Shown piece after piece: positions 1 to 64,000 of a stretch of DNA of 64,000 nucleotides (the first letter of the stretch is position 1; each line of letters begins with the position of its first letter). Origin of the DNA: Hyphomicrobiales bacterium (lineage in GTDB: Bacteria > Pseudomonadota > Alphaproteobacteria > Rhizobiales > Xanthobacteraceae); contig JAFKKG010000016.1 in assembly GCA_017305715.1 (NCBI GenBank), forward strand, positions 186,001 through 250,000, in the 5' to 3' direction. The notes beneath the pieces are model-generated. The model was not told where the DNA came from. It made no database searches and saw only the letters and a list, made by a program, of their open reading frames with translations. The position numbers and the translations under genes were made by a program.

Positions 1-67
1 CTGCGTCGTCTCGGCCTAAAACTCCCCGGAAACCCAAAGATACCAAGATATTCGATTGGAGACCGCC

Positions 68-286
68 GTGGACGTTCAGGAAGTCAGGAAGCTCGACGCC
101 TATCTCAAGCGCGTGTTCAGCAACCCCAAAATCCGCGTGGTGCCGCGGCCGAAGAAGGACGATTCTGCCGAGGTCTATATCGGCGAGGAGTTCATCGGCG
201 TCCTGTTCGTCGACGATGAGGATGACGATCGCTCATTCCAGTTCCAGATGGCGATCCTCGAGGAAGACCTGGTCGATCAGGGCTGA
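68..286 (+). CDS. DUF3126 family protein
   Basis: This 72-residue protein matches what I know of DUF3126, a small alphaproteobacterial family without an assigned function. It opens with a conserved helix (DVQEVRKLDAYLKRVF), then a basic stretch around PRPKKD and a beta-rich core (AEVYIGEEFIGVLF), and ends in a very acidic tail (DDEDDD). I chose GTG at 68 because GGAG at 58-61 lies 6 bases upstream. TTG at 56 would add four residues and has no ribosome binding site of its own. There is no signal peptide or membrane segment, so it should be cytoplasmic. Confidence 0.8.
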   Translation: MDVQEVRKLDAYLKRVFSNPKIRVVPRPKKDDSAEVYIGEEFIGVLFVDDEDDDRSFQFQMAILEEDLVDQG

Positions 287-298
287 CGCGAAAGCGCA

Positions 299-326
299 CG
301 GTGGGTTGGCGAAGCGTAACCCACCG
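299..326. repeat. Palindromic GGTGGGTT hairpin
   Basis: CGGTGGGTT at 299-307 is repeated inverted as AACCCACCG at 318-326 around a 10-base loop. It lies just after the DUF3126 gene and before the convergent gene ending at 391. There is no T-run, so it is more like a dispersed palindromic unit than a simple terminator. A partial echo (CCACCCTACGAAGCGAGG) follows near 360. Confidence 0.55.
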
Positions 327-390
327 TCTTCGTTCAGTGGCGCGAGCGCTGCACCCCATCCACCCTACGAAGCGAGGCAAACTCGCGCCG

Positions 391-1104
391 CTAGCCCTTC
401 GGCCCCTGCAATTGGGCGGTCAAGCGATTCATCGCATTGGCGACGTCGCGCCATTGCGACAGCCAGCTTCGTGGAAAGCGGAACGTCAGGTCGGCGCCGT
501 CGACGCGGCGTTCGCTCAGGCACATTCCGGGCGTCACATCATCGCGCGTGCAGCGCGCGCCGAGGCTTGGTGCGCCGGCCGTGAACAGATCTTCGTTGGC
601 ATAGGGCGAGCCGTCGCGAAACGCACGCATCGTCAATGCGTCGTCGATGGGCGTTGAGGCCTGCTCGAGATAGCGCGGATAGATGGTGCGGACGCGGATG
701 TCGGGCGCCAGCGAGTCGTGATGGGCCGAGATCGACACGAATATCCGGTCGATCGGCTGCACCTTGTCCTCGACGGTCTCGGCGCTGACGTGTTTCGGCA
801 GCTCGGGCGCTTCGAGCGAGGGAAATATGAAGCTCAGATCGACGCGTTCCTGGGGACCGGAGTGGCGCTGGATTTTCCTGCGGACCGCCGACGTCGGCAC
901 GTTGAAGAGGGTGCCGCCGACGCTGACGGGCAGGCGCGACGGCGCGTTTGCAGCGCCATTGCCCCAGGTCGGCCACAGCAAATAGGCGACGAGCCCGATG
1001 GCGCCGGCCGCAATCGTCGCCGCCACGATGATCAGGATCATGTGCGAACGCGGGTCCTTGCGCGTGTCGCGGGCGATGTGCTGGGCCGTCGAAAGCAATG
1101 TCAT
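391..1104 (-). CDS. Membrane-anchored hypothetical protein
   Basis: This 237-residue protein has one membrane segment near residues 22-45 (ILIIVAATIAAGAIGLVAYL). The rest would be a periplasmic domain of about 190 residues. That domain contains two cysteines (ARCTRDD and GMCLSE) that could form a disulfide, and the motif PVSVGGTLFNVP after the anchor. The ATG at 1104 gives a short basic N-terminus before the anchor, so I prefer it to longer readings. I do not recognise a named family. It is transcribed divergently from the gene at 1306, with a 200-base gap that should hold both promoters. Confidence 0.72.
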   Translation of the reverse strand: MTLLSTAQHIARDTRKDPRSHMILIIVAATIAAGAIGLVAYLLWPTWGNGAANAPSRLPVSVGGTLFNVPTSAVRRKIQRHSGPQERVDLSFIFPSLEAPELPKHVSAETVEDKVQPIDRIFVSISAHHDSLAPDIRVRTIYPRYLEQASTPIDDALTMRAFRDGSPYANEDLFTAGAPSLGARCTRDDVTPGMCLSERRVDGADLTFRFPRSWLSQWRDVANAMNRLTAQLQGPKG

Positions 1105-1305
1105 GCAGGAAATATCGGGAGTTTGGGGCCGAATCACTCCCGCGAATATGCCACGGGCGGCAAGTGATTTCACCGTCCTCGGACCAGCGGCGAGCGCGCG
1201 GGAACGAAGGCCGCCGGCTGTTAACCCTTCCTTAAGGATACGGTGGCGGCGGGCCGCCAATTTTGCGAAAGCAAAGCGCGTTTTGTTGAGTTGCGGATGT
1301 AGTGC

Positions 1306-1635
1306 ATGTCGCCCGATGCGTTGAATTCCCTGTTTTCCCTGCTGATCGGCTTTGCCGTCGCTGGCGCGTTGGCCAGCGGCTATCAGGCGCTGGCGGCACG
1401 GCCTGCGGGTTTCGGGTTGCTCGGGCAAGGCGTCGCGCCGAAGACGTTTGCCGCGGTTCCGTTTCTGGTCTTTGCCGCGCCCTTCATCATCATGCGCAAC
1501 ACATTGCGCGGCGCCCGGATCGAACGCCGCCGCTTCGAATTCGTGATGATGGCCACCGTGCTTGCCGGCTTCTGGAGCCTGATGTCCGGAACGTTCCTGC
1601 TGATGACACTGCGTGCCGCAGGCCTGCTCGCCTGA
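1306..1635 (+). CDS. Small multi-pass membrane protein (DUF6949-like)
   Basis: This 109-residue protein has three hydrophobic segments: about 8-27 (LFSLLIGFAVAGALASGYQA), 46-62 (FAAVPFLVFAAPFIIMR) and 80-105 (MMATVLAGFWSLMSGTFLLM). A basic loop (RGARIERRR) sits between the second and third. It resembles a Bradyrhizobium family I recall as DUF6949, but I cannot check that here. The function is unknown. The carbonic anhydrase gene starts 74 bases downstream on the same strand. Confidence 0.7.
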   Translation: MSPDALNSLFSLLIGFAVAGALASGYQALAARPAGFGLLGQGVAPKTFAAVPFLVFAAPFIIMRNTLRGARIERRRFEFVMMATVLAGFWSLMSGTFLLMTLRAAGLLA

Positions 1636-1709
1636 AACGGGATCGCCGCCTCGCTTGATCACGCGCCGGCCTCTATGCCAAGGTCTTCGGGAACGGAGAC
1701 CTTTGTGCG

Positions 1710-2240
1710 ATGGCGATCTACCAACTCGACGGGCAGGGCCCTGATCTTCCTGCGGACGGAAATTATTTCATCGCGGATACCGCTACCGTCATCGGCAAGG
1801 TCCGGCTGAAGGCTTCCGCCAGTGTGTGGTTCGGCGCGGTATTGCGCGGCGACAATGAGTGGATCGAAATCGGCGAAGGCTCCAATGTGCAGGACAATTC
1901 GACCTGCCACACCGACCCCGGCTTTCCCCTGACGATCGGCAAGAACTGCACCGTCGGCCACAACGTCATCCTGCACGGCTGCACGATCGAGGACGGCGCG
2001 CTGGTCGGGATGGGCTCGATCGTGATGAATGGTGCGAAGATCGGCCGCGGCAGTGTCGTCGGCGCGGGATCGGTCATCACCGAGGGCAAGGAGTTTCCCG
2101 AAAACTCCCTGATCATCGGCTCCCCGGCCCGCGTGATCCGCACGCTTTCGCCCGAGCAGGCGGCGGGCATGGGACGCGCGGCGAAGTCTTACGCCATCCG
2201 CGGACCGCAGTTCAAGAACGGCCTGAAGAAGATCGGCTGA
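1710..2240 (+). CDS. Gamma-class carbonic anhydrase family protein
   Basis: This is a 176-residue left-handed beta-helix protein of the gamma carbonic anhydrase/YrdA group, with the expected length. Hexapeptide-repeat turns run through residues 20-140 ([67 protein letters not shown]). The zinc-binding histidines of the family fit His at TCHTD, and His at VGHNVILHG. The C-terminal helix ([19 protein letters not shown]) is typical. The enzyme would interconvert CO2 and bicarbonate, but many members have no proven activity. It is cytoplasmic. Confidence 0.88.
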
Positions 2241-2247
2241 GGCTCGA

Positions 2248-2520
2248 TCATCGTTTTGTTTTCCTCGATGGGCGGGGCCTTGTCGTATTCGAAGCTGCCC
2301 CCTTCGGCGGCGCCGTCTTCGCGAGTCCGGCGCTCTTGCGCAAGGCATCCTTGAGGTCGACGGGTATGCCGTGCTTTTTCAGCACGTCCGCGAACGCCTC
2401 GTCGGCCAGTTCCTGAATCGTCGCCATCCGGTCGCGCGCAAGCTGCTTCAGCTTGTCGAACGTGTCCTCGTCAAAAGAGATCAATTTGCGCAAGCGCCAT
2501 CGGGCTCCGTTGGCCACCAC
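2248..2520 (-). CDS. Small conserved hypothetical protein, possible RHH-type DNA-binding fold
   Basis: This is a 90-residue basic protein. The segment ISFDEDTFDKLKQLARDRMATIQELADEAFADVL looks like a beta strand followed by two helices, as in ribbon-helix-helix regulators. The C-terminus is a low-complexity, lysine/arginine-rich tail (PRPSRKTKR). Two adjacent GTG codons at 2520 and 2517 are the only plausible starts. Its stop lies 8 bases from that of the convergent carbonic anhydrase gene. The DNA-binding idea is inference from the helix pattern only. Confidence 0.6.
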   Translation of the reverse strand: MVANGARWRLRKLISFDEDTFDKLKQLARDRMATIQELADEAFADVLKKHGIPVDLKDALRKSAGLAKTAPPKGAASNTTRPRPSRKTKR

Positions 2521-2606
2521 GGATACCGTTAAATGACCTGTAATGGCAATCGTTCCGCCGGGAACAACGACTTGACGGCGTCGTTGAACGGAAAAGGAGA
2601 TTGCCG

Positions 2607-2915
2607 ATGAAGGGATCGTTGAAAACGGCGGCGATAGCCGCCCTGGTCATCCTGGCACTGCCTGCCGTCGCGATCGCGCAAAACAGCGCGGGCGGCGCCG
2701 GTTCGGCGGGCACGGCCAGAGCTCCCGCGTCCGGCACCAACAGCGCCGGGACGGCTCAATCCTCCGGGTCAGGCATGAATGCCGGTGTCGGCGTGACGAC
2801 CGGCGCTGCGGGCACGGGGACGATGGCGCCGCCGCGGGGTAACGTCGACGCCGCCATCAATGAGGAAAACAGGACGATCGATCGCAAGCTCAATGGCATC
2901 TGCCGTGGTTGCTAG
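2607..2915 (+). CDS. Secreted Gly/Ala/Ser-rich small protein
   Basis: This is a 102-residue protein. A clear signal peptide (KTAAIAALVILALPAVAIAQ) would be cleaved after AIA. The mature part has a repetitive N-terminus built from SAGTA/SAGGA-like units (residues 27-75). It ends in a conserved-looking segment (DAAINEENRTIDRKLNGICRGC) with two cysteines. The ATG at 2607 has a strong AAAGGAGA at 2593-2600. Function is unknown; it should act in the periplasm or envelope. Confidence 0.68.
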   Translation: MKGSLKTAAIAALVILALPAVAIAQNSAGGAGSAGTARAPASGTNSAGTAQSSGSGMNAGVGVTTGAAGTGTMAPPRGNVDAAINEENRTIDRKLNGICRGC

Positions 2916-3052
2916 CGGCCGGCGATTTGGACGCGGTCCGGTCGCGCAGAAGTGAGAAAACGAGCCGAGCGATTGCGACAACTCGTCCTAGATCTGGAGC
3001 AGGAAACAGAAGGTTTCCAGCTCGCTTGCAGCGAGCTCGCATGGAGGGATGG

Positions 3053-3544
3053 ATGATGTTGCGTAAAATGATGATCGCGTTGTTCGCGGCCGCATCGGTC
3101 GCGATGCTGGTGCCCGACACAGCGTCGGCCCGTGGCGGCTTTGGCGGCGGTGGTTTTCACGGCGGTGGCGGCTTCCATGGCGGTGGTTTTGGCGGGGGTG
3201 GTTTCCGTGGTGGCGCGATGGGAATCGGCGGCGGCGGCTTCCGTGCCGCGGCGATCGGCGGCGGTTTCCGTGCGGCGGGCGCTCCGGTAGCCGCATTTCG
3301 CGGCGGCAGCTTTGGCGGTTTCCACCATGGCTTCCGGCATCGCGGATTTCCGGTTGCGGTTGTCGGCGCCGGCCTCGGCTACGGCCTCTATGGGTCCTAC
3401 GCCTATTACGGCGGCTATGACGACGCGTACCCGTATGATGCCTATTACGGCTACGATTACGGTGATGGCGGCTGTTACGTCGTCCAGCAGCGCGTCATGA
3501 CCCCCTATGGTTGGAGCGTCCAGCCGGTACATGTCTGCAACTAA
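3053..3544 (+). CDS. Secreted Gly-rich / Tyr-rich protein
   Basis: This is a 163-residue protein with an N-terminal signal peptide (KMMIALFAAASVAMLVPDTASA). Next comes a glycine-rich repeat region of about 60 residues made of GGGFHGG and GGGFR units. The C-terminal half is rich in Tyr, Gly and Asp (YGSYAYYGGYDDAYPYDAYY) and ends with a QQRVMTPYGWSV motif and two cysteines. Such proteins are common in Bradyrhizobium but have no proven role. GGAGGGA at 3043-3049 suits ATG 3053 or 3056; ATG 3041 overlaps that site. Confidence 0.7.
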   Translation: MMLRKMMIALFAAASVAMLVPDTASARGGFGGGGFHGGGGFHGGGFGGGGFRGGAMGIGGGGFRAAAIGGGFRAAGAPVAAFRGGSFGGFHHGFRHRGFPVAVVGAGLGYGLYGSYAYYGGYDDAYPYDAYYGYDYGDGGCYVVQQRVMTPYGWSVQPVHVCN

Positions 3545-3654
3545 AACCTGCCCGAAGCATTATCGGGATGATTTCAGCGGCCCCGGTGTTTGATCGCCGA
3601 GGGCCGCGTTTGGCTTGCTGGTACGCCGCTTGCAACCCATCAGGGATGCTGAAC

Positions 3655-3789
3655 ATGCTCACAGCCCCGGCTTTGACGTTGGTGTTTCTCGGTGTCGTTG
3701 TCGGTCTGGGCGCCGCCGCCGTCTGGATGTTCTGGGAAATCGAGCAGTCGGCATCCAGGCCGCATCGCAACGGCGATCGCCTCGGATAG
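3655..3789 (+). CDS. Small single-pass membrane protein
   Basis: This 44-residue reading frame is almost entirely one membrane segment (LTLVFLGVVVGLGAAAVWMFW) followed by a short polar tail. AGGGA at 3642-3646 fits ATG 3655; ATG 3646, three codons earlier, overlaps it. It lies between the Gly-rich protein and a bidirectional terminator. Codon use looks normal, but at this length the call rests mainly on the membrane pattern and the ribosome binding site. Confidence 0.42.
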   Translation: MLTAPALTLVFLGVVVGLGAAAVWMFWEIEQSASRPHRNGDRLG

Positions 3790-3797
3790 GCTGGCCT

Positions 3798-3835
3798 AAA
3801 AAAGACGCGCAGCCAATAAGCTGCGCATCTTTCTT
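3798..3835. terminator. Bidirectional intrinsic terminator
   Basis: GCGCAGC at 3807-3813 pairs with GCTGCGC at 3820-3826. A run of A precedes the stem (3798-3803) and TTTCTT follows it, so it can stop transcription from both sides: the small + strand gene at 3655 and the dienelactone hydrolase on the - strand. Confidence 0.85.
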
Positions 3836-3861
3836 GATGTATGACGTTCGCTCGAAAGCGC

Positions 3862-4749
3862 CTAGCTCAGCACGCCGTATTTCTTGAACCACGCCTGCAT
3901 CTGCGCCCATGCATCGTCGGCGGCCTCCTTGCGATAGCTGGCGCGATAATCGGCATGGAAACCATGCGGTGCGCCCGGATAGATCTTGAACTCGGCGGTC
4001 TTCTTGTTCTCGGCGAGGGCTGCTTTGAGGGCTTCTACCGAAGCTACGGGAATGCCGGTGTCGGCTTCGCCGTAGAGACCCAGCACCGGGGCCTTCATCT
4101 CGGGTGCGAGTTGCGTCGGGCTCTTTGGCCACAGCGGATTGGGCGGATCGACGGGCGGTCCGTAGAATGCGACGCCGGCCTTCAGCGTCGGACTGTGGGC
4201 GGAATATTCCCAGACCGTCCGGCCGCCGCGGCAGAAGCCGATGATGCCGAGCCGTGACGTATCGCCGCCCTGCGACTTTGCCCACGCCACCGTGCTGTCG
4301 AGGTCCGACAGCAATTCGGCGTCCGGTTTCGAATTCACGATCGGCAACAATTGCGGGATGTCCGTGATTTTGGTGAGGTCGGTGCCCTTGCGGAAATAAT
4401 AGTCGGGCGCCACCGCGAACGCGCCAAGCTTGGCGAGGCGCCGCGTTACGTCCTTGATGTATTCGTGCAGCCCGAAAATCTCCATCGCCACCAGCACGAC
4501 CGGCGGATTGGCGACGCCTTCGGGCCGGGCGAAATAGCCGGGCATTTCGCCGTCGGCGACCTTGATTTTGGCATCGCCGGCGTTGAGGCCGCGGGTGTCG
4601 GTCGTGATGACGTCAGCCCGCACCGGCCCGGCGGCGAGCGTATAGCCTGCCGTTACCGCAGCCGTCGCGGTCATGAAACCGCGGCGCGAGAACGGCGCGA
4701 CTTTTGTCAGTCCGATGACGTCGGAGGTCAGCAGGGGGACAGCGCTCAT
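3862..4749 (-). CDS. Tat-exported dienelactone hydrolase family protein
   Basis: This is a 295-residue alpha/beta hydrolase. The N-terminus has a twin-arginine signal (FSRRGFMTATAAV, residues 21-33) followed by a hydrophobic core, so it should be exported folded. The dienelactone hydrolase domain covers about residues 65-295. It has the nucleophile-elbow cysteine in GIIGFCRGG, an acid residue in LYGEADTGIP and the histidine in GAPHGFHADY. The family hydrolyses lactones such as dienelactone, but the substrate here is unknown. I chose ATG 4749 because AAGGAG lies 5 bases upstream; ATG 4764 lacks such a site. A second, cytoplasmic family member is at 60583. Confidence 0.88.
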   Translation of the reverse strand: MSAVPLLTSDVIGLTKVAPFSRRGFMTATAAVTAGYTLAAGPVRADVITTDTRGLNAGDAKIKVADGEMPGYFARPEGVANPPVVLVAMEIFGLHEYIKDVTRRLAKLGAFAVAPDYYFRKGTDLTKITDIPQLLPIVNSKPDAELLSDLDSTVAWAKSQGGDTSRLGIIGFCRGGRTVWEYSAHSPTLKAGVAFYGPPVDPPNPLWPKSPTQLAPEMKAPVLGLYGEADTGIPVASVEALKAALAENKKTAEFKIYPGAPHGFHADYRASYRKEAADDAWAQMQAWFKKYGVLS

Positions 4750-4945
4750 GGGGGCTCCTTGCATCGCGCCTTCCGGCCGGGGGACATCCCCTTGGATCGA
4801 AGAAGCGCGTCAAAACAAACGTTTGGGACGCGATTCTGATCCATCAAGACAGGCGCAAGGCACCTCAGCAAACAATGCCGGCCCAAGGCAAATCACCAGC
4901 GTGCGAGGTCGGGCGGGTCGGCCGGAGCGGTCGATGGACGGGGGT

Positions 4946-4988
4946 AAAAAAACAAGGCCGTCGACGCAGTATACCGTCAACGACCTTG
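4946..4988 (-). terminator. Intrinsic terminator not assigned to any gene
   Basis: Read on the - strand, CAAGGTCGTTGACG (4988-4975) and CGTCGACGGCCTTG (4966-4953) form a 14-bp stem with two G-U pairs and an 8-base loop. Seven T residues follow (4952-4946). It is one of the strongest terminators in the window, yet no recognised gene precedes it. Confidence 0.85.
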
Positions 4989-5056
4989 CCAGCCCCGGAT
5001 ATTGAAATCGGCTCACGCCATCCGGTGACGTGCAGCATGCAGCGGATTCGGATGGT
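4946..5056 (-). ncRNA. Candidate small RNA ending in an orphan terminator
   Basis: On the - strand this stretch has a 5' hairpin (CCATCCG pairing with CGGATGG, 5055-5049 and 5024-5018) and ends in the strong terminator at 4988-4946. No convincing reading frame lies inside it, and the next - strand gene upstream (5263-5808) has its own terminator. A CRP-like palindrome at 5061-5076 lies just upstream of the inferred 5' end. The 5' end is a guess, because I could not place a convincing -10/-35 pair. It is either a roughly 110-base small RNA or the tail of a transcript I have not recognised. Confidence 0.45.
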
Positions 5057-5060
5057 CATA

Positions 5061-5076
5061 TGTGATCCAGTTCACA
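5061..5076. promoter_or_regulatory. CRP-like palindrome TGTGA-N6-TCACA
   Basis: TGTGATCCAGTTCACA is a perfect inverted repeat of the half-site TGTGA with a 6-base spacer. It matches the general CRP/cAMP-receptor consensus of the CRP-FNR family. It lies directly upstream of the candidate small RNA at 4946-5056 and about 310 bases from the dienelactone hydrolase start. Confidence 0.55.
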
Positions 5077-5228
5077 AACCGCGCACAAAATTGATGGAAG
5101 CCCTTTCTTGCGGGCAACGTCCCGCGTTTGGGGGAAATGTCCGCCCGCGCGGAGCCCGGCCTTGGGCAAGGCCGTGGCTGGCGCGCACCGGTTCCGGGCG
5201 CGGGCGTGGCAACGCCTGTTCTTCTCGT

Positions 5229-5259
5229 AAAAAAGCGGCCCGGACCGCGTCCGGGGCCT
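5229..5259 (-). terminator. Intrinsic terminator of the 5263-5808 gene
   Basis: On the - strand, GGCCCCGGAC and GTCCGGGCC form a nine-pair stem with one bulged C and a GCG loop. GC and six T residues follow (5234-5229). It begins 3 bases after the stop codon of the coiled-coil membrane protein gene. Confidence 0.75.
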
Positions 5260-5262
5260 GCC

Positions 5263-5808
5263 TCAGCCGCTCGACCTGCCGCGCCTCAGCTTGGCGCTCC
5301 GGCCCGAGCGGGATTTTGCGGCGTGGGATTTCCTGAACGACCGTTTGCGGGTGGAGGGGGCGGCGGACGGTTCGGAGGCCTGCGTGCTCGCGAACGATTG
5401 CCGCAAGCCGTCGATCGATTCAGTCAGCGTGCCGACCTGCTCGGAAAGCTTTCGCGTATCGGCTTGCTGCGCGGCGAGCAGGCGGCGCACGGTCAGCAAC
5501 TGATCCTGCACCACCTGCAGCTGGTCGATGGATTCCTGCTGGGTGGCTTCGATGCCCTTGGTTTTTTCGACCAGTTGCTCGGACGCGTGCGCGGTACGCG
5601 CCTGCAATTGCCTGACCGCAACGACGCGGTCGGTTTCGGGCGCCGTGCCCGTATAGGTGCGCCACACCGCGATGGAGCCGATACCCAGCACGAGGGCGAC
5701 CAGGGCCGCGGCCGCGATCAGGATCGGCTGTCCGCTGAAACGCGACAGCGGGGCGAGCTGGGAGACAGGATCTGGTCTGGGATACTGCCGCGGGGCGAGT
5801 TCGGTCAT
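5263..5808 (-). CDS. Membrane-anchored coiled-coil protein
   Basis: This is a 181-residue protein. A proline-rich cytoplasmic N-terminus precedes one membrane segment (PILIAAAALVALVLGIGSIA, about 28-47). Residues 60-145 are a heptad-rich coiled coil (QLVEKTKGIEATQQESIDQL, RRLLAAQQADTRKLSEQVG). The C-terminus is very basic and rich in Arg, Lys and Ser (AKSRSGRSAKLRRGRSSG). I recognise no named family. The layout suggests a structural or scaffolding envelope protein. ATG 5808 gives the expected short N-terminus before the anchor. Confidence 0.7.
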   Translation of the reverse strand: MTELAPRQYPRPDPVSQLAPLSRFSGQPILIAAAALVALVLGIGSIAVWRTYTGTAPETDRVVAVRQLQARTAHASEQLVEKTKGIEATQQESIDQLQVVQDQLLTVRRLLAAQQADTRKLSEQVGTLTESIDGLRQSFASTQASEPSAAPSTRKRSFRKSHAAKSRSGRSAKLRRGRSSG

Positions 5809-6110
5809 GAGACTGCAATCCAGACGGTCATTTTCAATAAGTGTTCTCCGATTACCACAGTCGGAACCGGGCTCAAACCCGGGATTTGCCGGACGGGGTG
5901 AGATTCGGGGAAAAATCGCGACAAAAAACGGATTTTGGGCTGAAAATGGGAACTTTGGGGCGGCTTTGCCCGGTGGCTGTCGTCCAATCGCACAACTTCC
6001 AGACCGGTCACGGATCATGGGCGGCCTGATTTCGAGGCTCACTCCGGCATCGGCCTGCGGCGGCGTTGCGTCCGGCCGGCCCGTCTGCAACGGCCGGATT
6101 TTCGACCGCC
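5809..6110. other. Intergenic region without a recognised gene
   Basis: These 300 bases hold the 5' region of the 5263-5808 gene. The only structure I see is a palindrome, CCGGGCTCAAACCCGG (5867-5882), about 60 bases upstream of that gene's ATG. Reading frames crossing the region have no signal peptide, domain or ribosome binding site that I can support. Confidence 0.5.
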
Positions 6111-6150
6111 AAAAAAAGTTGCGGCCAGGCTTTGGGGGAAGCCTGGCCGC
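6111..6150 (-). terminator. Strong intrinsic terminator after the peptidase gene
   Basis: On the - strand GCGGCCAGGCTT (6150-6139) and AAGCCTGGCCGC (6132-6121) make a perfect 12-bp stem with a CCCCCA loop. AAC and seven T residues (6117-6111) follow. It ends transcription of the gene at 6221-6838. Confidence 0.88.
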
Positions 6151-6215
6151 GCGCGAACCGGTCTGGGACGGGGAGGGGTGGGGATGTGACCGGGTCGCGG
6201 GTTCGTAAAACTCCT
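6111..6215 (-). ncRNA. Candidate 3'-UTR-derived small RNA with C-rich loop
   Basis: Downstream of the cysteine peptidase stop (6221) the - strand reads a stem CCGGTC/GACCGG. Its 24-base loop is almost pure C with a few A, T and G, and contains CCCCACCCCTCCCC (6183-6170). A strong terminator follows at 6150-6111. C-rich loops with CCUCCCC cores are the seed of several alphaproteobacterial small RNAs that bind Shine-Dalgarno sequences. It could be processed from the peptidase mRNA or have its own promoter. The exact ends are unknown. Confidence 0.42.
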
Positions 6216-6220
6216 GTTCG

Positions 6221-6838
6221 TTAGCGGTCGCGCGAACTGGCGGTCGCGGGCGCCGGGCGGTTGTCGCCGAGCGAGACCCACACGTTCGGGTCGCTCTGCG
6301 ATTGACGTTTGACGAAGCGGTAGCCGGTCTCGGTCCAGGCCACGACGTTTTCGTTCTGGTTGTCGAGCACGAACTCGCCCTTGTCGCTCTTGACCGTCAG
6401 CACCGCGTGGCCTTCGCCTTTCTTGTCGCGCACCACCGTGATCAACAGCGCTTCACGCGGCCAGCCGGCATCGATCAGCATCTTGCGCTTCAACAGCACA
6501 TAGTCTTCGCAGTCGCCGTAGCCGTCAGATGGCAGCGACCATTTCTCGATCACACCCCAATGATCCATGTCGGTGATCGGCTTGATGGTCTCGTTGACCC
6601 ACTTGTTGACCCTCAGCAAATCCCGCCATGCCGTCTGCGACATCACGATGTCCCGCGGCTGTGACGTGCCGCCGCGGCATTCGCCGGGACTCTCGGCGCA
6701 GAATTCGACCCAGCCGATCGGCGGACGCGTGGTATCGCCGAGGCTGGCATAGCGCACGTCACCGGCTTTCGCCGAGACGCTCATTCCCAGCAGGATGGCG
6801 GCAACCGCCAATCCCTTTCCCTGTCCCCTGAAAAACAT
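6221..6838 (-). CDS. Transglutaminase-like cysteine peptidase (LapG/BTLCP family)
   Basis: This is a 205-residue exported protein with a signal peptide (GLAVAAILLGMSVSAKAGDV). It has the triad of the bacterial transglutaminase-like cysteine peptidases: Cys in DGYGDCEDYVLLKRKML, His in EGHAVLTVKSD and Asp in FVLDNQNENV. The segment WVNETIKPITDMDHWGVIEKW is also typical. LapG, the best-known relative, cleaves a surface adhesin under control of c-di-GMP-binding LapD. No LapD or adhesin lies nearby, so the substrate is open. It should act in the periplasm. Confidence 0.9.
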   Translation of the reverse strand: MFFRGQGKGLAVAAILLGMSVSAKAGDVRYASLGDTTRPPIGWVEFCAESPGECRGGTSQPRDIVMSQTAWRDLLRVNKWVNETIKPITDMDHWGVIEKWSLPSDGYGDCEDYVLLKRKMLIDAGWPREALLITVVRDKKGEGHAVLTVKSDKGEFVLDNQNENVVAWTETGYRFVKRQSQSDPNVWVSLGDNRPAPATASSRDR

Positions 6839-6973
6839 TGTGGCCCCCGTTTCTTGTTGGGACCATGTTTCTCACAAAGGCTTTGCGCCGCCGCTAAGTA
6901 CGCCAAGTACATTTGACGCGAATACAAGTAAAAGGCGCGGCGAATTTGATCTATACTTGAATCGAATTCGACT

Positions 6974-7007
6974 AAAATTTGAAACAACTGCAATTGATTC
7001 AAATTTT
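6974..7007. promoter_or_regulatory. AT-rich inverted repeat upstream of the peptidase
   Basis: AAAATTTGAA (6974-6983) is repeated exactly inverted as TTCAAATTTT (6998-7007), 14 bases apart. It sits in an AT-rich island (about 6945-7012) inside otherwise GC-rich DNA, 135-170 bases upstream of the - strand peptidase gene. It could be an operator or a site for an AT-preferring nucleoid protein such as MucR/Ros. The rest of the 6839-7168 gap holds nothing else I can support. Confidence 0.45.
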
Positions 7008-7168
7008 ATGCATTAACGCGCCAAACGCTGCGGTAACGGCAGATGTGGCCGCAAAAGTTCCCGCCGTTAACCGGCTTTGGCGGACGCCGGAACGGATCAA
7101 GACGGCATCCGGTCATGCGGATACCGCCTTTTGAGGTCGAGAAATCTGGGGTTTTGGCGTTTGGCGCT

Positions 7169-7783
7169 TTACCGCGCAGTAACCGCGTCTTCGAGCGTCT
7201 CGGCATTTTGCTCGTGGACGAATTCGAGCGCGAAGCCTTCTTCGAGATTTCGCACCACGCGGGACTGCACTTTGCCCAGCATGACCAGCGACCGGAGCGG
7301 CGGGCGGTTTTCCGCGGCAATCGCCGCGCCCGACGCCGAGAGGTCGATGATCCGGCAGGTCATCTTGCTGCCGTCCTCGAGCGTGAGCAGCGCGATCGGG
7401 TTGCGCGGCACGATACGGTCGTGGCGGCGGTCTTCCGGCAGATTGAGGATGTCGCGGTTGGCGAGCCAGGTGAGCTGGGCGGCGAGCTTGTCGCGCTTGC
7501 GCGCGGTCGCGCCCACGGTCATGGCAAAACCATTGTCGATGATGCGGGTGATCTTGCCTTCAACCCGGCCGATATGGTCGAGATAGGCGATCACGCGGTC
7601 GCCGACATTGCCGATGCCGGGCGCCAGCAGGGCCAATCCGCCTGGCGACATATTGATGATCTGGCAGGGGAATTCGCGCCGGTCCGGGAGCATGTAACGG
7701 CCGAGCAGGTGGACCTTCACGCGCTGGAAGCGCCGCCGCTCCTGGGCGACCGGGACAGTGGATTTTTTTTGCGCAAACGACAT
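7169..7783 (-). CDS. Tandem PilZ domain protein
   Basis: This is a 204-residue cytoplasmic protein with two PilZ-like domains. The first (about 14-100) has the RxxxR arginines in ERRRFQRVKV and NMSPGG in place of the usual D/NxSxxG. The second (about 110-195) has RRHDRIVPR and a full DLSASG motif. PilZ domains bind c-di-GMP, so this protein probably reports that messenger to a motility or envelope target. Basal-charge N-terminal residues precede domain one. It is a single gene with no clear operon partner. A c-di-GMP synthase/phosphodiesterase-type protein is at 16541. Confidence 0.88.
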   Translation of the reverse strand: MSFAQKKSTVPVAQERRRFQRVKVHLLGRYMLPDRREFPCQIINMSPGGLALLAPGIGNVGDRVIAYLDHIGRVEGKITRIIDNGFAMTVGATARKRDKLAAQLTWLANRDILNLPEDRRHDRIVPRNPIALLTLEDGSKMTCRIIDLSASGAAIAAENRPPLRSLVMLGKVQSRVVRNLEEGFALEFVHEQNAETLEDAVTAR

Positions 7784-8023
7784 TCTTCGCCACCCGACGG
7801 CCGGTCCTTCGGCGCCTCAAAGACCCTACGGCCGACAGGGTTAACGATGCGTTATCGGCGGCCGCATCAAATCTGGGCATTCACCGTGGCTGACAGTCGC
7901 GCCGTGTTAACCCAATTGAAACCCACCGGCAGCCTCCCGGGTCGGCACCGGGCCGAAGTCCGGGGCATGGGGCGCGGCGCGCAGCCTCCGGCGCGGCGGC
8001 AACGCGCGCAGTGCCCGCGATCG

Positions 8024-8374
8024 CTACTTCCGGACCAGCTGATTCAGATCCTGCTTGATCGAATGGAGCAGCGACTCCAGGCGCTCCGGCCTGAAGGCGG
8101 GTTGCTCCGGCAATGCGGCTCGATGGGCCGGCTCCGCGATGGTGGTTTGAACGGACTTGGCGGGGATGACGGGCTTCTGCGGGAAGACCGGGCGAACCGT
8201 GCGCTCCGGAAATACCGGCCCATCCGGAAAAACCGATCGAACCGGCTCGTCGGATTTGGTGCCGGCTTCGACGAACTCACCGTGCAAAACGTCCTCGCGC
8301 CGTCCCATCAGCCACAGGACCGCCCAATAGGAAATCGCCAGCAAAATAACGCAGAAAATACTGATCTCGAACAT
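8024..8374 (-). CDS. Membrane-anchored Pro/Val-rich hypothetical protein
   Basis: This is a 116-residue protein with an N-terminal membrane segment (ISIFCVILLAISYWAVLWLM, residues 4-23). A linker follows with repeated VFP/VxP units (RSVFPDGPVFPERTVRPVFP). The protein ends in an amphipathic helix (PERLESLLHSIKQDLNQLVRK) that may mediate contacts. I recognise no family. The layout suggests a small inner-membrane adaptor. Confidence 0.65.
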   Translation of the reverse strand: MFEISIFCVILLAISYWAVLWLMGRREDVLHGEFVEAGTKSDEPVRSVFPDGPVFPERTVRPVFPQKPVIPAKSVQTTIAEPAHRAALPEQPAFRPERLESLLHSIKQDLNQLVRK

Positions 8375-8547
8375 CGTTCACGTCCAATCCAGCGAGTATC
8401 CCGGGAAAGGCCGTTTTCGGTCAAGACCGCCGAAAGCGATTGTTTGTCCGTGCGTTGTTTCAGTACCATGACGTTCGATGCCGGGCCCGGCCAGACCGGC
8501 CGGAAGCCCGGTCAAGAACCAGACCAAGAACCGGAGGGAGAGGCGAG

Positions 8548-9321
8548 ATGGCGGGAGTAAGGCGGGAACGCGATGATGCCGTTGGCGTGCTGACGCTGGA
8601 CGAGCCGGCGACGCTGAATGCGATGACGCCCGATCTGCTCGGCGATCTCGCCAAGGCGATCGGCGAGATGACCGGCGATCCCGAGGTGCGGGCGCTGGTG
8701 CTGACGGGCGCCGGCCGCGGCTTCTGCTCCGGTCAAAATCTCAAGGCCGCGGCTATCCTCGGCGATGACATTGTCGATGGGGTGATGCGTCATTACTGGC
8801 CGGCCTTCAAGGCGCTGCGCGAATGCCGGGTCCCGGTTGTGGTGGCGGTCAACGGGGTCGCCGCCGGCGGCGGCTTCAGTCTCGCGATGGCGGGCGATGT
8901 GATCGTCGCGTCCCGCTCGGCGAGCTTCATTCAGGTGTTCAGCCGGATCGCGCTGGTGCCGGATCTCGGCTCCACCTGGATGCTGCCGCGCCTCGTCGGC
9001 CGGCAACGCGCGCTCGAGCTGATGATGATGAATGAGCCGCTCTCGGCGGAGCAGGCCAAGGAATGGGGATTGGTCCGCGACGTGTTCGATGACGCCGCGC
9101 TTCGCGACGGCGCGCTGGCGCTGGCGCGCAGGCTTGCGAACGGTCCGACGCGGGCGCTGGTGGCGACGCGCCGCCTGCTCGACGACAGCGAACACGCAAC
9201 CTATGCCGATCAGTTCCGGCGCGAAATCGAGACGCAGGCCGAAATCCGCAACAGCGCGGACGCGCTGGAAGGGCGCAACGCGTTTCTCGAAAAGCGCGCC
9301 GCGCGGTTCAGCGGCCGGTAA
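8548..9321 (+). CDS. Enoyl-CoA hydratase/isomerase family protein, PaaG-like
   Basis: This is a 257-residue crotonase-fold enzyme. The CoA-binding and oxyanion motif is GAGRGFCSGQNL (about 52-63), with the second glycine-rich turn NGVAAGGGFSLAM (about 99-111). LVPDLGSTWMLPRLVG corresponds to the PaaG region whose aspartate is catalytic, and the C-terminus EGRNAFLEKRAARFSGR also fits PaaG. PaaG isomerises an epoxy-phenylacetyl-CoA in phenylacetate breakdown, but no other paa gene is nearby. A more general beta-oxidation role is therefore possible. ATG 8548 follows the purine-rich GGAGGGAGAGGCGAG. Confidence 0.88.
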   Translation: MAGVRRERDDAVGVLTLDEPATLNAMTPDLLGDLAKAIGEMTGDPEVRALVLTGAGRGFCSGQNLKAAAILGDDIVDGVMRHYWPAFKALRECRVPVVVAVNGVAAGGGFSLAMAGDVIVASRSASFIQVFSRIALVPDLGSTWMLPRLVGRQRALELMMMNEPLSAEQAKEWGLVRDVFDDAALRDGALALARRLANGPTRALVATRRLLDDSEHATYADQFRREIETQAEIRNSADALEGRNAFLEKRAARFSGR

Positions 9322-9346
9322 CAAAGCGTTTTCAAGCGAAAGCCTG

Positions 9347-9365
9347 CCCCGGACTTGATCCGGGG
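9347..9365. repeat. CCCCGGA-N5-TCCGGGG palindrome
   Basis: CCCCGGA (9347-9353) and TCCGGGG (9359-9365) form a 7-bp hairpin with a CTTGA loop between two convergent genes. This short palindrome is one I recognise as dispersed in Bradyrhizobium genomes. It may also act as a weak terminator, although no T-run follows. Confidence 0.5.
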
Positions 9366-9416
9366 TGGATACCGGTTCGCGTCAAGAAAACGCGTCAGAA
9401 CAAGAAACGCCGGCGC

Positions 9417-9971
9417 CTAGCGCAGGCCCTCATAGACCATGAAGCCGCGCGCGAGGGCGAGTTTTCGCAGCGCGCGGGGCATGAGCTTTTCCGGCCGGTG
9501 CAGATAGCGCCACGACGTCAGCTTGAAATCCTTCAGCGGGCCGAGGTCTTCCTCGAATGGCGCCAAAAGGCCGGTGAGGCTGATCGGCGTGTGCGCGCGA
9601 TGGTTGAACGGCAACAGCAGCAGTTCCAGATGCGCCGTCCGGCCGTCTGCGGAGGTCGCGGTGATGCCGGCGATCGCCGCCAGCATTTCCTCGGCGACAT
9701 AGGTGACGATGTCCTCGATCTCGCGGCGGCTCTCTTCGGCAAACAACGCCGCGAAGCTCATGTCCTTGACGTCGTGGCCGAGCAGGGCGGAGACGCGGGT
9801 GCCGGCGACGCGGAAGGGAAAGCCGGTCTCGTTGTCGCAGGACAGCACGAAGATGTCGCCCAGCAGTTCGCGCACCGCGCCGGGTTCGATCTCGCTGCGC
9901 TCGGGTGCGCGCGCATGGCCGCGCTTGGCGTCCCAATAGGCGAAGAACTGACGGCTCGATGGATGTTTCAT
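9417..9971 (-). CDS. PAS domain protein (PAS_5 type)
   Basis: This is a 184-residue soluble protein fitting the PAS_5 family. The start HPSSRQFFAYWDAKRGHARA and the segment IFVLSCDNETGFPFRVAGTR (residues 40-59) match the family. A FRVAGT strand and a GHDVKDMSFAALF helix follow, and the C-terminus ends in basic helices. There is no output domain, so it is a stand-alone sensor module of unknown ligand and partner. ATG 9971 fits the family N-terminus. An upstream extension reads as low-quality sequence. Confidence 0.82.
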   Translation of the reverse strand: MKHPSSRQFFAYWDAKRGHARAPERSEIEPGAVRELLGDIFVLSCDNETGFPFRVAGTRVSALLGHDVKDMSFAALFAEESRREIEDIVTYVAEEMLAAIAGITATSADGRTAHLELLLLPFNHRAHTPISLTGLLAPFEEDLGPLKDFKLTSWRYLHRPEKLMPRALRKLALARGFMVYEGLR

Positions 9972-10174
9972 GCGTTGGCCTTGACCCGCCCGTGGCTCGA
10001 GGGGACACATCTGTCCCGATTTCGCGCACGCGCCTTCCCTTGGTTGTTGTGCAGGACAGGCTTTGCAGCGTCCATGCCGTGGCCGCGGTTTGGCCGCTTT
10101 GGCCACGGCTTTGCGTTGTTAACGTTAAATTAACTACGAGCTTGGTGATCCCGGCGCGCCTTGCATAGAGTGGA

Positions 10175-10347
10175 ACGCGTCGGACCCGGCCGGCTTATCC
10201 GAAGTTGCCAGGCCCGGTTGGTACACAGGTGGCGTCAAACAGTTTGGTCGTCGCGCGGGGAGGGGTGGGGATGCATCCCCAACGCTCCGGGGCGCGAGAA
10301 GATCGGCACGAGGGAGGATGTTCTCAGCATCCTCCCTTTTTCGTTTT
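10175..10347 (+). ncRNA. Candidate structured small RNA
   Basis: The 510-base gap between the PAS gene and the rhomboid gene has no convincing reading frame but holds stacked structure on the + strand. CGCGC (10252-10256) pairs with GCGCG, GGAG with CTCC, and the perfect palindrome GGGGATGCATCCCC (10267-10280) forms the tip. A strong terminator follows at 10312-10347. The 5' end is inferred from a weak TTGGTG/CATAGA pair near 10142-10169 and is uncertain. It could be a trans-acting small RNA. I cannot assign it to a named family. Confidence 0.42.
10312..10347 (+). terminator. Intrinsic terminator upstream of the rhomboid gene
   Basis: GGGAGGATG (10312-10320) and CATCCTCCC (10328-10336) form a perfect 9-bp stem with a 7-base loop, followed by TTTTTCGTTTT. 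No recognised coding gene lies upstream on the + strand within 800 bases, so it supports a separate non-coding transcript. Confidence 0.85.
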
Positions 10348-10393
10348 GGCGCAGCACCGCGTCCGGGACACGGAAGGGCCTGGATTCGTCGAT

Positions 10394-10407
10394 TGTGCAC
10401 TTGCACA
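10394..10407. promoter_or_regulatory. TGTGCA-N2-TGCACA palindrome before the rhomboid gene
   Basis: TGTGCACTTGCACA is a perfect dyad about 75-90 bases upstream of the rhomboid start. It has the size and symmetry of a dimeric regulator site. I cannot name the regulator. Confidence 0.4.
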
Positions 10408-10483
10408 GTGCGGGTAAAGCCGCCTATCTGGGCCGAATATTCCCCAAAACCGTCTCTAAAGGTCTCTGAAGGTCCTGGCCCCC

Positions 10484-11278
10484 TTGGAATCCCAGCCTGA
10501 AGCCCAGCGCGATGCCCCCGAAGGTCCGCAGGAGCCGATCCTGACCCTGCCGGCCGCGCTGACCGCCTACGTCGCGCTGCTCGCGTTCATTCATCTGCGG
10601 GTGCTGCTGCCGCCGGAACTCGAGAACTGGACCCTCGACGTCTTCGGCTTCATCCCCAAGCGCTACGACTCGACGCTGCTCGATGTCGTTTTTCCGGGCG
10701 GCGCGGGCGCCAAGGTCTGGACCTTCGTCACCTATTCGCTGCTGCACGCCAATCTCGCCCATATCGGTTTCAACGTGCTGTGGCTGCTGCCGTTCGGCAG
10801 CGCATTGGCACGGCGGTTCGGCACGCTCAGGTTCTACGTGTTCTTGGCGGTGACGGCGGCGGCCGGCGCGCTTGCGCATCTTCTCACCCATGAGCACGCG
10901 ATCGCGCCGATGATCGGCGCCTCGGCGTCGGTGTCCGGCGCGATGGCGGCGGCCATGCGCTTCGCTTTCGTGCAGGGAAGTTTTCTTTCGTTCAGCCGGG
11001 GCGACGCCGATGCCGCGGCGAAGGTTCCGGCGCTGTCGCTCGGACAAGCGTTTCGCGACACCCGCGTGCTCGGATTTCTGGCGGTCTGGTTCGGCATCAA
11101 CATCATCTTCGGCGTCGGATCGATTTCGATCGGCAATGAGGGTGGCAGCGTCGCCTGGCAGGCGCATATCGGCGGATTTCTCGCCGGCCTGATGCTGTTC
11201 TCGCTGTTCGATCCGGTGCCGAAGGTGGCGATGCATGCTGCAGATGCGTCATCGCCCGATGAGGCCGACCGCGTCTGA
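10484..11278 (+). CDS. Rhomboid family intramembrane protein
   Basis: This is a 264-residue polytopic membrane protein with about six membrane segments between residues 25 and 240. Rhomboid hallmarks are present: HANLAHIGFN (His88, Asn90, His93, Asn97) before the second core helix, GASAS with Ser147 as candidate nucleophile, and WQAHIGGFLAGL with His228 as the second catalytic residue. The usual GxSG motif is GASA here, which may affect activity. The start appears to be TTG 10484; no in-frame ATG lies near the N-terminus. Substrates are unknown. Confidence 0.85.
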   Translation: MESQPEAQRDAPEGPQEPILTLPAALTAYVALLAFIHLRVLLPPELENWTLDVFGFIPKRYDSTLLDVVFPGGAGAKVWTFVTYSLLHANLAHIGFNVLWLLPFGSALARRFGTLRFYVFLAVTAAAGALAHLLTHEHAIAPMIGASASVSGAMAAAMRFAFVQGSFLSFSRGDADAAAKVPALSLGQAFRDTRVLGFLAVWFGINIIFGVGSISIGNEGGSVAWQAHIGGFLAGLMLFSLFDPVPKVAMHAADASSPDEADRV

Positions 11279-11477
11279 TCGTCGCTTGCGGGGCGCGGCG
11301 ATTTCATTCATCATCTTCGCATGTAACGCAAGACAAGGCCCGCTGCCGTGCAGGACAGCCGAGCCGTTTGACCGCGCCTCAAAGGTCCTTGAAACGAACC
11401 GGCGCGGAACTGTTGATTGAAGACTCGCGAACAAGTCGATCCCCGAAAGGGGTGCGAACCGATTCAGGGAGGCGACA

Positions 11478-11906
11478 ATGACGGTACGTTCAATTCTCGA
11501 TTCCAAAGGCCATCAGATCCTGAGCGTTGAACCGGACGCCCGGCTTTCGGCCGCAGTCAAACTCCTCGGTGAGCGCAAGATCGGTGCCGTGCTGGTCATG
11601 AGCGAGGGGCGCCTTGAAGGCATCCTGTCGGAGCGCGACATCGTCCGCGTGCTCGGTGAACGGGGCGCGAAGGTTCTCGACGAGCCCGTCAGCGGCATCA
11701 TGACGCGCAAGGTGGTCAGCTGCCGGCAGTCCGACACCGTCAGCGGCATCATGGAAATGATGACGCTCGGCAAGTTCAGGCATCTGCCTGTCGTCGAGGA
11801 TGGCAAGGTGGTCGGGCTGATCTCGATCGGCGATGTCGTCAAGCGCCGCGTCCACGAATATGAGGCCGAGCAGGAAGCGCTGCGCGACTACATCAAGACC
11901 GCCTGA
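11478..11906 (+). CDS. Tandem CBS domain protein
   Basis: This is a 142-residue protein made of a pair of CBS motifs: about residues 10-65 (VEPDARLSAAVKLLGERKIG, GILSERDIVRVLGERG) and 72-130 (SGIMTRKVVSCRQSDTV, RHLPVVEDGKVVGLISIGDV). Such Bateman modules bind adenosine nucleotides and report energy state. With no attached enzyme domain it probably regulates a partner protein. GGGAGGCGACA precedes ATG 11478. The patatin gene converges and ends 3 bases away. Confidence 0.92.
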   Translation: MTVRSILDSKGHQILSVEPDARLSAAVKLLGERKIGAVLVMSEGRLEGILSERDIVRVLGERGAKVLDEPVSGIMTRKVVSCRQSDTVSGIMEMMTLGKFRHLPVVEDGKVVGLISIGDVVKRRVHEYEAEQEALRDYIKTA

Positions 11907-11908
11907 GC

Positions 11909-12961
11909 TTATTCTTTCACCGGCGCGGACCTGTCGTCGGCGCCGGCATGGCTCGCCTGCGGCGCCAGGATGTGGATCGCTTCCTGGATGGAATCGATCG
12001 CGCGTTCGGCGGCGCGCGCGCCATGGGCGATCAGGTCGTCGGCGCGGTGAAAATCGAAAAATCCGATCTGGCCGGTGCGCGGCGAGATCAGCAGATCCGG
12101 CGGATCGCCGGCCAGCCGCGCGCGGGTGATGCGGTCCTGCATGATGTTGAAGGCATCGACCATGACGGTGGAGATTCCCGGCCGTCCGCCGCCGCCGAAG
12201 AATTCGCGCTTCATGGTGCGTTCGGCGGAGAAGAACTTTCCGAGGCCGCGCTTCGGCGGTGCGGGCTCAGGCGCGGCTTCCGGCACGTCGGCAATTTCGG
12301 CGGAATGTCCGTGCGCATAGATCGTCGTCGAATGGGTGAAGACGTCGCTGGACAGATTGGCGGCGATGACGATCTCGGCGCCCATGGCGCGCGCCGCCGA
12401 GACCGGCACCGGGTTGACCAGCGCGCCATCGACCAGCCAGCGGTCGCCGATCAAAACCGGCGAGAATATTCCCGGCAGCGCATAGGAGGCGTGCACCGCG
12501 TCCACCATGCGGCCATGGGTCAGCCAGATCTCATGGCCGGTGCGGACTTCCGTCGCAACGGTGGCGAATTTCACCGGCAGGTCCTCGATCAGGGTCTGGC
12601 CGACCGTTGCTTCGAGTTCGGCGGCGAGCTTGGCGCCGCCGATCAGGCCGGAACCGTTGAGGCGGATATCGAGATAGCTGAGGATGTTGCGGGGCCGCAG
12701 GCTGCGCGCCCAGTCCTCCATCGCATCGAGATGCCCGGCAGCATAGGCGCCGCCGACCAGCGCCCCCATCGACGTTCCGACCACGACATTGGGCACGATG
12801 CCATGCGCAACCAGGGTTCTCAGGATACCAATATGGGCGAATCCGCGTGCCGCGCCGCCGCCCAGCGCCAGCCCGATCACCGGCCGGCGGATACTGCCGA
12901 GCCCGACTTTGTCGCGGCCGTCGGAGCCCCTTTGGCCGCGGCCCATCCAGTTATCCAACAC
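11909..12961 (-). CDS. Patatin-like phospholipase family protein (RssA-like)
   Basis: This is a 350-residue patatin-type lipid acyl hydrolase. It has the oxyanion motif GLALGGGAARGFAHIG (about 26-41), the nucleophile serine in VVGTSMGALVGG and the catalytic aspartate in WLVDGALVNPVP. A C-terminal extension (about 230-350) carries a proline/charged linker and a further helical part. I chose GTG 12961 because AGGAG lies 8 bases upstream; an ATG four codons further in is also possible. It likely acts on phospholipids at the cytoplasmic face. Confidence 0.9.
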   Translation of the reverse strand: MLDNWMGRGQRGSDGRDKVGLGSIRRPVIGLALGGGAARGFAHIGILRTLVAHGIVPNVVVGTSMGALVGGAYAAGHLDAMEDWARSLRPRNILSYLDIRLNGSGLIGGAKLAAELEATVGQTLIEDLPVKFATVATEVRTGHEIWLTHGRMVDAVHASYALPGIFSPVLIGDRWLVDGALVNPVPVSAARAMGAEIVIAANLSSDVFTHSTTIYAHGHSAEIADVPEAAPEPAPPKRGLGKFFSAERTMKREFFGGGGRPGISTVMVDAFNIMQDRITRARLAGDPPDLLISPRTGQIGFFDFHRADDLIAHGARAAERAIDSIQEAIHILAPQASHAGADDRSAPVKE

Positions 12962-13188
12962 AAAAATCACTCCTGCGCCCAAGCATATTCGCCGTGGCTT
13001 AGCCCTGCCAGAATCGTCCCGATTAATTCCGCGTGCATGGTTTATGCCGGCCGGAGCGGCCTAGGCGGGGATTATGACTGGACCACGACCGCCCTGTTAA
13101 CATTGGGGTGAGGGGGCCGGTTCCAATGCCACTGGAGGGCTTTGATCCGTTCTGGAGGCTTGAATTTGCCGCGTTTTCAGTGAAAAGC

Positions 13189-14250
13189 ATGGCCATGATC
13201 TGGCGAGGCAATGGCATCGGCGCGGACGGGGGCGCGTGGCGGCTTTTCGTGGCGCTTATGCTTGCCTTGGCGTTGCTGGAACCGGGCGCGGCGTCGGCCC
13301 AGATGTTCTCCGATCGTCCGCCGCCGGTGCCGCCATCCTCCATTCCCGATGTGCCGTCGGGCCCTGCCATGAACCTGGCGCCGCCGGGATCGCTTCCGGC
13401 CCTCCCGCCGACCCTGACACAGCCGAGCCTCGTGCCGCCATCGATCGCCACCGTGCCGCCGGCAGCCCCGCCGCCGGGCGCCTCGACGGCCGGCCAAGCC
13501 GTGCTGTCATTGACGGCGCGCTACGGCAAGGATTTGCCGGTCATCAACAGCGGGCTGGTGTGGCGGGTGTTCGCGGACAAGCCGGATGACACCGGCACGT
13601 TCAAGCTGATCCGCGAGGAGCGCGGGGCGACCCCGAACATCGTGCTGCCGCCGGGCAATTATGTCGTGCATGTCGCACTTGGCCTCGTCAGCGCGGTGCG
13701 GGCGGTGAACCTGAAGTCGGAGACCGATCGCGAATCTTTCGTGCTTCCGGCCGGCGGCCTGCGCATCGAAGGCCGCGTCGGCACCAGCAAGATTCCGCCG
13801 AACCAGATTTCGTTCGCGATTTATAAGGGCAGCCAGTTCGACGGCGCGGAGCGGACTTCGCTGTTGCCCAACGTCGCCGGCGGCGACGTCGCGCTGCTGC
13901 CGGAGGGGACGTACTACATCATCTCCAATTATGGCGACGCCAATTCCGTGGTGCGTTCCGACATCCGCGTGCAGGCCGGCAAGCTGACGGACGTGATCGT
14001 CACCCATCGCGCCGCGGTCATCACGCTGAAGCTGGTCAGCGACAAGGGCGGCGAGGCGCTCGCCAACACCGCGTGGTCCGTCATCACGCCGGGCGGCGAC
14101 GTCATCAAGGAATCGATCGGCGCATTCCCCCGCGTCGTGCTGTCCGAAGGCGAATACCGCGCCATCGCCAAGAACGAAGGCAAGGTGTTCGAGCGCCCGT
14201 TCAACGTCGTCAACGGCGTCGACGGCGAGGTCGAGGTCGTGGCGCGGTAA
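13189..14250 (+). CDS. Secreted Pro-rich beta-sandwich repeat protein
   Basis: This is a 353-residue exported protein. A signal peptide (WRLFVALMLALALLEPGAASA) precedes a proline-rich linker of about 80 residues (PPPVPPSSIPDVPSGPAM). Three repeats of roughly 75 residues with beta-sandwich character follow (FKLIREERGATPNIVLPPG, ISFAIYKGSQFDGAERTSLL, AWSVITPGGDVIKESIGAF). Each repeat ends in a GxYxxxA/N turn, as in carboxypeptidase-regulatory-like domains. The start is uncertain: ATG 13126 would add 21 residues and has GAGGGG upstream. Function is unknown; it probably sits in the envelope. Confidence 0.72.
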   Translation: MAMIWRGNGIGADGGAWRLFVALMLALALLEPGAASAQMFSDRPPPVPPSSIPDVPSGPAMNLAPPGSLPALPPTLTQPSLVPPSIATVPPAAPPPGASTAGQAVLSLTARYGKDLPVINSGLVWRVFADKPDDTGTFKLIREERGATPNIVLPPGNYVVHVALGLVSAVRAVNLKSETDRESFVLPAGGLRIEGRVGTSKIPPNQISFAIYKGSQFDGAERTSLLPNVAGGDVALLPEGTYYIISNYGDANSVVRSDIRVQAGKLTDVIVTHRAAVITLKLVSDKGGEALANTAWSVITPGGDVIKESIGAFPRVVLSEGEYRAIAKNEGKVFERPFNVVNGVDGEVEVVAR

Positions 14251-14338
14251 CGACGCGCCTCGTGGCAGGCAGCGTCGCGCGAGCAGAAGCCGCGGTGGAA
14301 CGCTTCCCTTAACGCAGCCCGCGAGTTAATGCGTTGCG

Positions 14339-15148
14339 ATGTTCGACGTTTATCTCAACCGATGGAATCTGGTTCCCGATGGCAGCCCCATCGTCACCCA
14401 CAGCGGGTGCCTGCTGCCTGTGCGGCATCAGGGCGAGCCGGCGATGCTCAAGCTGGCGACCGAGAAGGAGGAACGCTTCGGTGGCCGGCTCATGGAATGG
14501 TGGGACGGAGACGGAGCCGCGCGGGTACTGGCCCGCGACGACGAAGCGCTCCTCCTCGAGCGCGCTGAGGGGGCAGCCTCTCTGGCTGACATGGCCCGAG
14601 ACGGGCGCGATGACGAAGCTTGCCGCGTCCTGTGCGCTGTGGCGGCCCGACTGCACGCGCCTCGGCCAGAGCCGCCGCCCGAACTGGTCCCGCTGCCATT
14701 CTGGTTTCGCGAACTCGAGGGTGCGTCTGCGACACACGGCGGCGTGCTCGTTCGCTGTGCCGAAGCCGCCCGCGCGCTACTGGCCGAACCGCGCGAGGTT
14801 GGTGTGCTGCACGGCGACCTGCACCATGGCAACGTGCTCGACTTTGGACCGCGGGGCTGGTTGGCCATCGACCCAAAGCGACTCATGGGCGAACGCGGCT
14901 TCGATTTCGCCAACATCTTCACCAACCCCGACCTCGCTGATCCAACTCGTCCAGTAGCGACCGAGCCGGGCCGCTTTGCGCGGCGCCTGGAGGTCGTGGT
15001 GGAGGCTGCGAGGCTCGAGCGGGGGCGCCTGCTGCTTTGGATTCTCGCCTGGGCTGGGTTGTCGGCGGCGTGGTTCCTCTCCGACGGCGATTCACCCGCA
15101 ATCGATCTGCACGTGGCGAAACTGGCGGCAGCAGAGTTGGACCGGTGA
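14339..15148 (+). CDS. APH(6)-type aminoglycoside/hydroxyurea kinase family protein
   Basis: This is a 269-residue small-molecule kinase of the APH(6)/hydroxyurea family (PF04655 type), similar in layout to StrB, a streptomycin 6-phosphotransferase. The kinase core shows VLHGDLHHGNVLDF (catalytic Asp and metal-binding Asn) and WLAIDPKRLMGERGFDFAN (metal-binding Asp). The N-terminal lobe has MLKLATEKEERFGGRLMEWW. The length fits. Chromosomal homologues do not always confer resistance, so the substrate is open. No resistance cassette or mobile element flanks it. Confidence 0.82.
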   Translation: MFDVYLNRWNLVPDGSPIVTHSGCLLPVRHQGEPAMLKLATEKEERFGGRLMEWWDGDGAARVLARDDEALLLERAEGAASLADMARDGRDDEACRVLCAVAARLHAPRPEPPPELVPLPFWFRELEGASATHGGVLVRCAEAARALLAEPREVGVLHGDLHHGNVLDFGPRGWLAIDPKRLMGERGFDFANIFTNPDLADPTRPVATEPGRFARRLEVVVEAARLERGRLLLWILAWAGLSAAWFLSDGDSPAIDLHVAKLAAAELDR

Positions 15149-15402
15149 TCTTTCGAAGGCGTAATCCGCCTTCTTCAATCAAACGCCGCGAGTTATCGTG
15201 CTGCATTCTCCGCTCGCCAATTGCGCACGTGCGACGATCATTCGATGAACAGACAGCGTCGGATAGCATCGAGCCGATGTAGCCGACCCGCATCAAAATT
15301 TGCATCGCGTCGTCGTAAGGGTGCAAATTATCTACACACGTTCGTTGACTACAGGTTGTTTTAGTTGCATCGTACTCGCGATTGTGCATGGAGGGTAGCA
15401 CG

Positions 15403-15597
15403 ATGAACAAGGTTTTTTATGGTTGTATAGTTGTGGCATCGATCTTCTCGGTTAGCAGTGCTGCTTACGCCGAATGCCGAACGGTCTATGTAAACGGCAA
15501 GAAAACGGTGGTCTGCGATCAAAAGCCTGGTCCGACGCTTCTTCCCAATCCGCCCGTTCGACCACCCCCTAAAAAGTGCAATGGCTGCAAGGCTTGA
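15403..15597 (+). CDS. Small secreted cysteine-containing protein
   Basis: This is a 64-residue protein with a signal peptide (KVFYGCIVVASIFSVSSAAYA). The 37-residue mature part begins with a Cys-rich beta hairpin (ECRTVYVNGKKTVVCDQ) and ends in a proline tail and KKCNGCK. Four cysteines could form two disulfides. GGAGGG at 15390-15395 supports ATG 15403. I recognise no family. The coding sequence is less GC-rich than its neighbours. Confidence 0.6.
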   Translation: MNKVFYGCIVVASIFSVSSAAYAECRTVYVNGKKTVVCDQKPGPTLLPNPPVRPPPKKCNGCKA

Positions 15598-15660
15598 TTG
15601 GTTTAGTGCACTGTCACCGCGCAATTTAAGCGTTACCTTGCAGCCGGGTGCGGCAAATCA

Positions 15661-16170
15661 ACCCGCCGGGCAAATCACGACTTCCGATTTTCGGAATGTA
15701 TGTCAAGCCCTCAAATAAAAAATATTTCTGTTTTCAAGAAGCCAAATCACTGGCACATGTTTGTCCATCCCGTCCTGATCAGAAGGGCGTCGGCCGTCGT
15801 CACGGACGTTGGGCGGGGAGCGGTGGACGCGGAGGTTGTCGCCCGACGAGCGCGGCCGAAGCGTACGGTAAAGACGTGTGGTCCCGACGCCGCGTTGCTG
15901 GCGTCCATGCTCCTGGAGGCGTTCGACTTCCCAGGGCGCAACGGAGGCAAAAGCGCCGTTCTCCGGGGAGAGCACGTTATAAGCCGTAAAGCCATTGCGC
16001 AGGGAAGGCCGGGTGTTCTCCGCTGCCCTGTATGCTCGTGTGCAGCATTCTTAGTGCAAACCGCACACGGGACCGCGGGTGCAGCGCGCACCCGGTCTTC
16101 CCTGTGCCCTCTCGATGGGAGGGCGGGAAGTTTCTGGCAAGACTCGGGCGATCGGCGCCGCGAGAATGCG
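15661..16170. repeat. Long interspersed repeat, copy A
   Basis: About 510 bases here match 50402-50920 at most positions. Shared landmarks include GGGCAAATCA, TGTCAAGCCC, TAAAAAATATT, GAAGGGCGTCGGCCGTCGTC, CTCCTGGAGGCG and TTCTCCGGGGAGAGCACG. Frames inside it shift between copies, so the translated products are probably spurious. I recognise it as a repeat common in Bradyrhizobium genomes. There is no transposase or terminal inverted repeat that I can see. Confidence 0.8.
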
Positions 16171-16217
16171 AAACCGTGTACTCCGCCTTTGTCTGCAACA
16201 AGCGCGAAGCGTTGGTG

Positions 16218-16293
16218 CATGAGAGCGCAGCGAGGCAATCCATGGCGCGGCATAACGGATGGGCGGATTGCTTCGCTGCCCTCGCAATGATGA
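16218..16293. repeat. Short palindromic repeat (GCAATCC/GGATTGC type)
   Basis: CGCAGCGAGGCAATCC and GGATTGCTTCGCTGCC form the arms of an imperfect palindrome flanked by CATGA and CAATGATGA. The same unit, with the same arms, is at 61370-61441. It is a short extragenic palindrome family I know from Bradyrhizobium and Rhodopseudomonas. Confidence 0.7.
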
Positions 16294-16540
16294 GGTTAGG
16301 GTGCGGCGTACTGGATACCGGCATGCGGGGGCGGGACTCAAGAACTCGCATCTGGATTTCCCGGTAGCTCCGCGTATCAAGCAACTGTCATGGTCTCTAA
16401 CGCGCACTAACCATCGCATCACTTCAAACTGTCATAATCGCCGTATCCGCCTGCCGCCTTGGAAATTTTTACACCGCGTTAAATACCGCCCGCATTGGAT
16501 GCCCGGCGGCGGGATGGCGTTTGCGTAAGCGGGGGTGGTC

Positions 16541-19018
16541 ATGGTTACGGCCAACAAGAAGAAAGCTTCAGGAAAACTCGATACCGAAATGTTCGACGAC
16601 GTTCCGGTGCTGCGGCGAAAATGGCAGGCCGCCTTGCGCCCTGGCGAAGCATTGCCGCGCTACGAGGACGTCATGCTCGGCAGCCTCGGCCGGCTGGCGG
16701 ATCACATCGTTCTGCTGCGGAAAGATGACGAGACGCTCGGCGTATCGCGCAGCGGCCGCTACATCCAACAATGGCTCAATGACGAGCGCTGGGACATTCC
16801 CTTGAGCGTCTTGCCGCCGGATTGCGCGACCGCGCTCGCCGAGGCGGCATCCAGCGCGCTGCAGAACGGCCGACCTCATCTGGCGTCGGCGCATTGCGTG
16901 CGCGACGGGCTGGTGCGGACCTATGACGTGCTGGCGCTGCCGACATCGTCGCGCTGGGGCGGCACGTTGATCGGGACCTATGTCAACGAGCGCAACACCC
17001 AGTACAATCTGCTCGACACGATTTTCTCCGCTACCGATGATGGCGTGCTGTCGCTCGCCGCCATCCGTGACGCTTCCGGCCGGCCGTCCGACTTCCAGGT
17101 CGTCCATCTCAATCAGGGCGCGGCCCGATTGCTGCAGCAGCCATCGACCGCACTGCTGTGGCACCGGCTCAGCGACGGCGGCAATCTGTTATGCGCGCCC
17201 GACTTGATTCAGCGCTTGCGCGATATCGTCGGCAGCGGCCATGGCGGCCAGATCGAGATCGACCGCGACGATCGCTGCCTGCGATTGGGCGTCACCGCCT
17301 TCGGCGACATGCTCTCGCTGACGCTCTCCGACGTGACCGCGCTCAAGCGCAGCGAGATCTCGTTCCGTCTCCTGTTCGACAATAATCCGATGCCGATGTG
17401 GGTGTTCGACGCCGAAACGACAAAATTCATCAGCGTCAACGACGCCGCCGTGCAGCATTATGGCTATAGCCGTGAAACCTTCCTGCAGATGCAACTGCGC
17501 CAGATCTGGCCGCAGGACGAATGGGCCACCCACAGCCAGGCGCTGCAGCAGGTCGGCGATGTCTACAATTCTGGCCATGACTGGCGGCATCTGAAGGCCG
17601 ATGGCAGCGAAATCCATGTGCTGACATTCGGACGGCGGGTCGCCTTCGACGGCCGCGACGGCTATCTGGTTGCCATCGTCGACATCACCGAGCGCCGCAA
17701 GGCCGAGGCCCGGATCGCCCATATGGCGCATCATGACGGCCTGACCAACCTGCCGAACCGGGATTTTTTCCAGGAGCGCCTTCGCCTCGCGCTGGAGCGG
17801 AGCCAGCCCGCCGGCAAGCGGGTGGCGGTGCTGTGCGTCGATCTGGATTTGTTCAAGAACGTCAATGACAGTTTTGGCCACCCGATCGGCGATCGACTGT
17901 TGAAGGCGGTGGCCGAGCGGCTGCGCGCCGAAGTGTGCGGCGAAAATCTCGTGGCGCGGCTCGGCGGCGACGAATTCGTGATCGTGCTGGCGTCCGATGT
18001 CTCCCCGAACGAGGCCAGCGATTTCGCGGACCGGCTGATCGGCGTGCTGAGCGCCCGCTATGACATTGACGGGATCGAGGTAGTCGTCGGCGCCAGCATC
18101 GGCATCGCGCTGTCGCCCGGTGACGGCGCGAGCTGCGAGGAGCTGATGCGCAACGCCGACATGGCGCTCTACCGGGCGAAGTCCGACGGCGGCGGCGTGC
18201 ACCATTTCTTCGAGCGGGAGATGGACCGGCAGGCGCAGAAGCGCCGCGACATGGAGCGCGACCTGCGGCGCGCCTTTGCCAAGGGCGAGTTCGAGCTGCA
18301 CTATCAGCCGCTGGTGGACATCGCCGCCAACCGGATCAGCGGCTTTGAATCGCTGCTGCGCTGGCGCCATCCCGACAAGGGCATGGTGTCGCCGGCGGAC
18401 TTCATTCCGGTGGCCGAGGACATCGGCCTGATCGTGGGGCTCGGCGAATGGGTGCTGCGCGAGGCCTGTTCGGAGGCCGTGAAGTGGCCGGCGGAGATCA
18501 AGGTCGCCGTCAATCTGTCGCCGGTGCAGTTCCGCAGCCGCAACCTGGTTCAGGCGGTGATTTCCGCATTGGCGCATTCCGGACTGTCGCCACGGCGGCT
18601 CGAGCTCGAGATCACCGAGTCGGTGTTCCTCGCCGAGACCGAGGCCAATCTGGCGATTCTGCACCAGATTCGCGAACTCGGCGTCAGCATCTCGATGGAC
18701 GATTTCGGCACCGGCTATTCCAGCCTGAGCTATCTGCGGAGCTTTCCGTTCGACAAGATCAAGATCGACCGTTCCTTCGTGAAGGATCTGGCGCAGCGCA
18801 GCGACTGCGTCGCGATCGTGCGGGCGATCTCGGGCCTTGGCCGCAGCCTCAACATCACCACGACCGCGGAGGGCGTCGAGACCACCGACCAGCTCGACTG
18901 GCTGCGCGCCGAAGGCTGCAACGAGGTGCAGGGCTTTTTGTTCAGCGCGGCGAAGCCGGCGTCGGAGCTCGCAGCGCTATTGTCCGGCTTCGGCCCGCGG
19001 GCGTCGCAGGCGGCGTAG
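16541..19018 (+). CDS. PAS-GGDEF-EAL c-di-GMP turnover protein
   Basis: This is an 825-residue cytoplasmic protein. A PAS-like N-terminal half (about 140-260) precedes a clearer PAS domain (about 268-388, SFRLLFDNNPMPMWVFDAET, ending VDITERRKAE). The GGDEF domain (about 395-560) keeps RLGGDEF near residue 475 and lacks the upstream RxxD inhibitory site. The EAL domain (about 575-815) reads ESL instead of EAL at residue 601 but keeps EITES, DDFGTGYSS, KIDRSFV and EGVET. It could both make and break c-di-GMP. The repeat region at 15.7-16.3 kb lies upstream. Confidence 0.93.
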   Translation: MVTANKKKASGKLDTEMFDDVPVLRRKWQAALRPGEALPRYEDVMLGSLGRLADHIVLLRKDDETLGVSRSGRYIQQWLNDERWDIPLSVLPPDCATALAEAASSALQNGRPHLASAHCVRDGLVRTYDVLALPTSSRWGGTLIGTYVNERNTQYNLLDTIFSATDDGVLSLAAIRDASGRPSDFQVVHLNQGAARLLQQPSTALLWHRLSDGGNLLCAPDLIQRLRDIVGSGHGGQIEIDRDDRCLRLGVTAFGDMLSLTLSDVTALKRSEISFRLLFDNNPMPMWVFDAETTKFISVNDAAVQHYGYSRETFLQMQLRQIWPQDEWATHSQALQQVGDVYNSGHDWRHLKADGSEIHVLTFGRRVAFDGRDGYLVAIVDITERRKAEARIAHMAHHDGLTNLPNRDFFQERLRLALERSQPAGKRVAVLCVDLDLFKNVNDSFGHPIGDRLLKAVAERLRAEVCGENLVARLGGDEFVIVLASDVSPNEASDFADRLIGVLSARYDIDGIEVVVGASIGIALSPGDGASCEELMRNADMALYRAKSDGGGVHHFFEREMDRQAQKRRDMERDLRRAFAKGEFELHYQPLVDIAANRISGFESLLRWRHPDKGMVSPADFIPVAEDIGLIVGLGEWVLREACSEAVKWPAEIKVAVNLSPVQFRSRNLVQAVISALAHSGLSPRRLELEITESVFLAETEANLAILHQIRELGVSISMDDFGTGYSSLSYLRSFPFDKIKIDRSFVKDLAQRSDCVAIVRAISGLGRSLNITTTAEGVETTDQLDWLRAEGCNEVQGFLFSAAKPASELAALLSGFGPRASQAA

Positions 19019-19079
19019 AGCATGATCCGGAAAAGCAGGAACCGGCTTTCAGAAGGAGATCATGCTCCAGCAAAAAGGC

Positions 19080-19643
19080 TCAGAACCGCGTCACGATATC
19101 CGACAACGCCGGGCGAGGGCGGTCCTCGGCCGGCTTCGACGGCGTGCCGATGTGGATGAAGCCGGCAAGCTTTTCGTCCGGCTTCACGCCGAGCCCGTCG
19201 AGCACGTCGCGGTCGAACGCGAACCAGCCGGTCAGCCAGTTGGCGCCGTAGCCGAGCGCGGTCGCGGCGGTGACGATGTTCATGGCGCTGGCGCCGGCCG
19301 ACAATTCCTGTTCCCACGCCGGTACCTTTGGATGCGGCCTGACAAAACTCACCACCGCGACGACCAGCGGCGCGTGCATCAGGCGCTGTTTCTCCATCTC
19401 GACATCGGCCGCCGGCGCGCCCGGATTCTTCCGCGCGAACACGGCTGCGATGACGTCGCCGGCCCGCGCGCGGGCCTCGCCTTCGAACACGATGAAGCGC
19501 CACGGCGTCAGCTTGCCATGATCGGGGACGCGCGAGCCGATCGTGAGGATGGTGTCGAGTTCGGCCGCCGAGGGGCCGGGGCCGCTCATCTCGCGCGGTT
19601 TCACGGAGCGGCGGAGCTTCAGCAGTTCAAGGGCATCGGGCAC
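19080..19643 (-). CDS. Nitroreductase family protein (YdjA-like)
   Basis: This is a 187-residue FMN-dependent nitroreductase-fold protein. It has the N-terminal LKLRRSVKPREM flavin-binding arginines, GSRVPDHGKLTPWRFIVF, an interface helix around MEKQRLMHAPLVVAVV and the flavin motif ALGYGANWLTGWFAFD. Length and motifs fit the short YdjA-like branch, which reduces nitro compounds or quinones with NAD(P)H. The physiological substrate is unknown. It forms a single-gene unit converging on the GGDEF/EAL gene. Confidence 0.9.
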   Translation of the reverse strand: MPDALELLKLRRSVKPREMSGPGPSAAELDTILTIGSRVPDHGKLTPWRFIVFEGEARARAGDVIAAVFARKNPGAPAADVEMEKQRLMHAPLVVAVVSFVRPHPKVPAWEQELSAGASAMNIVTAATALGYGANWLTGWFAFDRDVLDGLGVKPDEKLAGFIHIGTPSKPAEDRPRPALSDIVTRF

Positions 19644-19740
19644 GGTGGTCTCTTTCGTCGGACGGGATGGCGCAATGGCGTATCACGAAGATGGGGAGGC
19701 AACGAAGCCGCCGAAAGCCAGTTTAGACCGATTGTGAGCG

Positions 19741-19941
19741 TTACAGCTTGCGGGCGGGCATCTTCGCCGCCCGCTCCAGCAGGTCCTTGCCGAGATCCTC
19801 CAGAATCTCCCGCGTCGCCAGGAACAGGCTGTGTCCCTGCTCGGTTTCGATCGCCAGCGCCACCACCGTCGGCCGATTGGGATCCGGGATCAGCTGGTAG
19901 GCCCGGATCGGAAATGCGGGAAGCTCCTGCTCCTCGGTCAT
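19741..19941 (-). CDS. Small conserved protein coupled to thrS
   Basis: This is a 66-residue soluble protein (ELPAFPIRAYQLIPDPNRPT, LAIETEQGHSLFLATREILE). Its ATG overlaps the thrS stop by one base (TGATG), so it is translationally coupled and in the same operon. It has alternating beta strands and a C-terminal amphipathic helix. I recognise no family. The tight coupling suggests a link with translation or with thrS dosage, but that is inference. Confidence 0.65.
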   Translation of the reverse strand: MTEEQELPAFPIRAYQLIPDPNRPTVVALAIETEQGHSLFLATREILEDLGKDLLERAAKMPARKL

Positions 19942-21989
19942 CAGGGCGCCTGCCGTGCCCGTTTCACGTCCGGCGGCGTGGCTTCCTCGACCAGCGCCGC
20001 CAGCGCCTCGTCGGTCGGCATCACCTTTTGGCCCTCGCTGCCGAGGCGGCGGACCGACACCGAATGGGTCTCGGCCTCCTTTTTGCCGACGACGAGAAGG
20101 GCCGGGATCTTCGCCAGCGAATGCTCGCGGACCTTGTAGTTGATCTTCTCGTTGCGCAGGTCGATCTCGACGCGCAGGCCCGCGCGCCGCGCGGCGGCGG
20201 CGACCACCTTGGCGTATTCGTCGCCCTCGGAGGTGATCGTGGTCACGACGGCCTGCACCGGCGCCAGCCAGAGCGGGAAGTTGCCGGCGAAATGTTCGAT
20301 CAGAATGCCGATGAAGCGCTCCATCGAGCCGCAGATCGCGCGATGCACCATGACCGGGGCCTTCTTGGAGCCGTCGGCATCGATGTAGAACGCGCCGAAC
20401 CGTTCCGGCAGGTTGAAGTCGACCTGCGTGGTGCCGCATTGCCAGTCGCGGCCGATGGCGTCGCGCAGCACATATTCGAACTTCGGCCCGTAGAACGCGC
20501 CTTCGCCGGGGTTGATCTCGGTCCTGATGCGGTTGCTGCCGCTGGCCTGGATTTCCGCCAGCACGGTCGCCATCACGCGTTCGGCATGGTCCCACATCTC
20601 GTCGGTGCCGACGCGCTTCTCCGGCCGGGTCGACAGTTTCACGGTGAGTTCGCCGTCAAAACCGAAATCGGCGTAAGTCGACAGAATGAGATCGTTGATC
20701 TTCAGGCACTCTTCGGCAAGCTGCGCCTCCGTGCAGAACACATGGGCGTCGTCCTGCGTAAACCCGCGCACGCGCATCAGGCCGTGCATCGCGCCCGAGG
20801 GTTCATAGCGATGCACCACGCCGAATTCGGCGAGGCGCAGCGGCAGGTCGCGATAGCTCTTGAGGCCGTGCTTGAAGATCTGCACATGGCCGGGGCAGTT
20901 CATCGGCTTCAGCGCAAACCAGCGCTTGTCTTCGGCCTCGTCGCCGGCCGATTGCGCCGCGAACATGTTCTCGCGGTACCAGTCCCAATGGCCGGAGGTT
21001 TCCCACAACGACTTGTCGAGGATCTGCGGCGCGTTGACCTCGCTGTAATCACCGGTCAGCCGGCGTCGCATATAGGCGATCAGCGCCTGGAAGATGGTCC
21101 AGCCCTTGGCGTGCCAGAACACCACGCCGGGGCCTTCCTCCTGGAAGTGAAACAGATCGAGCTCGCGGCCGAGCCTGCGGTGGTCGCGCTTCTCGGCCTC
21201 CTCGATCTGCTTCAGATAGGCGTCGAGATCTTCCTGCTTCGCAAACGCCGTGCCGTAGATGCGCGTCAGCATCGGGTTGTTGCTGTCGCCGCGCCAATAG
21301 GCGCCGGCGACCTTCATCAGCTTGAACGCGTTGCCGACCTTGCCGGTCGAGGTCATGTGCGGCCCGCGGCAGAGGTCGAACCAGTCGCCCTGGAAATAGA
21401 TCTTGATCGGCTCGTCGCCGGGAATGGCGTCGACCAGTTCGACCTTGAAGGCCTCGCCCTTGTCGCGGAACACCTGCTTGGTCTTCTCGCGCGACCAGAC
21501 TTCCTTGGTGAAGGGTTTGTCGCGCGCGACGATCTCGCGCATCCGCTTTTCGATGGCGGCGAAGTCTTCCGGGGTGAACGGCTCGTTGCGGAAGAAGTCG
21601 TAATAGAAGCCGTTCTCGATCACGGGACCGATGGTGACCTGCGTGCCCGGCCATAGCGACTGCACGGCTTCGGCGAGCACGTGGGCGGCGTCGTGCCGGA
21701 TCAGTTCCAGCGCGCGGGGATCGTCCCGGTTTATCAGTTCGATCTTCGCGTCTTGCGAGATCGGATCGTTGAGGTCGGCGACCACGCCGTCGAGCGCCAT
21801 CGCCACCGTGCGCTTGGCCAGCGACGGCGAGATGCCCTTGGCGAGTTCGAACCCGGTAATGTCCTTGGGGTATTCGCGTCTTGCGCCGTCGGGGAAGGTG
21901 AGGGCGACTTTCTGTCCGGGTTCGGCCGGTTTCAAGTTCGCGAGGCCGAATTGGAATCCCGAGGCGGGCGTATTCTTGTCATCGCTCAT
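19941..21989 (-). CDS. thrS: Threonyl-tRNA synthetase
   Basis: This 682-residue class II synthetase charges tRNA-Thr with threonine. Domains in order: TGS (about 25-85), the SAD/editing-related region (about 95-260, with [13 protein letters not shown] and the Cys/His segment FDLCRGPHM), the catalytic core (about 290-570; motif 2 [21 protein letters not shown] and MNCPGH zinc/threonine site) and the anticodon-binding domain (about 580-680). AGGAGAG precedes ATG 21989. The downstream 66-residue gene is coupled to it. A tRNA-Thr(TGT) lies at 59799. Confidence 0.98.
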
Positions 21990-22200
21990 GATCTCTCCTG
22001 TAGCTCACTCCTGCGAACGAGCGCAGGTAAGCGGGAAGCAGCGGTATAGCAGGGGATTCGGCGCCTGCAATCGGGCAATATCAAGAAAATCGGTGGTCGA
22101 TCCGGCCGCCGCGCCCCGATATTCCGCGCATGCCGGCGGACCGGCTCAAGCCGCGCTTCATCGGCGGGGCCATCCGTCGGGTGCCCCCGCGCGGGGTTGC

Positions 22201-22449
22201 ATGGGCTTGTTAGCCTTTCGGCGGATTTCGGCCTGCCTCTCGGATCGCGCCGACCGCATGCTCCGCAGCTTCATCGCGGGGATGGGCGCCGACGTCGGAT
22301 GGCTCAACCTCGCACGCACCATCAGGTTCGAGGAGACGCACATCCTGACCCGCGAAGAGATCGCCCGCTCCGCGATCGACCGGCGCGAACGGGCGGAGAC
22401 GCCATGGAAAGAGGCCATAGTCAATTCAATAGATTTCATGCTCGGATGA
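22201..22449 (+). pseudogene. Possible remnant of a periplasmic protein gene
   Basis: This 82-codon frame carries a segment (MLRSFIAGMGADVGWLNLAR, then RFEETHILTREEIARSAIDR) that resembles the C-terminal part of COG3904-like periplasmic proteins. In those, a GMG turn is followed by a LTREE/LTxAEL motif; a full-length relative is at 29276. There is no signal peptide and the frame lacks an N-terminal domain, so it looks truncated. The similarity is from memory and weak. It could also be an ordinary small gene. Confidence 0.3.
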
Positions 22450-22507
22450 CAAATAATCACGCGGCGGCGGCTTTCATTGCGACGCGCTGCGGCCTACATG
22501 CGGATGC

Positions 22508-23680
22508 ATGAAAAAGCCGCCCGCCGACGCGCCCGTCCATCGCCGTTTCGCTCCCACTGCCTTGATGTTCGGAAATGTTGTCACCGGTTGTTCGGTGCTG
22601 GCGCCGACGGGCATGCTCGTCGAATTGTCGTCCGGCCTCGGCGTCAGCGTCAGCATCGCCGGTCTGCTCGTGACCTTCGGGGCCATCATGCTGTGCATCG
22701 GCTCGCCGGTATCGGCCTGGCTGACCAGCCGGATCGAGCGCCGCACGTTGCTGACCGTGACGCTCGCGGTGCTCGCGCTCACCAATCTCGCGTCCGCTTT
22801 CGCGCCCGACTATACGAGCCTCCTGATCATCCGCCTGATCATGCTCGCGGTCGGCGCGCTCTACACGCCGCAGGCGGCGGGGACCGCCGGGCTGATCGTG
22901 CCGGAGCAGAAGCGCGGCAGCACCATCGCCTATATTTTTCTCGGCTGGTCGCTGGCAGCGGCCATCGGTCTGCCGCTGATCACCCTGATCGCCAGCCGTT
23001 ACGGCTGGCGCATGGTGTTTGGCGGCATCGGCGCGATGGGGTGTATCAGCGCCCTGTTGCTGGCGTGGCGCCTGCCGCGCGGATTGGTCGGCGCGCCCGT
23101 CGATCTCAAGACCTGGATCGATGTCGGCCGCAACCGCATGATCGTGCTGTTGCTCCTGATCACGACGCTGCAGACGTCCGGTCAGTTCGTGGTGCTCACC
23201 TTCATGGGACCGCTGCTCGCGAAGTTGGCGGGTGCCGGACCGGATGCGATCGGGCTGGTGTTTGCGTGCTACGGAATCTGCGGATTCATCGGCATTGTGA
23301 TCGCGACCCGGATCGTCGATGGCTGGGGCGCCTGGAAGACATCGGTGCTGTTCACGGCCTTGGTGCTGGCCGGCCTGACCGGCTGGGCCATCGGGGCCGG
23401 CATCTATCCGCTGATGGTCGCCTCGGTCGCGATCTGGGGGCTCGGTTTCGCGTCCGCCAATTCGATGCAGCAGGTTCGCTTGATCGGCGCCGCGCCTGAT
23501 CTCGCCTCCGCCTCGGTGTCGCTCAACACCTCGGTCCTCTATGTCGGTCAGGCTGTCGGTTCGGCGATCGGGGGCGTGCTCTACGCGCGCGGTCACCTGC
23601 ACGCCGCGGGCTATGCCGGGGCGGCCTTTACCGCGCTGGCGTTGGCGATGGTGATCGTGACCAGGCCGAAGAAGGCTTAG
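22508..23680 (+). CDS. MFS transporter (DHA1-type exporter)
   Basis: This is a 390-residue protein with twelve predicted membrane segments, the standard size for the drug:H+ antiporter-1 branch of the major facilitator superfamily. A cytoplasmic loop between segments 2 and 3 carries SRIERRTLLTVTLAVL, the degenerate MFS motif A. A second loop separates the two halves at about residues 195-215 (DLKTWIDVGRNR). AraJ/NepI-type relatives export sugars, purines or drugs. The substrate is unknown. Its stop overlaps that of the convergent gene (CTAG at 23677-23680). Confidence 0.88.
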   Translation: MKKPPADAPVHRRFAPTALMFGNVVTGCSVLAPTGMLVELSSGLGVSVSIAGLLVTFGAIMLCIGSPVSAWLTSRIERRTLLTVTLAVLALTNLASAFAPDYTSLLIIRLIMLAVGALYTPQAAGTAGLIVPEQKRGSTIAYIFLGWSLAAAIGLPLITLIASRYGWRMVFGGIGAMGCISALLLAWRLPRGLVGAPVDLKTWIDVGRNRMIVLLLLITTLQTSGQFVVLTFMGPLLAKLAGAGPDAIGLVFACYGICGFIGIVIATRIVDGWGAWKTSVLFTALVLAGLTGWAIGAGIYPLMVASVAIWGLGFASANSMQQVRLIGAAPDLASASVSLNTSVLYVGQAVGSAIGGVLYARGHLHAAGYAGAAFTALALAMVIVTRPKKA

Positions 23681-24003
23681 TCCGCGATCCGCGTCAGCAC
23701 GGCCTTGAAGGTGACGCCTGGCAATTGCAGCGCACTGCCTTCGAAATCGACCATGCTGCCATTCTCGGTGCCCTTGAGCGTCAGCGTGATCATGTCGGTC
23801 CCGAACAGCGGCTTGAAAGCCGGATCGGGGTTGTGGCGTTGCGTGGTGATCTTGACCTGAATGCTGTCGCTCTTGTCGCTGTAATTGCCGATGAACGCGA
23901 AAGCCGAATTGCCACCCCGAAGCTTGCCGCTGACGGCGTAAACCACACCGGTGCCCGTTCCATGAACAGTATGAAATTCAACCTTGTATAAGCCCTCTTG
24001 CAA
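23677..24003 (-). CDS. GrlR-like small protein
   Basis: This is a 108-residue protein with the beta-barrel pattern of GrlR, a negative regulator of type III secretion in enteropathogenic E. coli: EGLYKVEFHTVHGTGTGVVY, SGKLRGGNSAFAFIGNYS, an ITLTLKGTE strand and a closing FKAVLTRI. In GrlR the protein sequesters the activator GrlA, but homologues are widespread in rhizobia without a known partner. TTG 24003 is the only in-frame start because a stop codon lies two codons upstream, and it fits the family N-terminus. No secretion genes are nearby. Confidence 0.78.
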   Translation of the reverse strand: MQEGLYKVEFHTVHGTGTGVVYAVSGKLRGGNSAFAFIGNYSDKSDSIQVKITTQRHNPDPAFKPLFGTDMITLTLKGTENGSMVDFEGSALQLPGVTFKAVLTRIAD

Positions 24004-24169
24004 AATTCATCCCCGGAAGTTGTCCCATAGGCACCCTATGGCGCACGCCTGTGTCGAACAATGATGCGGGCCGCAAATCGCTCGGCCATCAACATCACAA
24101 TGCGATCGGCTCAAGTCAGCGGTATGATGGGAAGGTGTGGGTGATGCGCGAGGAGGCTGATGCAGCCGA

Positions 24170-25474
24170 TTACCGGTTTGCCGGCGACGGTGCGCTGGCG
24201 ATCCGCGTCAGCTGGGGCGAAGCTGCCATCTTCACCAGCACCTCCTTGACCGGATGCTCGGTCCAGGCCTGCGTGACGTAGCTGCGATGGGTGATACCGT
24301 CGCGCGTCTGCACGAACACGACGCTGCCGGGCTTCAGCGGCCCATCCATGTTCTCGGTGACGGTGATGCCCTTGTCCCGCAACATCGACATCAGTTCCTG
24401 GTCGCGGCGCTTGGTATACCGTGTGTAGGAGCTGACGAAGAAGCCGGTGCGGTTCTTCTCGATCCAGGACGCGAATTTGTCGAGTTCGCCATAGACGGCG
24501 TCGAGCAGGAACACGCCGCGGACGCGGCCCGGGACGCCGCCGACCTCAAGGCTCCAGGCGGTCGGAACGAAGCCACCGCTATAGCCGATGATGATGATCG
24601 GCATATTGGCAAAGGCCTGCGCCGAGGCGGGATCGCCGGTGAGGCGGGCGAGGTGGGTCGCCGACTCGTCCATGAAACGCTTGAAGCCGCCGGGCTGCCA
24701 GAACTTGCCGGCGCTGGAATCGGCGGCGTCGACCGCAAGCTGCGGCGCCAGCAGCACCGCATTGACGCCGGAATCCGAAATCTGCTGCGGCACCAATTGG
24801 CGGTCGCGGACGTCGCGCTCCAGCGTCGCGCCGTTGCCGTGGAAGAACACCACGATCACGCCGGGCTTGCGGACATCAAACGTTTCGGGGACGTGCACCA
24901 GCACGCGGCTGTCGTTGTAGGTCTGATCCTGCCAATAGACGCGGCCGCCATAGCTGCGGCGTCCCTTGCGCTCGCCATTCGAGACGTTGAGGAACGGGGC
25001 GTCGGTGCGCGGATTGTTGCCGAAATAGGGGAAGGCGGAGGATTTCATGCTGACCAGCGTGGTCAGTTCTTCGCGTTCGGTCTGGCGCGGCAAGGTCAGC
25101 GTGGGATTAAGCGAGGCGACCCTGACCGGCTCGGTGCGCACCTTGGGCGGCGGCGGGGCCAGCGCGACTTGCCGCTGCACCTGCTGCAGGCTCTCGCTGG
25201 CGGTCGGGAAACGGTCGTTGAATTGCGGCTGCGGGAAGCGGTCTTCGAAACTGTCGCCTGACGTGGCGTGGGCATTGGCGGCCAGCATGCCGGCGCTGGG
25301 CGCCTTGCCGCATTGAACCAGCACGAAGGAGAGGGGTACAAAAAGCGAAGCGACGGCGATCCAGCGCCACCGGCGGGGTCCGGCATGCCGGGGCTCGGCA
25401 TAGCGCCGCGTCTGCGGGGAAACGACCCGGCTCGCGCGATCAGATATCTGGAATTTCGGATTTGCTCCGACCAT
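24170..25474 (-). CDS. Membrane-anchored alpha/beta hydrolase-like protein
   Basis: This is a 434-residue protein. An Arg-rich N-terminus and one anchor segment (WIAVASLFVPLSFVLVQCG, about 38-56) precede a low-complexity linker. An alpha/beta hydrolase-like domain covers about residues 165-420: VIVVFFHGNGATLERDVRD near the oxyanion hole and MPIIIIGYSGGFVPTAWSL with GYSGG as nucleophile elbow. The His/Asp partners are not obvious. ATG 25474 is chosen because earlier frames are poor. It is divergent from the permease at 25798, with a 320-base regulatory gap. Confidence 0.75.
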   Translation of the reverse strand: MVGANPKFQISDRASRVVSPQTRRYAEPRHAGPRRWRWIAVASLFVPLSFVLVQCGKAPSAGMLAANAHATSGDSFEDRFPQPQFNDRFPTASESLQQVQRQVALAPPPPKVRTEPVRVASLNPTLTLPRQTEREELTTLVSMKSSAFPYFGNNPRTDAPFLNVSNGERKGRRSYGGRVYWQDQTYNDSRVLVHVPETFDVRKPGVIVVFFHGNGATLERDVRDRQLVPQQISDSGVNAVLLAPQLAVDAADSSAGKFWQPGGFKRFMDESATHLARLTGDPASAQAFANMPIIIIGYSGGFVPTAWSLEVGGVPGRVRGVFLLDAVYGELDKFASWIEKNRTGFFVSSYTRYTKRRDQELMSMLRDKGITVTENMDGPLKPGSVVFVQTRDGITHRSYVTQAWTEHPVKEVLVKMAASPQLTRIASAPSPANR

Positions 25475-25679
25475 CCACCCACTGCCCCAAGTACCACTAC
25501 CCAAGAATCCACCGTTAACCGGCGTAACTCGTTCGTGTTTAGGCGACGTTAAGCTTCCGGAGAAAACTCCCCACATCCGGAAGCCGTTACGAGACCATCC
25601 AATCGTGTCCTGATTGTGAGCCCTTCCATCTTGTTTTCGCAATGTCGGGGTGCACTGGAAAGCCAGATGGCGGTGTTTC

Positions 25680-25695
25680 AGGTATTTAGATACCT
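25680..25695. promoter_or_regulatory. AGGTAT-N4-ATACCT dyad
   Basis: AGGTATTTAGATACCT is a perfect 6-bp inverted repeat with a 4-base spacer, about 105 bases upstream of the permease start and 205 bases from the divergent hydrolase start. It has the size of a dimeric regulator site. The regulator is unknown. Confidence 0.45.
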
Positions 25696-25705
25696 AACTC
25701 GCTAC

Positions 25706-25719
25706 TTGATTTAAATCAT
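25706..25719. promoter_or_regulatory. FNR/FixK-like box upstream of the permease
   Basis: TTGATTTAAATCAT matches the FNR/FixK consensus TTGAT-N4-ATCAA at all but the last base, and the FixK2 form TTGA-N6-TCAA equally well. It lies about 80 bases upstream of ATG 25798, a typical activator distance. This suggests low-oxygen control of the permease operon; the functional claim is inference. Confidence 0.5.
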
Positions 25720-25797
25720 TGTTAACGCTGCTTGAATTGGGCGGCGCCAGCCTGCACCATGACGGTTCAGGCGTGCGGCGCTGAAGGTACGGTCGAC

Positions 25798-27171
25798 ATG
25801 GCGGCAACAGAAACGGGGAGCGCGGGGTGGTCCGGCCCGCGTCCCGGCGGCGGCTCGACCGTTTCGGTCGTGGTCGCGATCGCCATCGTGGTCGCCGATA
25901 TGATCGGCGTCGGCGTCTTCACCAGCCTCGGGTTTCAGGTCAAGGACATCCCCGGCGGGTTCTCGATCCTGCTGCTGTGGACGGTCGGCGGCCTCGTGGC
26001 GCTGTGCGGGGTGTTTTCCTACAGCGAACTCGGCGCGATGTTTCCGCGCTCGAGCGGCGAGTACAATTTCCTCGGCCGGGCCTTTCACCCGGCCTTCGGT
26101 TTTGTGGCGGGCTGGGTATCGGCGACGGTCGGCTTCGCGGCGCCCGTGGCACTCGCCGCGATGGCGTTCGGCGAATACGGCAAGTCGGTCTTTCCGGGCG
26201 CGCCACCGCTGGCGCTCGCGATCGGCGTGGTCTGGCTGGTATCGCTCGTGCAACTGACGGGCGTCAGGCATTCCTCCACCTTCCAGCTCATCGCGACCAT
26301 TCTCAAGGTGGCGCTGATCGTGGCCTTCCTGGTTGCGGGATTTGCGATCGCTGTGCCGCAACCGGTGTCGTTTGCGCCGTCCGCTTCCGACTTCTCCCAC
26401 ATCGTCAGCGCGCCGTTCGCGATCAGCCTCGTGTTCGTGATGTATTCGTTCTCGGGCTGGAATGCGGCGACCTACATCATCGGCGAGGTGCGCGAGCCGG
26501 AGCGCAACGTGCCGCGCGCGATGCTGGCGGGCACGCTGATCGTGATGGTGCTGTATGTCGCGCTGAACGCGGTGTTCCTGCATACCGCGCCGGTCGACAG
26601 GCTGGCCGGCCAGCTCGACGTCGCCCGCGTCTCCGGCAGTTACATCTTCGGCGAGTTCGGCGGCCGCATCGTCGGCGCGATGATCTGCTTCGGCCTGATC
26701 TCCTCGATCTCCGCGATGATGTGGATCGGCCCGCGCGTCATGATGACGATGGGCGAGGATATTCCGATCCTGCGTTCGTTCGCGCGACGCTCGACCGGCG
26801 GCGCGCCGGTGTACGCTATCCTGTTTCAGCTGGCGGTGGCGAACCTGATGCTGCTCACGAACAGTTTCGAAGCCGTGCTCGAATTCATCCAGTTCGCATT
26901 GCTGTTCTGTTCGTTCTTCACCGTGCTCGGCGTCATCAAGCTGCGGATCACGCATCCCGACCTGCCGCGGCCCTATCGCGCCTGGGGATACCCGGTCACT
27001 CCGCTGGTTTTCCTGCTCGTGACCGGCTTCATGATGTACTATCTGTTGACGGAAAAGCCGCTGCGCGCGCTCCTTGGTGGTTTGATCATGCTTTCAGGAC
27101 TTTTGATTTATGCCGTTTTCCGCAAACGGACAGGTCAAGGCCCCGTGGCCGCATCTGCGGGTCGCGAATGA
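25798..27171 (+). CDS. APC family amino-acid permease
   Basis: This is a 457-residue integral membrane protein of the amino acid-polyamine-organocation superfamily with about twelve membrane segments. The first helix carries VADMIGVGVFTSLG, the unwound substrate-binding motif (GxG). GVFSYSELGAMFPRSSGEYNFL follows as in LAT/YfnA-like members, and SGWNAATYIIGEVREPERNV is the conserved segment 6 loop. The substrate is probably an amino acid or amine. ATG 25798 is preferred; ATG 25759 would add 13 residues. The next gene overlaps by 4 bases (ATGA). FNR-like and AGGTAT dyad sites lie upstream. Confidence 0.88.
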   Translation: MAATETGSAGWSGPRPGGGSTVSVVVAIAIVVADMIGVGVFTSLGFQVKDIPGGFSILLLWTVGGLVALCGVFSYSELGAMFPRSSGEYNFLGRAFHPAFGFVAGWVSATVGFAAPVALAAMAFGEYGKSVFPGAPPLALAIGVVWLVSLVQLTGVRHSSTFQLIATILKVALIVAFLVAGFAIAVPQPVSFAPSASDFSHIVSAPFAISLVFVMYSFSGWNAATYIIGEVREPERNVPRAMLAGTLIVMVLYVALNAVFLHTAPVDRLAGQLDVARVSGSYIFGEFGGRIVGAMICFGLISSISAMMWIGPRVMMTMGEDIPILRSFARRSTGGAPVYAILFQLAVANLMLLTNSFEAVLEFIQFALLFCSFFTVLGVIKLRITHPDLPRPYRAWGYPVTPLVFLLVTGFMMYYLLTEKPLRALLGGLIMLSGLLIYAVFRKRTGQGPVAASAGRE

Positions 27172-28391
27172 ACATGATTGCTGCTGTGAGAGTTGTGATG
27201 CTGGCCGCCGCGATGGTGTTCGCGGCCATGCTTCCGGTGCGCGCCGACACCGCAAGCGCCGACGATACGGCAAAATTTCTCGCCGGCATGATGCCGTCGG
27301 CCGACTCGCCGCTGCTGCCGCTGACCAGGGATCCGGCCTGGCAGCGCCACGCCAAATTCTTCGACAGCGCGTTCGCGCAGCTCGAACAGCGGCAATTGTC
27401 GAAGATCCGGGCGTGGTCGGAAACTCATCTGGCCGCGCCGCGGCCGACCATGTTCTACATGTTCTCGGGCCCGGACTTCCTCTATGCCGACGCATTCTAT
27501 TCGAAGGCGACGACCTATGTGCTGAGCGCGCTCGAGCCGCCGGGCTCGGTGCCTGACCTGACCCGGCTGCCGCGCGGCGGCGTCGGTGCCGCGCTCTACA
27601 GCGTCGAACGGTCGCTGAGCTCGATCCTGAGCTTCAGTTTCTTCATCACCAAGCAGATGAAGACCGATCTGCACGCCGGCCAGATCAACGGCACCTTGCC
27701 GGTGCTCTACGTATTCCTGGCGCGCTCGGGCAAGACCATCCGCAGCGTCACGCCGGTGGCGCTGGACAACAAGGGAGCCGCGTATTTCGGTAACGAAAAT
27801 CCCGGACCGAACGCGGTCCGCGGCACGCGCATCATCTTCGCCGGCCCCGACGGCATGGAGAAGACGCTCTATTATTTCTCGACCGATCTTTCCAATTCCG
27901 GCGTGAGGGTCACGGGCTTCCTGAAATTCTGTTCGACGCTCGCGCCTGGCAACAGCCTGCTCAAGAGCGCGTCCTATTTGCTGCATTCCGGCAATTTCAC
28001 CACGGTGCGCGATTACATCCTCGCCAACAGCGCCACCATCATCCAGGACGATTCCGGGATTCCGCTGTACTATTACAGCCAGAAGAAATGGCGCTTCTTC
28101 CCGTTCGGCCGTTATGCCGGCCCGATCAACGAATTTCCGGGACGGTACCAGCAATCCTATGCCGAACTGTTCAGGCGGGCGGAGCCGATGGATTTCGGCA
28201 TCGGCTATCGCTGGCGCACGCATGAATCGAACCTGCTGCTGTCGGTCAGGTTGCCCGACGATGGCTCGGCCAGCGAGACGACCTCATCGGCCGAGCCGCC
28301 ACCACCGCCACCGCCACGTCCGAGGAAGCCGCGTCCGCCGGCACCGGTGCAGCCGCAGCCTCGCGGTGGCTTCTTTTTCTGGCAGCGCTGA
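27168..28391 (+). CDS. Exported hypothetical protein coupled to the permease
   Basis: This is a 407-residue protein with a signal peptide (VRVVMLAAAMVFAAMLPVRA). A large globular part (about 25-370) contains PTMFYMFSGPDFLYADAFY, GTRIIFAGPDGMEKTLYYFS and GIPLYYYSQKKWRFFPFGRY. The C-terminus is a proline-rich tail (PPPPPPPRPRKPRPPAPVQP) ending in GGFFFWQR. It overlaps the permease by 4 bases, so the two are co-translated. I recognise no family. The pairing suggests a periplasmic accessory to uptake, but nothing in the sequence proves that. Confidence 0.75.
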   Translation: MNMIAAVRVVMLAAAMVFAAMLPVRADTASADDTAKFLAGMMPSADSPLLPLTRDPAWQRHAKFFDSAFAQLEQRQLSKIRAWSETHLAAPRPTMFYMFSGPDFLYADAFYSKATTYVLSALEPPGSVPDLTRLPRGGVGAALYSVERSLSSILSFSFFITKQMKTDLHAGQINGTLPVLYVFLARSGKTIRSVTPVALDNKGAAYFGNENPGPNAVRGTRIIFAGPDGMEKTLYYFSTDLSNSGVRVTGFLKFCSTLAPGNSLLKSASYLLHSGNFTTVRDYILANSATIIQDDSGIPLYYYSQKKWRFFPFGRYAGPINEFPGRYQQSYAELFRRAEPMDFGIGYRWRTHESNLLLSVRLPDDGSASETTSSAEPPPPPPPRPRKPRPPAPVQPQPRGGFFFWQR

Positions 28392-28414
28392 TCCGCATCC
28401 GCTCCGGATACGCG

Positions 28415-28582
28415 CTACCACCGAACGCTTTGGCTCGGTTCGATGAAACCAGCGGTGACGTGGGGGGCGGGGACATCGCCGAAGTATCGCCAGGCGACGA
28501 TGATCACGATGAGAAGTGCGAGTATGGCGACCAGATCAATCTGTCTGACGTCATGACCGTGCGGGCTGATTTTCCAGCGCAT
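28415..28582 (-). CDS. Small single-pass membrane protein
   Basis: This is a 55-residue protein with a short polar N-terminus (RWKISPHGHDVRQ), one membrane segment (IDLVAILALLIVIIVAWRYF) and a 20-residue periplasmic tail. GGGAGGACACCAACA before ATG 28582 is a good ribosome binding site. Longer frames that reach 28846 have poor codon use upstream. It ends 24 bases from the convergent gene. Function is unknown. Confidence 0.6.
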   Translation of the reverse strand: MRWKISPHGHDVRQIDLVAILALLIVIIVAWRYFGDVPAPHVTAGFIEPSQSVRW

Positions 28583-28692
28583 TGTTGGTGTCCTCCCTGC
28601 GGACATCAAATTAACGCGCGTTTGGAACCAGAGTTCCGCGCGCATCAGGGATGCGTGGCTGGATTGGAAGCGCTGCAGCAACGCAGGCGTGT

Positions 28693-29037
28693 TTATGTCG
28701 CGTTGACGCCACGCCATCGCCCATAGCGCCAGGGCAGATACCACCGTGCGGCCGGCGGCCTGACGAGCGGGACGTTGTCGATGCCGGACGTACCCCAGGG
28801 CTGGCACCGCAATATCCGCGCCAGCGTCATCCATCCGCCGCCCCACAGCCCGAAGCGCTCGATGGCCTCATCGCCATAGACCGAGCAGGTCGGCAGGTGC
28901 CGGCAATTGTAGCCGACCAGCGGCGACAGCGTATGCCGGTAGATCCAGATCAGCCCGCGGCCGGCATTGCGCGGCAGCCGCCGCGCGGTACGCGCGCAGT
29001 CCGGACAGGAGGACCATGAATGCTTCGTAGGCGACAT
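28693..29037 (-). CDS. yidD: Membrane protein insertion efficiency factor YidD
   Basis: This is a 114-residue YidD protein. The conserved core is GLIWIYRHTLSPLVGYNCRH, followed by LPTCSVYGDEAIERFGLWGG and RILRCQPWGTSGIDNVP, with the three invariant cysteines. An amphipathic helix attaches it to the inner membrane, where it assists YidC/Sec insertion. An N-terminal extension of about 25 residues has two more cysteines (SCPDCART), a variation on the usual length of 70-90. It is not next to rpmH/rnpA/yidC here, as is common in this group. Confidence 0.93.
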   Translation of the reverse strand: MSPTKHSWSSCPDCARTARRLPRNAGRGLIWIYRHTLSPLVGYNCRHLPTCSVYGDEAIERFGLWGGGWMTLARILRCQPWGTSGIDNVPLVRPPAARWYLPWRYGRWRGVNAT

Positions 29038-29275
29038 GTCACAATCTTATGCGCGCATTCGTTTAGTTCCCAGGCACGGAACCCAGCCCCCGCAAGCATT
29101 TGCGCCACACTTTGCAAATATCCGGAGTCTTACGGTGGCAGTGCAGCAAAGGTTCTATAGACGATCGCGGCCCGCACGGTTACCGTTTTGATAACGCCGG
29201 AATGACAGAATCGTGTCGCGTTGAAATGGGGCCATTGCCGTTGTCCGAAATGAGGGCTTGGGGGAAGGAACCAAA

Positions 29276-30193
29276 TTGAGGTTTGTGACGTCGCCCGGAA
29301 TTCGCGGCTGGGTGCTCTTCGGCGCCACCGCCCTGAGCATGGCGTTGCCCGGCGCGATCACCACGCTGGGCAATTCGGCCCATGCCGGCGTTACCCTCGA
29401 AGAACGCAAACTGCCGATGCACTTCAAGTGGGTGGCGTGCCAGCCGGACTGCAAGGGCTGGGTCTCCGCCGTCGGCATCGTCACCGCGGACAGTCCGAAG
29501 GAATTCGAAGAGTTCGCCAGGGATCGCCAGCTTGGCGGCGCCACCATCGTGCTCGATTCCAGCGGCGGGTCGGTCAACGACTCCATTGCGCTTGGCCGCC
29601 GCTTCCGCGGCCTCGGCGCGCTGACCACGGTCGGCACCACCGTGCGCACCCAGACGGCGCAGGGTGAGCGTCCCAGCGTCGTTCCGGAGGCCTATTGCGA
29701 GTCGATGTGCGTGTTCCTGCTGCTGTCCGGCAAGACGCGCTACGTATCGCCGGCCTCGCACGTCCGCGTGCATCAGATCTGGATGGGCGACCGCGCCGAC
29801 GACGCCAAGGCCGCAAGCTACACCGCGCAGGACCTGATGATCGTCGAACGCGACATCGGCAGGCTCGCCAAGTTCACCTTCGACATGGGCGGGACCGGCG
29901 ATCTGCTGGCGCTCGCGCTCAGCGTTCCGCCGTGGGAAGACCTGCACGAATTGTCGCACGCCGAATTGCGGCTGACCAATCTCGTGACGACCGACGCGGT
30001 CACCGACGTGCTGCCGCACGAGCCGTCATCGACGCCGGTCGCTGAACTGAAGTCGAAGCCGACCCAGGATCGTTTTGTCAGCTCGGCGGTCGAAGGGGAG
30101 GCCCAGCCGCAGCCGGCGAAGTCGACCAAGACCGCGGAAGCCGCGGTTCCGACCGGTGGTGCCGCGACGGCGCCGGCTCAGCCGCAGAAGTAA
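29276..30193 (+). CDS. COG3904-type periplasmic protein with ClpP-like fold
   Basis: This is a 305-residue exported protein. A hydrophobic segment near 14-40 serves as signal. The body resembles ClpP/crotonase-fold proteins: ATIVLDSSGGSVNDSIALGR (strand and glycine motif), EAYCESMCVFLLLSGKTRYV (ESM, where ClpP has its nucleophile serine) and SPASHVRVHQIWMGD (the histidine of the ClpP pair). It may therefore be a serine peptidase of unknown substrate. The C-terminus is an Ala/Pro/Gln-rich tail. TTG 29276 follows GGAAGGAA; a TTG at 29258 is less well placed. A NifU-like gene fragment starts right after its stop. Confidence 0.78.
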   Translation: MRFVTSPGIRGWVLFGATALSMALPGAITTLGNSAHAGVTLEERKLPMHFKWVACQPDCKGWVSAVGIVTADSPKEFEEFARDRQLGGATIVLDSSGGSVNDSIALGRRFRGLGALTTVGTTVRTQTAQGERPSVVPEAYCESMCVFLLLSGKTRYVSPASHVRVHQIWMGDRADDAKAASYTAQDLMIVERDIGRLAKFTFDMGGTGDLLALALSVPPWEDLHELSHAELRLTNLVTTDAVTDVLPHEPSSTPVAELKSKPTQDRFVSSAVEGEAQPQPAKSTKTAEAAVPTGGAATAPAQPQK

Positions 30194-30288
30194 TTCGAGC
30201 AGGGCGATGTCGGCCATTTGCCCTGCGGCGGGCTGGCCGTTTCCCTGCATCTTGCGCAAGGCCTTGCGCATTTCGCCGGCCGTCCGGA
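30194..30288 (-). pseudogene. Partial, broken copy of the adjacent NifU-like gene
   Basis: The first bases after the TAA of the upstream gene repeat, with changes and small gaps, the part of the NifU-like gene around 30459-30565. Translation on the - strand gives MRKALRKMQGNGQPAAGQMADIALL, split here as MRKALRKM and GQMADIALLE, against VRKMLKENGQ and GKWADIALLE in the intact gene. No start, iron-sulfur cysteines or rest of the domain are present. It is a remnant of a duplicated or rearranged gene. Confidence 0.75.
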
Positions 30289-30353
30289 CGGCTATCATCT
30301 TGCGGCCGCCGAAAGCAATGCAGCCCGCGCGCGAACGATAGGTCCGCGCACCC

Positions 30354-30797
30354 TTACGCCGGCTGCTTTGCCCTGGCTTCGATCTGTCCGATCGCATCGA
30401 CCACCGCATCGAAAGTCAGCATGGTCGAAGCATGGCGCGCCTTGTAGTCGCGGACCGGTTCGAGCAGGGCGATATCGGCCCATTTGCCCTGCGGGGGCTG
30501 GCCGTTTTCCTTCAGCATTTTGCGCACGGTCTCGCGCAATTCGCGCAGCTCGCCGGCGGTCGAGCCGATCACGTGACTCGCCATGATCGAGGAGGAGGCT
30601 TGCCCGAGCGCGCAAGCCTTTACGTCGTGGGCGAAATCGGTCACGACCGGTCCGTCCATCTTGAGGTCGATCTTGACCGTGGAGCCGCACAATTTGGAGT
30701 GGGCGGTGGCGCTGGCGTCGGGGTCGGGGAGGCGGCCCAGACGGGGGATATTGCCGGCCAACTCGATGATGCGCTTGTTGTAAATGTCGTTCAGCAT
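30354..30797 (-). CDS. NifU/IscU-like iron-sulfur scaffold protein
   Basis: This is a 147-residue protein with the IscU/SufU-type scaffold fold. Two cluster-ligand cysteines are present: KLCGSTVKID (Cys37) and KACALGQASSSIMAS (Cys62). The third position, normally His-Cys, reads RHAST (His122, Ala123), so the usual third cysteine is missing. The intervening helices (GELRELRETVRKMLKENGQP) are typical. It may bind clusters with alternative ligands or act as a carrier. It is divergent from folE; a TATATATGG near 30853-30861 may be a promoter element. Confidence 0.85.
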   Translation of the reverse strand: MLNDIYNKRIIELAGNIPRLGRLPDPDASATAHSKLCGSTVKIDLKMDGPVVTDFAHDVKACALGQASSSIMASHVIGSTAGELRELRETVRKMLKENGQPPQGKWADIALLEPVRDYKARHASTMLTFDAVVDAIGQIEARAKQPA

Positions 30798-30948
30798 GAA
30801 CAGGGGTCCAGGGCCCAGGGCGGAAGCGCCCTTGGCGGCAGGGTTTCACCGTCCTATATATGGTCGGCAATGGCGGAAATACAGCCCGGCCATGTCGCCA
30901 AGGCGGCCTGATTGGAAACCTATTTCGGCGCCGTGGTGCTAAAATAAA

Positions 30949-31030
30949 GGGGACTCAGGCGCCCGGCGGCAACCCCGCCCCGTCTGCCCGGTGACACTCC
31001 GGTCCCGCGGGACCGGTCGAACGGAGAAGA
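30949..31030 (+). promoter_or_regulatory. Candidate THF-II (folE motif) riboswitch
   Basis: The leader directly before folE folds into nested stems: CAGGCG with CGTCTG around GGCGG-CAACC-CCGCC. A perfect 8-bp hairpin, CCGGTCCC-GC-GGGACCGG, follows. ACTCCG before that hairpin can pair with CGGAGA, the ribosome binding site of folE at 31022-31027, and so block translation. A folE-associated RNA (THF-II class) is known from alphaproteobacteria, binds tetrahydrofolates and sits at this position. The motif match is from memory. Confidence 0.55.
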
Positions 31031-31031
31031 C

Positions 31032-31736
31032 ATGGACGCACTGATCAAATCCATCCGCCCTAACAAGACGGAAGCCAAGCCTGCCGACGCGGCCCCGGAA
31101 ATCCGCCCCGCCGAACTCGATCCGGCCGAATTCCTGGCCGCCGCCGTCCGCGCCGATCAGCCGCGCCCGTCGCGCGCCGAGGCGGAAGCGGCGGTGCACA
31201 CGCTGCTCAGCTATATCGGCGAGAACCCCGCCCGCGAGGGCCTGCTGGACACCCCGCGCCGGGTCGTCGAAGCCTTCGACGAGCTCTACCAGGGCTATCA
31301 CCAGTGCCCGGCCGAAGTGCTCGACCGCACCTTCGGCGAGACCGCCGGCTATGACGATTTCGTCCTGATCCGCGACATCGAATTCACCTCGCAATGCGAG
31401 CATCACATGATGCCGTTCTACGGCAGGGCGCATATCGCCTATACGCCGGTCGAACGGGTGGTGGGATTGTCGAAGCTCGCACGCCTCACCGATATCTTCG
31501 CGCGCCGCCTGCAGACCCAGGAGCATCTCACCGCGCAGATCGCAGCCGCCATCGACGAGGTGCTGAAACCGCGCGGCGTTGCGGTCGTGATCGAGGCGGA
31601 GCATACCTGCATGTCGGTGCGCGGCGTCGCCAAGCACGGTGCGATGACGTTTACCAGCCGCTTCACCGGCATGTTCCGCGACAATCCGGCGGAGCAGGCG
31701 CGTTTCCTGTCCATGGTGCGAGGGCCGAGCCGGTAA
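31032..31736 (+). CDS. folE: GTP cyclohydrolase I
   Basis: This is a 234-residue type I GTP cyclohydrolase, which opens GTP to dihydroneopterin triphosphate, the first step of tetrahydrofolate synthesis. The catalytic domain (about 55-230) has the zinc ligands in [14 protein letters not shown] and [12 protein letters not shown], plus substrate-binding VGLSKLARL and TSRFTGMFR. The first 50 residues are a variable Ala/Pro-rich extension. CGGAGAAG at 31022 is the ribosome binding site and lies inside the proposed riboswitch. hisI follows 29 bases downstream, so the two probably share a transcript. Confidence 0.97.
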
Positions 31737-31765
31737 CCTCGCTTGTTGAATTTGCGAGGCCTGTC

Positions 31766-32194
31766 GTGTCCACATCAGACAACACCCACGACCGCGAAGA
31801 GGGGCTGACGTTCCAGCCCAAATTCGACGCGTCAGGTCTTCTGACCTGCGTCGCGACCGATGCGGCGACCGGCGACGTGCTTATGGTCGCGCATATGAAC
31901 GACGAGGCGCTGCGCAAGACCATCGCCAGCGGCGAGGCCTGGTACTTCAGCCGTTCGCGCGGGCGCCTGTGGCGCAAGGGCGAGAGTTCGGGACATACCC
32001 AGCGCGTGGTCGAGATGCGAATGGATTGCGATCAGGACGCGATCTGGATTCGCGTCGAGCAGCATGGCGCGGCATGCCACACCGGCCGGCAGTCCTGCTT
32101 CTACCGCAGGATCGACAAGACCGACGGTGATACACGATTGTCTTTTGTCGATGCGGAGCGGCTGTTCGATCCGAAGGCGATTTACCAGAAGTAA
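31766..32194 (+). CDS. hisI: Phosphoribosyl-AMP cyclohydrolase
   Basis: This is a 142-residue HisI-type enzyme that hydrolyses phosphoribosyl-AMP in histidine synthesis. VLMVAHMNDEALRKTIASGE and AWYFSRSRGRLWRKGESSGH form the core. The magnesium and zinc ligands are in MDCDQDAIWIRVEQHGAACH and TGRQSCFYR (Asp and three Cys). Unlike E. coli HisIE it lacks the second (HisE) domain, as usual in alphaproteobacteria. GTG 31766 is the only good start. It follows folE closely. Confidence 0.95.
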   Translation: MSTSDNTHDREEGLTFQPKFDASGLLTCVATDAATGDVLMVAHMNDEALRKTIASGEAWYFSRSRGRLWRKGESSGHTQRVVEMRMDCDQDAIWIRVEQHGAACHTGRQSCFYRRIDKTDGDTRLSFVDAERLFDPKAIYQK

Positions 32195-32198
32195 CGGC

Positions 32199-32340
32199 CG
32201 TGTCCCGGACGCGGTGCAGCGTTCTTCACGATGCAGCGCAGAGAGCCGGGACCGACACTTTCTTCTGCGGCCCGATGGGCCCCGGCTTGGCAGCGCACCG
32301 CGCCAAGGGGGCGCGCTGCGCCGCGTCCGGGGGACGAGTT
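32199..32340. repeat. Dispersed palindromic repeat (GTCCCGGACGCGG type)
   Basis: TGTCCCGGACGCGGTGCAGC near the start and GCTGCGCCGCGTCCGGGGGA at the end are imperfect inverted copies. Between them GAGCCGGGACC and GGGCCCCGGCTTGGCAGCGC form inner arms. I know this unit as a common intergenic repeat in Bradyrhizobium. It fills most of the gap between hisI and the transglycosylase gene. Confidence 0.6.
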
Positions 32341-32457
32341 CCGAGCCCTTAACCCCTCATTAACCATAAATGTCCCACTGTGACGCGGTATTGGGCGCTG
32401 ATTGCGATTTCGCTTTAGGCCGCGCGGTCGTTTCGCGGGGAGCGGGGCACCAGGGAC

Positions 32458-33471
32458 ATGTCGGTCGACACATTGAACGCCACGGCAGGTGTCGATCCCA
32501 CGCGCGCGAAAATCGCCGGCTCGATCAGGCAGGCCGCCTCGGCCACCGGCACGAGTTTCGAATATCTGCTCGCCACCGCTAAGATGGAATCCAATTTCAA
32601 CCCGAAGGCGGCCGCGTCGAGCTCGTCGGCGCGCGGGCTGTTTCAGTTCATCGACCAGACCTGGCTCGGCACCGTGAAGGAAGCCGGCAGCCAGCTCGGC
32701 TACGGCAAATATGCCGACGCCATCACCAGGAACGAATCCGGCGGCTATTCGGTCAGCGATCCCACGGCGCGCGCCGCGATCATGAAGCTGCGCGACGATC
32801 CGCAAGCCGCATCGTCGATGGCGGGGGTCCTGACCCAGTCGAACAGTTTCAAGCTGACCGGCAAGATCGGCCGCCGTCCGACCGACGCCGAACTCTATAT
32901 GGCGCATTTCATGGGCGTCGGCGGCGCGGGAAAACTGATCTCCAGCGCCGAGGACAATCCGCAAGCCTCCGCGGTGCGGATGTTTCCGAATGCCGCCGAG
33001 GCCAACCGCTCGATCTTCTACGATCGTTCGGGCCGCGGCCGCAGCGTGTCCGAAGTCTATTCGGTGCTGACGTCGCGCTACGCCAGTGCCGCCAATTCGC
33101 CGGCCACGCGCACCGCGATGGCGGCCGCAGGCGGTGACGTTGCGCGACCCGTGACGGTTGCGAGCGCCACACAGACGGTGCCCGCGATCGACAACGCGGC
33201 GTATCTGTCGAGCTTCCCGGATTCCCGCGCCGTTACCGCGACATCGCAGACCGCATCCGCGCAATCCGAACCGATCTTCCGCTCGCTGTTCCAGGCCGGC
33301 GAACGAACCCAGCCGATTTCGCCGGCGGTGCAGGAATTGTGGGGCAGGGGATCTTCGTTGACGTCGGTCGCTTCGGCGGCGGCGCCGTCGGTGTCCGGAC
33401 AGAAACCCGAGGTTCGCGCGCCGGGCCGCCTCGACCTGTTCAGCGATCGCAACGGCACATTCAGCAGCTGA
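32458..33471 (+). CDS. Lytic transglycosylase (SLT) domain protein
   Basis: This is a 337-residue protein with an SLT-type lysozyme fold in residues 20-185. TAKMESNFNPKAAASSSSAR carries the catalytic glutamate of the ES motif, followed by GLFQFIDQTWLGTV. MAHFMGVGGAGKLI is the family's second half. The C-terminal 150 residues are low-complexity and Ala/Ser-rich, without a known domain. No signal peptide is apparent, so export may use another route, as for flagellum- or secretion-linked transglycosylases. It cleaves peptidoglycan glycan strands. Confidence 0.88.
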   Translation: MSVDTLNATAGVDPTRAKIAGSIRQAASATGTSFEYLLATAKMESNFNPKAAASSSSARGLFQFIDQTWLGTVKEAGSQLGYGKYADAITRNESGGYSVSDPTARAAIMKLRDDPQAASSMAGVLTQSNSFKLTGKIGRRPTDAELYMAHFMGVGGAGKLISSAEDNPQASAVRMFPNAAEANRSIFYDRSGRGRSVSEVYSVLTSRYASAANSPATRTAMAAAGGDVARPVTVASATQTVPAIDNAAYLSSFPDSRAVTATSQTASAQSEPIFRSLFQAGERTQPISPAVQELWGRGSSLTSVASAAAPSVSGQKPEVRAPGRLDLFSDRNGTFSS

Positions 33472-33715
33472 TGCTGCTTCTCGTCCGGCTGCAGAACTAA
33501 GGCTGACATCGATCGCGAGCGGTTGAACGCTCAGACCACTTCAGCGCGTTGTCCCGTCGCCTCATGCTTGTGAACGGTTGCTGGGCAAAATGTCGCAGAC
33601 AGCCCTGCTGTCAGGCTGGCGTAAGCCGGCACGTGTATCGAGATCTCTTTGCTCAACATGCCTGCTCGATGCGATCTGCTTCAACGTGTCGGTGGTTGGT
33701 GACGATGGGGTCAAG

Positions 33716-34972
33716 ATGCCGGACGAGTCGGTCGTGCGAATCAAGTCGCTGCTTCGATTGCGGTCAGCAACCGCGCTTGGCCTTCTGTGCATTGCTTTCG
33801 TCCTTGCCGGTCTTTTCTGGAAGACGGATCGCGGCCTGGTCGCTGCCGATGCCAAGCTGGCGAGTCCCGACACCCGTGAAGCGGGACTGTTTCATCCTAC
33901 CGCCGCTCAGTGGGCGACGCTAACGGTGCAGCCCGTCGGAGTACAATCATTCCGCTCCGGATTTCGCACCGAGGGCAAGATAGTGATCGATGAAGATCGT
34001 TCCACCCGCATTTATTCGCCCTATGGCGGGCGCGTGAAACGGCTTCTTGCTGCTCCAGGCGATGTCGTAGAGCAGGGGCAACAGATTTTCGTCATTGACG
34101 CAACCGATTCGGCGGAGACGCAAAAGGATTTCGTTGCCGCGATCGCCGAATTGAACAAAGCGCGTTCGCAGGTCAATTTGACGACGATCGTTGAGCGGCG
34201 CGTGGCCAATCTGGTCAAAGACAAGGCTATGTCGCAGAAGGACTGGGAGGAAGCGCAGGCCAATCTGCTCACGGCACAAAACGATTTCCGTTCCGCTGAA
34301 GTGGCCCTCCAGGCCGTGCGCAACCGCCTGCGGCTGATCGGTAAGACGGATCAGGAGATCGATGCGTTCGAGAAAACCGGCGTGATCACGCCGGATGCGC
34401 CGGTCTATTCGCCGCTCGCGGGCACCATTCTGCAGCGGCGGATCGGACCGGGACAGTATGTGGATGCGGGAGCGAGCGACGCTGAGCCCATCTACCGTGT
34501 CGGCGATATCTCCAAGGTATGGCTGCTCGCCTATGTACGAGAGAGCGACGCATCGCAGGTGAAGTTGGGGCAGAAGATCCAGTTCAGCGTCCTGACCCAT
34601 CCCGGACGCGTGTTCGAAAGTCAGATCAATTACATCGCTGCGTCCTTCGATGCGGAAACGCGGCGTCTGGCCGTGCGTGCCGTGGTCGACAATTCCGAGG
34701 GGCTGTTCAGGCCGGAGATGTTCGCAAGCGTCGACATCGCGATCGATGATGGGGGGCCGACACCAGCCGTTCCTCGCAGCGCGATCGTCTACGAAGGCGA
34801 CATCGCGCGCGTCTGGATGGCCCGCGCCGACGGCGCGGTTGAACTGCGTCATGTCAAAACGGGGGTCACAAGCGGATCGATGGTCCAGGTGCTGCGCGGT
34901 CTCACGCCAGGTGAGAAAGTGATCACCGGTGGCAGCCTGTTCATCGATCGTGGGGCGACGCTCCGAGGCTAA
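33716..34972 (+). CDS. RND efflux periplasmic adaptor (CzcB/CusB-like)
   Basis: This is a 418-residue membrane-fusion protein. An N-terminal membrane segment (TALGLLCIAFVLAGLFWKT) anchors it. The lipoyl-like domain is RIYSPYGGRVKRLLAAPGDV...EQGQQIFVIDA, in two halves around a coiled-coil hairpin (about 130-225; AIAELNKARSQVNLT, MSQKDWEEAQANLLTAQ). Then come the beta-barrel (VWLLAYVRESDASQVKLGQK) and membrane-proximal domains. It links the inner-membrane pump at 35031 to the outer-membrane channel at 38221. ATG 33716 gives the expected length. First gene of the operon. Confidence 0.92.
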   Translation: MPDESVVRIKSLLRLRSATALGLLCIAFVLAGLFWKTDRGLVAADAKLASPDTREAGLFHPTAAQWATLTVQPVGVQSFRSGFRTEGKIVIDEDRSTRIYSPYGGRVKRLLAAPGDVVEQGQQIFVIDATDSAETQKDFVAAIAELNKARSQVNLTTIVERRVANLVKDKAMSQKDWEEAQANLLTAQNDFRSAEVALQAVRNRLRLIGKTDQEIDAFEKTGVITPDAPVYSPLAGTILQRRIGPGQYVDAGASDAEPIYRVGDISKVWLLAYVRESDASQVKLGQKIQFSVLTHPGRVFESQINYIAASFDAETRRLAVRAVVDNSEGLFRPEMFASVDIAIDDGGPTPAVPRSAIVYEGDIARVWMARADGAVELRHVKTGVTSGSMVQVLRGLTPGEKVITGGSLFIDRGATLRG

Positions 34973-35030
34973 CCGCCGTCCGGGCAGCAATAAAAATCCA
35001 TAAGAGCCGGCAAGCGGAGCCACTGAGATC

Positions 35031-38000
35031 ATGCGCGGAATTGTCGAAACGGTTCTCCGGCTGCGAGCGCTTGTCGTCGCGCTGTTCGGTATGCTCCTGG
35101 TCGCCGGTGCGGTAGCCTTCAGCCTGCTGAACATCGAGGCCTATCCCGATCCGGTTCCGCCATTTGTCCAGATTGTGACCCAAAACAAGGGCCAATCTGC
35201 GGAGGACATCGAGCGCTATATCACGATCCCGATCGAGACGGCGCTGTCCACGGCAAAACACCGGACGACGATGCGGTCGATCTCGCTGTTCGGCCTGTCC
35301 GACGTGCGGGTGCAATTCACTTACGATGTAACGTACGAAGAGGCTCTGCAATACATCCTTAATCTGCTCGGTCAGATGGATCCATTGCAGAACGATGCCA
35401 AGCCGGGGATCTCACCCTGGAGTCCGATCGGGGAGATCTACCGCTATCGGCTCGTGGGGCCGGCGGGCTATAGCGTCATGGATCTGAAGACGTTGCAGGA
35501 TTGGGTGGTGACGCGCCGGCTTCTGGCCGTGCCGGGGGTCCTCGACGTCAGCGGCTGGGGCGGCAAGACCAAAACGTTCGAAATTCAAATCGATTTCAAC
35601 AAGCTGATTGCCCACGGGCTGACGCTGCCGGAAGTCATCGAGACCCTCAACAAGAGCAACGTCAATGTCGGCGGCCAGACGGTCAATCTCGGCATGCAGG
35701 CGGCGGTCGTGCGCGGTGTCGGGCAGATTCGCACCATCGACGAAGTCAGCGACACCATGCTGAAGCAGGCCGGCGGGAATCCGGTGCGCGTGCGGGATAT
35801 TGGCGAGGTCATCGTCGGGCATCAGCCGCGGCTCGGTATTGCGGGCCAGGATACCAGCGACGACATCGTTCAGGGGATCGTCCTGATGCGGCGCGGGGCG
35901 CAGAGCGCCCCGGCCATCGAGCGCGTCAAGGCGGAAGTCGAACGGATCAATAGTTCGAACATATTGCCGCCCGGCGTGAAGATTGAACGCATCTATGATC
36001 GTTCCGAACTCATCAGCGTCACCACCCGGACGGTGATGTTCAATGTGCTGTTCGGCATCGTGCTGGTTTTCTTCATCCAGTGGCTGTTTCTCGGCGATCT
36101 GCGCAGCGCGATCATTGTCTCGTCGGCGATTCCCTTCGCGTTCTGCTTCGCCATCGGCATCATGGTGTTGCGCGGAGAATCGGCCAACCTGCTGTCGATC
36201 GGCGCGCTGGATTTCGGTCTGATCATCGATGCGACCGTCATCATGGTCGAAAACATCTTCCGCTATCTCTCCAAGCAGGGGACGGTCGGGCAGGCTACCG
36301 GGGCGCCAGTCGGGCTTGGTGCAAAGTCGATCAAGATTTTGGAGGCGGCGTGCGAAGTCAACAAGCCGATCCTGTTCTCTGCGATGATCATCATTGTCGG
36401 TTTCGTGCCCCTGTTCACGCTGAGCGGCGTCGAAGGCCATATTTTCGGGCCGATGGCCAAGAGCTACGCCTATGCGCTCGCCGGTGGCTTGATCGCGACC
36501 TTTACGATCGCGCCTGCCATGAGCGCCTTTCTGCTGCCGGAGGGTATCGGGCATACCGAAACGCGGATCATGGCCGCGCTGCGGCGGTTCTATCTGCCCA
36601 TCCTCGAGTTCGCGCTGAAGGCGAGGATGCGGACCATCGTTGCGACCGCCGGCCTGTTCGCGCTCTCGATCATTGCCGGTCGCTCGCTCGGAGTCGAGTT
36701 TCTCCCGCACCTTGAGGAAGGGAATCTCTGGATACGCGCGAGCCTTCCGGCATCGGTCTCGCTCGAGGCTGGAAATGTCGCCGTTAATCGGATGCGCGGG
36801 GTAATTGGCAGCTTCCCGGAGGTCAAGACCGTGGTGTCGCAGCAGGGACGCACCGATGACGGTCTGGACTCGAATGGGTTCTTCAACGCCGAGTTCAATG
36901 TGCCGCTGAAGCCGAGGTCGGAATGGCGGCCGGGGGTGACCAAGCCGGAACTCATCGATCAGGTTCTTGGCAAATTACGTGCGGAGTTTGTTGGTGTTGA
37001 ATTCAACTTCTCGCAATACCTGCAAGACAATGTGCAAGAAGCAATCTCCGGCGTCAAAGGCGAGAACAGCCTGAAGCTGTTTGGCCACGATCTCGCGACG
37101 CTCACCGAAACGGCGGAAAAGATTCGGGCCGTGATGAGCACGGTGCCGGGCATTACCGACCTGTCGGCGAATACGATAATCGGCCAGCCGACGGTCAGCA
37201 TCGACGTCGATCGCTTTGCCGCGGGTCGCTATGGTCTGGCGCCCGGCGACATCAATACCGCGATCCGCGCCGCGGTCGGTGGCGAAGAGGCGGGGAACGT
37301 CTACGAGCCCGACAGCGACCGTTTCTTCCCGATCATCGTGCGTCTGGCACCGGAATTCCGGCAGGACATCGAGGCGATCAATAATCTCACGATCGGCGTG
37401 CAGGATCCGGCGACCGGCAGCGTCACCCAGATCCCGCTGAAGGAGGTGGCCAACGTCAAGTTGCAGTCCGGGCCGCTGTTTATCTACCGGGATGGGCAGC
37501 AGCGTTATCTGCCGATCAAGTTCAGCGTGCGCGGCCGGGATCTCGGCGGCGCGATCTACGAAGCGCAGCGCCGGATCGCCGAGGAAGTGAAGCTGTCGCC
37601 TGGCTACCGGATCGAGTGGCACGGCGAGTTCGGCCACCTGCAGGACGCGGTCAAGCGCCTGATGGTGATCGTACCGATCACCATTCTGCTGATGACGCTT
37701 CTGCTTTACGTGCAGTTCTCGTCGGTGGTCGACACGCTGCTCAGTCTGACGGCGATCCCGATGGCGGTGATCGGCGGAATCTTCGCGCTCTGGCTCACCG
37801 GCACGCCGTTCAGTGTATCGGCCGCGGTCGGGTTTGTTGCTCTGTTTGGAATCTCGATCATGGAGAGCATCATCCTGCTCACCTATTTCAATCAACTCAT
37901 CGACGAGGGTCAGGAACGCAGGGCCGCCCTGGTGGAAGCCTGCCTCGTCCGTCTGCGCCCGCGCCTGATGACCTGTTTGGCGGCCGCTGTCGGCTTGCTG

Positions 38001-38183
38001 CCGGCGGCGTTCTCGACCGCGATCGGAGCCCAGGTGCAGCGCCCGCTCGCGCTGGTGGTGGTCGGCGGCATGTTGTTCGCTCCAGTCCTCGTTCTGGTGG
38101 TGTTTCCCGTTCTCGTGGATCTGTTCTCGCGTCGCGGGCGACCACAGGCGCGTGCGGAGCCGGCGTCGCAGGCGGCGGGATAG
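35031..38183 (+). CDS. Heavy-metal-type RND efflux pump (CzcA/CusA-like)
   Basis: This is a 1050-residue inner-membrane proton antiporter with twelve membrane segments and two large periplasmic loops, the standard size. The fourth membrane helix carries GALDFGLIIDATVIMVEN, giving Asp394, Asp400 and Glu407. These match the proton-relay and metal-path residues Asp402, Asp408 and Glu415 of CzcA, which separates the HME (heavy metal) from the drug-type branch. GRSLGVEFLPHLEEGNLWIR is another HME hallmark. The likely substrates are divalent or monovalent metal ions; which one cannot be read from sequence. Confidence 0.95.
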   Translation: MRGIVETVLRLRALVVALFGMLLVAGAVAFSLLNIEAYPDPVPPFVQIVTQNKGQSAEDIERYITIPIETALSTAKHRTTMRSISLFGLSDVRVQFTYDVTYEEALQYILNLLGQMDPLQNDAKPGISPWSPIGEIYRYRLVGPAGYSVMDLKTLQDWVVTRRLLAVPGVLDVSGWGGKTKTFEIQIDFNKLIAHGLTLPEVIETLNKSNVNVGGQTVNLGMQAAVVRGVGQIRTIDEVSDTMLKQAGGNPVRVRDIGEVIVGHQPRLGIAGQDTSDDIVQGIVLMRRGAQSAPAIERVKAEVERINSSNILPPGVKIERIYDRSELISVTTRTVMFNVLFGIVLVFFIQWLFLGDLRSAIIVSSAIPFAFCFAIGIMVLRGESANLLSIGALDFGLIIDATVIMVENIFRYLSKQGTVGQATGAPVGLGAKSIKILEAACEVNKPILFSAMIIIVGFVPLFTLSGVEGHIFGPMAKSYAYALAGGLIATFTIAPAMSAFLLPEGIGHTETRIMAALRRFYLPILEFALKARMRTIVATAGLFALSIIAGRSLGVEFLPHLEEGNLWIRASLPASVSLEAGNVAVNRMRGVIGSFPEVKTVVSQQGRTDDGLDSNGFFNAEFNVPLKPRSEWRPGVTKPELIDQVLGKLRAEFVGVEFNFSQYLQDNVQEAISGVKGENSLKLFGHDLATLTETAEKIRAVMSTVPGITDLSANTIIGQPTVSIDVDRFAAGRYGLAPGDINTAIRAAVGGEEAGNVYEPDSDRFFPIIVRLAPEFRQDIEAINNLTIGVQDPATGSVTQIPLKEVANVKLQSGPLFIYRDGQQRYLPIKFSVRGRDLGGAIYEAQRRIAEEVKLSPGYRIEWHGEFGHLQDAVKRLMVIVPITILLMTLLLYVQFSSVVDTLLSLTAIPMAVIGGIFALWLTGTPFSVSAAVGFVALFGISIMESIILLTYFNQLIDEGQERRAALVEACLVRLRPRLMTCLAAAVGLLPAAFSTAIGAQVQRPLALVVVGGMLFAPVLVLVVFPVLVDLFSRRGRPQARAEPASQAAG

Positions 38184-38220
38184 TCGGCTACGCAAGGGCG
38201 GATGGTCTGCCCAGCAAAAT

Positions 38221-39741
38221 ATGCTGCTTGGGCGGCGGGGGGTGGTCGTGGGGCGTTCGCGGAGATTTGGAAGCCAGCTTGTCGCTGCGATGCTGCTGTC
38301 GGGCTGTGCGGTCGGACCGAATTTCGAAACTCCGGCTGGTCCGGGAGTGACGAGTTTTCTTCCGGGCCGGAACGCCGATCCGGCCGGTGCAGATCGGGTG
38401 CCGGGCTACAAGCTTGAGCGCGGGGGCGAGATTCCCCCGCAGTGGTGGGAGTTGTTCCGCTCCGCGAAGCTCGACCAACTCGTTCAGGATGGGATCGCGC
38501 ACAACCCCGATTTGTCCGCTGCCGAAGCCGCGGTGCGGGTGGCGCGGGCCAATGCACTTGCCCAGCGCGGCACACTGTTTCCGCTCGTCAGCGTAAGTCT
38601 CGATGCGACCCGTCAGAGGATTCCGGTCGAGACGGTCATCGATCCGGACACCGGCGAGGCGACCACGGGTCCATCACGCTACAGCGTAGTCACCCGTCAG
38701 GTAAGCGTGTCGTTTGTCCCGGATGTGTGGGGCGGAACGCGCCGCCAGATCGAATCCGCTGACGCGGAGGCGGAGTCGCAGGCCTTCCAGCGCGAGGGCG
38801 TCTATCTCACGCTGGCCTCCAATATCGCGCTCGCAGCCGTCGAGGAGGCGAGGCTGCGCGGTCAGATCGCCGCGACCAACCGGATTATCGCCTTACAACT
38901 CGATCTGCTGCGCATTCTGCGGCGGCAGCATGAGCAGGGGCATATTGCCTTGCCCGACGTCGCCACGCAGGAAACCGCGGTGGCGCAGGCCCGCCTGTTG
39001 CTGCCGGCGCTTGAGCGGCAACTTGCCCAGCAACGCAACCTGCTCGCTTTCCTGACCGGACGTTTTCCGAGCGAGGCTCGCCTGCCGACGTTCGAACTCG
39101 CCTCGTTCCGGCTGCCGCGCAAGCTGCCGCTCAGCGTGCCAGGCGACCTCGTGCGCCAGCGGCCCGATATCCGCACGGCCGAGGCCAACCTGCGCGCCGC
39201 CAATGCCGGGATCGGAGCGGCCATCGCCGAGCGCCTGCCACAGATCACGCTGAGCGCAAACGCCGGAAAATCCTGGTCCAACGTGCCGGAATTATCGCCG
39301 GGCGGCGTGTTCTGGTCCATCGGTAACAACGTGGCCCACAAGCTTTTCGATGCGGGAACGCTGGCGCACAAGCAGCGCGCGGCCGAGGAAGCCACCAATC
39401 AGTCTGTCGCGCAGTACCGCAGTGCGGTCTTGGCGGCGTTCCAGAGCGTGGCGGATGTCTTGAGAGCGTTGCAGTCCGACGTGCGCATGATCGAGGCGGC
39501 TGCCACCGCGCGGCGGTCGGCGCAGCAGAACGTCGATCTCGTGCGCCGGCAGGTCGAGCAGGGGCAGGTCGACATCCCGCTGCTGATCGAGGCGCAGCGC
39601 GCCTATATGGATACGTCGCTCGCTTACGTCGATGCGCAGGCCTCTCGTATCGCTGACACGGTGGCCCTGTTTCAGGCGCTCGGCGGCGGCTGGTGGAACC
39701 GAGCTGAACTCGCCGCCGGACGAACGCAACGGACGCTTTGA
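38221..39741 (+). CDS. Outer-membrane efflux channel lipoprotein (NodT/CzcC type)
   Basis: This is a 506-residue TolC-fold factor. The N-terminus has a lipobox (AAMLLSGCAVGPNF) with the lipid-anchor cysteine. Two OEP repeats follow (about 95-290 and 310-490) with helical stretches such as AEAAVRVARANALAQRGTLF and RPDIRTAEANLRAANAGIGA. RRQVEQGQVDIPLLIEAQRA is the typical second-repeat segment. It forms the exit channel for the pump encoded just upstream. ATG 38221, 37 bases after the pump stop, fits the lipobox position. Confidence 0.92.
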   Translation: MLLGRRGVVVGRSRRFGSQLVAAMLLSGCAVGPNFETPAGPGVTSFLPGRNADPAGADRVPGYKLERGGEIPPQWWELFRSAKLDQLVQDGIAHNPDLSAAEAAVRVARANALAQRGTLFPLVSVSLDATRQRIPVETVIDPDTGEATTGPSRYSVVTRQVSVSFVPDVWGGTRRQIESADAEAESQAFQREGVYLTLASNIALAAVEEARLRGQIAATNRIIALQLDLLRILRRQHEQGHIALPDVATQETAVAQARLLLPALERQLAQQRNLLAFLTGRFPSEARLPTFELASFRLPRKLPLSVPGDLVRQRPDIRTAEANLRAANAGIGAAIAERLPQITLSANAGKSWSNVPELSPGGVFWSIGNNVAHKLFDAGTLAHKQRAAEEATNQSVAQYRSAVLAAFQSVADVLRALQSDVRMIEAAATARRSAQQNVDLVRRQVEQGQVDIPLLIEAQRAYMDTSLAYVDAQASRIADTVALFQALGGGWWNRAELAAGRTQRTL

Positions 39742-39817
39742 GACGGGACGCGCGTGAATCGTTCGACGTCTTGAAACCGCAAATCACTGCAACCTGTGAC
39801 GCATCGGGGGAATTGCC

Positions 39818-40135
39818 ATGGACGGCTTTGCGCAAGCACTTTGTTTCTTCTGCGCGATGACGGCGAGCGCGCCCCAGCCGCAGTCGCCTCAGGGCACGCT
39901 CGATATCTGGGTCACGCATGAGATGCTGGGCCGCAACACCCATCTGCTGCGTTTGAGTACGACCGACCGAATTCTGGATGGGAACGCCGCGCGTGATCGG
40001 CGCCTCCATGCCTATGCCGGCAACTTCGCCAGCCAGACCTGCCAGGGCGGTTTCGATCTGGCGCCCGCCGAACGGGCCTCATGGCCGCTCGCGGGCCCCC
40101 TCTACGCCAGGCAGTATGCGTTCCGCTGCAGGTGA
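39818..40135 (+). CDS. Small hypothetical protein after the efflux operon
   Basis: This is a 105-residue frame with GGGGGAATTGCC before ATG 39818. A weakly hydrophobic N-terminus (GFAQALCFFCAMTASAPQ) may be a signal. The rest reads TLDIWVTHEMLGRNTHLLRL and ERASWPLAGPLYARQYAFRC, with four cysteines. It lies 76 bases after the outer-membrane channel gene and may be co-transcribed. Function is unknown. A metal-related accessory role would be inference from position only. Confidence 0.5.
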   Translation: MDGFAQALCFFCAMTASAPQPQSPQGTLDIWVTHEMLGRNTHLLRLSTTDRILDGNAARDRRLHAYAGNFASQTCQGGFDLAPAERASWPLAGPLYARQYAFRCR

Positions 40136-40417
40136 ATGCTCGCCCGGCAAAGGCAGACTTCGCGCAGGCCGCGACGCTGTGATGGCCGGAATTAGATTCA
40201 GGTTGAAACTATCGACCTCGACGGGCGAAGACGGGCTTCTGATCAGGATGAGGGCCTTGCTTGTGTTGGTGGCGCGCAAGCCGTCCCCGCACCCTTAACG
40301 AAACGTCAATAAACCCAGACAGTTATGGTGAACCCTTTGTTAAGCGTCATGGTTTATTTTCTATGACAGTGGCATCGCGTCACGGTGTCGTTTCAGGTTG
40401 CGTAGGCCGGCAGAACC

Positions 40418-41584
40418 ATGATCGTTCGGCAGTTCATCAGTTGGATACGGACCGCTCCGGCAGGCGAGCGGGCGGAGGCAACGCGGGCGCTGGCGCGGGC
40501 CTGGCTGATTTCAGATCTTTCCGAGGATGATCGCGCTGCCGCCGAAGGCGCGCTGCTGATGCTCCTCGACGACCCTTCTCCGCTGGTTCGCCAGGCCATG
40601 GCGCAAGTGTTCGCGCGCAGCGTGGACGCGCCCGCCGCAATCGTGCAGGCGCTCGCGCTCGACCAGGCTTCGATCGCGCTGCCGGTGCTTGAACATTCCC
40701 CGCTTCTGATCGACGCCGACCTCGTCGACATCGTCGCCACCGGCAACAACGAGACGCAATGCGCCATCGCCCGCCGGGCCAATCTGCCGCCGTCCGTCTC
40801 CGCCGCGATCGCCGAAGTGGGTTCGGCGGCCGCGGCGCTCGAGCTGATCGAAAACGCCTATGCGGAGCTCGCGCCGTTCTCCTGGGACCGTATCGTCGAG
40901 CGGCACGGCCATCTCGCCGCGATCCGTGAATCGATGCTGGTGCTGGAAGGCCTGCCTTCCGCCACGCGGATGGCGTTGGTCGCCAAGCTTTCCGACACGC
41001 TGGCGCAATTCGTCGTCGCCAAAAACTGGCTGAGCCCGGACCGGGCAGGGCGGCTCGCCAGCGAAGCGCGCGAGCGTTCGACCGTGAACATCGCGGCGCG
41101 TTCGCGTGGGCTGGACATGCAGGGCCTGGTGCAGCATCTGCGCGCCACCGGCCAGCTCACCGCGGGCCTGATCCTGCGCGCGCTGTTGTCGGGCAATCTC
41201 GACCTGTTCGATGCATCGCTGGCCGAATTGTCCGGCCTGCCGCACGCCCGCGTCACCGCGCTGCTGCATGACCGTGGCGGCGCCAGCCTGCAGGCGCTGT
41301 TGATCCGTGCGGGTCTGCCGGAATCCACCTTCGCCGCTTTCCGGATCGCGCTCGAGGTCAGCCACGAGACCGGGTTTGTCGACACCCTCGGTGGCGCGGC
41401 GCGGCTCCGCCGCCGCATGGTCGAGCGCGTGCTGACCCATTGCGAGACCGATCGCGCGGCCGCCGAGCCGCTGCTGATCCTGCTGCGCCGTTTTGCAACG
41501 GAATCCGCGCGCGAAGAAGCCCGCATGTTCTGCGACGAACTGGTGGCGGAAGACGAACTCGGGCGCGATCTGATCGCGGCGTAG
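40418..41584 (+). CDS. DUF2336 domain protein
   Basis: This is a 388-residue all-helical protein of the DUF2336 family found in alphaproteobacteria. HEAT-like helical repeats fill residues 1-330: RQFISWIRTAPAGERAEATR, LLDDPSPLVRQAMAQVFARS and NETQCAIARRANLPPSVSAA. There is no signal peptide or membrane segment. The family is often found near two-component or chemotaxis-like genes, as here with an Hpt protein and a receiver on the opposite strand. A scaffold or regulatory role is likely but unproven. Confidence 0.85.
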   Translation: MIVRQFISWIRTAPAGERAEATRALARAWLISDLSEDDRAAAEGALLMLLDDPSPLVRQAMAQVFARSVDAPAAIVQALALDQASIALPVLEHSPLLIDADLVDIVATGNNETQCAIARRANLPPSVSAAIAEVGSAAAALELIENAYAELAPFSWDRIVERHGHLAAIRESMLVLEGLPSATRMALVAKLSDTLAQFVVAKNWLSPDRAGRLASEARERSTVNIAARSRGLDMQGLVQHLRATGQLTAGLILRALLSGNLDLFDASLAELSGLPHARVTALLHDRGGASLQALLIRAGLPESTFAAFRIALEVSHETGFVDTLGGAARLRRRMVERVLTHCETDRAAAEPLLILLRRFATESAREEARMFCDELVAEDELGRDLIAA

Positions 41585-41609
41585 CTAGGATTTTAGCAAC
41601 ACGCTCGGT

Positions 41610-41713
41610 CGTCACCCCTGATGCGCGAGCCGTCTTAGGCGAGCCTCGAAGGGTGGATTTGAGCCCGCGGCCATCCTTCGAGGCGCGCAAGAGCGCGCGT
41701 CTCACGATGACGG
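41610..41713. repeat. Dispersed palindromic repeat (CCTCGAAGG type)
   Basis: GCCTCGAAGGGTGG (41643-41656) and CCATCCTTCGAGGC (41671-41684) form an inverted pair. GTCACCCCTGATGCGCGAGC and CTCACGATGACGG form the outer ends. The unit lies between convergent genes and belongs to a class of short intergenic repeats I recognise from Bradyrhizobium. Confidence 0.6.
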
Positions 41714-41746
41714 CGGAGGATGTTGAAGCAGCCGCTGGTTCCCGCC

Positions 41747-42325
41747 TCACTCCGAGGGAATGATACTCGGCGCCAGAATCGCTTCGAGGTGCTCGGGGCG
41801 GTCGCGGTTGGCGTAGGTCAGAAATTCGTCCGTGATGCCGCGTAGCGAACGGCTGAGCACGCCGGCGGTGGCCGCGGTATCGAGCTTGGTGCGCTCGCGC
41901 ACGATCGCCTGGATCGCGTTGATGTGGTGGGCGATCAGGTCCGACGGAACCAGTTCGAGGTCGGGCGCATGCTCGATGATACGGCACAGGCTTTCGGCGG
42001 CAGCACCCGCCGACGGAAAGCCGAAGGTCGCGGCATCGCCCTTGATGTCGTGGGCGGCGCGAAACAGTTCTTCGCGGGTGTCGTCGGTAAAGCCGCTGCG
42101 CAGGATCGCGGCATGCGCGGCGGAAAGCCGGTCGGCTTCGATCGCCATCCAGTTCTTGAACTCGCCGGAGAGGCCGGCCAGCGCCTTTTCCGCGCGCCCG
42201 ACGGGATCGTCAAGATCGGATTCGGGAACGCGCAGCAACACCTTGCGGAGCGGATTGGGCTGCGTGATCAATTGGTGATCGGCGAAGCTCTTGACCTCCA
42301 ACTTGCCGGGCTTTTCTTTGGCCAT
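41747..42325 (-). CDS. Hpt domain phosphotransfer protein
   Basis: This is a 192-residue soluble protein with one histidine-containing phosphotransfer domain (about 70-150). The phospho-accepting histidine is in LFRAAHDIKGDAATFGFPSA, a close match to the HxxKG Hpt motif. N- and C-terminal extensions (KLEVKSFADHQLITQPNPLR; SLRGITDEFLTYANRDRPEH) are specific to this type. It lies 29 bases after the response regulator gene in the same direction, so the two probably form a phosphorelay. The upstream kinase is not in the window. Confidence 0.88.
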   Translation of the reverse strand: MAKEKPGKLEVKSFADHQLITQPNPLRKVLLRVPESDLDDPVGRAEKALAGLSGEFKNWMAIEADRLSAAHAAILRSGFTDDTREELFRAAHDIKGDAATFGFPSAGAAAESLCRIIEHAPDLELVPSDLIAHHINAIQAIVRERTKLDTAATAGVLSRSLRGITDEFLTYANRDRPEHLEAILAPSIIPSE

Positions 42326-42354
42326 TGATAGGATTCCTTGAGCCGGTTCGCGCG

Positions 42355-42900
42355 CTAGACGCTGGATCGCGCCTTGTCGAGCAGCGACGGCTGCTGCATG
42401 ACTTCCACCTCGCCGCCGATGCGGCGCTCGGGGCCGATATAGGCATTGCTGGTGTTGCGCCGGCGGTCGGGGCCGAAATAGGTCTTGGTCTTGATGAACG
42501 GCCGCGGGTTGGCGACGACGTTGAGGATGCGCTGGTAGAGTCCCTTGGCCGAGATCGGCTTGGCCAGGAATTCGGTGACGCCGGCGTCGCGCGCGACGGT
42601 GACGCGGCGCTTTTCCGAATGTCCGGTCAGCATGATGATCGGCGCGTAGGGGTTGCCCTTGGATTCCGGCTGCCGGATCATCTGCGCCAGTTCCAGCCCG
42701 TCGAAGATCGGCATCGCCCAGTCGGTGATGACGATGTCGGGGACGTAGTGGCTGTACATTTCGAGCGCGGTGGCGCCGTCCTCGGCCTCATAGGCCTCGC
42801 GCGCGCCGAACGAGTGCAGCAGCGTCCGCAGGATGCGGCGCATATGCGGGTTGTCGTCGCAAATCAGAAATCGCAGCTTGTTGAAGTCGATGCGATACAT
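42355..42900 (-). CDS. Response regulator (receiver) protein
   Basis: This is a 181-residue receiver protein. FLICDDNPHMRRILRTLLHS has the acidic pocket, DIVITDWAMPIFDG the phospho-accepting Asp (about residue 58) and EFLAKPISAKGLY the conserved lysine. A C-terminal tail of about 45 residues (FIKTKTYFGPDRRRNTSNAY, YIGPERRIGGEVEV) has two GPDRR/GPERR repeats, known from CheY-like proteins in Rhodospirillales and Bradyrhizobium. No DNA-binding domain follows, so output is by protein contact. First gene of an Hpt/receiver pair. Confidence 0.92.
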   Translation of the reverse strand: MYRIDFNKLRFLICDDNPHMRRILRTLLHSFGAREAYEAEDGATALEMYSHYVPDIVITDWAMPIFDGLELAQMIRQPESKGNPYAPIIMLTGHSEKRRVTVARDAGVTEFLAKPISAKGLYQRILNVVANPRPFIKTKTYFGPDRRRNTSNAYIGPERRIGGEVEVMQQPSLLDKARSSV

Positions 42901-43016
42901 GGTCCGGCCCTAGAAGCGCATACCGGGCAACACGGTACACCCGGCGTTAACCATATCGCGCGGCCGGTTAACGAATGGTTGCGAAAGCGGCCCGCAGGGA
43001 GCCGGAGGGGGCCGGA

Positions 43017-43796
43017 TTAATGCCCGAACTGCTCGCGCAGGATGCGTTCTTCGAGGCTGTGGCCGGGGTCGAACAGCATCCGCATCGAGATCGTCTTGTC
43101 GGACAATACCTCGACGCGGCGGACGTCGCGCACCTCGTCGTGATCGGCGACCGCCGCCACCGGGCGCTTGTCGCCCTCGAGCACTTCGATGACGACGAAG
43201 GCGGTGTTGGGGAGCAGGGCGCCGCGCCAGCGCCGCGGCCGGAACGCGCTGATCGGGGTCAGCGCCAGCAGCGCGGCGTTAATGGGGAGGATCGGCCCCT
43301 GCGCCGAAAGATTGTAGGCGGTGGAGCCGGCCGGCGTCGCGACCAGGATGCCGTCGGCGATCAGTTCGGCCATGCGTTCGTGTTCGTCGATCAGGATGCG
43401 GACATGGGCGGCCTGATAGGTCTGGCGAAACAAATACACTTCATTGATGGCATGATGCAGATGCACCTGATCGTGAATATCCGTCGCGCGCATCAGCAGC
43501 GGATTGATCAGCGACTCGCGCGCCGCGGTCAGCCGCGCATGCAGATCATGCGTGGAGAACTCGTTCATCAGGAAGCCGACGGTGCCGCGATGCATGCCGT
43601 AGATCGGCTTGCCGGTCCGCATGTACCGGTGCAGCGTTTCCAGCATCAGGCCGTCGCCGCCGATGGCGACCAGGACGTCGGCGGTATCCGCATCGTGATT
43701 GCCGTATAGCCGGGTCAGCTCCGCCAGCGCCGCCTGCGCCTCCGCGCTTGGGCTCGCAACGAAGGCGATCCGCTCATATCGCTGGGGACTGGTCAT
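43017..43796 (-). CDS. nadK: NAD kinase
   Basis: This 259-residue enzyme phosphorylates NAD to NADP. The nucleotide-binding and catalytic motif is [16 protein letters not shown] (about 40-55). The NE/D segment is INEVYLFR and the substrate motif [20 protein letters not shown] (about 150-169). The length matches the short alphaproteobacterial form. It is a single-gene unit between the Hpt/receiver pair and the CHASE2 cyclase, and its start is well placed. Confidence 0.96.
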
Positions 43797-43920
43797 CGGA
43801 TCGCTGGCTCACGGGAGCGCCGGATTGCGCCGCGCTCGTCTATACACCTTGGGCAGGCTTGTCGAGATGGCCGGATGCCCGTTTCAGGGCAGTATCGTCA
43901 ACGCGGGGGCTGTCGGGGGG

Positions 43921-46080
43921 TTATTTCTCCTGCAGGGTCCGGATCGGGTCCCAATCCGCACCCGGCGGGTGCTCGACCAATTCCCGGGCCCGCTGGCCGA
44001 ACAGCGCGGCCGGCCGGTCGATATCCGCCGAACGCTCGAAGCATGTCGCGGCGAGCTCGAATTCCCGGGCGCGCCAGTGCGCCAGCCCATCGGCGTAGTT
44101 GGCAATCGACGCGGCCTGCGCGTCCGCAAGCCCGGTCGCGTGCGTCAGCAGCTGATAGATTTTCAGCGCCTGGTTTCGGCCCTTGACCCTGATGGCGTCG
44201 AGTTCGCGCCAGGCGAAAGCCGCGCCGGCGAGCGCGACCGTCGTCTCGGAGGCGATGATCGTGGTGCCGTAGAACTTGTTGGCGCCCTCCAGCCGCGAGG
44301 CGAGGTTCACCGCATCGCTCATGACCGAGTAATTGAAGCGCCGCTGCGATCCGAAATTGCCGACCAGCGCCTCGCCGGAATTGATCCCGATCCGCTGCGC
44401 CAGCCTGCATTCGCTGAACAGCGCCGAGGAGGCGTTGAGTTCGGCGAGTTGCGTGCAGCAATCCAGTGCGGCGCGCGCCGCATTGGCGGCATGGTCGGGG
44501 TCGTCGGCCGGTGCGCCGAACACCGCCACGATGGAGTCGCCGATATATTTGTCCACGTAGCCGCCATGGCCTTCGATGACGTCGGTCATCGCCGACAGAT
44601 ACTCGTTCATCAGCGCCATCAGGCCGTCCGGCGACATCTTTTCGGCGATCAGCGAAAATCCCTCGATGTCCGAGAAGAACACCGTCACGTTGCGGGTTTC
44701 GCCGCCGAGTTCGGGCAGTTTGTTCGACGACAGCATCCGGTTGATGACGTGCGGGGCGAGGTAGAGCGCAAAACTCTTCTGCAGCAGGCGGCGATCCTTG
44801 TCGGCGACGACGAAGCGGAAACCGATCGTCGATGCCAGCGCGATCAGGCTGGCGAGGAAGGGCTCGGCGATCGGCAGCGCCAGCGCATGGTTGAAGGCGA
44901 CGGTCGCGCCGGCAATGCCCGATACCATCAGCACCGTCCAGCCCAGCGCCGCGACGACCGGTCGTAGTAGCCACGCGGCGATGGCCGCGAGCGCCGCGAA
45001 CAGGGCTGATATCAGAAAGCGCGCCAGCGGACCGGGTTCGACGACCACATTGCGCGAGATCAGATTATTCACCGCGGTGGCATGGATGTAGACGCCGGCG
45101 ATCGTGCTGGTCCGAAAGATCGAGCTGACCGGCGTGCTGACTGACGTGCAGCGCGGCATCCGTGCGCCCTCGATTCCGGTCGCAAAGCGCTTCGATGTCA
45201 TGCGGCGGTCTTCGACATCGAGCACACTGCCGAAGATCACGACCTTGCCGTCGAACCAGCGCTTGAAATAATCCTTGTTGCCGCCGGTGGCGCAGTTGCG
45301 CAGATCGGCAAAGGAAAAGGTCGGAATATCTTCGGCGCCCCCCTCGAAGTTGAGCGTCATCGTGTTCGGCACCCTGCCCGGCACCCGGTAGCCGGCCAGC
45401 GTCAGTCTTCCGCTGTTGTCGAACTCGGGCGTGGCGCCGGTGGCGCGCGCCGCCAGTTCGACCGCGAGCGACGGCACCCTGGCGCCGCCGACCGGAAACG
45501 ACAGCGGCAGGCGGCGCACGACGTCGTCGTGGTCGGTATGGACGTTGAGCGCGCGGATATTCTGCTGCTGCCGCACCGCGATGCGCTGCCCGGGCGACGG
45601 CCTGACCGGATGGGTGTCGCCCAGGATTTCGCCCAGCACCACCTTGCCGTTGGTGGCCGCGCCGGCCAGCGCGCGGAGAAAATCGCGGTCGAAACCACGC
45701 ACCTTCTCGCCCAGCATGTTCTCGCCGAACGGGATCTCCGACTGCTCGATCGATGCCGGGATCACCACGTCGAAGCCGGCGACCCTGGCGCCGCCTTCCA
45801 GCGTCGCGGTCAGCACGCGGCCGATCTCGCCGGTCCAGGTCAGTATCGGCGAGCCCTTGAATGGCGCGGCGCGCAGGCTCTCTTCGTCGATCGCGACGAC
45901 GACGGTTGGGGAAGTTGCCGGATCCTGCCGGCGGCCGAACATCTCCCAGCGCAGTGCGGTGAGAAGGTCGAGGGAGAGCCCGCGGATCGGCCTGACGACG
46001 GGAGAAACCGAGGCCGCCGCGCAGACCAGCGCGATCGCAGCGATCACCATCTGGTTGCGCGTGTTGCGCCTGATCCTCAA
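43921..46080 (-). CDS. CHASE2 domain adenylate/guanylate cyclase
   Basis: This is a 719-residue membrane enzyme. After a short basic start and one membrane segment comes a periplasmic CHASE2 sensor domain (about 40-330; VVVAIDEESL, RFATGIEGARMPR). Three further membrane segments follow (about 345-420) and then a class III nucleotide cyclase (about 450-630). The metal-binding aspartates are in VTVFFSDIEGFSLIAEKM and YIGDSIVAVFGAP. FNYSVMSDAVNLASRLEG is the substrate-contact region. It should make cAMP in response to a periplasmic cue. Start: TTG 46080 with a basic N-terminus, or ATG 46050. The FecR-like gene is 34 bases upstream. Confidence 0.9.
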   Translation of the reverse strand: MRIRRNTRNQMVIAAIALVCAAASVSPVVRPIRGLSLDLLTALRWEMFGRRQDPATSPTVVVAIDEESLRAAPFKGSPILTWTGEIGRVLTATLEGGARVAGFDVVIPASIEQSEIPFGENMLGEKVRGFDRDFLRALAGAATNGKVVLGEILGDTHPVRPSPGQRIAVRQQQNIRALNVHTDHDDVVRRLPLSFPVGGARVPSLAVELAARATGATPEFDNSGRLTLAGYRVPGRVPNTMTLNFEGGAEDIPTFSFADLRNCATGGNKDYFKRWFDGKVVIFGSVLDVEDRRMTSKRFATGIEGARMPRCTSVSTPVSSIFRTSTIAGVYIHATAVNNLISRNVVVEPGPLARFLISALFAALAAIAAWLLRPVVAALGWTVLMVSGIAGATVAFNHALALPIAEPFLASLIALASTIGFRFVVADKDRRLLQKSFALYLAPHVINRMLSSNKLPELGGETRNVTVFFSDIEGFSLIAEKMSPDGLMALMNEYLSAMTDVIEGHGGYVDKYIGDSIVAVFGAPADDPDHAANAARAALDCCTQLAELNASSALFSECRLAQRIGINSGEALVGNFGSQRRFNYSVMSDAVNLASRLEGANKFYGTTIIASETTVALAGAAFAWRELDAIRVKGRNQALKIYQLLTHATGLADAQAASIANYADGLAHWRAREFELAATCFERSADIDRPAALFGQRARELVEHPPGADWDPIRTLQEK

Positions 46081-46114
46081 GATGGCAGGCCCATTCTCAG
46101 GAAGTCCGGCACGC

Positions 46115-46786
46115 CTATTCCAACCGCAGCAGCCGGCCGACGACCGGCGTGGCGCCGGGCCTGGCCTTCTCATCGATCCGGAACACGATTTCCGACGATT
46201 TGAACGAGGCGGCGTAGAGGCCGCCGGGGGTGAGGGCGACGTCCTCGCTGGCGAAATCGACGAACTTGCCCTTGAGCTGGGTGCCGCCAAGCGCGATTTC
46301 GTGCCGCTCACCGGTCACGTCGAGACGGCGCACCAGCAATGTGCCGCGGCCCTTGGCCTGGATGAAGGGCGAGGCGCCGTACAGCGTAAGCTGCGGCTCC
46401 GGCAGGGAAGGGGCTTTGTCGCGGTCGTAGCTGCGCAGCAGCGTCGCCGCGACGCCGCTGGTGTCCTTGCTTGTCGCGTTCGCCTGGTTGGAATCGCAGT
46501 TGGTCTTCTCCGCCTTGAGCACGGCCTGATCGACGATGCTCTGCTCGGTGCCGATGACGACGGTGCCGGCGCCGGTGATGGTCTCGCGGCGGCAGGAATT
46601 CAGATAGCTGATAATGACGGAACCGCCGTCCGCGATCTTGATGACGGATCTGGGCGTCACATAGTCCATGAATTCCGCACCGGTCACCTTGCCCTTGATC
46701 TCTTCGACCACAGCGACCGGCGAGTCGGCGGCGGCGGGGGACGCCAGCGCCAGCATGCCGAGGCAAACAACAATCGCAATTTTCAT
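46115..46786 (-). CDS. FecR-like exported protein
   Basis: This is a 223-residue periplasmic protein with a signal peptide (MKIAIVVCLGMLALASPAAA). The FecR-like beta domain (about 25-110) shows VVEEIKGKVTGAEFMDYVTP and VIKIADGGSVIISYLNSCRR. The C-terminal part (SPFIQAKGRGTLLVRRLDVT) is also beta-rich. FecR domains often sit upstream of CHASE2 cyclases, and this one precedes and probably shares a transcript with the cyclase at 43921. It may bind a ligand or surface signal for it. ATG 46786 has GGGGAC upstream; ATG 46798 has no ribosome binding site. Confidence 0.85.
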   Translation of the reverse strand: MKIAIVVCLGMLALASPAAADSPVAVVEEIKGKVTGAEFMDYVTPRSVIKIADGGSVIISYLNSCRRETITGAGTVVIGTEQSIVDQAVLKAEKTNCDSNQANATSKDTSGVAATLLRSYDRDKAPSLPEPQLTLYGASPFIQAKGRGTLLVRRLDVTGERHEIALGGTQLKGKFVDFASEDVALTPGGLYAASFKSSEIVFRIDEKARPGATPVVGRLLRLE

Positions 46787-47114
46787 TTTGGTCCCCATTG
46801 CAAAGCGCAGATTGTTTAGTCTCGCCAGCGCCAAAATGGTTTCATGGTTGCATCAAAAATATTTGGACCGCATTCCTCCGCGGGGCCTGCGCCGGATTCG
46901 GTCGCGGTCCGACCGTTATCACCGAACGCCCGATATGGACAACCACGGCGAGACGCGGATCGGCACCCCGCCAAACGGCTCACGCCATCCTGTCGGGATT
47001 GTGATTTGCGCGGACTTCTTCCTGTTTGTGTGGCATGCCCCGGCTGTCGCAATGTTGTGCGCGAATCCGAAGGGCGGGAGAAACCGCCCAAAATGACGCA
47101 GGGAGCAAGGCACG

Positions 47115-48707
47115 ATGGGTTTTCATTTCGCGGCACAGCGTCATGTGAAAATAGCCATCACGCTGGTGGCGCTGTGTTGCATCGCCGGGGCGCGCGCGCA
47201 AGACGCTGCCGCGCCGGCCGTACAGCAGCAACCTGCGGCGTCTCCGTCCCCGTCGCCATCGCCTTCCGGTCAGAAAGGTGGAGGGCGCCGCGGTGACGCC
47301 GGCACGGGTCCGACGTCCGGCACACCGTCGCCGGAGCTGCATCGCCTGCCGCCGGATTCCACCACCAAACACACATTGACGCTGCCCGGGCGAACGCTGG
47401 CCTTCACCGCGATCGCGGGCTCGATCCGGCTGTTCGACGACAAGGGCGAGCCGCAGGCCGATATCGCCACGACGTCCTACACGCTCGACGGCGCCGATCC
47501 GGGGACAAGGCCGGTGACGTTCCTGTTCAACGGTGGGCCGGGCGCATCATCGGCCTGGCTGCAATTCGGCGATGCCGGGCCGTGGCGGCTCTCGATCACG
47601 GGCGATGGCGCGGTCGCTTCCGCATCGCCCGAGCTCGTGCCCAACGCCGAGACCTGGCTCGACTTTACCGACCTGGTCTTCATCGATCCCGTCGGCACCG
47701 GCTATAGCCGCTTCGTCGCGCAGGGCGAGGACGTGCGCAAGCGCTTCTTCAGCGTCGACGGCGATGTCAGTTCGATCGCGCTGGTGATCCGGCGCTGGCT
47801 CGAAAAACACGATCGCCTGCTGTCGCCGAAATTCGTCGCCGGCGAAAGCTATGGCGGTATCCGCGGGCCCAAGATCGTGCGCAATTTGCAGACCCAGCAG
47901 GGCGTTGGCGTGCGCGGGCTGATCCTGGTCTCCCCGTTGCTCGACTACCGGGAATTTTCAGGCTCCAGCCAGCTGCAATTCGTTCACCGGCTTCCGACCA
48001 TGGCCGCGGTGGCGCGCGAAACCAAAGGTCCGGTGAAGTGGGCCGACCTCGCCGAGGCCGAAAGCTACGCGCGCGGCGAATTCCTGACCGATCTGCTGAA
48101 GGGCCAGGCGGATGCCGCGGCGACGACGCGGCTGGCCGACAAGGTGGCCGCGCTGACCGGCATCGATCAGGCGGTCAGTCGCAGGCTGGCCGGACGCTTC
48201 GAGGTCGGCGAATTCCGCCGCGAGTTTGACCGCCGCAACGGCCGGGTGACCGGACGTTACGATGCCTCGGTGTCGGGCTTCGATCCCTATCCGGATTCGA
48301 GCTACTTTCATTTCGGCGATCCTTCCGGCGACGCCCTGATGGCGCCATTGACCAGTGCCGCCGTCGATCTCACCACGCGCAAGCTGAACTGGCGGCCGGA
48401 CGGCTCGTATCAACTGCTCAGCGACAGCGTCTTTCGCGCGTGGGATTTCGGCCGCGGTCCGGCCGAGTCGATTTCCCAGTTGCGGCAGATCCTCGCGTTC
48501 GACCCGAAAATGAAACTGCTGGTCGGCCACGGCCTGTTCGATCTCGCCACGCCCTATTTCGCCTCGAAAATCATCCTCGACCAGTTGCCGGCCTTTGCTG
48601 GTCCCACGCGCGTGAAGCTTGTCGTCTATCCCGGCGGCCACATGTTCTATTCGCGCGATCCGGCCCGGCAGGCGTTTCGCAGCGAGGTGCAGGGGATGAT
48701 GAAGTGA
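47115..48707 (+). CDS. Serine carboxypeptidase (S10 family) protein
   Basis: This is a 530-residue exported protein. A signal peptide (VKIAITLVALCCIAGARAQ) precedes a low-complexity SPSPSPSPS linker. The S10 carboxypeptidase domain covers about residues 80-525. It shows FLFNGGPGASSAWLQFGDAG, the nucleophile in KFVAGESYGGIRGPKI, the acid in GHGLFDLATPYFASK and the histidine in YPGGHMFYSRD, a complete catalytic triad. It should cut C-terminal residues from periplasmic peptides or proteins. A 22-base direct repeat marks its N-terminal coding part and the neighbouring gene. Confidence 0.92.
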   Translation: MGFHFAAQRHVKIAITLVALCCIAGARAQDAAAPAVQQQPAASPSPSPSPSGQKGGGRRGDAGTGPTSGTPSPELHRLPPDSTTKHTLTLPGRTLAFTAIAGSIRLFDDKGEPQADIATTSYTLDGADPGTRPVTFLFNGGPGASSAWLQFGDAGPWRLSITGDGAVASASPELVPNAETWLDFTDLVFIDPVGTGYSRFVAQGEDVRKRFFSVDGDVSSIALVIRRWLEKHDRLLSPKFVAGESYGGIRGPKIVRNLQTQQGVGVRGLILVSPLLDYREFSGSSQLQFVHRLPTMAAVARETKGPVKWADLAEAESYARGEFLTDLLKGQADAAATTRLADKVAALTGIDQAVSRRLAGRFEVGEFRREFDRRNGRVTGRYDASVSGFDPYPDSSYFHFGDPSGDALMAPLTSAAVDLTTRKLNWRPDGSYQLLSDSVFRAWDFGRGPAESISQLRQILAFDPKMKLLVGHGLFDLATPYFASKIILDQLPAFAGPTRVKLVVYPGGHMFYSRDPARQAFRSEVQGMMK

Positions 48708-48762
48708 GGGGCGGCGAGCGGCGGTGACTGCCCGCCGTCTGGTGAAGCACCCGCTCAAAGCG

Positions 48763-48787
48763 AAAAGGCCGCCCGAAGGCGGCCTTT
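48763..48787. terminator. Bidirectional terminator between convergent genes
   Basis: GGCCGCC (48767-48773) and GGCGGCC (48778-48784) form a stem with a CGAA loop, flanked by AAAA and TTT. It serves both the S10 peptidase gene and the PEP-CTERM gene that converge on it. Confidence 0.88.
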
Positions 48788-48811
48788 GGCAAGCCAGGAT
48801 CGCGTCGTTGA

Positions 48812-49462
48812 TCAGGCCGCGATCGCCATCGCCTGATTGCGCCGGCGATAAGCCATGAAGCCGACGCCGGCAAAACCCAAGATCAACATCGCCCAGGTGG
48901 ACGGCTCGGGTACAGCAGCAACCTGCGGCGTAAACGGCGTTTGACCGGTCAATGCGGCATTGCCGATATTGAAATATCCGCTGACGAACGTGTTGCTGAA
49001 GTCCGGATTGCCGCCCGGCGCAAGGTAGATTTGAAACGTTCCGCCCGAGATCAACAGATCGTACTGACTCCCGGCATGCGTGAACAACAGGTTCGCCGCG
49101 AAGCCGTTGAACTTTCCGTTGTTGTACTGGATCGAAGCGAGCGGATCGTTGCCCAAGTTGAACGAGAGCGATCCAAGCGAGAAGTGAAACGCGGTGGCTG
49201 CCGGAATCGAACCGATGTCCGGGAAGGATGAGAAGGCAACATTCTGAAATCCGGAACCGGCGGCCGGGACGAGAGAACTGTCAAACACGAGCCCGCCCGT
49301 GAAGGTTGAATTCGGCGCGACCACGCCAACGAATGGTGAATTAACGTTGGGTCCGCTGAATACGCCGCCGGAAAAATTTGCGCTCACATAGACGTCGGCG
49401 GACGCACTACCCACGCTGAAAAACGCAGCAGCAATACCAAAAGCAATTGTACTAATTTTCAT
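48812..49462 (-). CDS. PEPxxWA-CTERM sorting-domain protein
   Basis: This is a 216-residue exported protein. A signal peptide ([19 protein letters not shown]) leads to a beta-rich body ([40 protein letters not shown]). The C-terminus is the sorting signal [20 protein letters not shown] followed by AYRRR, the alphaproteobacterial PEPxxWA variant that an exosortase recognises. No exosortase gene is in the window. It is probably a surface or matrix protein. GGGGAA precedes ATG 49462. The gene is less GC-rich than its neighbours. Confidence 0.92.
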
Positions 49463-49760
49463 TTTGACGATTCCCCAGCTGAATTTGAATAAACTAAGCA
49501 GTAAAGATTGCATTAATATCGCGTGCACGCAAACATATTGCGAGTTCCCGTTCCGGAACACAACCGAGGGTTATCTTGCCTTGATCGCTATATGGATTCG
49601 GGAATAGCGGAACTCGTAATTGCACCTGAAACTAGAATTCTAGTACAAGCACACTTAATTCGACGTGCGGCGATGGGTAACCGGAATTGTGGTGGCCAGG
49701 TTGTGGTAGCATTGCACTTATTTCGGCGTATCCGCGCCGACGGCCTTCCGGAACCCGGCA

Positions 49761-49788
49761 TTGACTGGAACCTTTTCGTACCTACATG
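49761..49788 (+). promoter_or_regulatory. Candidate promoter of the small RNA at 49795
   Basis: TTGACT (49761-49766) and TACATG (49783-49788) are separated by 16 bases, fitting a sigma-70-type -35/-10 pair. The predicted start at about 49795 falls exactly at the first hairpin of the candidate RNA. Confidence 0.5.
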
Positions 49789-49794
49789 GGGGAT

Positions 49795-49911
49795 GTGCGA
49801 TGGCGCCTCGCGCCGTCGCTGCCCTCAGAGCAAATCAGCCTCGCTGATTTGGCTTGGGCGTTTCCTCCCCAGACTTGGGCCGCTTGTTCACACAAGTGGC
49901 CCTTTTTATTT
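49795..49911 (+). ncRNA. Candidate alpha-r14/NfeR1-like small RNA
   Basis: About 117 bases fold into three stem-loops. Hairpin 1 is GCGATGGCGC-CTC-GCGCCGTCGC, 10 bp with one G-U pair (49797-49819). Hairpin 2 is CAAATCAGC-CTC-GCTGATTTG, a perfect 9 bp (49831-49851). Hairpin 3 is GGGCCGCTTGT-TCAC-ACAAGTGGCCC, 11 bp (49877-49902), followed by TTTTTATTT. CTC in both loops and the single-stranded TTTCCTCCCCAG could bind Shine-Dalgarno sequences. Size, three stems and these motifs match the alpha-r14 family (NfeR1 in Sinorhizobium meliloti). No credible reading frame covers it. Confidence 0.6.
49877..49911 (+). terminator. Intrinsic terminator of the 49795 small RNA
   Basis: GGGCCGCTTGT and ACAAGTGGCCC form an 11-bp stem with one G-U pair and a TCAC loop, followed by TTTTTATTT. 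It is the third hairpin of the candidate RNA; no + strand gene precedes it for more than 1 kb. Confidence 0.85.
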
Positions 49912-50401
49912 GCCCATCGATATGCCGTCGCGCTGCGTTGCGCAGCTAAGGTGACGTGCTCGCTGCAATTCGGGATTACGTATTCCGAGCCGTTGGATTG
50001 CGATCCTCATGCGCATCCGTTTTGCGGCAACGTGCCGCATCACCGCGCTTCTCCACGGACGAATAAATGAACGGACACGATTCTGGGGTGAATTTTCTGT
50101 GCTCGTTTTTCGCGGAACGCGGCGTGATCGCTCGTGCGAAGCCGCCGAGCCGGGTGGCGCCGATGTGGGGGCGCGGCTTCATGAGGCCAAAGCTCTGGTT
50201 CGTGCTGACGGTCTCGTCGTTCGGACTGCAGATCGGATCAACAGGCCCCGGGCGCGCGGTCTCCCTGAACAACGACGTGGCCATCGACAGGGCGGCCGCG
50301 CCCGTATAGCGGACACGTCAATTGAATGCACTGGACCGAAATCCGAAATTACCGAGATGGGACCCGCATGTCGCGTTGCTCAGCGGGCCGCATACAACTG
50401 T
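49912..50401. other. Intergenic region between the small RNA and repeat copy B
   Basis: No gene is supported here. Frames on both strands are short, start without ribosome binding sites and show no domain. A short frame at 50181-50309 begins like a signal peptide (KLWFVLTVSSFGLQIGS) but stops after 42 codons, so it may be the front end of a lost secreted protein. The flank (49463-49760) on the other side of the small RNA is also without a gene. Confidence 0.4.
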
Positions 50402-50920
50402 GCCCGACGGGCAAATCATGTGTTCTGAATTTCGGAATTCGTGTCAAGCCCCAAACTAAAAAATATTTTGCTTTTACAGAATGCCAAATCAGCGCTACGA
50501 CTTTGCCCATCCCGCCCTGGTCAGAAGGGCGTCGGCCGTCGTCACGGACGTTGGGCGGGGAGCGGTGGACGTAGAGGTTGTCGCCTGACGAGCGCGGCCG
50601 AAGCGTACGGCAAAAGCGTGTGGTCCCGACGTCGCGTTGCTGACGTCCATGCTCCTGGAGGCGTCTGACTTCCCAGGGCGCAACGGAGGCAAAAGAGCCG
50701 TTCTCCGGGGAGAGCACGTGATAAGCCGTAAAGCCACCGCGCAGGGAATGTCGGATGTTCTCCGCTGCCCTGTATGCTCATGTGCGCACTCTCTTGTGCA
50801 CATTGCACATGAGACCGCGGGTGCAGCGCGCATCCGGCATTCCCTGCGCCCTCCATTTGAAGAGGGCGGAGAATTTCTGGCAAAGCTCGGGCGCATCGCG
50901 CCGCGAGAACGCGAATTTGC
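50402..50920. repeat. Long interspersed repeat, copy B
   Basis: About 519 bases here align along their whole length with 15661-16170, in the same orientation, with scattered substitutions and short length changes. Differences fall in all frames (for example GTTATAAGCC versus GTGATAAGCC), as expected for non-coding sequence. It lies between the small-RNA locus and the TPR pair. Confidence 0.8.
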
Positions 50921-51090
50921 ATTTGGGGTTGTTTGAAAATTGAATCAGAAATGGGAGCAGGGGTGGGGTAGTGGTTGCGCCTCATCGGCCGCGGATCATG
51001 CCGCAGGCGACATCGCCAAAGAAAAGGCGCCGGCAGCGGATTGCTGTCGGCACCTTCTTGCGGTTCTACGGGCGCGAGCGCGCCGGTCGC

Positions 51091-51630
51091 TCAGTAAACC
51101 AGGCCGGTCCCCGGCGGCTTTTCGAGCGCTGCGGCAAGCGAGCGATATTCCTCGCTCGAAGTGCCGGTGAGCGCGGCGATCTTGTTCAAATGGTATTGCG
51201 CCTGATCGCGGTTGCCCTGTTCGACCTGCCACAGGCCGTAATACTGCCAGGTCTTGACGTGGTTCGGATCGGCCTTGAGCGCGCGCTCGTACCAGACCTG
51301 CGACACCTTGTAGTCGCCAAGCTGGCGATAGGAGTAGCCGATCAAATTGGCGACCGCTGCGCTGTCGTCACGGCCGAGCGCCTTCAGTTGTTCGATCGCG
51401 GACGCGTAGTCGTGGCGGTCATAGATCGTGGCATAGGCGGCGCGATAGCCGGTCGCGAACGCGGTTTCCTGGGTGGCGGGGCGCATCTCGCTGGATTTCT
51501 TCTTCTTGCCCTTGTCCGGCGGCGGCGGATCGTTGTCGGGCGCCGCATAAACCACGGTGACGACGGGCGCCGCCACCAGCGTCAGCGACAACATCGCCAA
51601 AGTCAAAAGCCTGATTGCAAGTTTGCTCAT
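51091..51630 (-). CDS. Exported TPR repeat protein, paralogue 1
   Basis: This is a 179-residue periplasmic protein with a signal peptide (LAMLSLTLVAAPVVTVVYAA) and a charged linker (PDKGKKKKSSEMRP). Two or three tetratricopeptide repeats fill residues 60-165: YAATIYDRHDYASAIEQLKA, LIGYSYRQLGDYKVSQVWYE and KTWQYYGLWQVEQGNRDQAQ. TPR domains bind partner proteins. It is followed 46 bases upstream by a close paralogue at 51677 in the same direction, with the last 60 residues nearly identical, so the pair arose by tandem duplication. Confidence 0.88.
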   Translation of the reverse strand: MSKLAIRLLTLAMLSLTLVAAPVVTVVYAAPDNDPPPPDKGKKKKSSEMRPATQETAFATGYRAAYATIYDRHDYASAIEQLKALGRDDSAAVANLIGYSYRQLGDYKVSQVWYERALKADPNHVKTWQYYGLWQVEQGNRDQAQYHLNKIAALTGTSSEEYRSLAAALEKPPGTGLVY

Positions 51631-51676
51631 ATATTTCTCCAGTTGAATGGAATTGGGAAATCCCGCTGCGCAAAAA

Positions 51677-52204
51677 TCAGTAGATGAGGCCCGTTCCGGG
51701 CGGCTGTTCGAGGGCGGCGGCCAGCGAGCGATATTCTTCGCTGCCGGTGCCGGTGAGGGCGGCGATACGGTTCAGGTGATATTGCGCGGAGTCGCGGTTG
51801 CCCTGTTCGACTTGCCACAGGCCATAATACTGCCAGGTCTTGACGTGGTTCGGATCGGCCTTGAGCGCGCGCTCGTACCAGATTTGCGACACCTTGTAGT
51901 CGCCGAGCTTGCGATGGGCGTAGCCCAGCAGATTGGCCACCGGAGCGGTGTCGTCGCGGCCGAGCGCCTTCAACTGATCGATCGCGGCGGCATAGTCATT
52001 GCGATCATAAATCAGGGCATAGGCGGTGCGATAACCGGCCAGCGATCTCGGGTCCTCGATGTTCGAGGTCCGGCCCTTCTTCGGCTTGGTGTCGGATTGC
52101 GGCGGCGGGGGCGGATCGCCGCCGGCATAGGCCGAGAACACCGGCGCGGCCAGCGCCGCGGTGAATATGGCCAAGGTCGAAAGCCTGACGGCAACGCGGC
52201 GCAT
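51677..52204 (-). CDS. Exported TPR repeat protein, paralogue 2
   Basis: This is a 175-residue protein with a signal peptide (LSTLAIFTAALAAPVFSAYA) and a proline-rich linker (DPPPPPQSDTKPKKGR). TPR units at about 58-160 (YALIYDRNDYAAAIDQLKAL, KLGDYKVSQIWYERALKADP) match those of paralogue 1. The C-terminal 100 residues are almost the same, whereas signal and linker differ. It is transcribed first of the pair and ends in PPGTGLIY, like its neighbour (PPGTGLVY). Function unknown; likely an envelope scaffold. Confidence 0.88.
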   Translation of the reverse strand: MRRVAVRLSTLAIFTAALAAPVFSAYAGGDPPPPPQSDTKPKKGRTSNIEDPRSLAGYRTAYALIYDRNDYAAAIDQLKALGRDDTAPVANLLGYAHRKLGDYKVSQIWYERALKADPNHVKTWQYYGLWQVEQGNRDSAQYHLNRIAALTGTGSEEYRSLAAALEQPPGTGLIY

Positions 52205-52505
52205 GTATCTCTCCTGAGTTCAGGATCCCGGTGATCCTATACCGAAGCCCGTTGGTTTGAACACCCGACGGTTGAGAACATTCCCCGCCGCCCTGGTGCC
52301 ATTGCCGTGATGGCGGCCAGGCTGGCCCGGAAAATTGCCGCTGGCTGTCGCCGGGGAACATGACGAACATTTCATGCAGATGAACAATGTCTGTTTCCGC
52401 GCTTCAGGATGGGTTCAGCGCGCCGCCGCTAGGGTCGCCTGCATGATCAGCGAGGCCGGTCTTCCGGCCGGAGCGCCCCGCGATCCCCAGGAAGAGGAGA
52501 CCACC

Positions 52506-52799
52506 ATGTTCAAGACCATTTCCGCAGCGCTGCTTGCCGTGTCCGTTCTCGCCGCCCCCGCACTGGCCGCTTCGCCCGGCAAGACCACGCACGCGCCGGT
52601 GATCAAGACCACGACCCAAGCGCCGGTCATCAAGGCCGAGCCCTCCAAGTCGAAGTTCTTCAATGCCAATGCCCGGATGGGCCGGCATCACCACAAGCAT
52701 CTGCGCCATCATCGCCACCACAAGCACATGGGCATGCTGAAGACGCACGGCGCGCCGAAGCTTGCGATCAAGCACGGATCCCACGCCAAGCGTGGCTGA
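52506..52799 (+). CDS. Exported His-rich protein (BRANT-like)
   Basis: This is a 97-residue protein with a signal peptide (TISAALLAVSVLAAPALAA). Two short repeats (THAPVIKTT, TQAPVIKAE) follow, then a histidine cluster (GRHHHKHLRHHRHHKHMGML, about 63-82) and a basic tail. I recall a Bradyrhizobium family called His-rich protein BRANT with this layout. It could bind metal ions such as nickel, zinc or copper in the periplasm. GGAAGAGGAGACC precedes ATG 52506. Confidence 0.75.
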   Translation: MFKTISAALLAVSVLAAPALAASPGKTTHAPVIKTTTQAPVIKAEPSKSKFFNANARMGRHHHKHLRHHRHHKHMGMLKTHGAPKLAIKHGSHAKRG

Positions 52800-52862
52800 T
52801 CACTGATCCGCCGGCGCGGTACGATCCCCCATTGCCCCCCGCCGCGCCGGTGGGTATCAGAC

Positions 52863-52903
52863 CCAACCCACGCGCCATTGCTTCCCCAATGGCCGTGGGT
52901 TGG
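52863..52903. terminator. Long hairpin after the His-rich gene
   Basis: CCAACCCACGCGCCATTG (52863-52880) pairs with CAATGGCCGTGGGTTGG (52887-52903) through a 17-bp stem with one bulge and a CTTCCC loop. Only a weak T-run follows, so it may act as a terminator, an mRNA-stabilising end or a dispersed palindrome related to the one at 299-326. Confidence 0.5.
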
Positions 52904-53008
52904 TGCGTTTGCGGGCGCCCGAGGCCGGGTGCGATAACCGAGATGCGAATTCCATTTCGCCGCCGCCCGGTTTAAGAGATTTGTTCGGGGCAGGTGGAAG
53001 AGTTGCGC

Positions 53009-53461
53009 GTGGGGACTCCGGCAAAAATCAGGGCGGCAAACATCGGCGCGGCAAGGATTGTGGCGCTGCTGTTGCTGCCGATCGCGCTCTCGGCCTGCGC
53101 CGGCAGCGACGAGGTCAAGAGCATCACCTATACCGACGACCGCGGCGTCGCCAACCAGCCGTTTCCCAACAACTACAAGAGCGAAATCCTTTCGTTCATG
53201 AAGACCTATCTCAATAACCCGGTCGGCGTGCGCGACGCCGTGATGGCGGAGCCGGTGCAGCGCGTCGTCGGCGGCAGGCTGCGCTACGTCAGTTGCCTGC
53301 GCTACAGCGCGCGCGATTCCGACGGCAATTACCGCGAGCCGCGCGAACGGGCGATCCTTTACGTCGACGGCCGGCTCGATCGCATCATCGAGAACGCCAG
53401 CGAGCCCTGCGCCGGAGCGGTCTATGCGGCGTTCCCCGATCTGGAAAAGATGGTGCGGTAG
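53009..53461 (+). CDS. Small lipoprotein of unknown function
   Basis: This is a 150-residue protein with a lipobox (LLLLPIALSACAGS). The body is acidic and soluble: SITYTDDRGVANQPFPNNYK, SEILSFMKTYLNNPVGVRDA and RLRYVSCLRYSARDSDGNY. It contains DRIIENASEPCAG near the C-terminus, so two cysteines may pair. The start is uncertain. GTG 53009 has GGAAGAG 6 bases upstream; GTG 52994 would add five residues. No family is recognised; it should be anchored in the outer or inner membrane. Confidence 0.7.
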   Translation: MGTPAKIRAANIGAARIVALLLLPIALSACAGSDEVKSITYTDDRGVANQPFPNNYKSEILSFMKTYLNNPVGVRDAVMAEPVQRVVGGRLRYVSCLRYSARDSDGNYREPRERAILYVDGRLDRIIENASEPCAGAVYAAFPDLEKMVR

Positions 53462-53485
53462 CGCTTGCCACAAGCTTGGCTGTTT

Positions 53486-53580
53486 GGCGGCGGGGCCGGC
53501 GGGCCCCGCTGAAAGCGGCTGCTCCGAGACTGCCCGGCGCCCCCTCGAACCTGCCGGCGGGCAGCAGCCTCTCCCGGGCC
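53486..53580. other. GC-rich inverted repeats of unclear role
   Basis: After the lipoprotein gene, GCGGGGCC (53489-53496) pairs with GGCCCCGC (53501-53508). GGCTGCT (53517-53523) pairs with AGCAGCC (53562-53568), with GCCCGGC/GCCGGCGGGC nested inside. No T-run follows, so it is not a standard terminator. The rest of the gap up to 53829 holds no gene; its last 150 bases are presumably the porin promoter. Confidence 0.4.
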
Positions 53581-53829
53581 TAAAAGGTGAAGGAAAACCG
53601 ATCACTTTTCGGCGACCTTTGAACCTTGCCTTAGTCATCTCCGACATCAACAAAGCGGGATAGACCCCGATTAACGCGGGAAAAAACCTTATATGCGAGG
53701 GAACAAAACCGCTTTGTTGCCACGCCGTCACAGTTGAGCACCATCCGCGCTCCGGCATCGCCGCAAAGCAACCTAATTGAGGTCACGTTGTTTGGATTGA
53801 TGTCGGAACGTTAGAAATGGGGAATGAAG

Positions 53830-54543
53830 ATGAAGAAGATTTTGCTCGGCGCTGCCGCGATGGTTGCCATGGCGGCCCCTGCTTTTGCGGCGGACATCCA
53901 GCCGCGCCCTTACACCAAGGCGCCGGCCTATACCGCGCCGGCGGTGGTCTATAACTGGACCGGTTTCTATATCGGCGGCCATGTCGGCGGCGCGTTTGCG
54001 GGGAACAATTCCCTGCAGGGCAGCGACGCGCGTTTCCTGGGCGGCGTGCAGGGCGGCTTCGACTACCAGTTCGCGCCGAATTGGGTGATCGGTGCGGAAG
54101 CGCAGTACAGCTGGCTGAACGGCGGCAATAATAATGGCGTGCTGTTCCCGGGCGGTACCTTGGTGTCCACCAATACCAATCAGCTTGGCTCGGTGACCGG
54201 CCGGTTCGGCTACACTTGGGGACCGGCGCTGCTGTACGCCAAGGGCGGTTACGCCTGGCGCGACGGCAACGGTCTCGGCGTCACGGCGGCCGGCGTCCCG
54301 CAGGGGTTTGCCACCGACGGCAACCACAAGGACGGCTATACGGTCGGCGGCGGCCTCGAATACATGTTCGCGCCCAACTGGTCGGCCAAGGCCGAATACC
54401 AATATTACGATTTCGGCAAGACCACTTTCACGGCCGGTCCTCCCGACATCGCCGGCCGGAGCTTCCGGAACGACGAACATACGGTCAAGGTCGGCGTGAA
54501 CTACCGGTTTGGCTGGGGCGGGCCGCCGGCTTCCAAATACTGA
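53830..54543 (+). CDS. Omp31-like outer-membrane beta-barrel protein
   Basis: This is a 237-residue porin-like protein. A signal peptide (LLGAAAMVAMAAPAFAA) precedes a short extension and an eight-stranded barrel. NWTGFYIGGHVGGAFAGNN opens the barrel, as in Omp31/Omp25 relatives. NWVIGAEAQYSWLNGGNNN and YTVGGGLEYMFAPNWSAKAE continue it, and the C-terminus VKVGVNYRFGW ends the barrel. GGGG at 53819-53822 fits ATG 53830 better than ATG 53824. The protein is abundant in the outer membrane of related species. A strong terminator follows at 54566. Confidence 0.9.
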   Translation: MKKILLGAAAMVAMAAPAFAADIQPRPYTKAPAYTAPAVVYNWTGFYIGGHVGGAFAGNNSLQGSDARFLGGVQGGFDYQFAPNWVIGAEAQYSWLNGGNNNGVLFPGGTLVSTNTNQLGSVTGRFGYTWGPALLYAKGGYAWRDGNGLGVTAAGVPQGFATDGNHKDGYTVGGGLEYMFAPNWSAKAEYQYYDFGKTTFTAGPPDIAGRSFRNDEHTVKVGVNYRFGWGGPPASKY

Positions 54544-54565
54544 TACGACTTGCAGTTCAGACAAC

Positions 54566-54596
54566 AAAAGGTCGGCGGAAGCCGGCCTTTTTATTT
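54566..54596 (+). terminator. Intrinsic terminator of the porin gene
   Basis: AAGGTCGGC and GCCGGCCTT form a stem with one G-U pair and a GGAA loop; TTTTTATTT follows. It lies 23 bases after the porin stop. Confidence 0.88.
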
Positions 54597-54723
54597 GACG
54601 GCGCGCCGAAGGCGCACGACTGATGCATTTCGCCGCACGTGCAAAAAATAATTTTCGCGCTGCACGCAACTTTTCGTCATCTTCCGCTATTATGGTTCAG
54701 CCGGCTGGTTGGACATCAAAAAA

Positions 54724-54963
54724 ATGCGTGCTTTTGCGTTAGGGCTGATACTTTCTGCGGCGTCCGTGCCGTGCCTTGCCCAAACTGTCCTTAAATCCGA
54801 ACCGCTCATCCTTGCTCCCTACGAGATCGCCTTCGTGCAGGACGCGTCCTGTCCCGTGGGCAAGGTGCTCAAGGTGACCGGCGCGATCAGGGGACTTAAC
54901 CGCCGCAAGGCCTGCGTTGTGCTGGCGTCGGAACAGGCCTCCCTGGCGACCGCGACACCCTAG
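54724..54963 (+). CDS. Small exported protein (DUF6719-like)
   Basis: This is a 79-residue protein with a signal peptide (AFALGLILSAASVPCLAQ). The mature part reads VLKSEPLILAPYEIAFVQDA then CPVGKVLKVTGAIRGLNRRK and a final cysteine, the pattern of a rhizobial family I recall as DUF6719. Two cysteines probably pair. ATG 54724 is preferred; TTG 54709 would add five residues. The upstream region is AT-rich. Function is unknown. Confidence 0.7.
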   Translation: MRAFALGLILSAASVPCLAQTVLKSEPLILAPYEIAFVQDASCPVGKVLKVTGAIRGLNRRKACVVLASEQASLATATP

Positions 54964-55047
54964 GTTCGTCGATCATTGTTTGTTGTCCCGGCCGTAGGGC
55001 CGGGGGGCATGGCCCGCGGCCTTCCGACGGACGGCATCGTCAGCTGA

Positions 55048-55311
55048 TCAGGCTGCGTTTGGGCCCAATTGCAGCCCCGAACGGGCGTCACGCTCGGCCT
55101 CGGCCTCGTTGCGGACCGGATCTTCATCCGGGTCCGGCTGGCAGAACCTGATCTCGTACCCATTGTCCAACACCGGCCGCGGCTCGGGCTTTTCCTCCTC
55201 CGAAACCGCATCGACGACGAGCCCCGACTGTCGGGCCAGCTTCCAGACATCGGCCTCCGACGGATACGCCTTGCTCAGCTTGGCATCCTGGCAGAACAGC
55301 GCGTAGGGCAT
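55048..55311 (-). CDS. Small acidic hypothetical protein
   Basis: This is an 87-residue soluble protein: PYALFCQDAKLSKAYPSEAD, LARQSGLVVDAVSEEEKPEP and EIRFCQPDPDEDPVRNEAE. Two cysteines, an acidic C-terminal half and no signal or membrane segment are visible. ATG 55311 is preceded by a purine-rich GGAGCAACCC. I recognise no family. Confidence 0.65.
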   Translation of the reverse strand: MPYALFCQDAKLSKAYPSEADVWKLARQSGLVVDAVSEEEKPEPRPVLDNGYEIRFCQPDPDEDPVRNEAEAERDARSGLQLGPNAA

Positions 55312-55517
55312 GGGTTGCTCCGGTAAAGGCCGTTAACGCGGCAGCCCGGTTTCGGTTTCCCGAAGGGGTTGCGTGGCGGCCGAAAACGACCGGAAAAGAC
55401 CCAAATCGGCTCGTTTCGGCCCGTTTCCGGCAGAGTCCCTGAGTCGTAAACGAGTCATGAATCCCCAAAAAAAGAATCCCCGAGACTCCCGGCCTAGAAT
55501 CGCCGGATGTTTCGGGC

Positions 55518-55628
55518 ATGAGAACGATCCTCCAGACCCACTCCTGCGAGCGTGTCCTGCTCACGCTCACGGTCGCGCTGCTGGTGGCCTGCGCGGCCAA
55601 CGTCGCGCTGGTCTACGCCTGGCTTTAA
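55518..55628 (+). CDS. Very small single-pass membrane protein
   Basis: This is a 36-residue protein that is almost all membrane segment (VLLTLTVALLVACAANVALV) after a short N-terminus (RTILQTHSCER). Codon use is GC-rich and typical for the genome, and the frame is closed by TAA. It is too short for most automated ORF cut-offs. Related micro-proteins occur in Bradyrhizobium, as far as I recall. Function is unknown. Confidence 0.5.
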   Translation: MRTILQTHSCERVLLTLTVALLVACAANVALVYAWL

Positions 55629-55727
55629 GTCGCCGGGACGATTGACGGCGCCCCCAATCCACCCATCATGCAACACAACAAGTCCGGCCGCGGGGCGGCC
55701 CGATGACATCCTGGGATGGGGACGGGA

Positions 55728-56096
55728 ATGATCGAGACGCTGCAGGCGCGGGTCAATGGCGATGCGGGGCTGGTGCGGCGCGGACGTTATCTGACGACCA
55801 GCTTTCTCCTCGAGGTCGGCCCATCGGCCTTTCTGGTGTCGATCTATGAGGGTCGCATCGTGTCGATGACGCCAGGTCCTTTCGTGATGCCGTCATCGGC
55901 GTTTGCGCTTCGTGCCTCCGAGGAGGAATGGAAGAAGTTCTGGAGCCCCCGTCCGCCGCCGGGCTCCAACGACATCATGGCGCTGATCAAGCGGCGCGTG
56001 CTGAGGGCTGACGGCGACCTTTGGGTATTCATGTCCAACCTGCGTTACTTCAAGGAGGTCCTGGCGAAGCTGCGCACCGACGGAGCCGCCGCATGA
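55728..56096 (+). CDS. Hypothetical protein, possibly SCP2-like
   Basis: This is a 122-residue soluble protein whose strand/helix order (YLTTSFLLEVGPSAFLVSIY, GRIVSMTPGPFVMPSSAFAL, WVFMSNLRYFKEVLAKLR) recalls sterol-carrier (SCP2) domains. That is a weak, pattern-level match. Its stop overlaps the ATG of the alpha/beta hydrolase by 4 bases (ATGA), so both are translated from one mRNA. ATG 55728 follows a GGGACGGGA ribosome binding site. It may present a hydrophobic substrate to the hydrolase, but this is inference. Confidence 0.65.
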   Translation: MIETLQARVNGDAGLVRRGRYLTTSFLLEVGPSAFLVSIYEGRIVSMTPGPFVMPSSAFALRASEEEWKKFWSPRPPPGSNDIMALIKRRVLRADGDLWVFMSNLRYFKEVLAKLRTDGAAA

Positions 56097-56941
56097 GCGC
56101 GCGATTCGAGCCGATCGTCGGCCGCTACATGCATCTGGAATTGTTCGGCCGGCCGCACCGGATCTATGTCGAACAGGCGGGCGAGGGCACGCCGCTGCTC
56201 TGCCTGCACACCGCCGGCAGCGATGGCAGGCAATACCGCGCGCTGATGAACGATGCGCGGATCACGGCAAAGCACCGCGTCATCGCCTTCGACATGCCCT
56301 GGCACGGCAAGTCGTCGCCGCCGGCCGGATGGCATGATGAGGAATACCAACTCACCTCGGCGCAATACACGGCGATGATCCTGGAAATCTCGGCGGCGCT
56401 CGAACTCGACAAGCCGATCCTGATCGGATGTTCGATCGGCGGCCGCATCGCGCTGCATCTGGCGCTCGAACATCCCGAGCGCTTTCGGGCCATCATCGGG
56501 CTGCAGGCCGGCGCCCATGTCGATCCCTATTACGACCTCAACTTCCTGCACCGGCCGGACGTGCACGGCGGCGAGGTTGCCGGCGCCATCGTCTCCGGCC
56601 TGGTCGGGCCCGATGCACCGGATCGCGAGCGCTGGGAAACGCTGTGGCATTACATGCAAAGCGGGCCCGGTGTGTTCAAGGGCGACCTGTATTTCTACAA
56701 GCTCGACGGCGACATCCGCGGCCGCGTCGCAGAGATCGACACCCGACGCTGCCCGCTGTTTCTTCTCTCGGGCGAGTACGACTATTCCTGCACGCCGGAG
56801 GAGACATTGGCGGTGGCGCGCAGCATCAAAGGCTGCGAGGTTACCATCATGAAGGGGCTCGGCCACTTTCCGATGAGCGAAAATCCGCAAGTGTTCCTGG
56901 CGCACCTGCTGCCGGTGCTGGACAAGATCGGCAGGGCTTAG
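56093..56941 (+). CDS. Alpha/beta hydrolase
   Basis: This is a 282-residue soluble hydrolase. The oxyanion segment is PLLCLHTAGSDGRQYRALM and the nucleophile elbow ILIGCSIGGRIALHLALEH (GCSIG, about residues 112-116). The acid is in FLLSGEYDYSCTPEE and the histidine in GLGHFPMSENP. The layout resembles meta-cleavage hydrolases and related esterases. It is co-translated with the SCP2-like gene upstream. The substrate is unknown, probably a small hydrophobic ester or C-C bond substrate. Confidence 0.9.
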   Translation: MSARFEPIVGRYMHLELFGRPHRIYVEQAGEGTPLLCLHTAGSDGRQYRALMNDARITAKHRVIAFDMPWHGKSSPPAGWHDEEYQLTSAQYTAMILEISAALELDKPILIGCSIGGRIALHLALEHPERFRAIIGLQAGAHVDPYYDLNFLHRPDVHGGEVAGAIVSGLVGPDAPDRERWETLWHYMQSGPGVFKGDLYFYKLDGDIRGRVAEIDTRRCPLFLLSGEYDYSCTPEETLAVARSIKGCEVTIMKGLGHFPMSENPQVFLAHLLPVLDKIGRA

Positions 56942-56996
56942 GCGGGTTCAGAGGCTTGGGCGGGTTCAGAGGCTTGATGGCGATCAGACCTGGCCG

Positions 56997-57407
56997 TTAT
57001 TTGCCCAGCCGCGGCGGCACGGGGTCTTCGCGCAGCGCGGCGTGGACCTTGGCCATGGTGGCGCTGCCATAGGCCTCACGCTCCCGGTTGAAGCGTTCCT
57101 GATGGGCGCGGAAATTGGCGACGCGGGCACGGATTTCGGACTGGAAATCGACCCGCGGTTCGGGCCGGCTGCTCTGCGCCGGCTTCGGCGGCGCGACGAT
57201 GGGTTCCGCCAGCATGGCTTCAATGTCGGGTATCGTCACCGCTGCCGGCGTGGATTTGGACGCGTCAGCGGGTGCTGGAGCCGCGGGGGGTGCGGACGCA
57301 GCCGGGCGCGCGGCAAACAGGTCCGCGTCCGGCTTCTTGCCGGTGACCGATTGCACGAAGGCCATAGTCTGCGCGATCAGGAGATCGCGTTCTTTCATCC
57401 ACTTCAT
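56997..57407 (-). CDS. Hypothetical protein with Pro/Ala linker
   Basis: This is a 136-residue soluble protein. An N-terminal helix (KERDLLIAQTMAFVQSVTGK) is followed by a proline/alanine-rich linker (AASAPPAAPAPADASKS). A C-terminal charged helical part (SEIRARVANFRAHQERFNRE) completes it. Repeated PxxIEAMLAEPIVAP in the middle suggests a peptide-binding or adaptor role, but I recognise no family. ATG 57407 is chosen because GAGGTGT lies 6 bases upstream. Confidence 0.6.
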   Translation of the reverse strand: MKWMKERDLLIAQTMAFVQSVTGKKPDADLFAARPAASAPPAAPAPADASKSTPAAVTIPDIEAMLAEPIVAPPKPAQSSRPEPRVDFQSEIRARVANFRAHQERFNREREAYGSATMAKVHAALREDPVPPRLGK

Positions 57408-57571
57408 CACACACCTCGGCGCAAGTTATTCCAGCAAAAGGCTTTTGCGGAATCAAGGGCGAGTGCCGAACATGGCTAATTTGGCGACCCGATTTGCCGT
57501 CGAGGTGACAAAAGGGTGACACCCGTATGACGGCATCAGGGCACCGCAGCGCCGGTGGTCCGGTCAACGTT

Positions 57572-57811
57572 CTAGTGTTCGCGCGGATTGGTGTTGGGTA
57601 CGAACGGCGCGCCGACGATGCGAACCGGAACCTGGTCGGCGAGGCGAGCGGGTTTGTTTTCTGCCCCCGGTGTGGCGGCACTCGCGAGATAGAACGGCCT
57701 GCCCGCCGCGGAGCCCGGTTCCATCAACGCGGCGCCGCCTGCGATCGCAACGCTGACCAGCGTGACGCCGGCGAGCAAAACCAGATTGCAGTCTTCTTCC
57801 CGAACTCTCAT
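57572..57811 (-). CDS. Small membrane-anchored protein
   Basis: This is a 79-residue protein with a charged N-terminus (RVREEDCN), one membrane segment (LVLLAGVTLVSVAIAGGAAL) and a 45-residue periplasmic tail (RPFYLASAATPGAENKPARL). The ribosome binding site before ATG 57811 is weak. It is the first of several tiny envelope proteins in this part of the window. Function unknown. Confidence 0.48.
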   Translation of the reverse strand: MRVREEDCNLVLLAGVTLVSVAIAGGAALMEPGSAAGRPFYLASAATPGAENKPARLADQVPVRIVGAPFVPNTNPREH

Positions 57812-57991
57812 GCGCAAAAAACGTGCGCGTCCGACGTTGGTTCCGAACGCGAACTCGCGCGCCCAATGTTGCGGGCAGGGAATGCGCAAATTGGAACAAG
57901 ATTAAATGTTCACCTCGCAACACGGCGACCGGAACCAATCCTGCGGTGCAACGTAACTCATCCGGGTCCGGCAATCGGGGAGAGACGGATA

Positions 57992-58168
57992 GTGGTGGGC
58001 AGGCAGTATCTGATGCGTCAGGCAACGACGCTTCTCAAATTCGCCAGGACAGTCACAGACCCGAATGTCGCAGCGGCCCTGGTGGAAAAGGCTTCCGATC
58101 TCAAATCCAGGGTTGATGAGCCGAACCGGGCGGACAAAAGTCCGCGCGCGCCGGACGTGCAAGGCTAG
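57992..58168 (+). CDS. Small soluble protein
   Basis: This is a 58-residue protein made of one long amphipathic helix pair: MRQATTLLKFARTVTDPNV then ALVEKASDLKSRVDEPNRA. GGGGAGAG at 57978-57985 supports GTG 57992. Similar small helical proteins occur in related genomes, as far as I recall. Its stop overlaps the convergent gene's stop (CTAG). It has no signal peptide. Confidence 0.5.
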   Translation: MVGRQYLMRQATTLLKFARTVTDPNVAAALVEKASDLKSRVDEPNRADKSPRAPDVQG

Positions 58169-58302
58169 ATAAACAAACTTGCCGCCATGGCGAGGGTGAA
58201 CACCAGCAACGCCACGACCAGAAAAGCCAACTGTCTTATCTCCTGCTTCGGCGTCGACGGATAACGCGTCATGAACTCATGCAGGATGTGGCGGTCGGTC
58301 AT
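58165..58302 (-). CDS. Small tail-anchored membrane protein
   Basis: This is a 45-residue protein with a charged N-terminal half (TDRHILHEFMTRYPSTPKQE) and a C-terminal membrane segment (LAFLVVALLVFTLAMAASLF). It is thus a tail-anchored layout. GGAG precedes ATG 58302 by 8 bases. A longer frame exists but its upstream part has no good start. Function unknown. Confidence 0.5.
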   Translation of the reverse strand: MTDRHILHEFMTRYPSTPKQEIRQLAFLVVALLVFTLAMAASLFI

Positions 58303-58538
58303 CGGTGGCTCCGTCAATGCCGCCAAGAATCTGTTTTGCGATTCGACGTCAAGATGCTCTGGGTTGTATTGCGGCGTTGATTGCGAAGTGACGAGCGGTA
58401 TGTGATTGGCTCGCTCTACCGCGCAGCTAAACCGCCGAATGGACCAGTTGTTAGCGGCAAAGGATTCCCGTCGCGCTAATGCGATATCAGGCAGCCTGAA
58501 GCGTTGCAATTTCCCTGGATCGTGTCGACGCGGGAGCG

Positions 58539-58694
58539 TCAGCTCAACGCGGGAATGAGACTTTGGAACAGCTGGACGAGCCGTTGTCCGGTCGAGCCGA
58601 CGGCGGCGATGATGGCCAGCGCAATAAACCCGGCGATGAGGCTGTATTCGATGGCGGTAGCACCGGCCTCATCGCGCAGAAACTTCCGAAGCAT
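58539..58694 (-). CDS. Flp family type IVb pilin
   Basis: This is a 51-residue pilin precursor. The prepilin signature is FLRDEAGATAIEYSLIAGFI: a short basic leader, then the glycine cleavage site before ATAIEY with Glu at position 5. The hydrophobic helix continues to IALAIIAAVGSTGQ. GGGAGAG lies 5 bases before ATG 58694. Flp pilins are assembled by Tad machinery for adhesion. No tad genes are in the window, so this is an orphan pilin gene. Confidence 0.9.
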   Translation of the reverse strand: MLRKFLRDEAGATAIEYSLIAGFIALAIIAAVGSTGQRLVQLFQSLIPALS

Positions 58695-58871
58695 TGATTC
58701 TCTCCCGAACTCTGACCGTGCTATGACACGTACAGGTTGCCTGAAAGAAAACCAGAACCTTAAAAATTGTTGGAAGCCGGCGAGCCGGAAATGCACCACT
58801 CCTTGAATAAATTTTTCGGAAACATGGTGCCGGTCGACAGGATAGCGATCCGGGCTTTTTCTTTGCGCGGG

Positions 58872-58985
58872 TCAGATCAACAGGTTGACGATAGCCAGCA
58901 CCATCAGGACGGTGATGCCGAAATACATCATCCCGTAGATGCGGCGATCCTGTCTGGCGTGACGTTCTGAAAGTTTGCCAGTCAT
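58872..58985 (-). CDS. Very small single-pass membrane protein
   Basis: This is a 37-residue frame: a charged N-terminus (TGKLSERHARQDRR) and a membrane helix (IYGMMYFGITVLMVLAIVNL) ending in LI. Codon use is typical and the stop is TGA. Below usual length cut-offs. It resembles other tail-anchored microproteins here (58165). The ribosome binding site is unclear, so the call rests on the membrane pattern. Confidence 0.45.
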   Translation of the reverse strand: MTGKLSERHARQDRRIYGMMYFGITVLMVLAIVNLLI

Positions 58986-59482
58986 GAAATCAGCAAAGGG
59001 ATCCGACACGGTGCGCTCCGAAGGAATGGTCGCACAGAGTCTGATTTGCTGGTCCCCGTCAACCGCGCGACGGTGTTGCGATGAAAATCCCGATGGCCCG
59101 GCGACGAATTCGCGTTGGTTGCCGCAAGGGCATGATGATGTTCGACGTCACATTCCAGACGGTGATAGCGCTGCTTCTCTTCGTTTCGCACAACCGGTGC
59201 AGAACGTTCTCAAATGCATTCCGGCGATGAAGTCGGGATGGCGGCGAGGGTGCGAAGAAGAACAAGCGGCAGGTCGCAATCAAACGATGGCGTTGTGGGG
59301 AGGCACCGCTGTTATCGAGCAGCTCTGGCAACGGCTTTGCCGGAACGATTGGGCTGTGCCACGCGCAGTCCGCGGCAATCGTTTGAGCCATAGTGGCGCG
59401 ACGCGGGTCGGCCACAAGCGGTAGCGGCTTGCATTTTGTTCACTTTATGTTCTTATGGTGTGGCCTTGAAGCGAGGTGACCC
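58986..59482. other. Intergenic region without a supported gene
   Basis: About 500 bases without a convincing gene. A 49-codon frame at 59081-59230 has a possible membrane segment (FQTVIALLLFVSHNRC), but its ribosome binding site is poor and I give it little weight. No hairpin-plus-T-run terminator is visible. Longer frames on both strands have no domain or signal. Confidence 0.4.
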
Positions 59483-59722
59483 ATGAACAACAAGCTGAAC
59501 GAAATACGCAGGAAAATCAGTTTTTTGCGTTCCGAAATGCTGCGTGCCGAGGACACCATCCGCAAGCTGGTCGATCGGAACGAGGAGTGCACCGTGGCCG
59601 CGCTGGAGGTCATGGCGATGCGCACTGCGCTGCTGGTCCTGATCAGCGAGCGAAACAGGCTCGGCGGCCGCGAGCGGCTGCTGGATGTCGACGAGATGCT
59701 GAGGCTGGGTCTCTCGCGGTGA
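59483..59722 (+). CDS. Small coiled-coil protein
   Basis: This is a 79-residue soluble protein that is one long helix by eye: NKLNEIRRKISFLRSEMLRA, then EECTVAALEVMAMRTALLVL. Heptad spacing suggests a coiled coil. GCGAGGTGACCC precedes ATG 59483. I recognise no family. The tRNA-Thr gene lies 77 bases after its stop on the other strand. Confidence 0.6.
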   Translation: MNNKLNEIRRKISFLRSEMLRAEDTIRKLVDRNEECTVAALEVMAMRTALLVLISERNRLGGRERLLDVDEMLRLGLSR

Positions 59723-59798
59723 GGGGCAGGCCGACGCCGGGTCCAAGCGTCCGCCGTGAGCGCCGAGGTGTTGAAGATATCGAGGTTGTCCAATTTGA

Positions 59799-59873
59799 TG
59801 GTGCCGGTTGAGAGGATTGAACTCCCGACCTTCGGTTTACAAAACCGCTGCTCTACCGCTGAGCTAAACCGGC
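59799..59873 (-). tRNA. tRNA-Thr (anticodon TGT)
   Basis: The - strand reads a full cloverleaf: acceptor GCCGGTT paired with AACCGGC, D-arm GCTCAGCGGTAGAGC, anticodon loop TTTGTAA with TGT, T-arm GGGAGTTCAATCCTC, discriminator A and encoded CCA. The anticodon reads ACA and, by wobble, ACG threonine codons. The matching synthetase is thrS at 19941. Confidence 0.95.
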
Positions 59874-59999
59874 GAATTGAAGCGATCGCGGTCCGCAAAT
59901 AACGCTGCGGAACTCCGTTTGATCTTCGGCGGCCCGAATACCAGACTTGCCCACAAAGGGCCAGCACCCCCGACCCCGCTTTCATCACGCCTGCACATC

Positions 60000-60026
60000 A
60001 AAAAGGCGGCCCTTCGGCCGCCTTTT
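60000..60026 (-). terminator. Intrinsic terminator of the 60051 gene
   Basis: AAGGCGGCC (60003-60011) and GGCCGCCTT (60016-60024) form a 9-bp stem with a CTTC loop, flanked by A- and T-runs on both sides. It is 25 bases beyond the - strand gene's stop and can work in both directions. Confidence 0.85.
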
Positions 60027-60050
60027 CCGCGTATCTTTCCGGCCCTCGCG

Positions 60051-60455
60051 CTACTGGCAGAGATGCCGGCGGCCATCTTCGCCGCGGAACAGAGTGCCGG
60101 GGACACAGACAAAACCGTTGCGGCGGGCATACTCATCGCCGCCGATCGGCGCGGTCGCGATCGCCGCTGCCGTGCCGACGGCGCCGCCGACCACGCCGGC
60201 CGCAACGTCGCCGGGCCAGAAGCGGTCACGGCCGTCCCAGCGGTTATAGCTGTTCTGCCACTCGCCGTTCTGCCGATAGGCCTGTCGCTGATAGCTTCCG
60301 GTATAGGGGTTTCCCGGTCCCAGATTCTGGCAGTTGGCGTTCGGATAGAATTGCGCGCAATAGCCGGGGTTGTAGATGACCTGCTGCGCCATCGCGGGGC
60401 TTGCCAGCGCGGATGCGAGGATCGCAGCGGCGCCGAGAATCTTGAATCGTGTCAT
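60051..60455 (-). CDS. Exported hypothetical protein
   Basis: This is a 134-residue protein with a signal peptide (FKILGAAAILASALASPAMA). The mature part begins QQVIYNPGYCAQFYPNANCQ, with two close cysteines. A glycine-rich hydrophobic stretch follows (GVVGGAVGTAAAIATAPIGG) and the C-terminus is RNGFVCVPGTLFRGEDGRRH. Four cysteines suggest disulfides. The Gly-rich stretch resembles the YMGG-like glycine-zipper segments of envelope proteins. Function unknown. Confidence 0.7.
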   Translation of the reverse strand: MTRFKILGAAAILASALASPAMAQQVIYNPGYCAQFYPNANCQNLGPGNPYTGSYQRQAYRQNGEWQNSYNRWDGRDRFWPGDVAAGVVGGAVGTAAAIATAPIGGDEYARRNGFVCVPGTLFRGEDGRRHLCQ

Positions 60456-60582
60456 GCATTTTCTCCTGACAGGGGACGCGCACCAACCGATGGTGGCAGC
60501 CGATGTTCCGCTTTCGGGGTTGTGCCCCGTTCAAACCGGTGTGAAGTTCCGGCTCCCACCTGTTGAATGCAGAAGGAATTTC

Positions 60583-61320
60583 ATGCCGACGCGTGACCTC
60601 GATTACCGCTGCGACGATGTCGATTTGCGGGGGTATCTCGCCTGGAACGACGATGCCGCAGGACCGCGCCCGGGCGTGCTGGTGTTTCACGAAGGATTGG
60701 GGCTCGGCGAGTTTGCGATGGAGCGCGCACGGCGGCTCGCGCAGCTCGGCTATGTCGCGCTGGCCGCCGACATGTTCGGCGACCGGCGCCAGGCGACCAA
60801 TCTGCAGGAGGTCGCAACGCTGGTCGGAGGCTTGCGCGCCGAGCCGGAAAAACTGCGCGCCCGCGGCCGCGCCGCGCTGTCAACGCTCGCCGCGCTGCCG
60901 CAGGTCGACGCATCGAGGCTCGCGGGAATCGGCTTCTGCTTCGGTGGTTCGGTGGCACTGGAACTCGCGCGTGAGGGCGCCGATCTCAAGGCGGTGGTCA
61001 GTTTCCACGGCGTGCTGACGACGAAAATGCCGGCGGAGCCCGGCCGCGTGAAGGCGAGCGTGCTGGTCCTCACGGGCGCGGAAGATTCGCTGGCGCCGCC
61101 GGACCAGGTCGCCGCGTTCGAGAACGAAATGCGCGAGGGTGCCGTGCGCGACTGGCAGGTCGTCAGCTACGGCAACACGCTGCATGGTTTCACCAATCCC
61201 GCCGCCGACGGCTCGATGATGCGCACCGCGCTCTACAGCGAACAGGCCGATCGGCGCTCCTGGGCGGCGATGCAGAGCCTGTTCGATGAAGTGTTTTCCG
61301 AAGGTGCTGATCGGGCGTGA
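60583..61320 (+). CDS. Dienelactone hydrolase family protein
   Basis: This is a 245-residue cytoplasmic enzyme. PGVLVFHEGLGLGEFAMERA holds the family glutamate, the nucleophile elbow is GIGFCFGGSVALELAR (Cys), the acid is in VLTGAEDSLAPPDQ and the histidine in GNTLHGFTNPAADG. It lacks an export signal, unlike the family member at 3862. AAGGAATTTC precedes ATG 60583. It probably opens lactone rings or cleaves related esters. The substrate is unknown. Confidence 0.92.
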   Translation: MPTRDLDYRCDDVDLRGYLAWNDDAAGPRPGVLVFHEGLGLGEFAMERARRLAQLGYVALAADMFGDRRQATNLQEVATLVGGLRAEPEKLRARGRAALSTLAALPQVDASRLAGIGFCFGGSVALELAREGADLKAVVSFHGVLTTKMPAEPGRVKASVLVLTGAEDSLAPPDQVAAFENEMREGAVRDWQVVSYGNTLHGFTNPAADGSMMRTALYSEQADRRSWAAMQSLFDEVFSEGADRA

Positions 61321-61369
61321 ATATTGCCTCTGACAATCAGGCCGGGCGGTGTCATAAGGAAATTCGAAA

Positions 61370-61441
61370 CGTCATTGCAAGCGAAGCAATCGATAGGGCC
61401 GCAAAGGAAGTATGGATTGCTTCGCTGTGCTCGCTATGACG
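61370..61441. repeat. Short palindromic repeat (GCAATC/GATTGC type)
   Basis: CGTCATTGCAAGCGAAGCAA and GGATTGCTTCGCTGTGCTCG form inverted arms, closing with CTATGACG. The same unit occurs at 16218-16293. It lies in the 137-base gap before the UreH-like gene. Confidence 0.75.
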
Positions 61442-61457
61442 GAAGGTCAGGGGGCCT

Positions 61458-62153
61458 ATGTTCGGAATTTTGGGGCTGGGGTTTTTGCTGGGCATGCAGC
61501 ATGCGCTCGAGGCCGATCATATCGCCGCCGTCTCCAGCATTGCCGCGCGCCGCAGCCAGGTCGGAGATATCGTCAAGCACGGGCTGACCTGGGGGCTCGG
61601 GCATACGCTGACGCTGTTCGTGTTCGCGGGCGCCGCCATCATGCTCGGCCATGCGATCCCCGAAAGCCTGGCGCGGCCGCTGGAGACCGCGGTCGGCATC
61701 ATGCTGGTTGGTCTCGGCGCCCACGTGCTGTGGCGGCTATGGCGCGACCGCGTGCACTTCCACAGGCACGGCCATGACGACGGCACCGTGCATCTTCACG
61801 CGCACAGCCATGCCGGCGAAGCCACGCCGCATCTGCGCACCCCACATGATCACGAACACGGCTTTCGCTGGCGCACGCTGCTGGTCGGGCTGATGCATGG
61901 CATGGCGGGCTCGGCGGCGCTGCTGGTACTTGCGGTGTCGCAAGCCTCCAGCCCGGCAGTCGGGCTCGGTTATGTCGCGCTGTTCGGAATCGGCTCGATG
62001 ATCGGCATGGGCGCGCTGTCGACCGTCATCGCGGTGCCGCTCGCGGTCTCCGCGCGCTGGCTGACCTGGGCCAATCGCGGCCTGCAGGGCGCGGTCGGTC
62101 TCGTCACCATCGCGATCGGCGTCCACACCATTGTCGAAAATCTGGTTGGCTGA
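61458..62153 (+). CDS. UreH/NicO-type membrane transporter
   Basis: This is a 231-residue protein with six membrane segments. The first carries GMQHALEADHIAAVSSIA, the HX4DH signature of nickel/cobalt transporters. A loop at about 95-130 is rich in histidine (VHFHRHGHDDGTVHLHAHSH, DHEHGF), and a second LMHGMAGSAALLVLAVS repeats the pattern. The family includes UreH and NicO/RcnA-like metal permeases. Nickel or cobalt is the most likely ion. GGAAGGTCAGGGGGCCT lies before ATG 61458. No urease genes are nearby. Confidence 0.85.
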   Translation: MFGILGLGFLLGMQHALEADHIAAVSSIAARRSQVGDIVKHGLTWGLGHTLTLFVFAGAAIMLGHAIPESLARPLETAVGIMLVGLGAHVLWRLWRDRVHFHRHGHDDGTVHLHAHSHAGEATPHLRTPHDHEHGFRWRTLLVGLMHGMAGSAALLVLAVSQASSPAVGLGYVALFGIGSMIGMGALSTVIAVPLAVSARWLTWANRGLQGAVGLVTIAIGVHTIVENLVG

Positions 62154-62315
62154 GCGGCGGGCCAGCCCCGTTAACAATTGCTGATCGCCTTCACTCGCAA
62201 TTGAACGGCGGCGCATCCCGGCGCGTTAGCCTTATCGGCAGTTTGGTCCGGGCCCTTAACCCTTGGCGATGCCCGTTGGATTAAATTGGCACCTGAAAAA
62301 GCGGGACCTTGGGCG

Positions 62316-62780
62316 ATGCGCATTGGCGTGACACTGGCAATTTTGATGGCGACGACGTCGACGGCTTTGGCCGGCGGCGGCTTTGAAATCGTGATTCCAG
62401 GCCGCGTCGGCATCCCCGTCATCATCAATGGCGTCGATGCGTCCTATTCGGTGGTCGAGGGCGATTGGGGTCTTGAGCGAGGCACCCATGTGCAGCCCAC
62501 CGTCTATGGTGGCCGCTACATCGATCCGGTGCCAAATGTCGGCCATTATTATCCGAGCTCGGGCCGCATCCCCGGCTACGGGCGCCTGGAAATCGAACCG
62601 CCGGCGAACCGCCGATTGCCGCAGCCGGCCGAAAGCTATCACCAGTCCTGGTCTGCGCAGTCGGCGCCATTGCCGGCGCAGTCCAACGTGCCGGTCAATC
62701 CGCCCGAGATCATCTACGCGCCGCAGAATGACTGGCGTCGCGATTTCAGGCCACGCGGACCACAGAACCTTCCACGCTAG
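62316..62780 (+). CDS. Exported proline/tyrosine-rich protein
   Basis: This is a 154-residue protein with a signal peptide (IGVTLAILMATTSTALAG). A beta-rich part reads FEIVIPGRVGIPVIINGVDA then GTHVQPTVYGGRYIDPVPNV. The C-terminal half is low-complexity with QSAPLPAQSNVPVNPPEIIY. ATG 62316 is preferred to TTG 62286. It lies 55 bases upstream of another secreted Tyr-rich gene and may share its transcript. No family is recognised. Confidence 0.7.
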   Translation: MRIGVTLAILMATTSTALAGGGFEIVIPGRVGIPVIINGVDASYSVVEGDWGLERGTHVQPTVYGGRYIDPVPNVGHYYPSSGRIPGYGRLEIEPPANRRLPQPAESYHQSWSAQSAPLPAQSNVPVNPPEIIYAPQNDWRRDFRPRGPQNLPR

Positions 62781-62835
62781 GAACCACCGCCAACAAGAAC
62801 AGCAACAGGCAAAAGAGTACCAACAGGAGAGAGTA

Positions 62836-63246
62836 ATGCGTCATTTGATTTCAGGATTGGTCGCGGCGGTTGCCGTGATGGCCACCGCGCCCGCGATGGC
62901 ATGCGGTTACAGCGGTTGCGCCCCGGTGGTCTATGCCGCGCCGGTCGTGGCCTACACCTCGTCGGGCTGCGATCCCTGCGGCGGCGTGGGCTATGGCTAT
63001 GAGCGTCTCGCCGATCCCGTCGAGCAATATTACTACGTCAACCAAGGCCCGACCTATTCCGGCCCCGGCGCCTGGGCTCCGGCCCCGGTCTATCGCGAAG
63101 CCACCGTCTCCGGCTATGCGCCCTACTATGGCTATCGCCGCGCCCATTACGGTTACCGTGCCGCCTATCGGCCGCGCGTGAGCTACTATAATCCGGCGCG
63201 CGCAGGTTATTACCAGGGCCGACGCGTGCTGCGCCGCTACTACTGA
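62836..63246 (+). CDS. Exported Tyr/Gly-rich protein
   Basis: This is a 136-residue protein with a signal peptide (ISGLVAAVAVMATAPAMA). The mature part begins with cysteine pairs (CGYSGCAPVV, SGCDPCGGVG) and continues in a Tyr-rich stretch (YYGYRRAHYGYRAAYRPRVS) ending RRVLRRYY. The strong AGGAGAGAG precedes ATG 62836. Such Tyr/Arg-rich proteins are common in Bradyrhizobium and may be envelope components. A terminator follows at 63272. Confidence 0.7.
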   Translation: MRHLISGLVAAVAVMATAPAMACGYSGCAPVVYAAPVVAYTSSGCDPCGGVGYGYERLADPVEQYYYVNQGPTYSGPGAWAPAPVYREATVSGYAPYYGYRRAHYGYRAAYRPRVSYYNPARAGYYQGRRVLRRYY

Positions 63247-63271
63247 TCTAGCCGGCACTGCAGAGCTTCAG

Positions 63272-63301
63272 CGCCCGTTCGCGTCAGCGAGCGGGCGTTT
63301 T
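63272..63301 (+). terminator. Intrinsic terminator after the Tyr/Gly-rich gene
   Basis: CGCCCGTTCGC and GCGAGCGGGCG form an 11-bp stem with one G-U pair and a GTCA loop, followed by TTTTC. It ends the + strand gene; the rlmB gene converges from the other side. Confidence 0.85.
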
Positions 63302-64000
63302 CATTTCATCAAGCCAAGCCTGGAGGTACCGATATAGAGCGCCAGCACCGCGGCGTTCGAAACGTTCAGGCTCTTGATCTCGCCGGGCATGTCGAGGCGG
63401 GCCACGACGCTGCAGGTCTCGCGCGTCAATTGCCGCAGGCCCTTGCCCTCGGCCCCGAGCACCAGCGCGAGCGGCTGCTGCAGCGCCACCGCGCCGAGGT
63501 CTTCCGCGCCCTCGCTGTCGAGTCCCACCGTCATGAAGCCGCGGTCGTTGAGCTCGTTCAGCGCGCGGGCGAGGTTTGGCACCGTCACCAGCGGCACCAT
63601 TTCCAGCGCGCCGGAGGCTGACTTCGCCAGCACGCCGGTCGCCTCCGGGCTGTGCCGTGCGGTGGTGACGATCGCCTTGACCGCAAACGCCGCGGCCGAA
63701 CGCAGGATGGCGCCGACATTATGCGGATCGGTGATCTGGTCGAGCACCAGCACGATGCCCTCCAGCGCCAGGTCATCGATATCAAGCGAGGGCAGGGGCT
63801 CAGCCTCCGCCAGCAGGCCCTGGTGCACGGCGTCGGGGCCGAGCCGGGCGTCGATCGTGTTGGGCCGGACGATTTCCGCCGGTACCCGGGTGGCGATGTT
63901 TTCATCGGCCAGACGCCTTGCTGCGTTTTCGGTCAAAAACAGCTTTCGGATCTGGCGCGCGGGATTGGCCAGCGCCGCCGTAACCGTATGCCAGCCATAG
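63301..64000 (-). CDS. rlmB: 23S rRNA 2'-O-ribose methyltransferase (RlmB/SpoU), 5' end outside the window
   Basis: This is the 3' part, about 232 codons, of an SPOUT-family methyltransferase; the start lies beyond 64000. It opens in the RNA-binding N-domain (YGWHTVTAALANPARQIRKL, then FLTENAARRLADENI). The catalytic SPOUT knot follows: VLDQITDPHNVGAILRSAAA (motif 1), LALVLGAEGKGLRQL (motif 2) and EIKSLNVSNAAVLALYIG (motif 3). RlmB methylates G2251 of 23S rRNA; TrmH-type tRNA relatives are an alternative. Confidence 0.93.
   Translation of the reverse strand, partial: YGWHTVTAALANPARQIRKLFLTENAARRLADENIATRVPAEIVRPNTIDARLGPDAVHQGLLAEAEPLPSLDIDDLALEGIVLVLDQITDPHNVGAILRSAAAFAVKAIVTTARHSPEATGVLAKSASGALEMVPLVTVPNLARALNELNDRGFMTVGLDSEGAEDLGAVALQQPLALVLGAEGKGLRQLTRETCSVVARLDMPGEIKSLNVSNAAVLALYIGTSRLGLMK

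Follow-up and report, generated by a model that had tools for sequence, protein, structure and literature searches.

In the window, as we call the whole 64-kb stretch of DNA analysed here, the signals of a small RNA (sRNA) lie at 49761-49911 on the plus strand, downstream of a Peptidase_S10 gene. Upstream of the sRNA, a gene on the minus strand (48812-49561) encodes a PEP-CTERM motif protein. A putative sigma-70-type promoter at 49761-49788, with a -35 box TTGACT (49761-49766) and a -10 region CTACAT/TACATG (49782-49788; TACATG itself at 49783-49788), precedes a predicted transcript of about 115 nt at 49795-49911, the ends of which are inferred from an Rfam match, a held-out covariance model (R1) and the fold. 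The transcript begins with hairpin SL1 (49797-49819; 10 bp, loop CTC at 49807-49809), recognised by the fold and by double-sided pair changes, and continues with hairpin SL2 in an extended form (49820-49860; fold, loop CTC at 49840-49842). Most of the inner SL2 hairpin, including the CTC loop, is a 26-nt insertion at 49827-49852 as aligned with four syntenic relatives. The 10-mer TTTCCTCCCC at 49861-49870 is a single-stranded anti-Shine-Dalgarno stretch, with per-base unpaired probabilities of 0.83-0.99 in the fold computation, and is the predicted target-pairing seed. An intrinsic terminator, found by pattern scan and covarying in related copies, closes the element at 49877-49907, with an 11-bp stem (49877-49902) followed by TTTTT. 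The promoter-like boxes, the three stems, the CTC in two loops, the unpaired linker and the terminator of the original prediction are all present.

Folded as RNA, 49795-49915 reaches -60.1 kcal/mol compared to -37.3 kcal/mol (sd 3.4) for shuffled sequences (z -6.62; 0 of 200 shuffles equal it). Taken alone, the terminator pattern (1 site, 0.8 expected) and TTTCCTCCC (1 occurrence, 0.43 expected) are not significant, and a strict sigma-70 consensus scan gave 0 promoters versus 0.5 expected, leaving the TTGACT/TACATG boxes unscored. R1 covers SL1, SL2, linker and terminator, the more complete form found in Bradyrhizobium, and was built from 25 copies in other genomes, with own-genome and class C copies (see below) excluded; it matches 49791-49912 with 89.2 bits (E 4.4e-22). 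The next-best places in the window, both on the minus strand, have E 0.0077 and 0.081 and are taken as chance, R1 E-values being rough. Together with their conservation, the boxes, hairpins, linker and terminator form a combination that is far beyond chance, and decisively so, given the fold z-score of -6.6 and the 89 bits (E 4e-22) of the held-out model. In all likelihood, the element is a small RNA that stands alone, with promoter-like boxes and a terminator of its own. A protein-coding reading was rejected: at E up to 1, the three overlapping or neighbouring ORFs are without a Pfam match, and 3 of 4 syntenic relatives lack the ATG (49786) from which a 94-aa ORF would start.

An Rfam scan of the window by cmscan, which reports the best among overlapping clan members, assigns 49814-49917 to RF00519 (suhB; Makes More Granules Regulator, MmgR; alpha-r8) with 52.8 bits, the gathering score being 41. 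The core GGGCGTTTCCTCCC-AGACTTGGGCC, the outer SL2 stem GCCC/GGGC typical of the family and the terminator are shared with RF00519, whereas SL2 of the window RNA is 26 nt longer and its 10-mer ends in C where the family has U. This 10-mer, UUUCCUCCCC, has 9 of 10 bases in common with the alpha-r8 10-mer UUUCCUCCCU and likewise stands unpaired 3' of a hairpin. According to the accessible text of the founding report, representatives of suhB RNA are each flanked by a putative promoter and a terminator, and many species have several dispersed copies per genome (PMC1273637). At the window locus, the Rho-independent terminator has a covarying stem, and the putative -35/-10 boxes, although passed over by the strict sigma-70 scan, are common to four syntenic relatives, in which TTGA and GTACYTANAT are identical while the sequence further upstream aligns poorly. 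As for dispersed copies, the window's own genome has two places over the RF00519 cut-off and one just under it (at E below 1e-5 and with 150 of 382 candidates scored: the window copy and matches of 46.5 and 39.2 bits). Bradyrhizobium copies differ from the 77-position Rfam model in having an extra 5' hairpin, SL1, which the model leaves unpaired. Judged by its sequence, the window RNA is a member of the suhB/MmgR (alpha-r8) family.

We then asked how the structure is conserved in an alignment (A1) of 30 out of 67 distinct copies, picked for comparable SL1 length, with near-duplicates thinned and class B copies (see below) left out. Pairing holds in 98.6% of the cells of the three helices. Compensatory stem changes in homologous loci, which had been proposed as a check, were found: of 24 pairs, 8 show double-sided changes, in 20 cells compared to 2.9 after shuffling (0 of 500 shuffles reach 20); slid controls yield 1-5 pairs of this kind. 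SL1 and the terminator stem each have 4 double-sided pairs among 10 (counted pairs for the terminator). The SL2 outer stem, paired at 99.2%, is nearly invariant and so gives no covariation information. The stems are supported by covariation, with the signal coming from SL1 and the terminator. TTTCCTCCC is invariant in the 30 rows. Unselected folding of 94 copies gave at least two upstream hairpins plus a terminator hairpin in every case, and at least 7 of the 9 core bases are unpaired in the minimum-energy fold of 75 copies (44 of 60 with short SL2, including 2 truncated class B rows, and 31 of 34 with extended SL2).

RNAs of this family are genus-wide in Bradyrhizobium and have long been known. 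By DNA search, 193 of 195 genus genomes have a match, the exact core motif occurs in 186 of 190 (reversed-pattern control, 0 in each row), and 117 of 119 family genomes have RF00519 over the cut-off, only part of the first-look candidates being scored, so that copy counts are minima. The belief that such an RNA had not been described in Bradyrhizobium-type genomes does not hold either, as five suhB RNA copies in Bradyrhizobium japonicum were reported by Corbino et al. in 2005 (PMC1273637, accessible text). In our own grouping, the Bradyrhizobium copies appear to fall into three syntenic classes, A, B and C. Class A has a short SL2; among the best matches of the genus DNA search (L018-L046, not a random sample), all 28 loci other than the reference locus L027 match it along the RNA, and for 25 of them the match extends to flanking sequence, the exceptions being L019, L022 and L029. 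The neighbours of L027 are a gene for a suhB-type inositol monophosphatase (PF00459) and one for an N-formylglutamate amidohydrolase. The class A setting resembles the founder position, since the first suhB RNA element was seen adjoining a COG0483 gene in Agrobacterium, again according to the accessible text (PMC1273637). Beside this locus lies an element of about 100 bases (L027:1055-1156) that swamped a DNA search for the founder locus in the window's own genome, where most of the 40 matches listed are due to it, at 75-95% identity; it is perhaps a Bradyrhizobium REP-type repeat.

Class B, a conserved second form, is marked by a sequence signature that 85 of 190 Bradyrhizobium genomes, among them that of the window, carry once each. 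All 30 class B loci read (L170-L199, L183 and L077 being one locus) have an extended SL2, and all share with L077 an upstream stretch holding an SNase-domain gene. The window RNA is like class B in its extended SL2, and the class B signature occurs in its own genome, where it matches the window copy alone; unlike class B, the window locus is syntenic with Peptidase_S10. Class C is this locus itself. Of 80 named loci, four have an R1 copy downstream of the peptidase gene, those of Bradyrhizobium sp. SZCCT0428, 0180, 0176 and 0158 (peptidase identity 83-84%), and L140 has an RNA copy elsewhere in its stretch. In the other 75 loci, some of which end early at contig ends, R1 found none at E up to 0.001. 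L118, a MAG contig with a peptidase fragment 85% identical over 422 residues, has no copy within 5 kb downstream.

The window copy has peculiarities of its own. The four class C relatives have a short SL2, and the insertion (26 nt compared to three of them and 24 nt compared to the fourth) is present in the window copy only among the five. It breaks the CUCCUU loop that SL2 has in the family, and the CTC loop now sits on a longer arm. The 10-mer of the four relatives is the UUUCCUCCCU of the family. Conversion from class B was considered as a source of the SL2 insert, whose likeness to the class B hairpin falls short of significance (among 2000 hairpin shuffles, 219 and 159 are as good). In its own genome, the exact core pattern occurs at the window place only; two other CGTTTCCTCCC places were rejected as copies, since R1 scores 8.6 bits at L200 and has no match at L202. 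Since the inositol-monophosphatase protein next to the founder locus has only matches of 28-32% identity in this genome, and the class B signature is found only at the window copy, class A and class B copies seem absent, subject to the 51-contig assembly. We consider it decidedly unlikely that in such a lineage, without founder locus and class B copy, the hairpin insertion in the class C copy has produced a long CTC-looped SL2 arm as an NfeR1-like convergence on several exposed pyrimidine loops, with altered target choice or Hfq dependence.

What could the RNA do? The closest guide is provided by the Caulobacter alpha-r8 RNAs SisA-D, in which a single-stranded UUUCCUCCCU, named the alpha-r8 core, lies below a weak hairpin. 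Hfq associates with SisA, whose UUUCCUCCCU pairs with the 5' UTR just upstream of the start codon and represses the target, a pairing proved by compensatory mutations; on carbon starvation, SisA is sponged by CrfA (all from the accessible text of PMC12559287). The window RNA has in common with SisA-D an unpaired UUUCCUCCC downstream of a hairpin, an intrinsic terminator and several dispersed siblings, whereas knowledge of targets and of the CrfA sponge is confined to Caulobacter. By this homology, an sRNA of about 115 nt would be transcribed from its own putative promoter and bound by Hfq, and the unpaired GUUUCCUCCCC would pair with the Shine-Dalgarno regions of several mRNAs, which would block ribosome binding and repress them. 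With SisA as the homologous model, the most likely function is repression of several mRNAs, with whose Shine-Dalgarno regions UUUCCUCCC would pair, assisted by Hfq. Because the SL2 insertion breaks the CUCCUU loop, the linker 10-mer is likely the main seed of the window copy. For Sinorhizobium MmgR, the accessible text describes an Hfq-dependent RNA that keeps polyhydroxybutyrate in check and for which no direct target is known (PMC7143759). Phasin mRNAs, which belong to this MmgR-linked function, gained no support as targets. Eight candidate starts from four of five loci gave duplex energies of -3.2 to -10.7 kcal/mol, unremarkable beside the background median of -8.2 kcal/mol for 49 window ORFs, in a crude screen with guessed start codons, no scored start for L169 and duplexes scored without accessibility. 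Overall, we have high confidence that the window element is a dispersed suhB/MmgR (alpha-r8) paralogue acting in trans, with transcription, Hfq binding and mRNA repression expected from homology.

The alternatives have to be weighed against this reading. The architecture at the locus had originally been attributed to alpha-r14/NfeR1 RNAs with three equivalent anti-Shine-Dalgarno loops, and the three hairpins, the CTC in two loops and the unpaired CCUCCCC are indeed what such an RNA would offer; anti-Shine-Dalgarno chemistry and occurrence in Rhizobiales are common to both. However, the proposed search with the alpha-r14 covariance model (RF02344) gave nothing at the locus, where RF00519 scores above gathering, and the sole match in the window's own genome at E up to 10 lies elsewhere with 14.4 bits, far from the cut-off of 58.8 (150 of 223 first-look candidates scored). 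CCUCCUCCC, which each of the three alpha-r14 hairpins bears according to the accessible text, has 0 occurrences in the window, and NfeR1 is reported there to be Hfq-independent (PMC10746234). The CTC loops as an anti-Shine-Dalgarno motif stood the comparison in part only: the linker is conserved, but the CTC in the SL1 loop is present in just 17 of 60 short-SL2 and 2 of 34 extended-SL2 copies and is therefore not a conserved anti-Shine-Dalgarno motif. We give the alpha-r14/NfeR1 identity next to no credence. An alpha-r15 identity was likewise rejected; RF02345, which we take to be the AbcR family, has its best match in the genome elsewhere, with 18.4 bits and a cut-off of 40 (150 of 202 candidates scored).

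Within the suhB/MmgR family, the window copy may be drifting, since it has the sole SL2 insertion among five class C copies. Read as relaxed selection, the insertion and the U-to-C change of the last base of the 10-mer, which departs from the family, would mark a decaying, non-functional alpha-r8 paralogue, and the negative strict sigma-70 scan fits with this as well. Yet the insertion folds as a long hairpin that leaves the 10-mer open, SL1, the terminator and the promoter boxes have stayed intact, and the exact core pattern survives in this genome at the window place alone, making decay unlikely. That the RNA works chiefly as sponge or decoy for its fellow small RNAs, and not by repressing mRNAs, is very improbable: alpha-r8 RNAs do join sRNA-sRNA pairing in the case of CrfA-SisA, but SisA is the titrated partner there and represses mRNAs when free, as stated in the accessible text (PMC12559287). 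Against the trans-acting suhB/MmgR paralogue that we favour, we count the same promoter scan and 10-mer base, the lack of a copy in L118, and a phasin pairing that is nothing special.

In the open-access literature as far as its text is accessible, outside which several key papers lie, we found no description of the window locus or of an extended-SL2 form. The locus is newly described and the family already known; only the enlarged second hairpin is unusual, and otherwise the copy is ordinary, with modest structural variation. The claim of an alpha-r14 RNA in Bradyrhizobium is removed as false for this locus, which gains a tested identity in a family for which Caulobacter work of 2025 established the mechanism. 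With at least three syntenically distinct suhB RNA loci, Bradyrhizobium offers a practical set for asking if siblings are redundant.

The surroundings of the sRNA gave two minor observations. Downstream, a segment at 50403-50571 has a counterpart of about 75% identity in the syntenic relative L029/L080, and this L029 sequence also matches the own-genome contig L202 at 75%; it looks like a dispersed intergenic repeat. Further on, adjacent genes at 51091-51630 and 51677-52204 on the minus strand encode similar TPR-repeat proteins (179 and 175 aa) and probably arose by tandem duplication.
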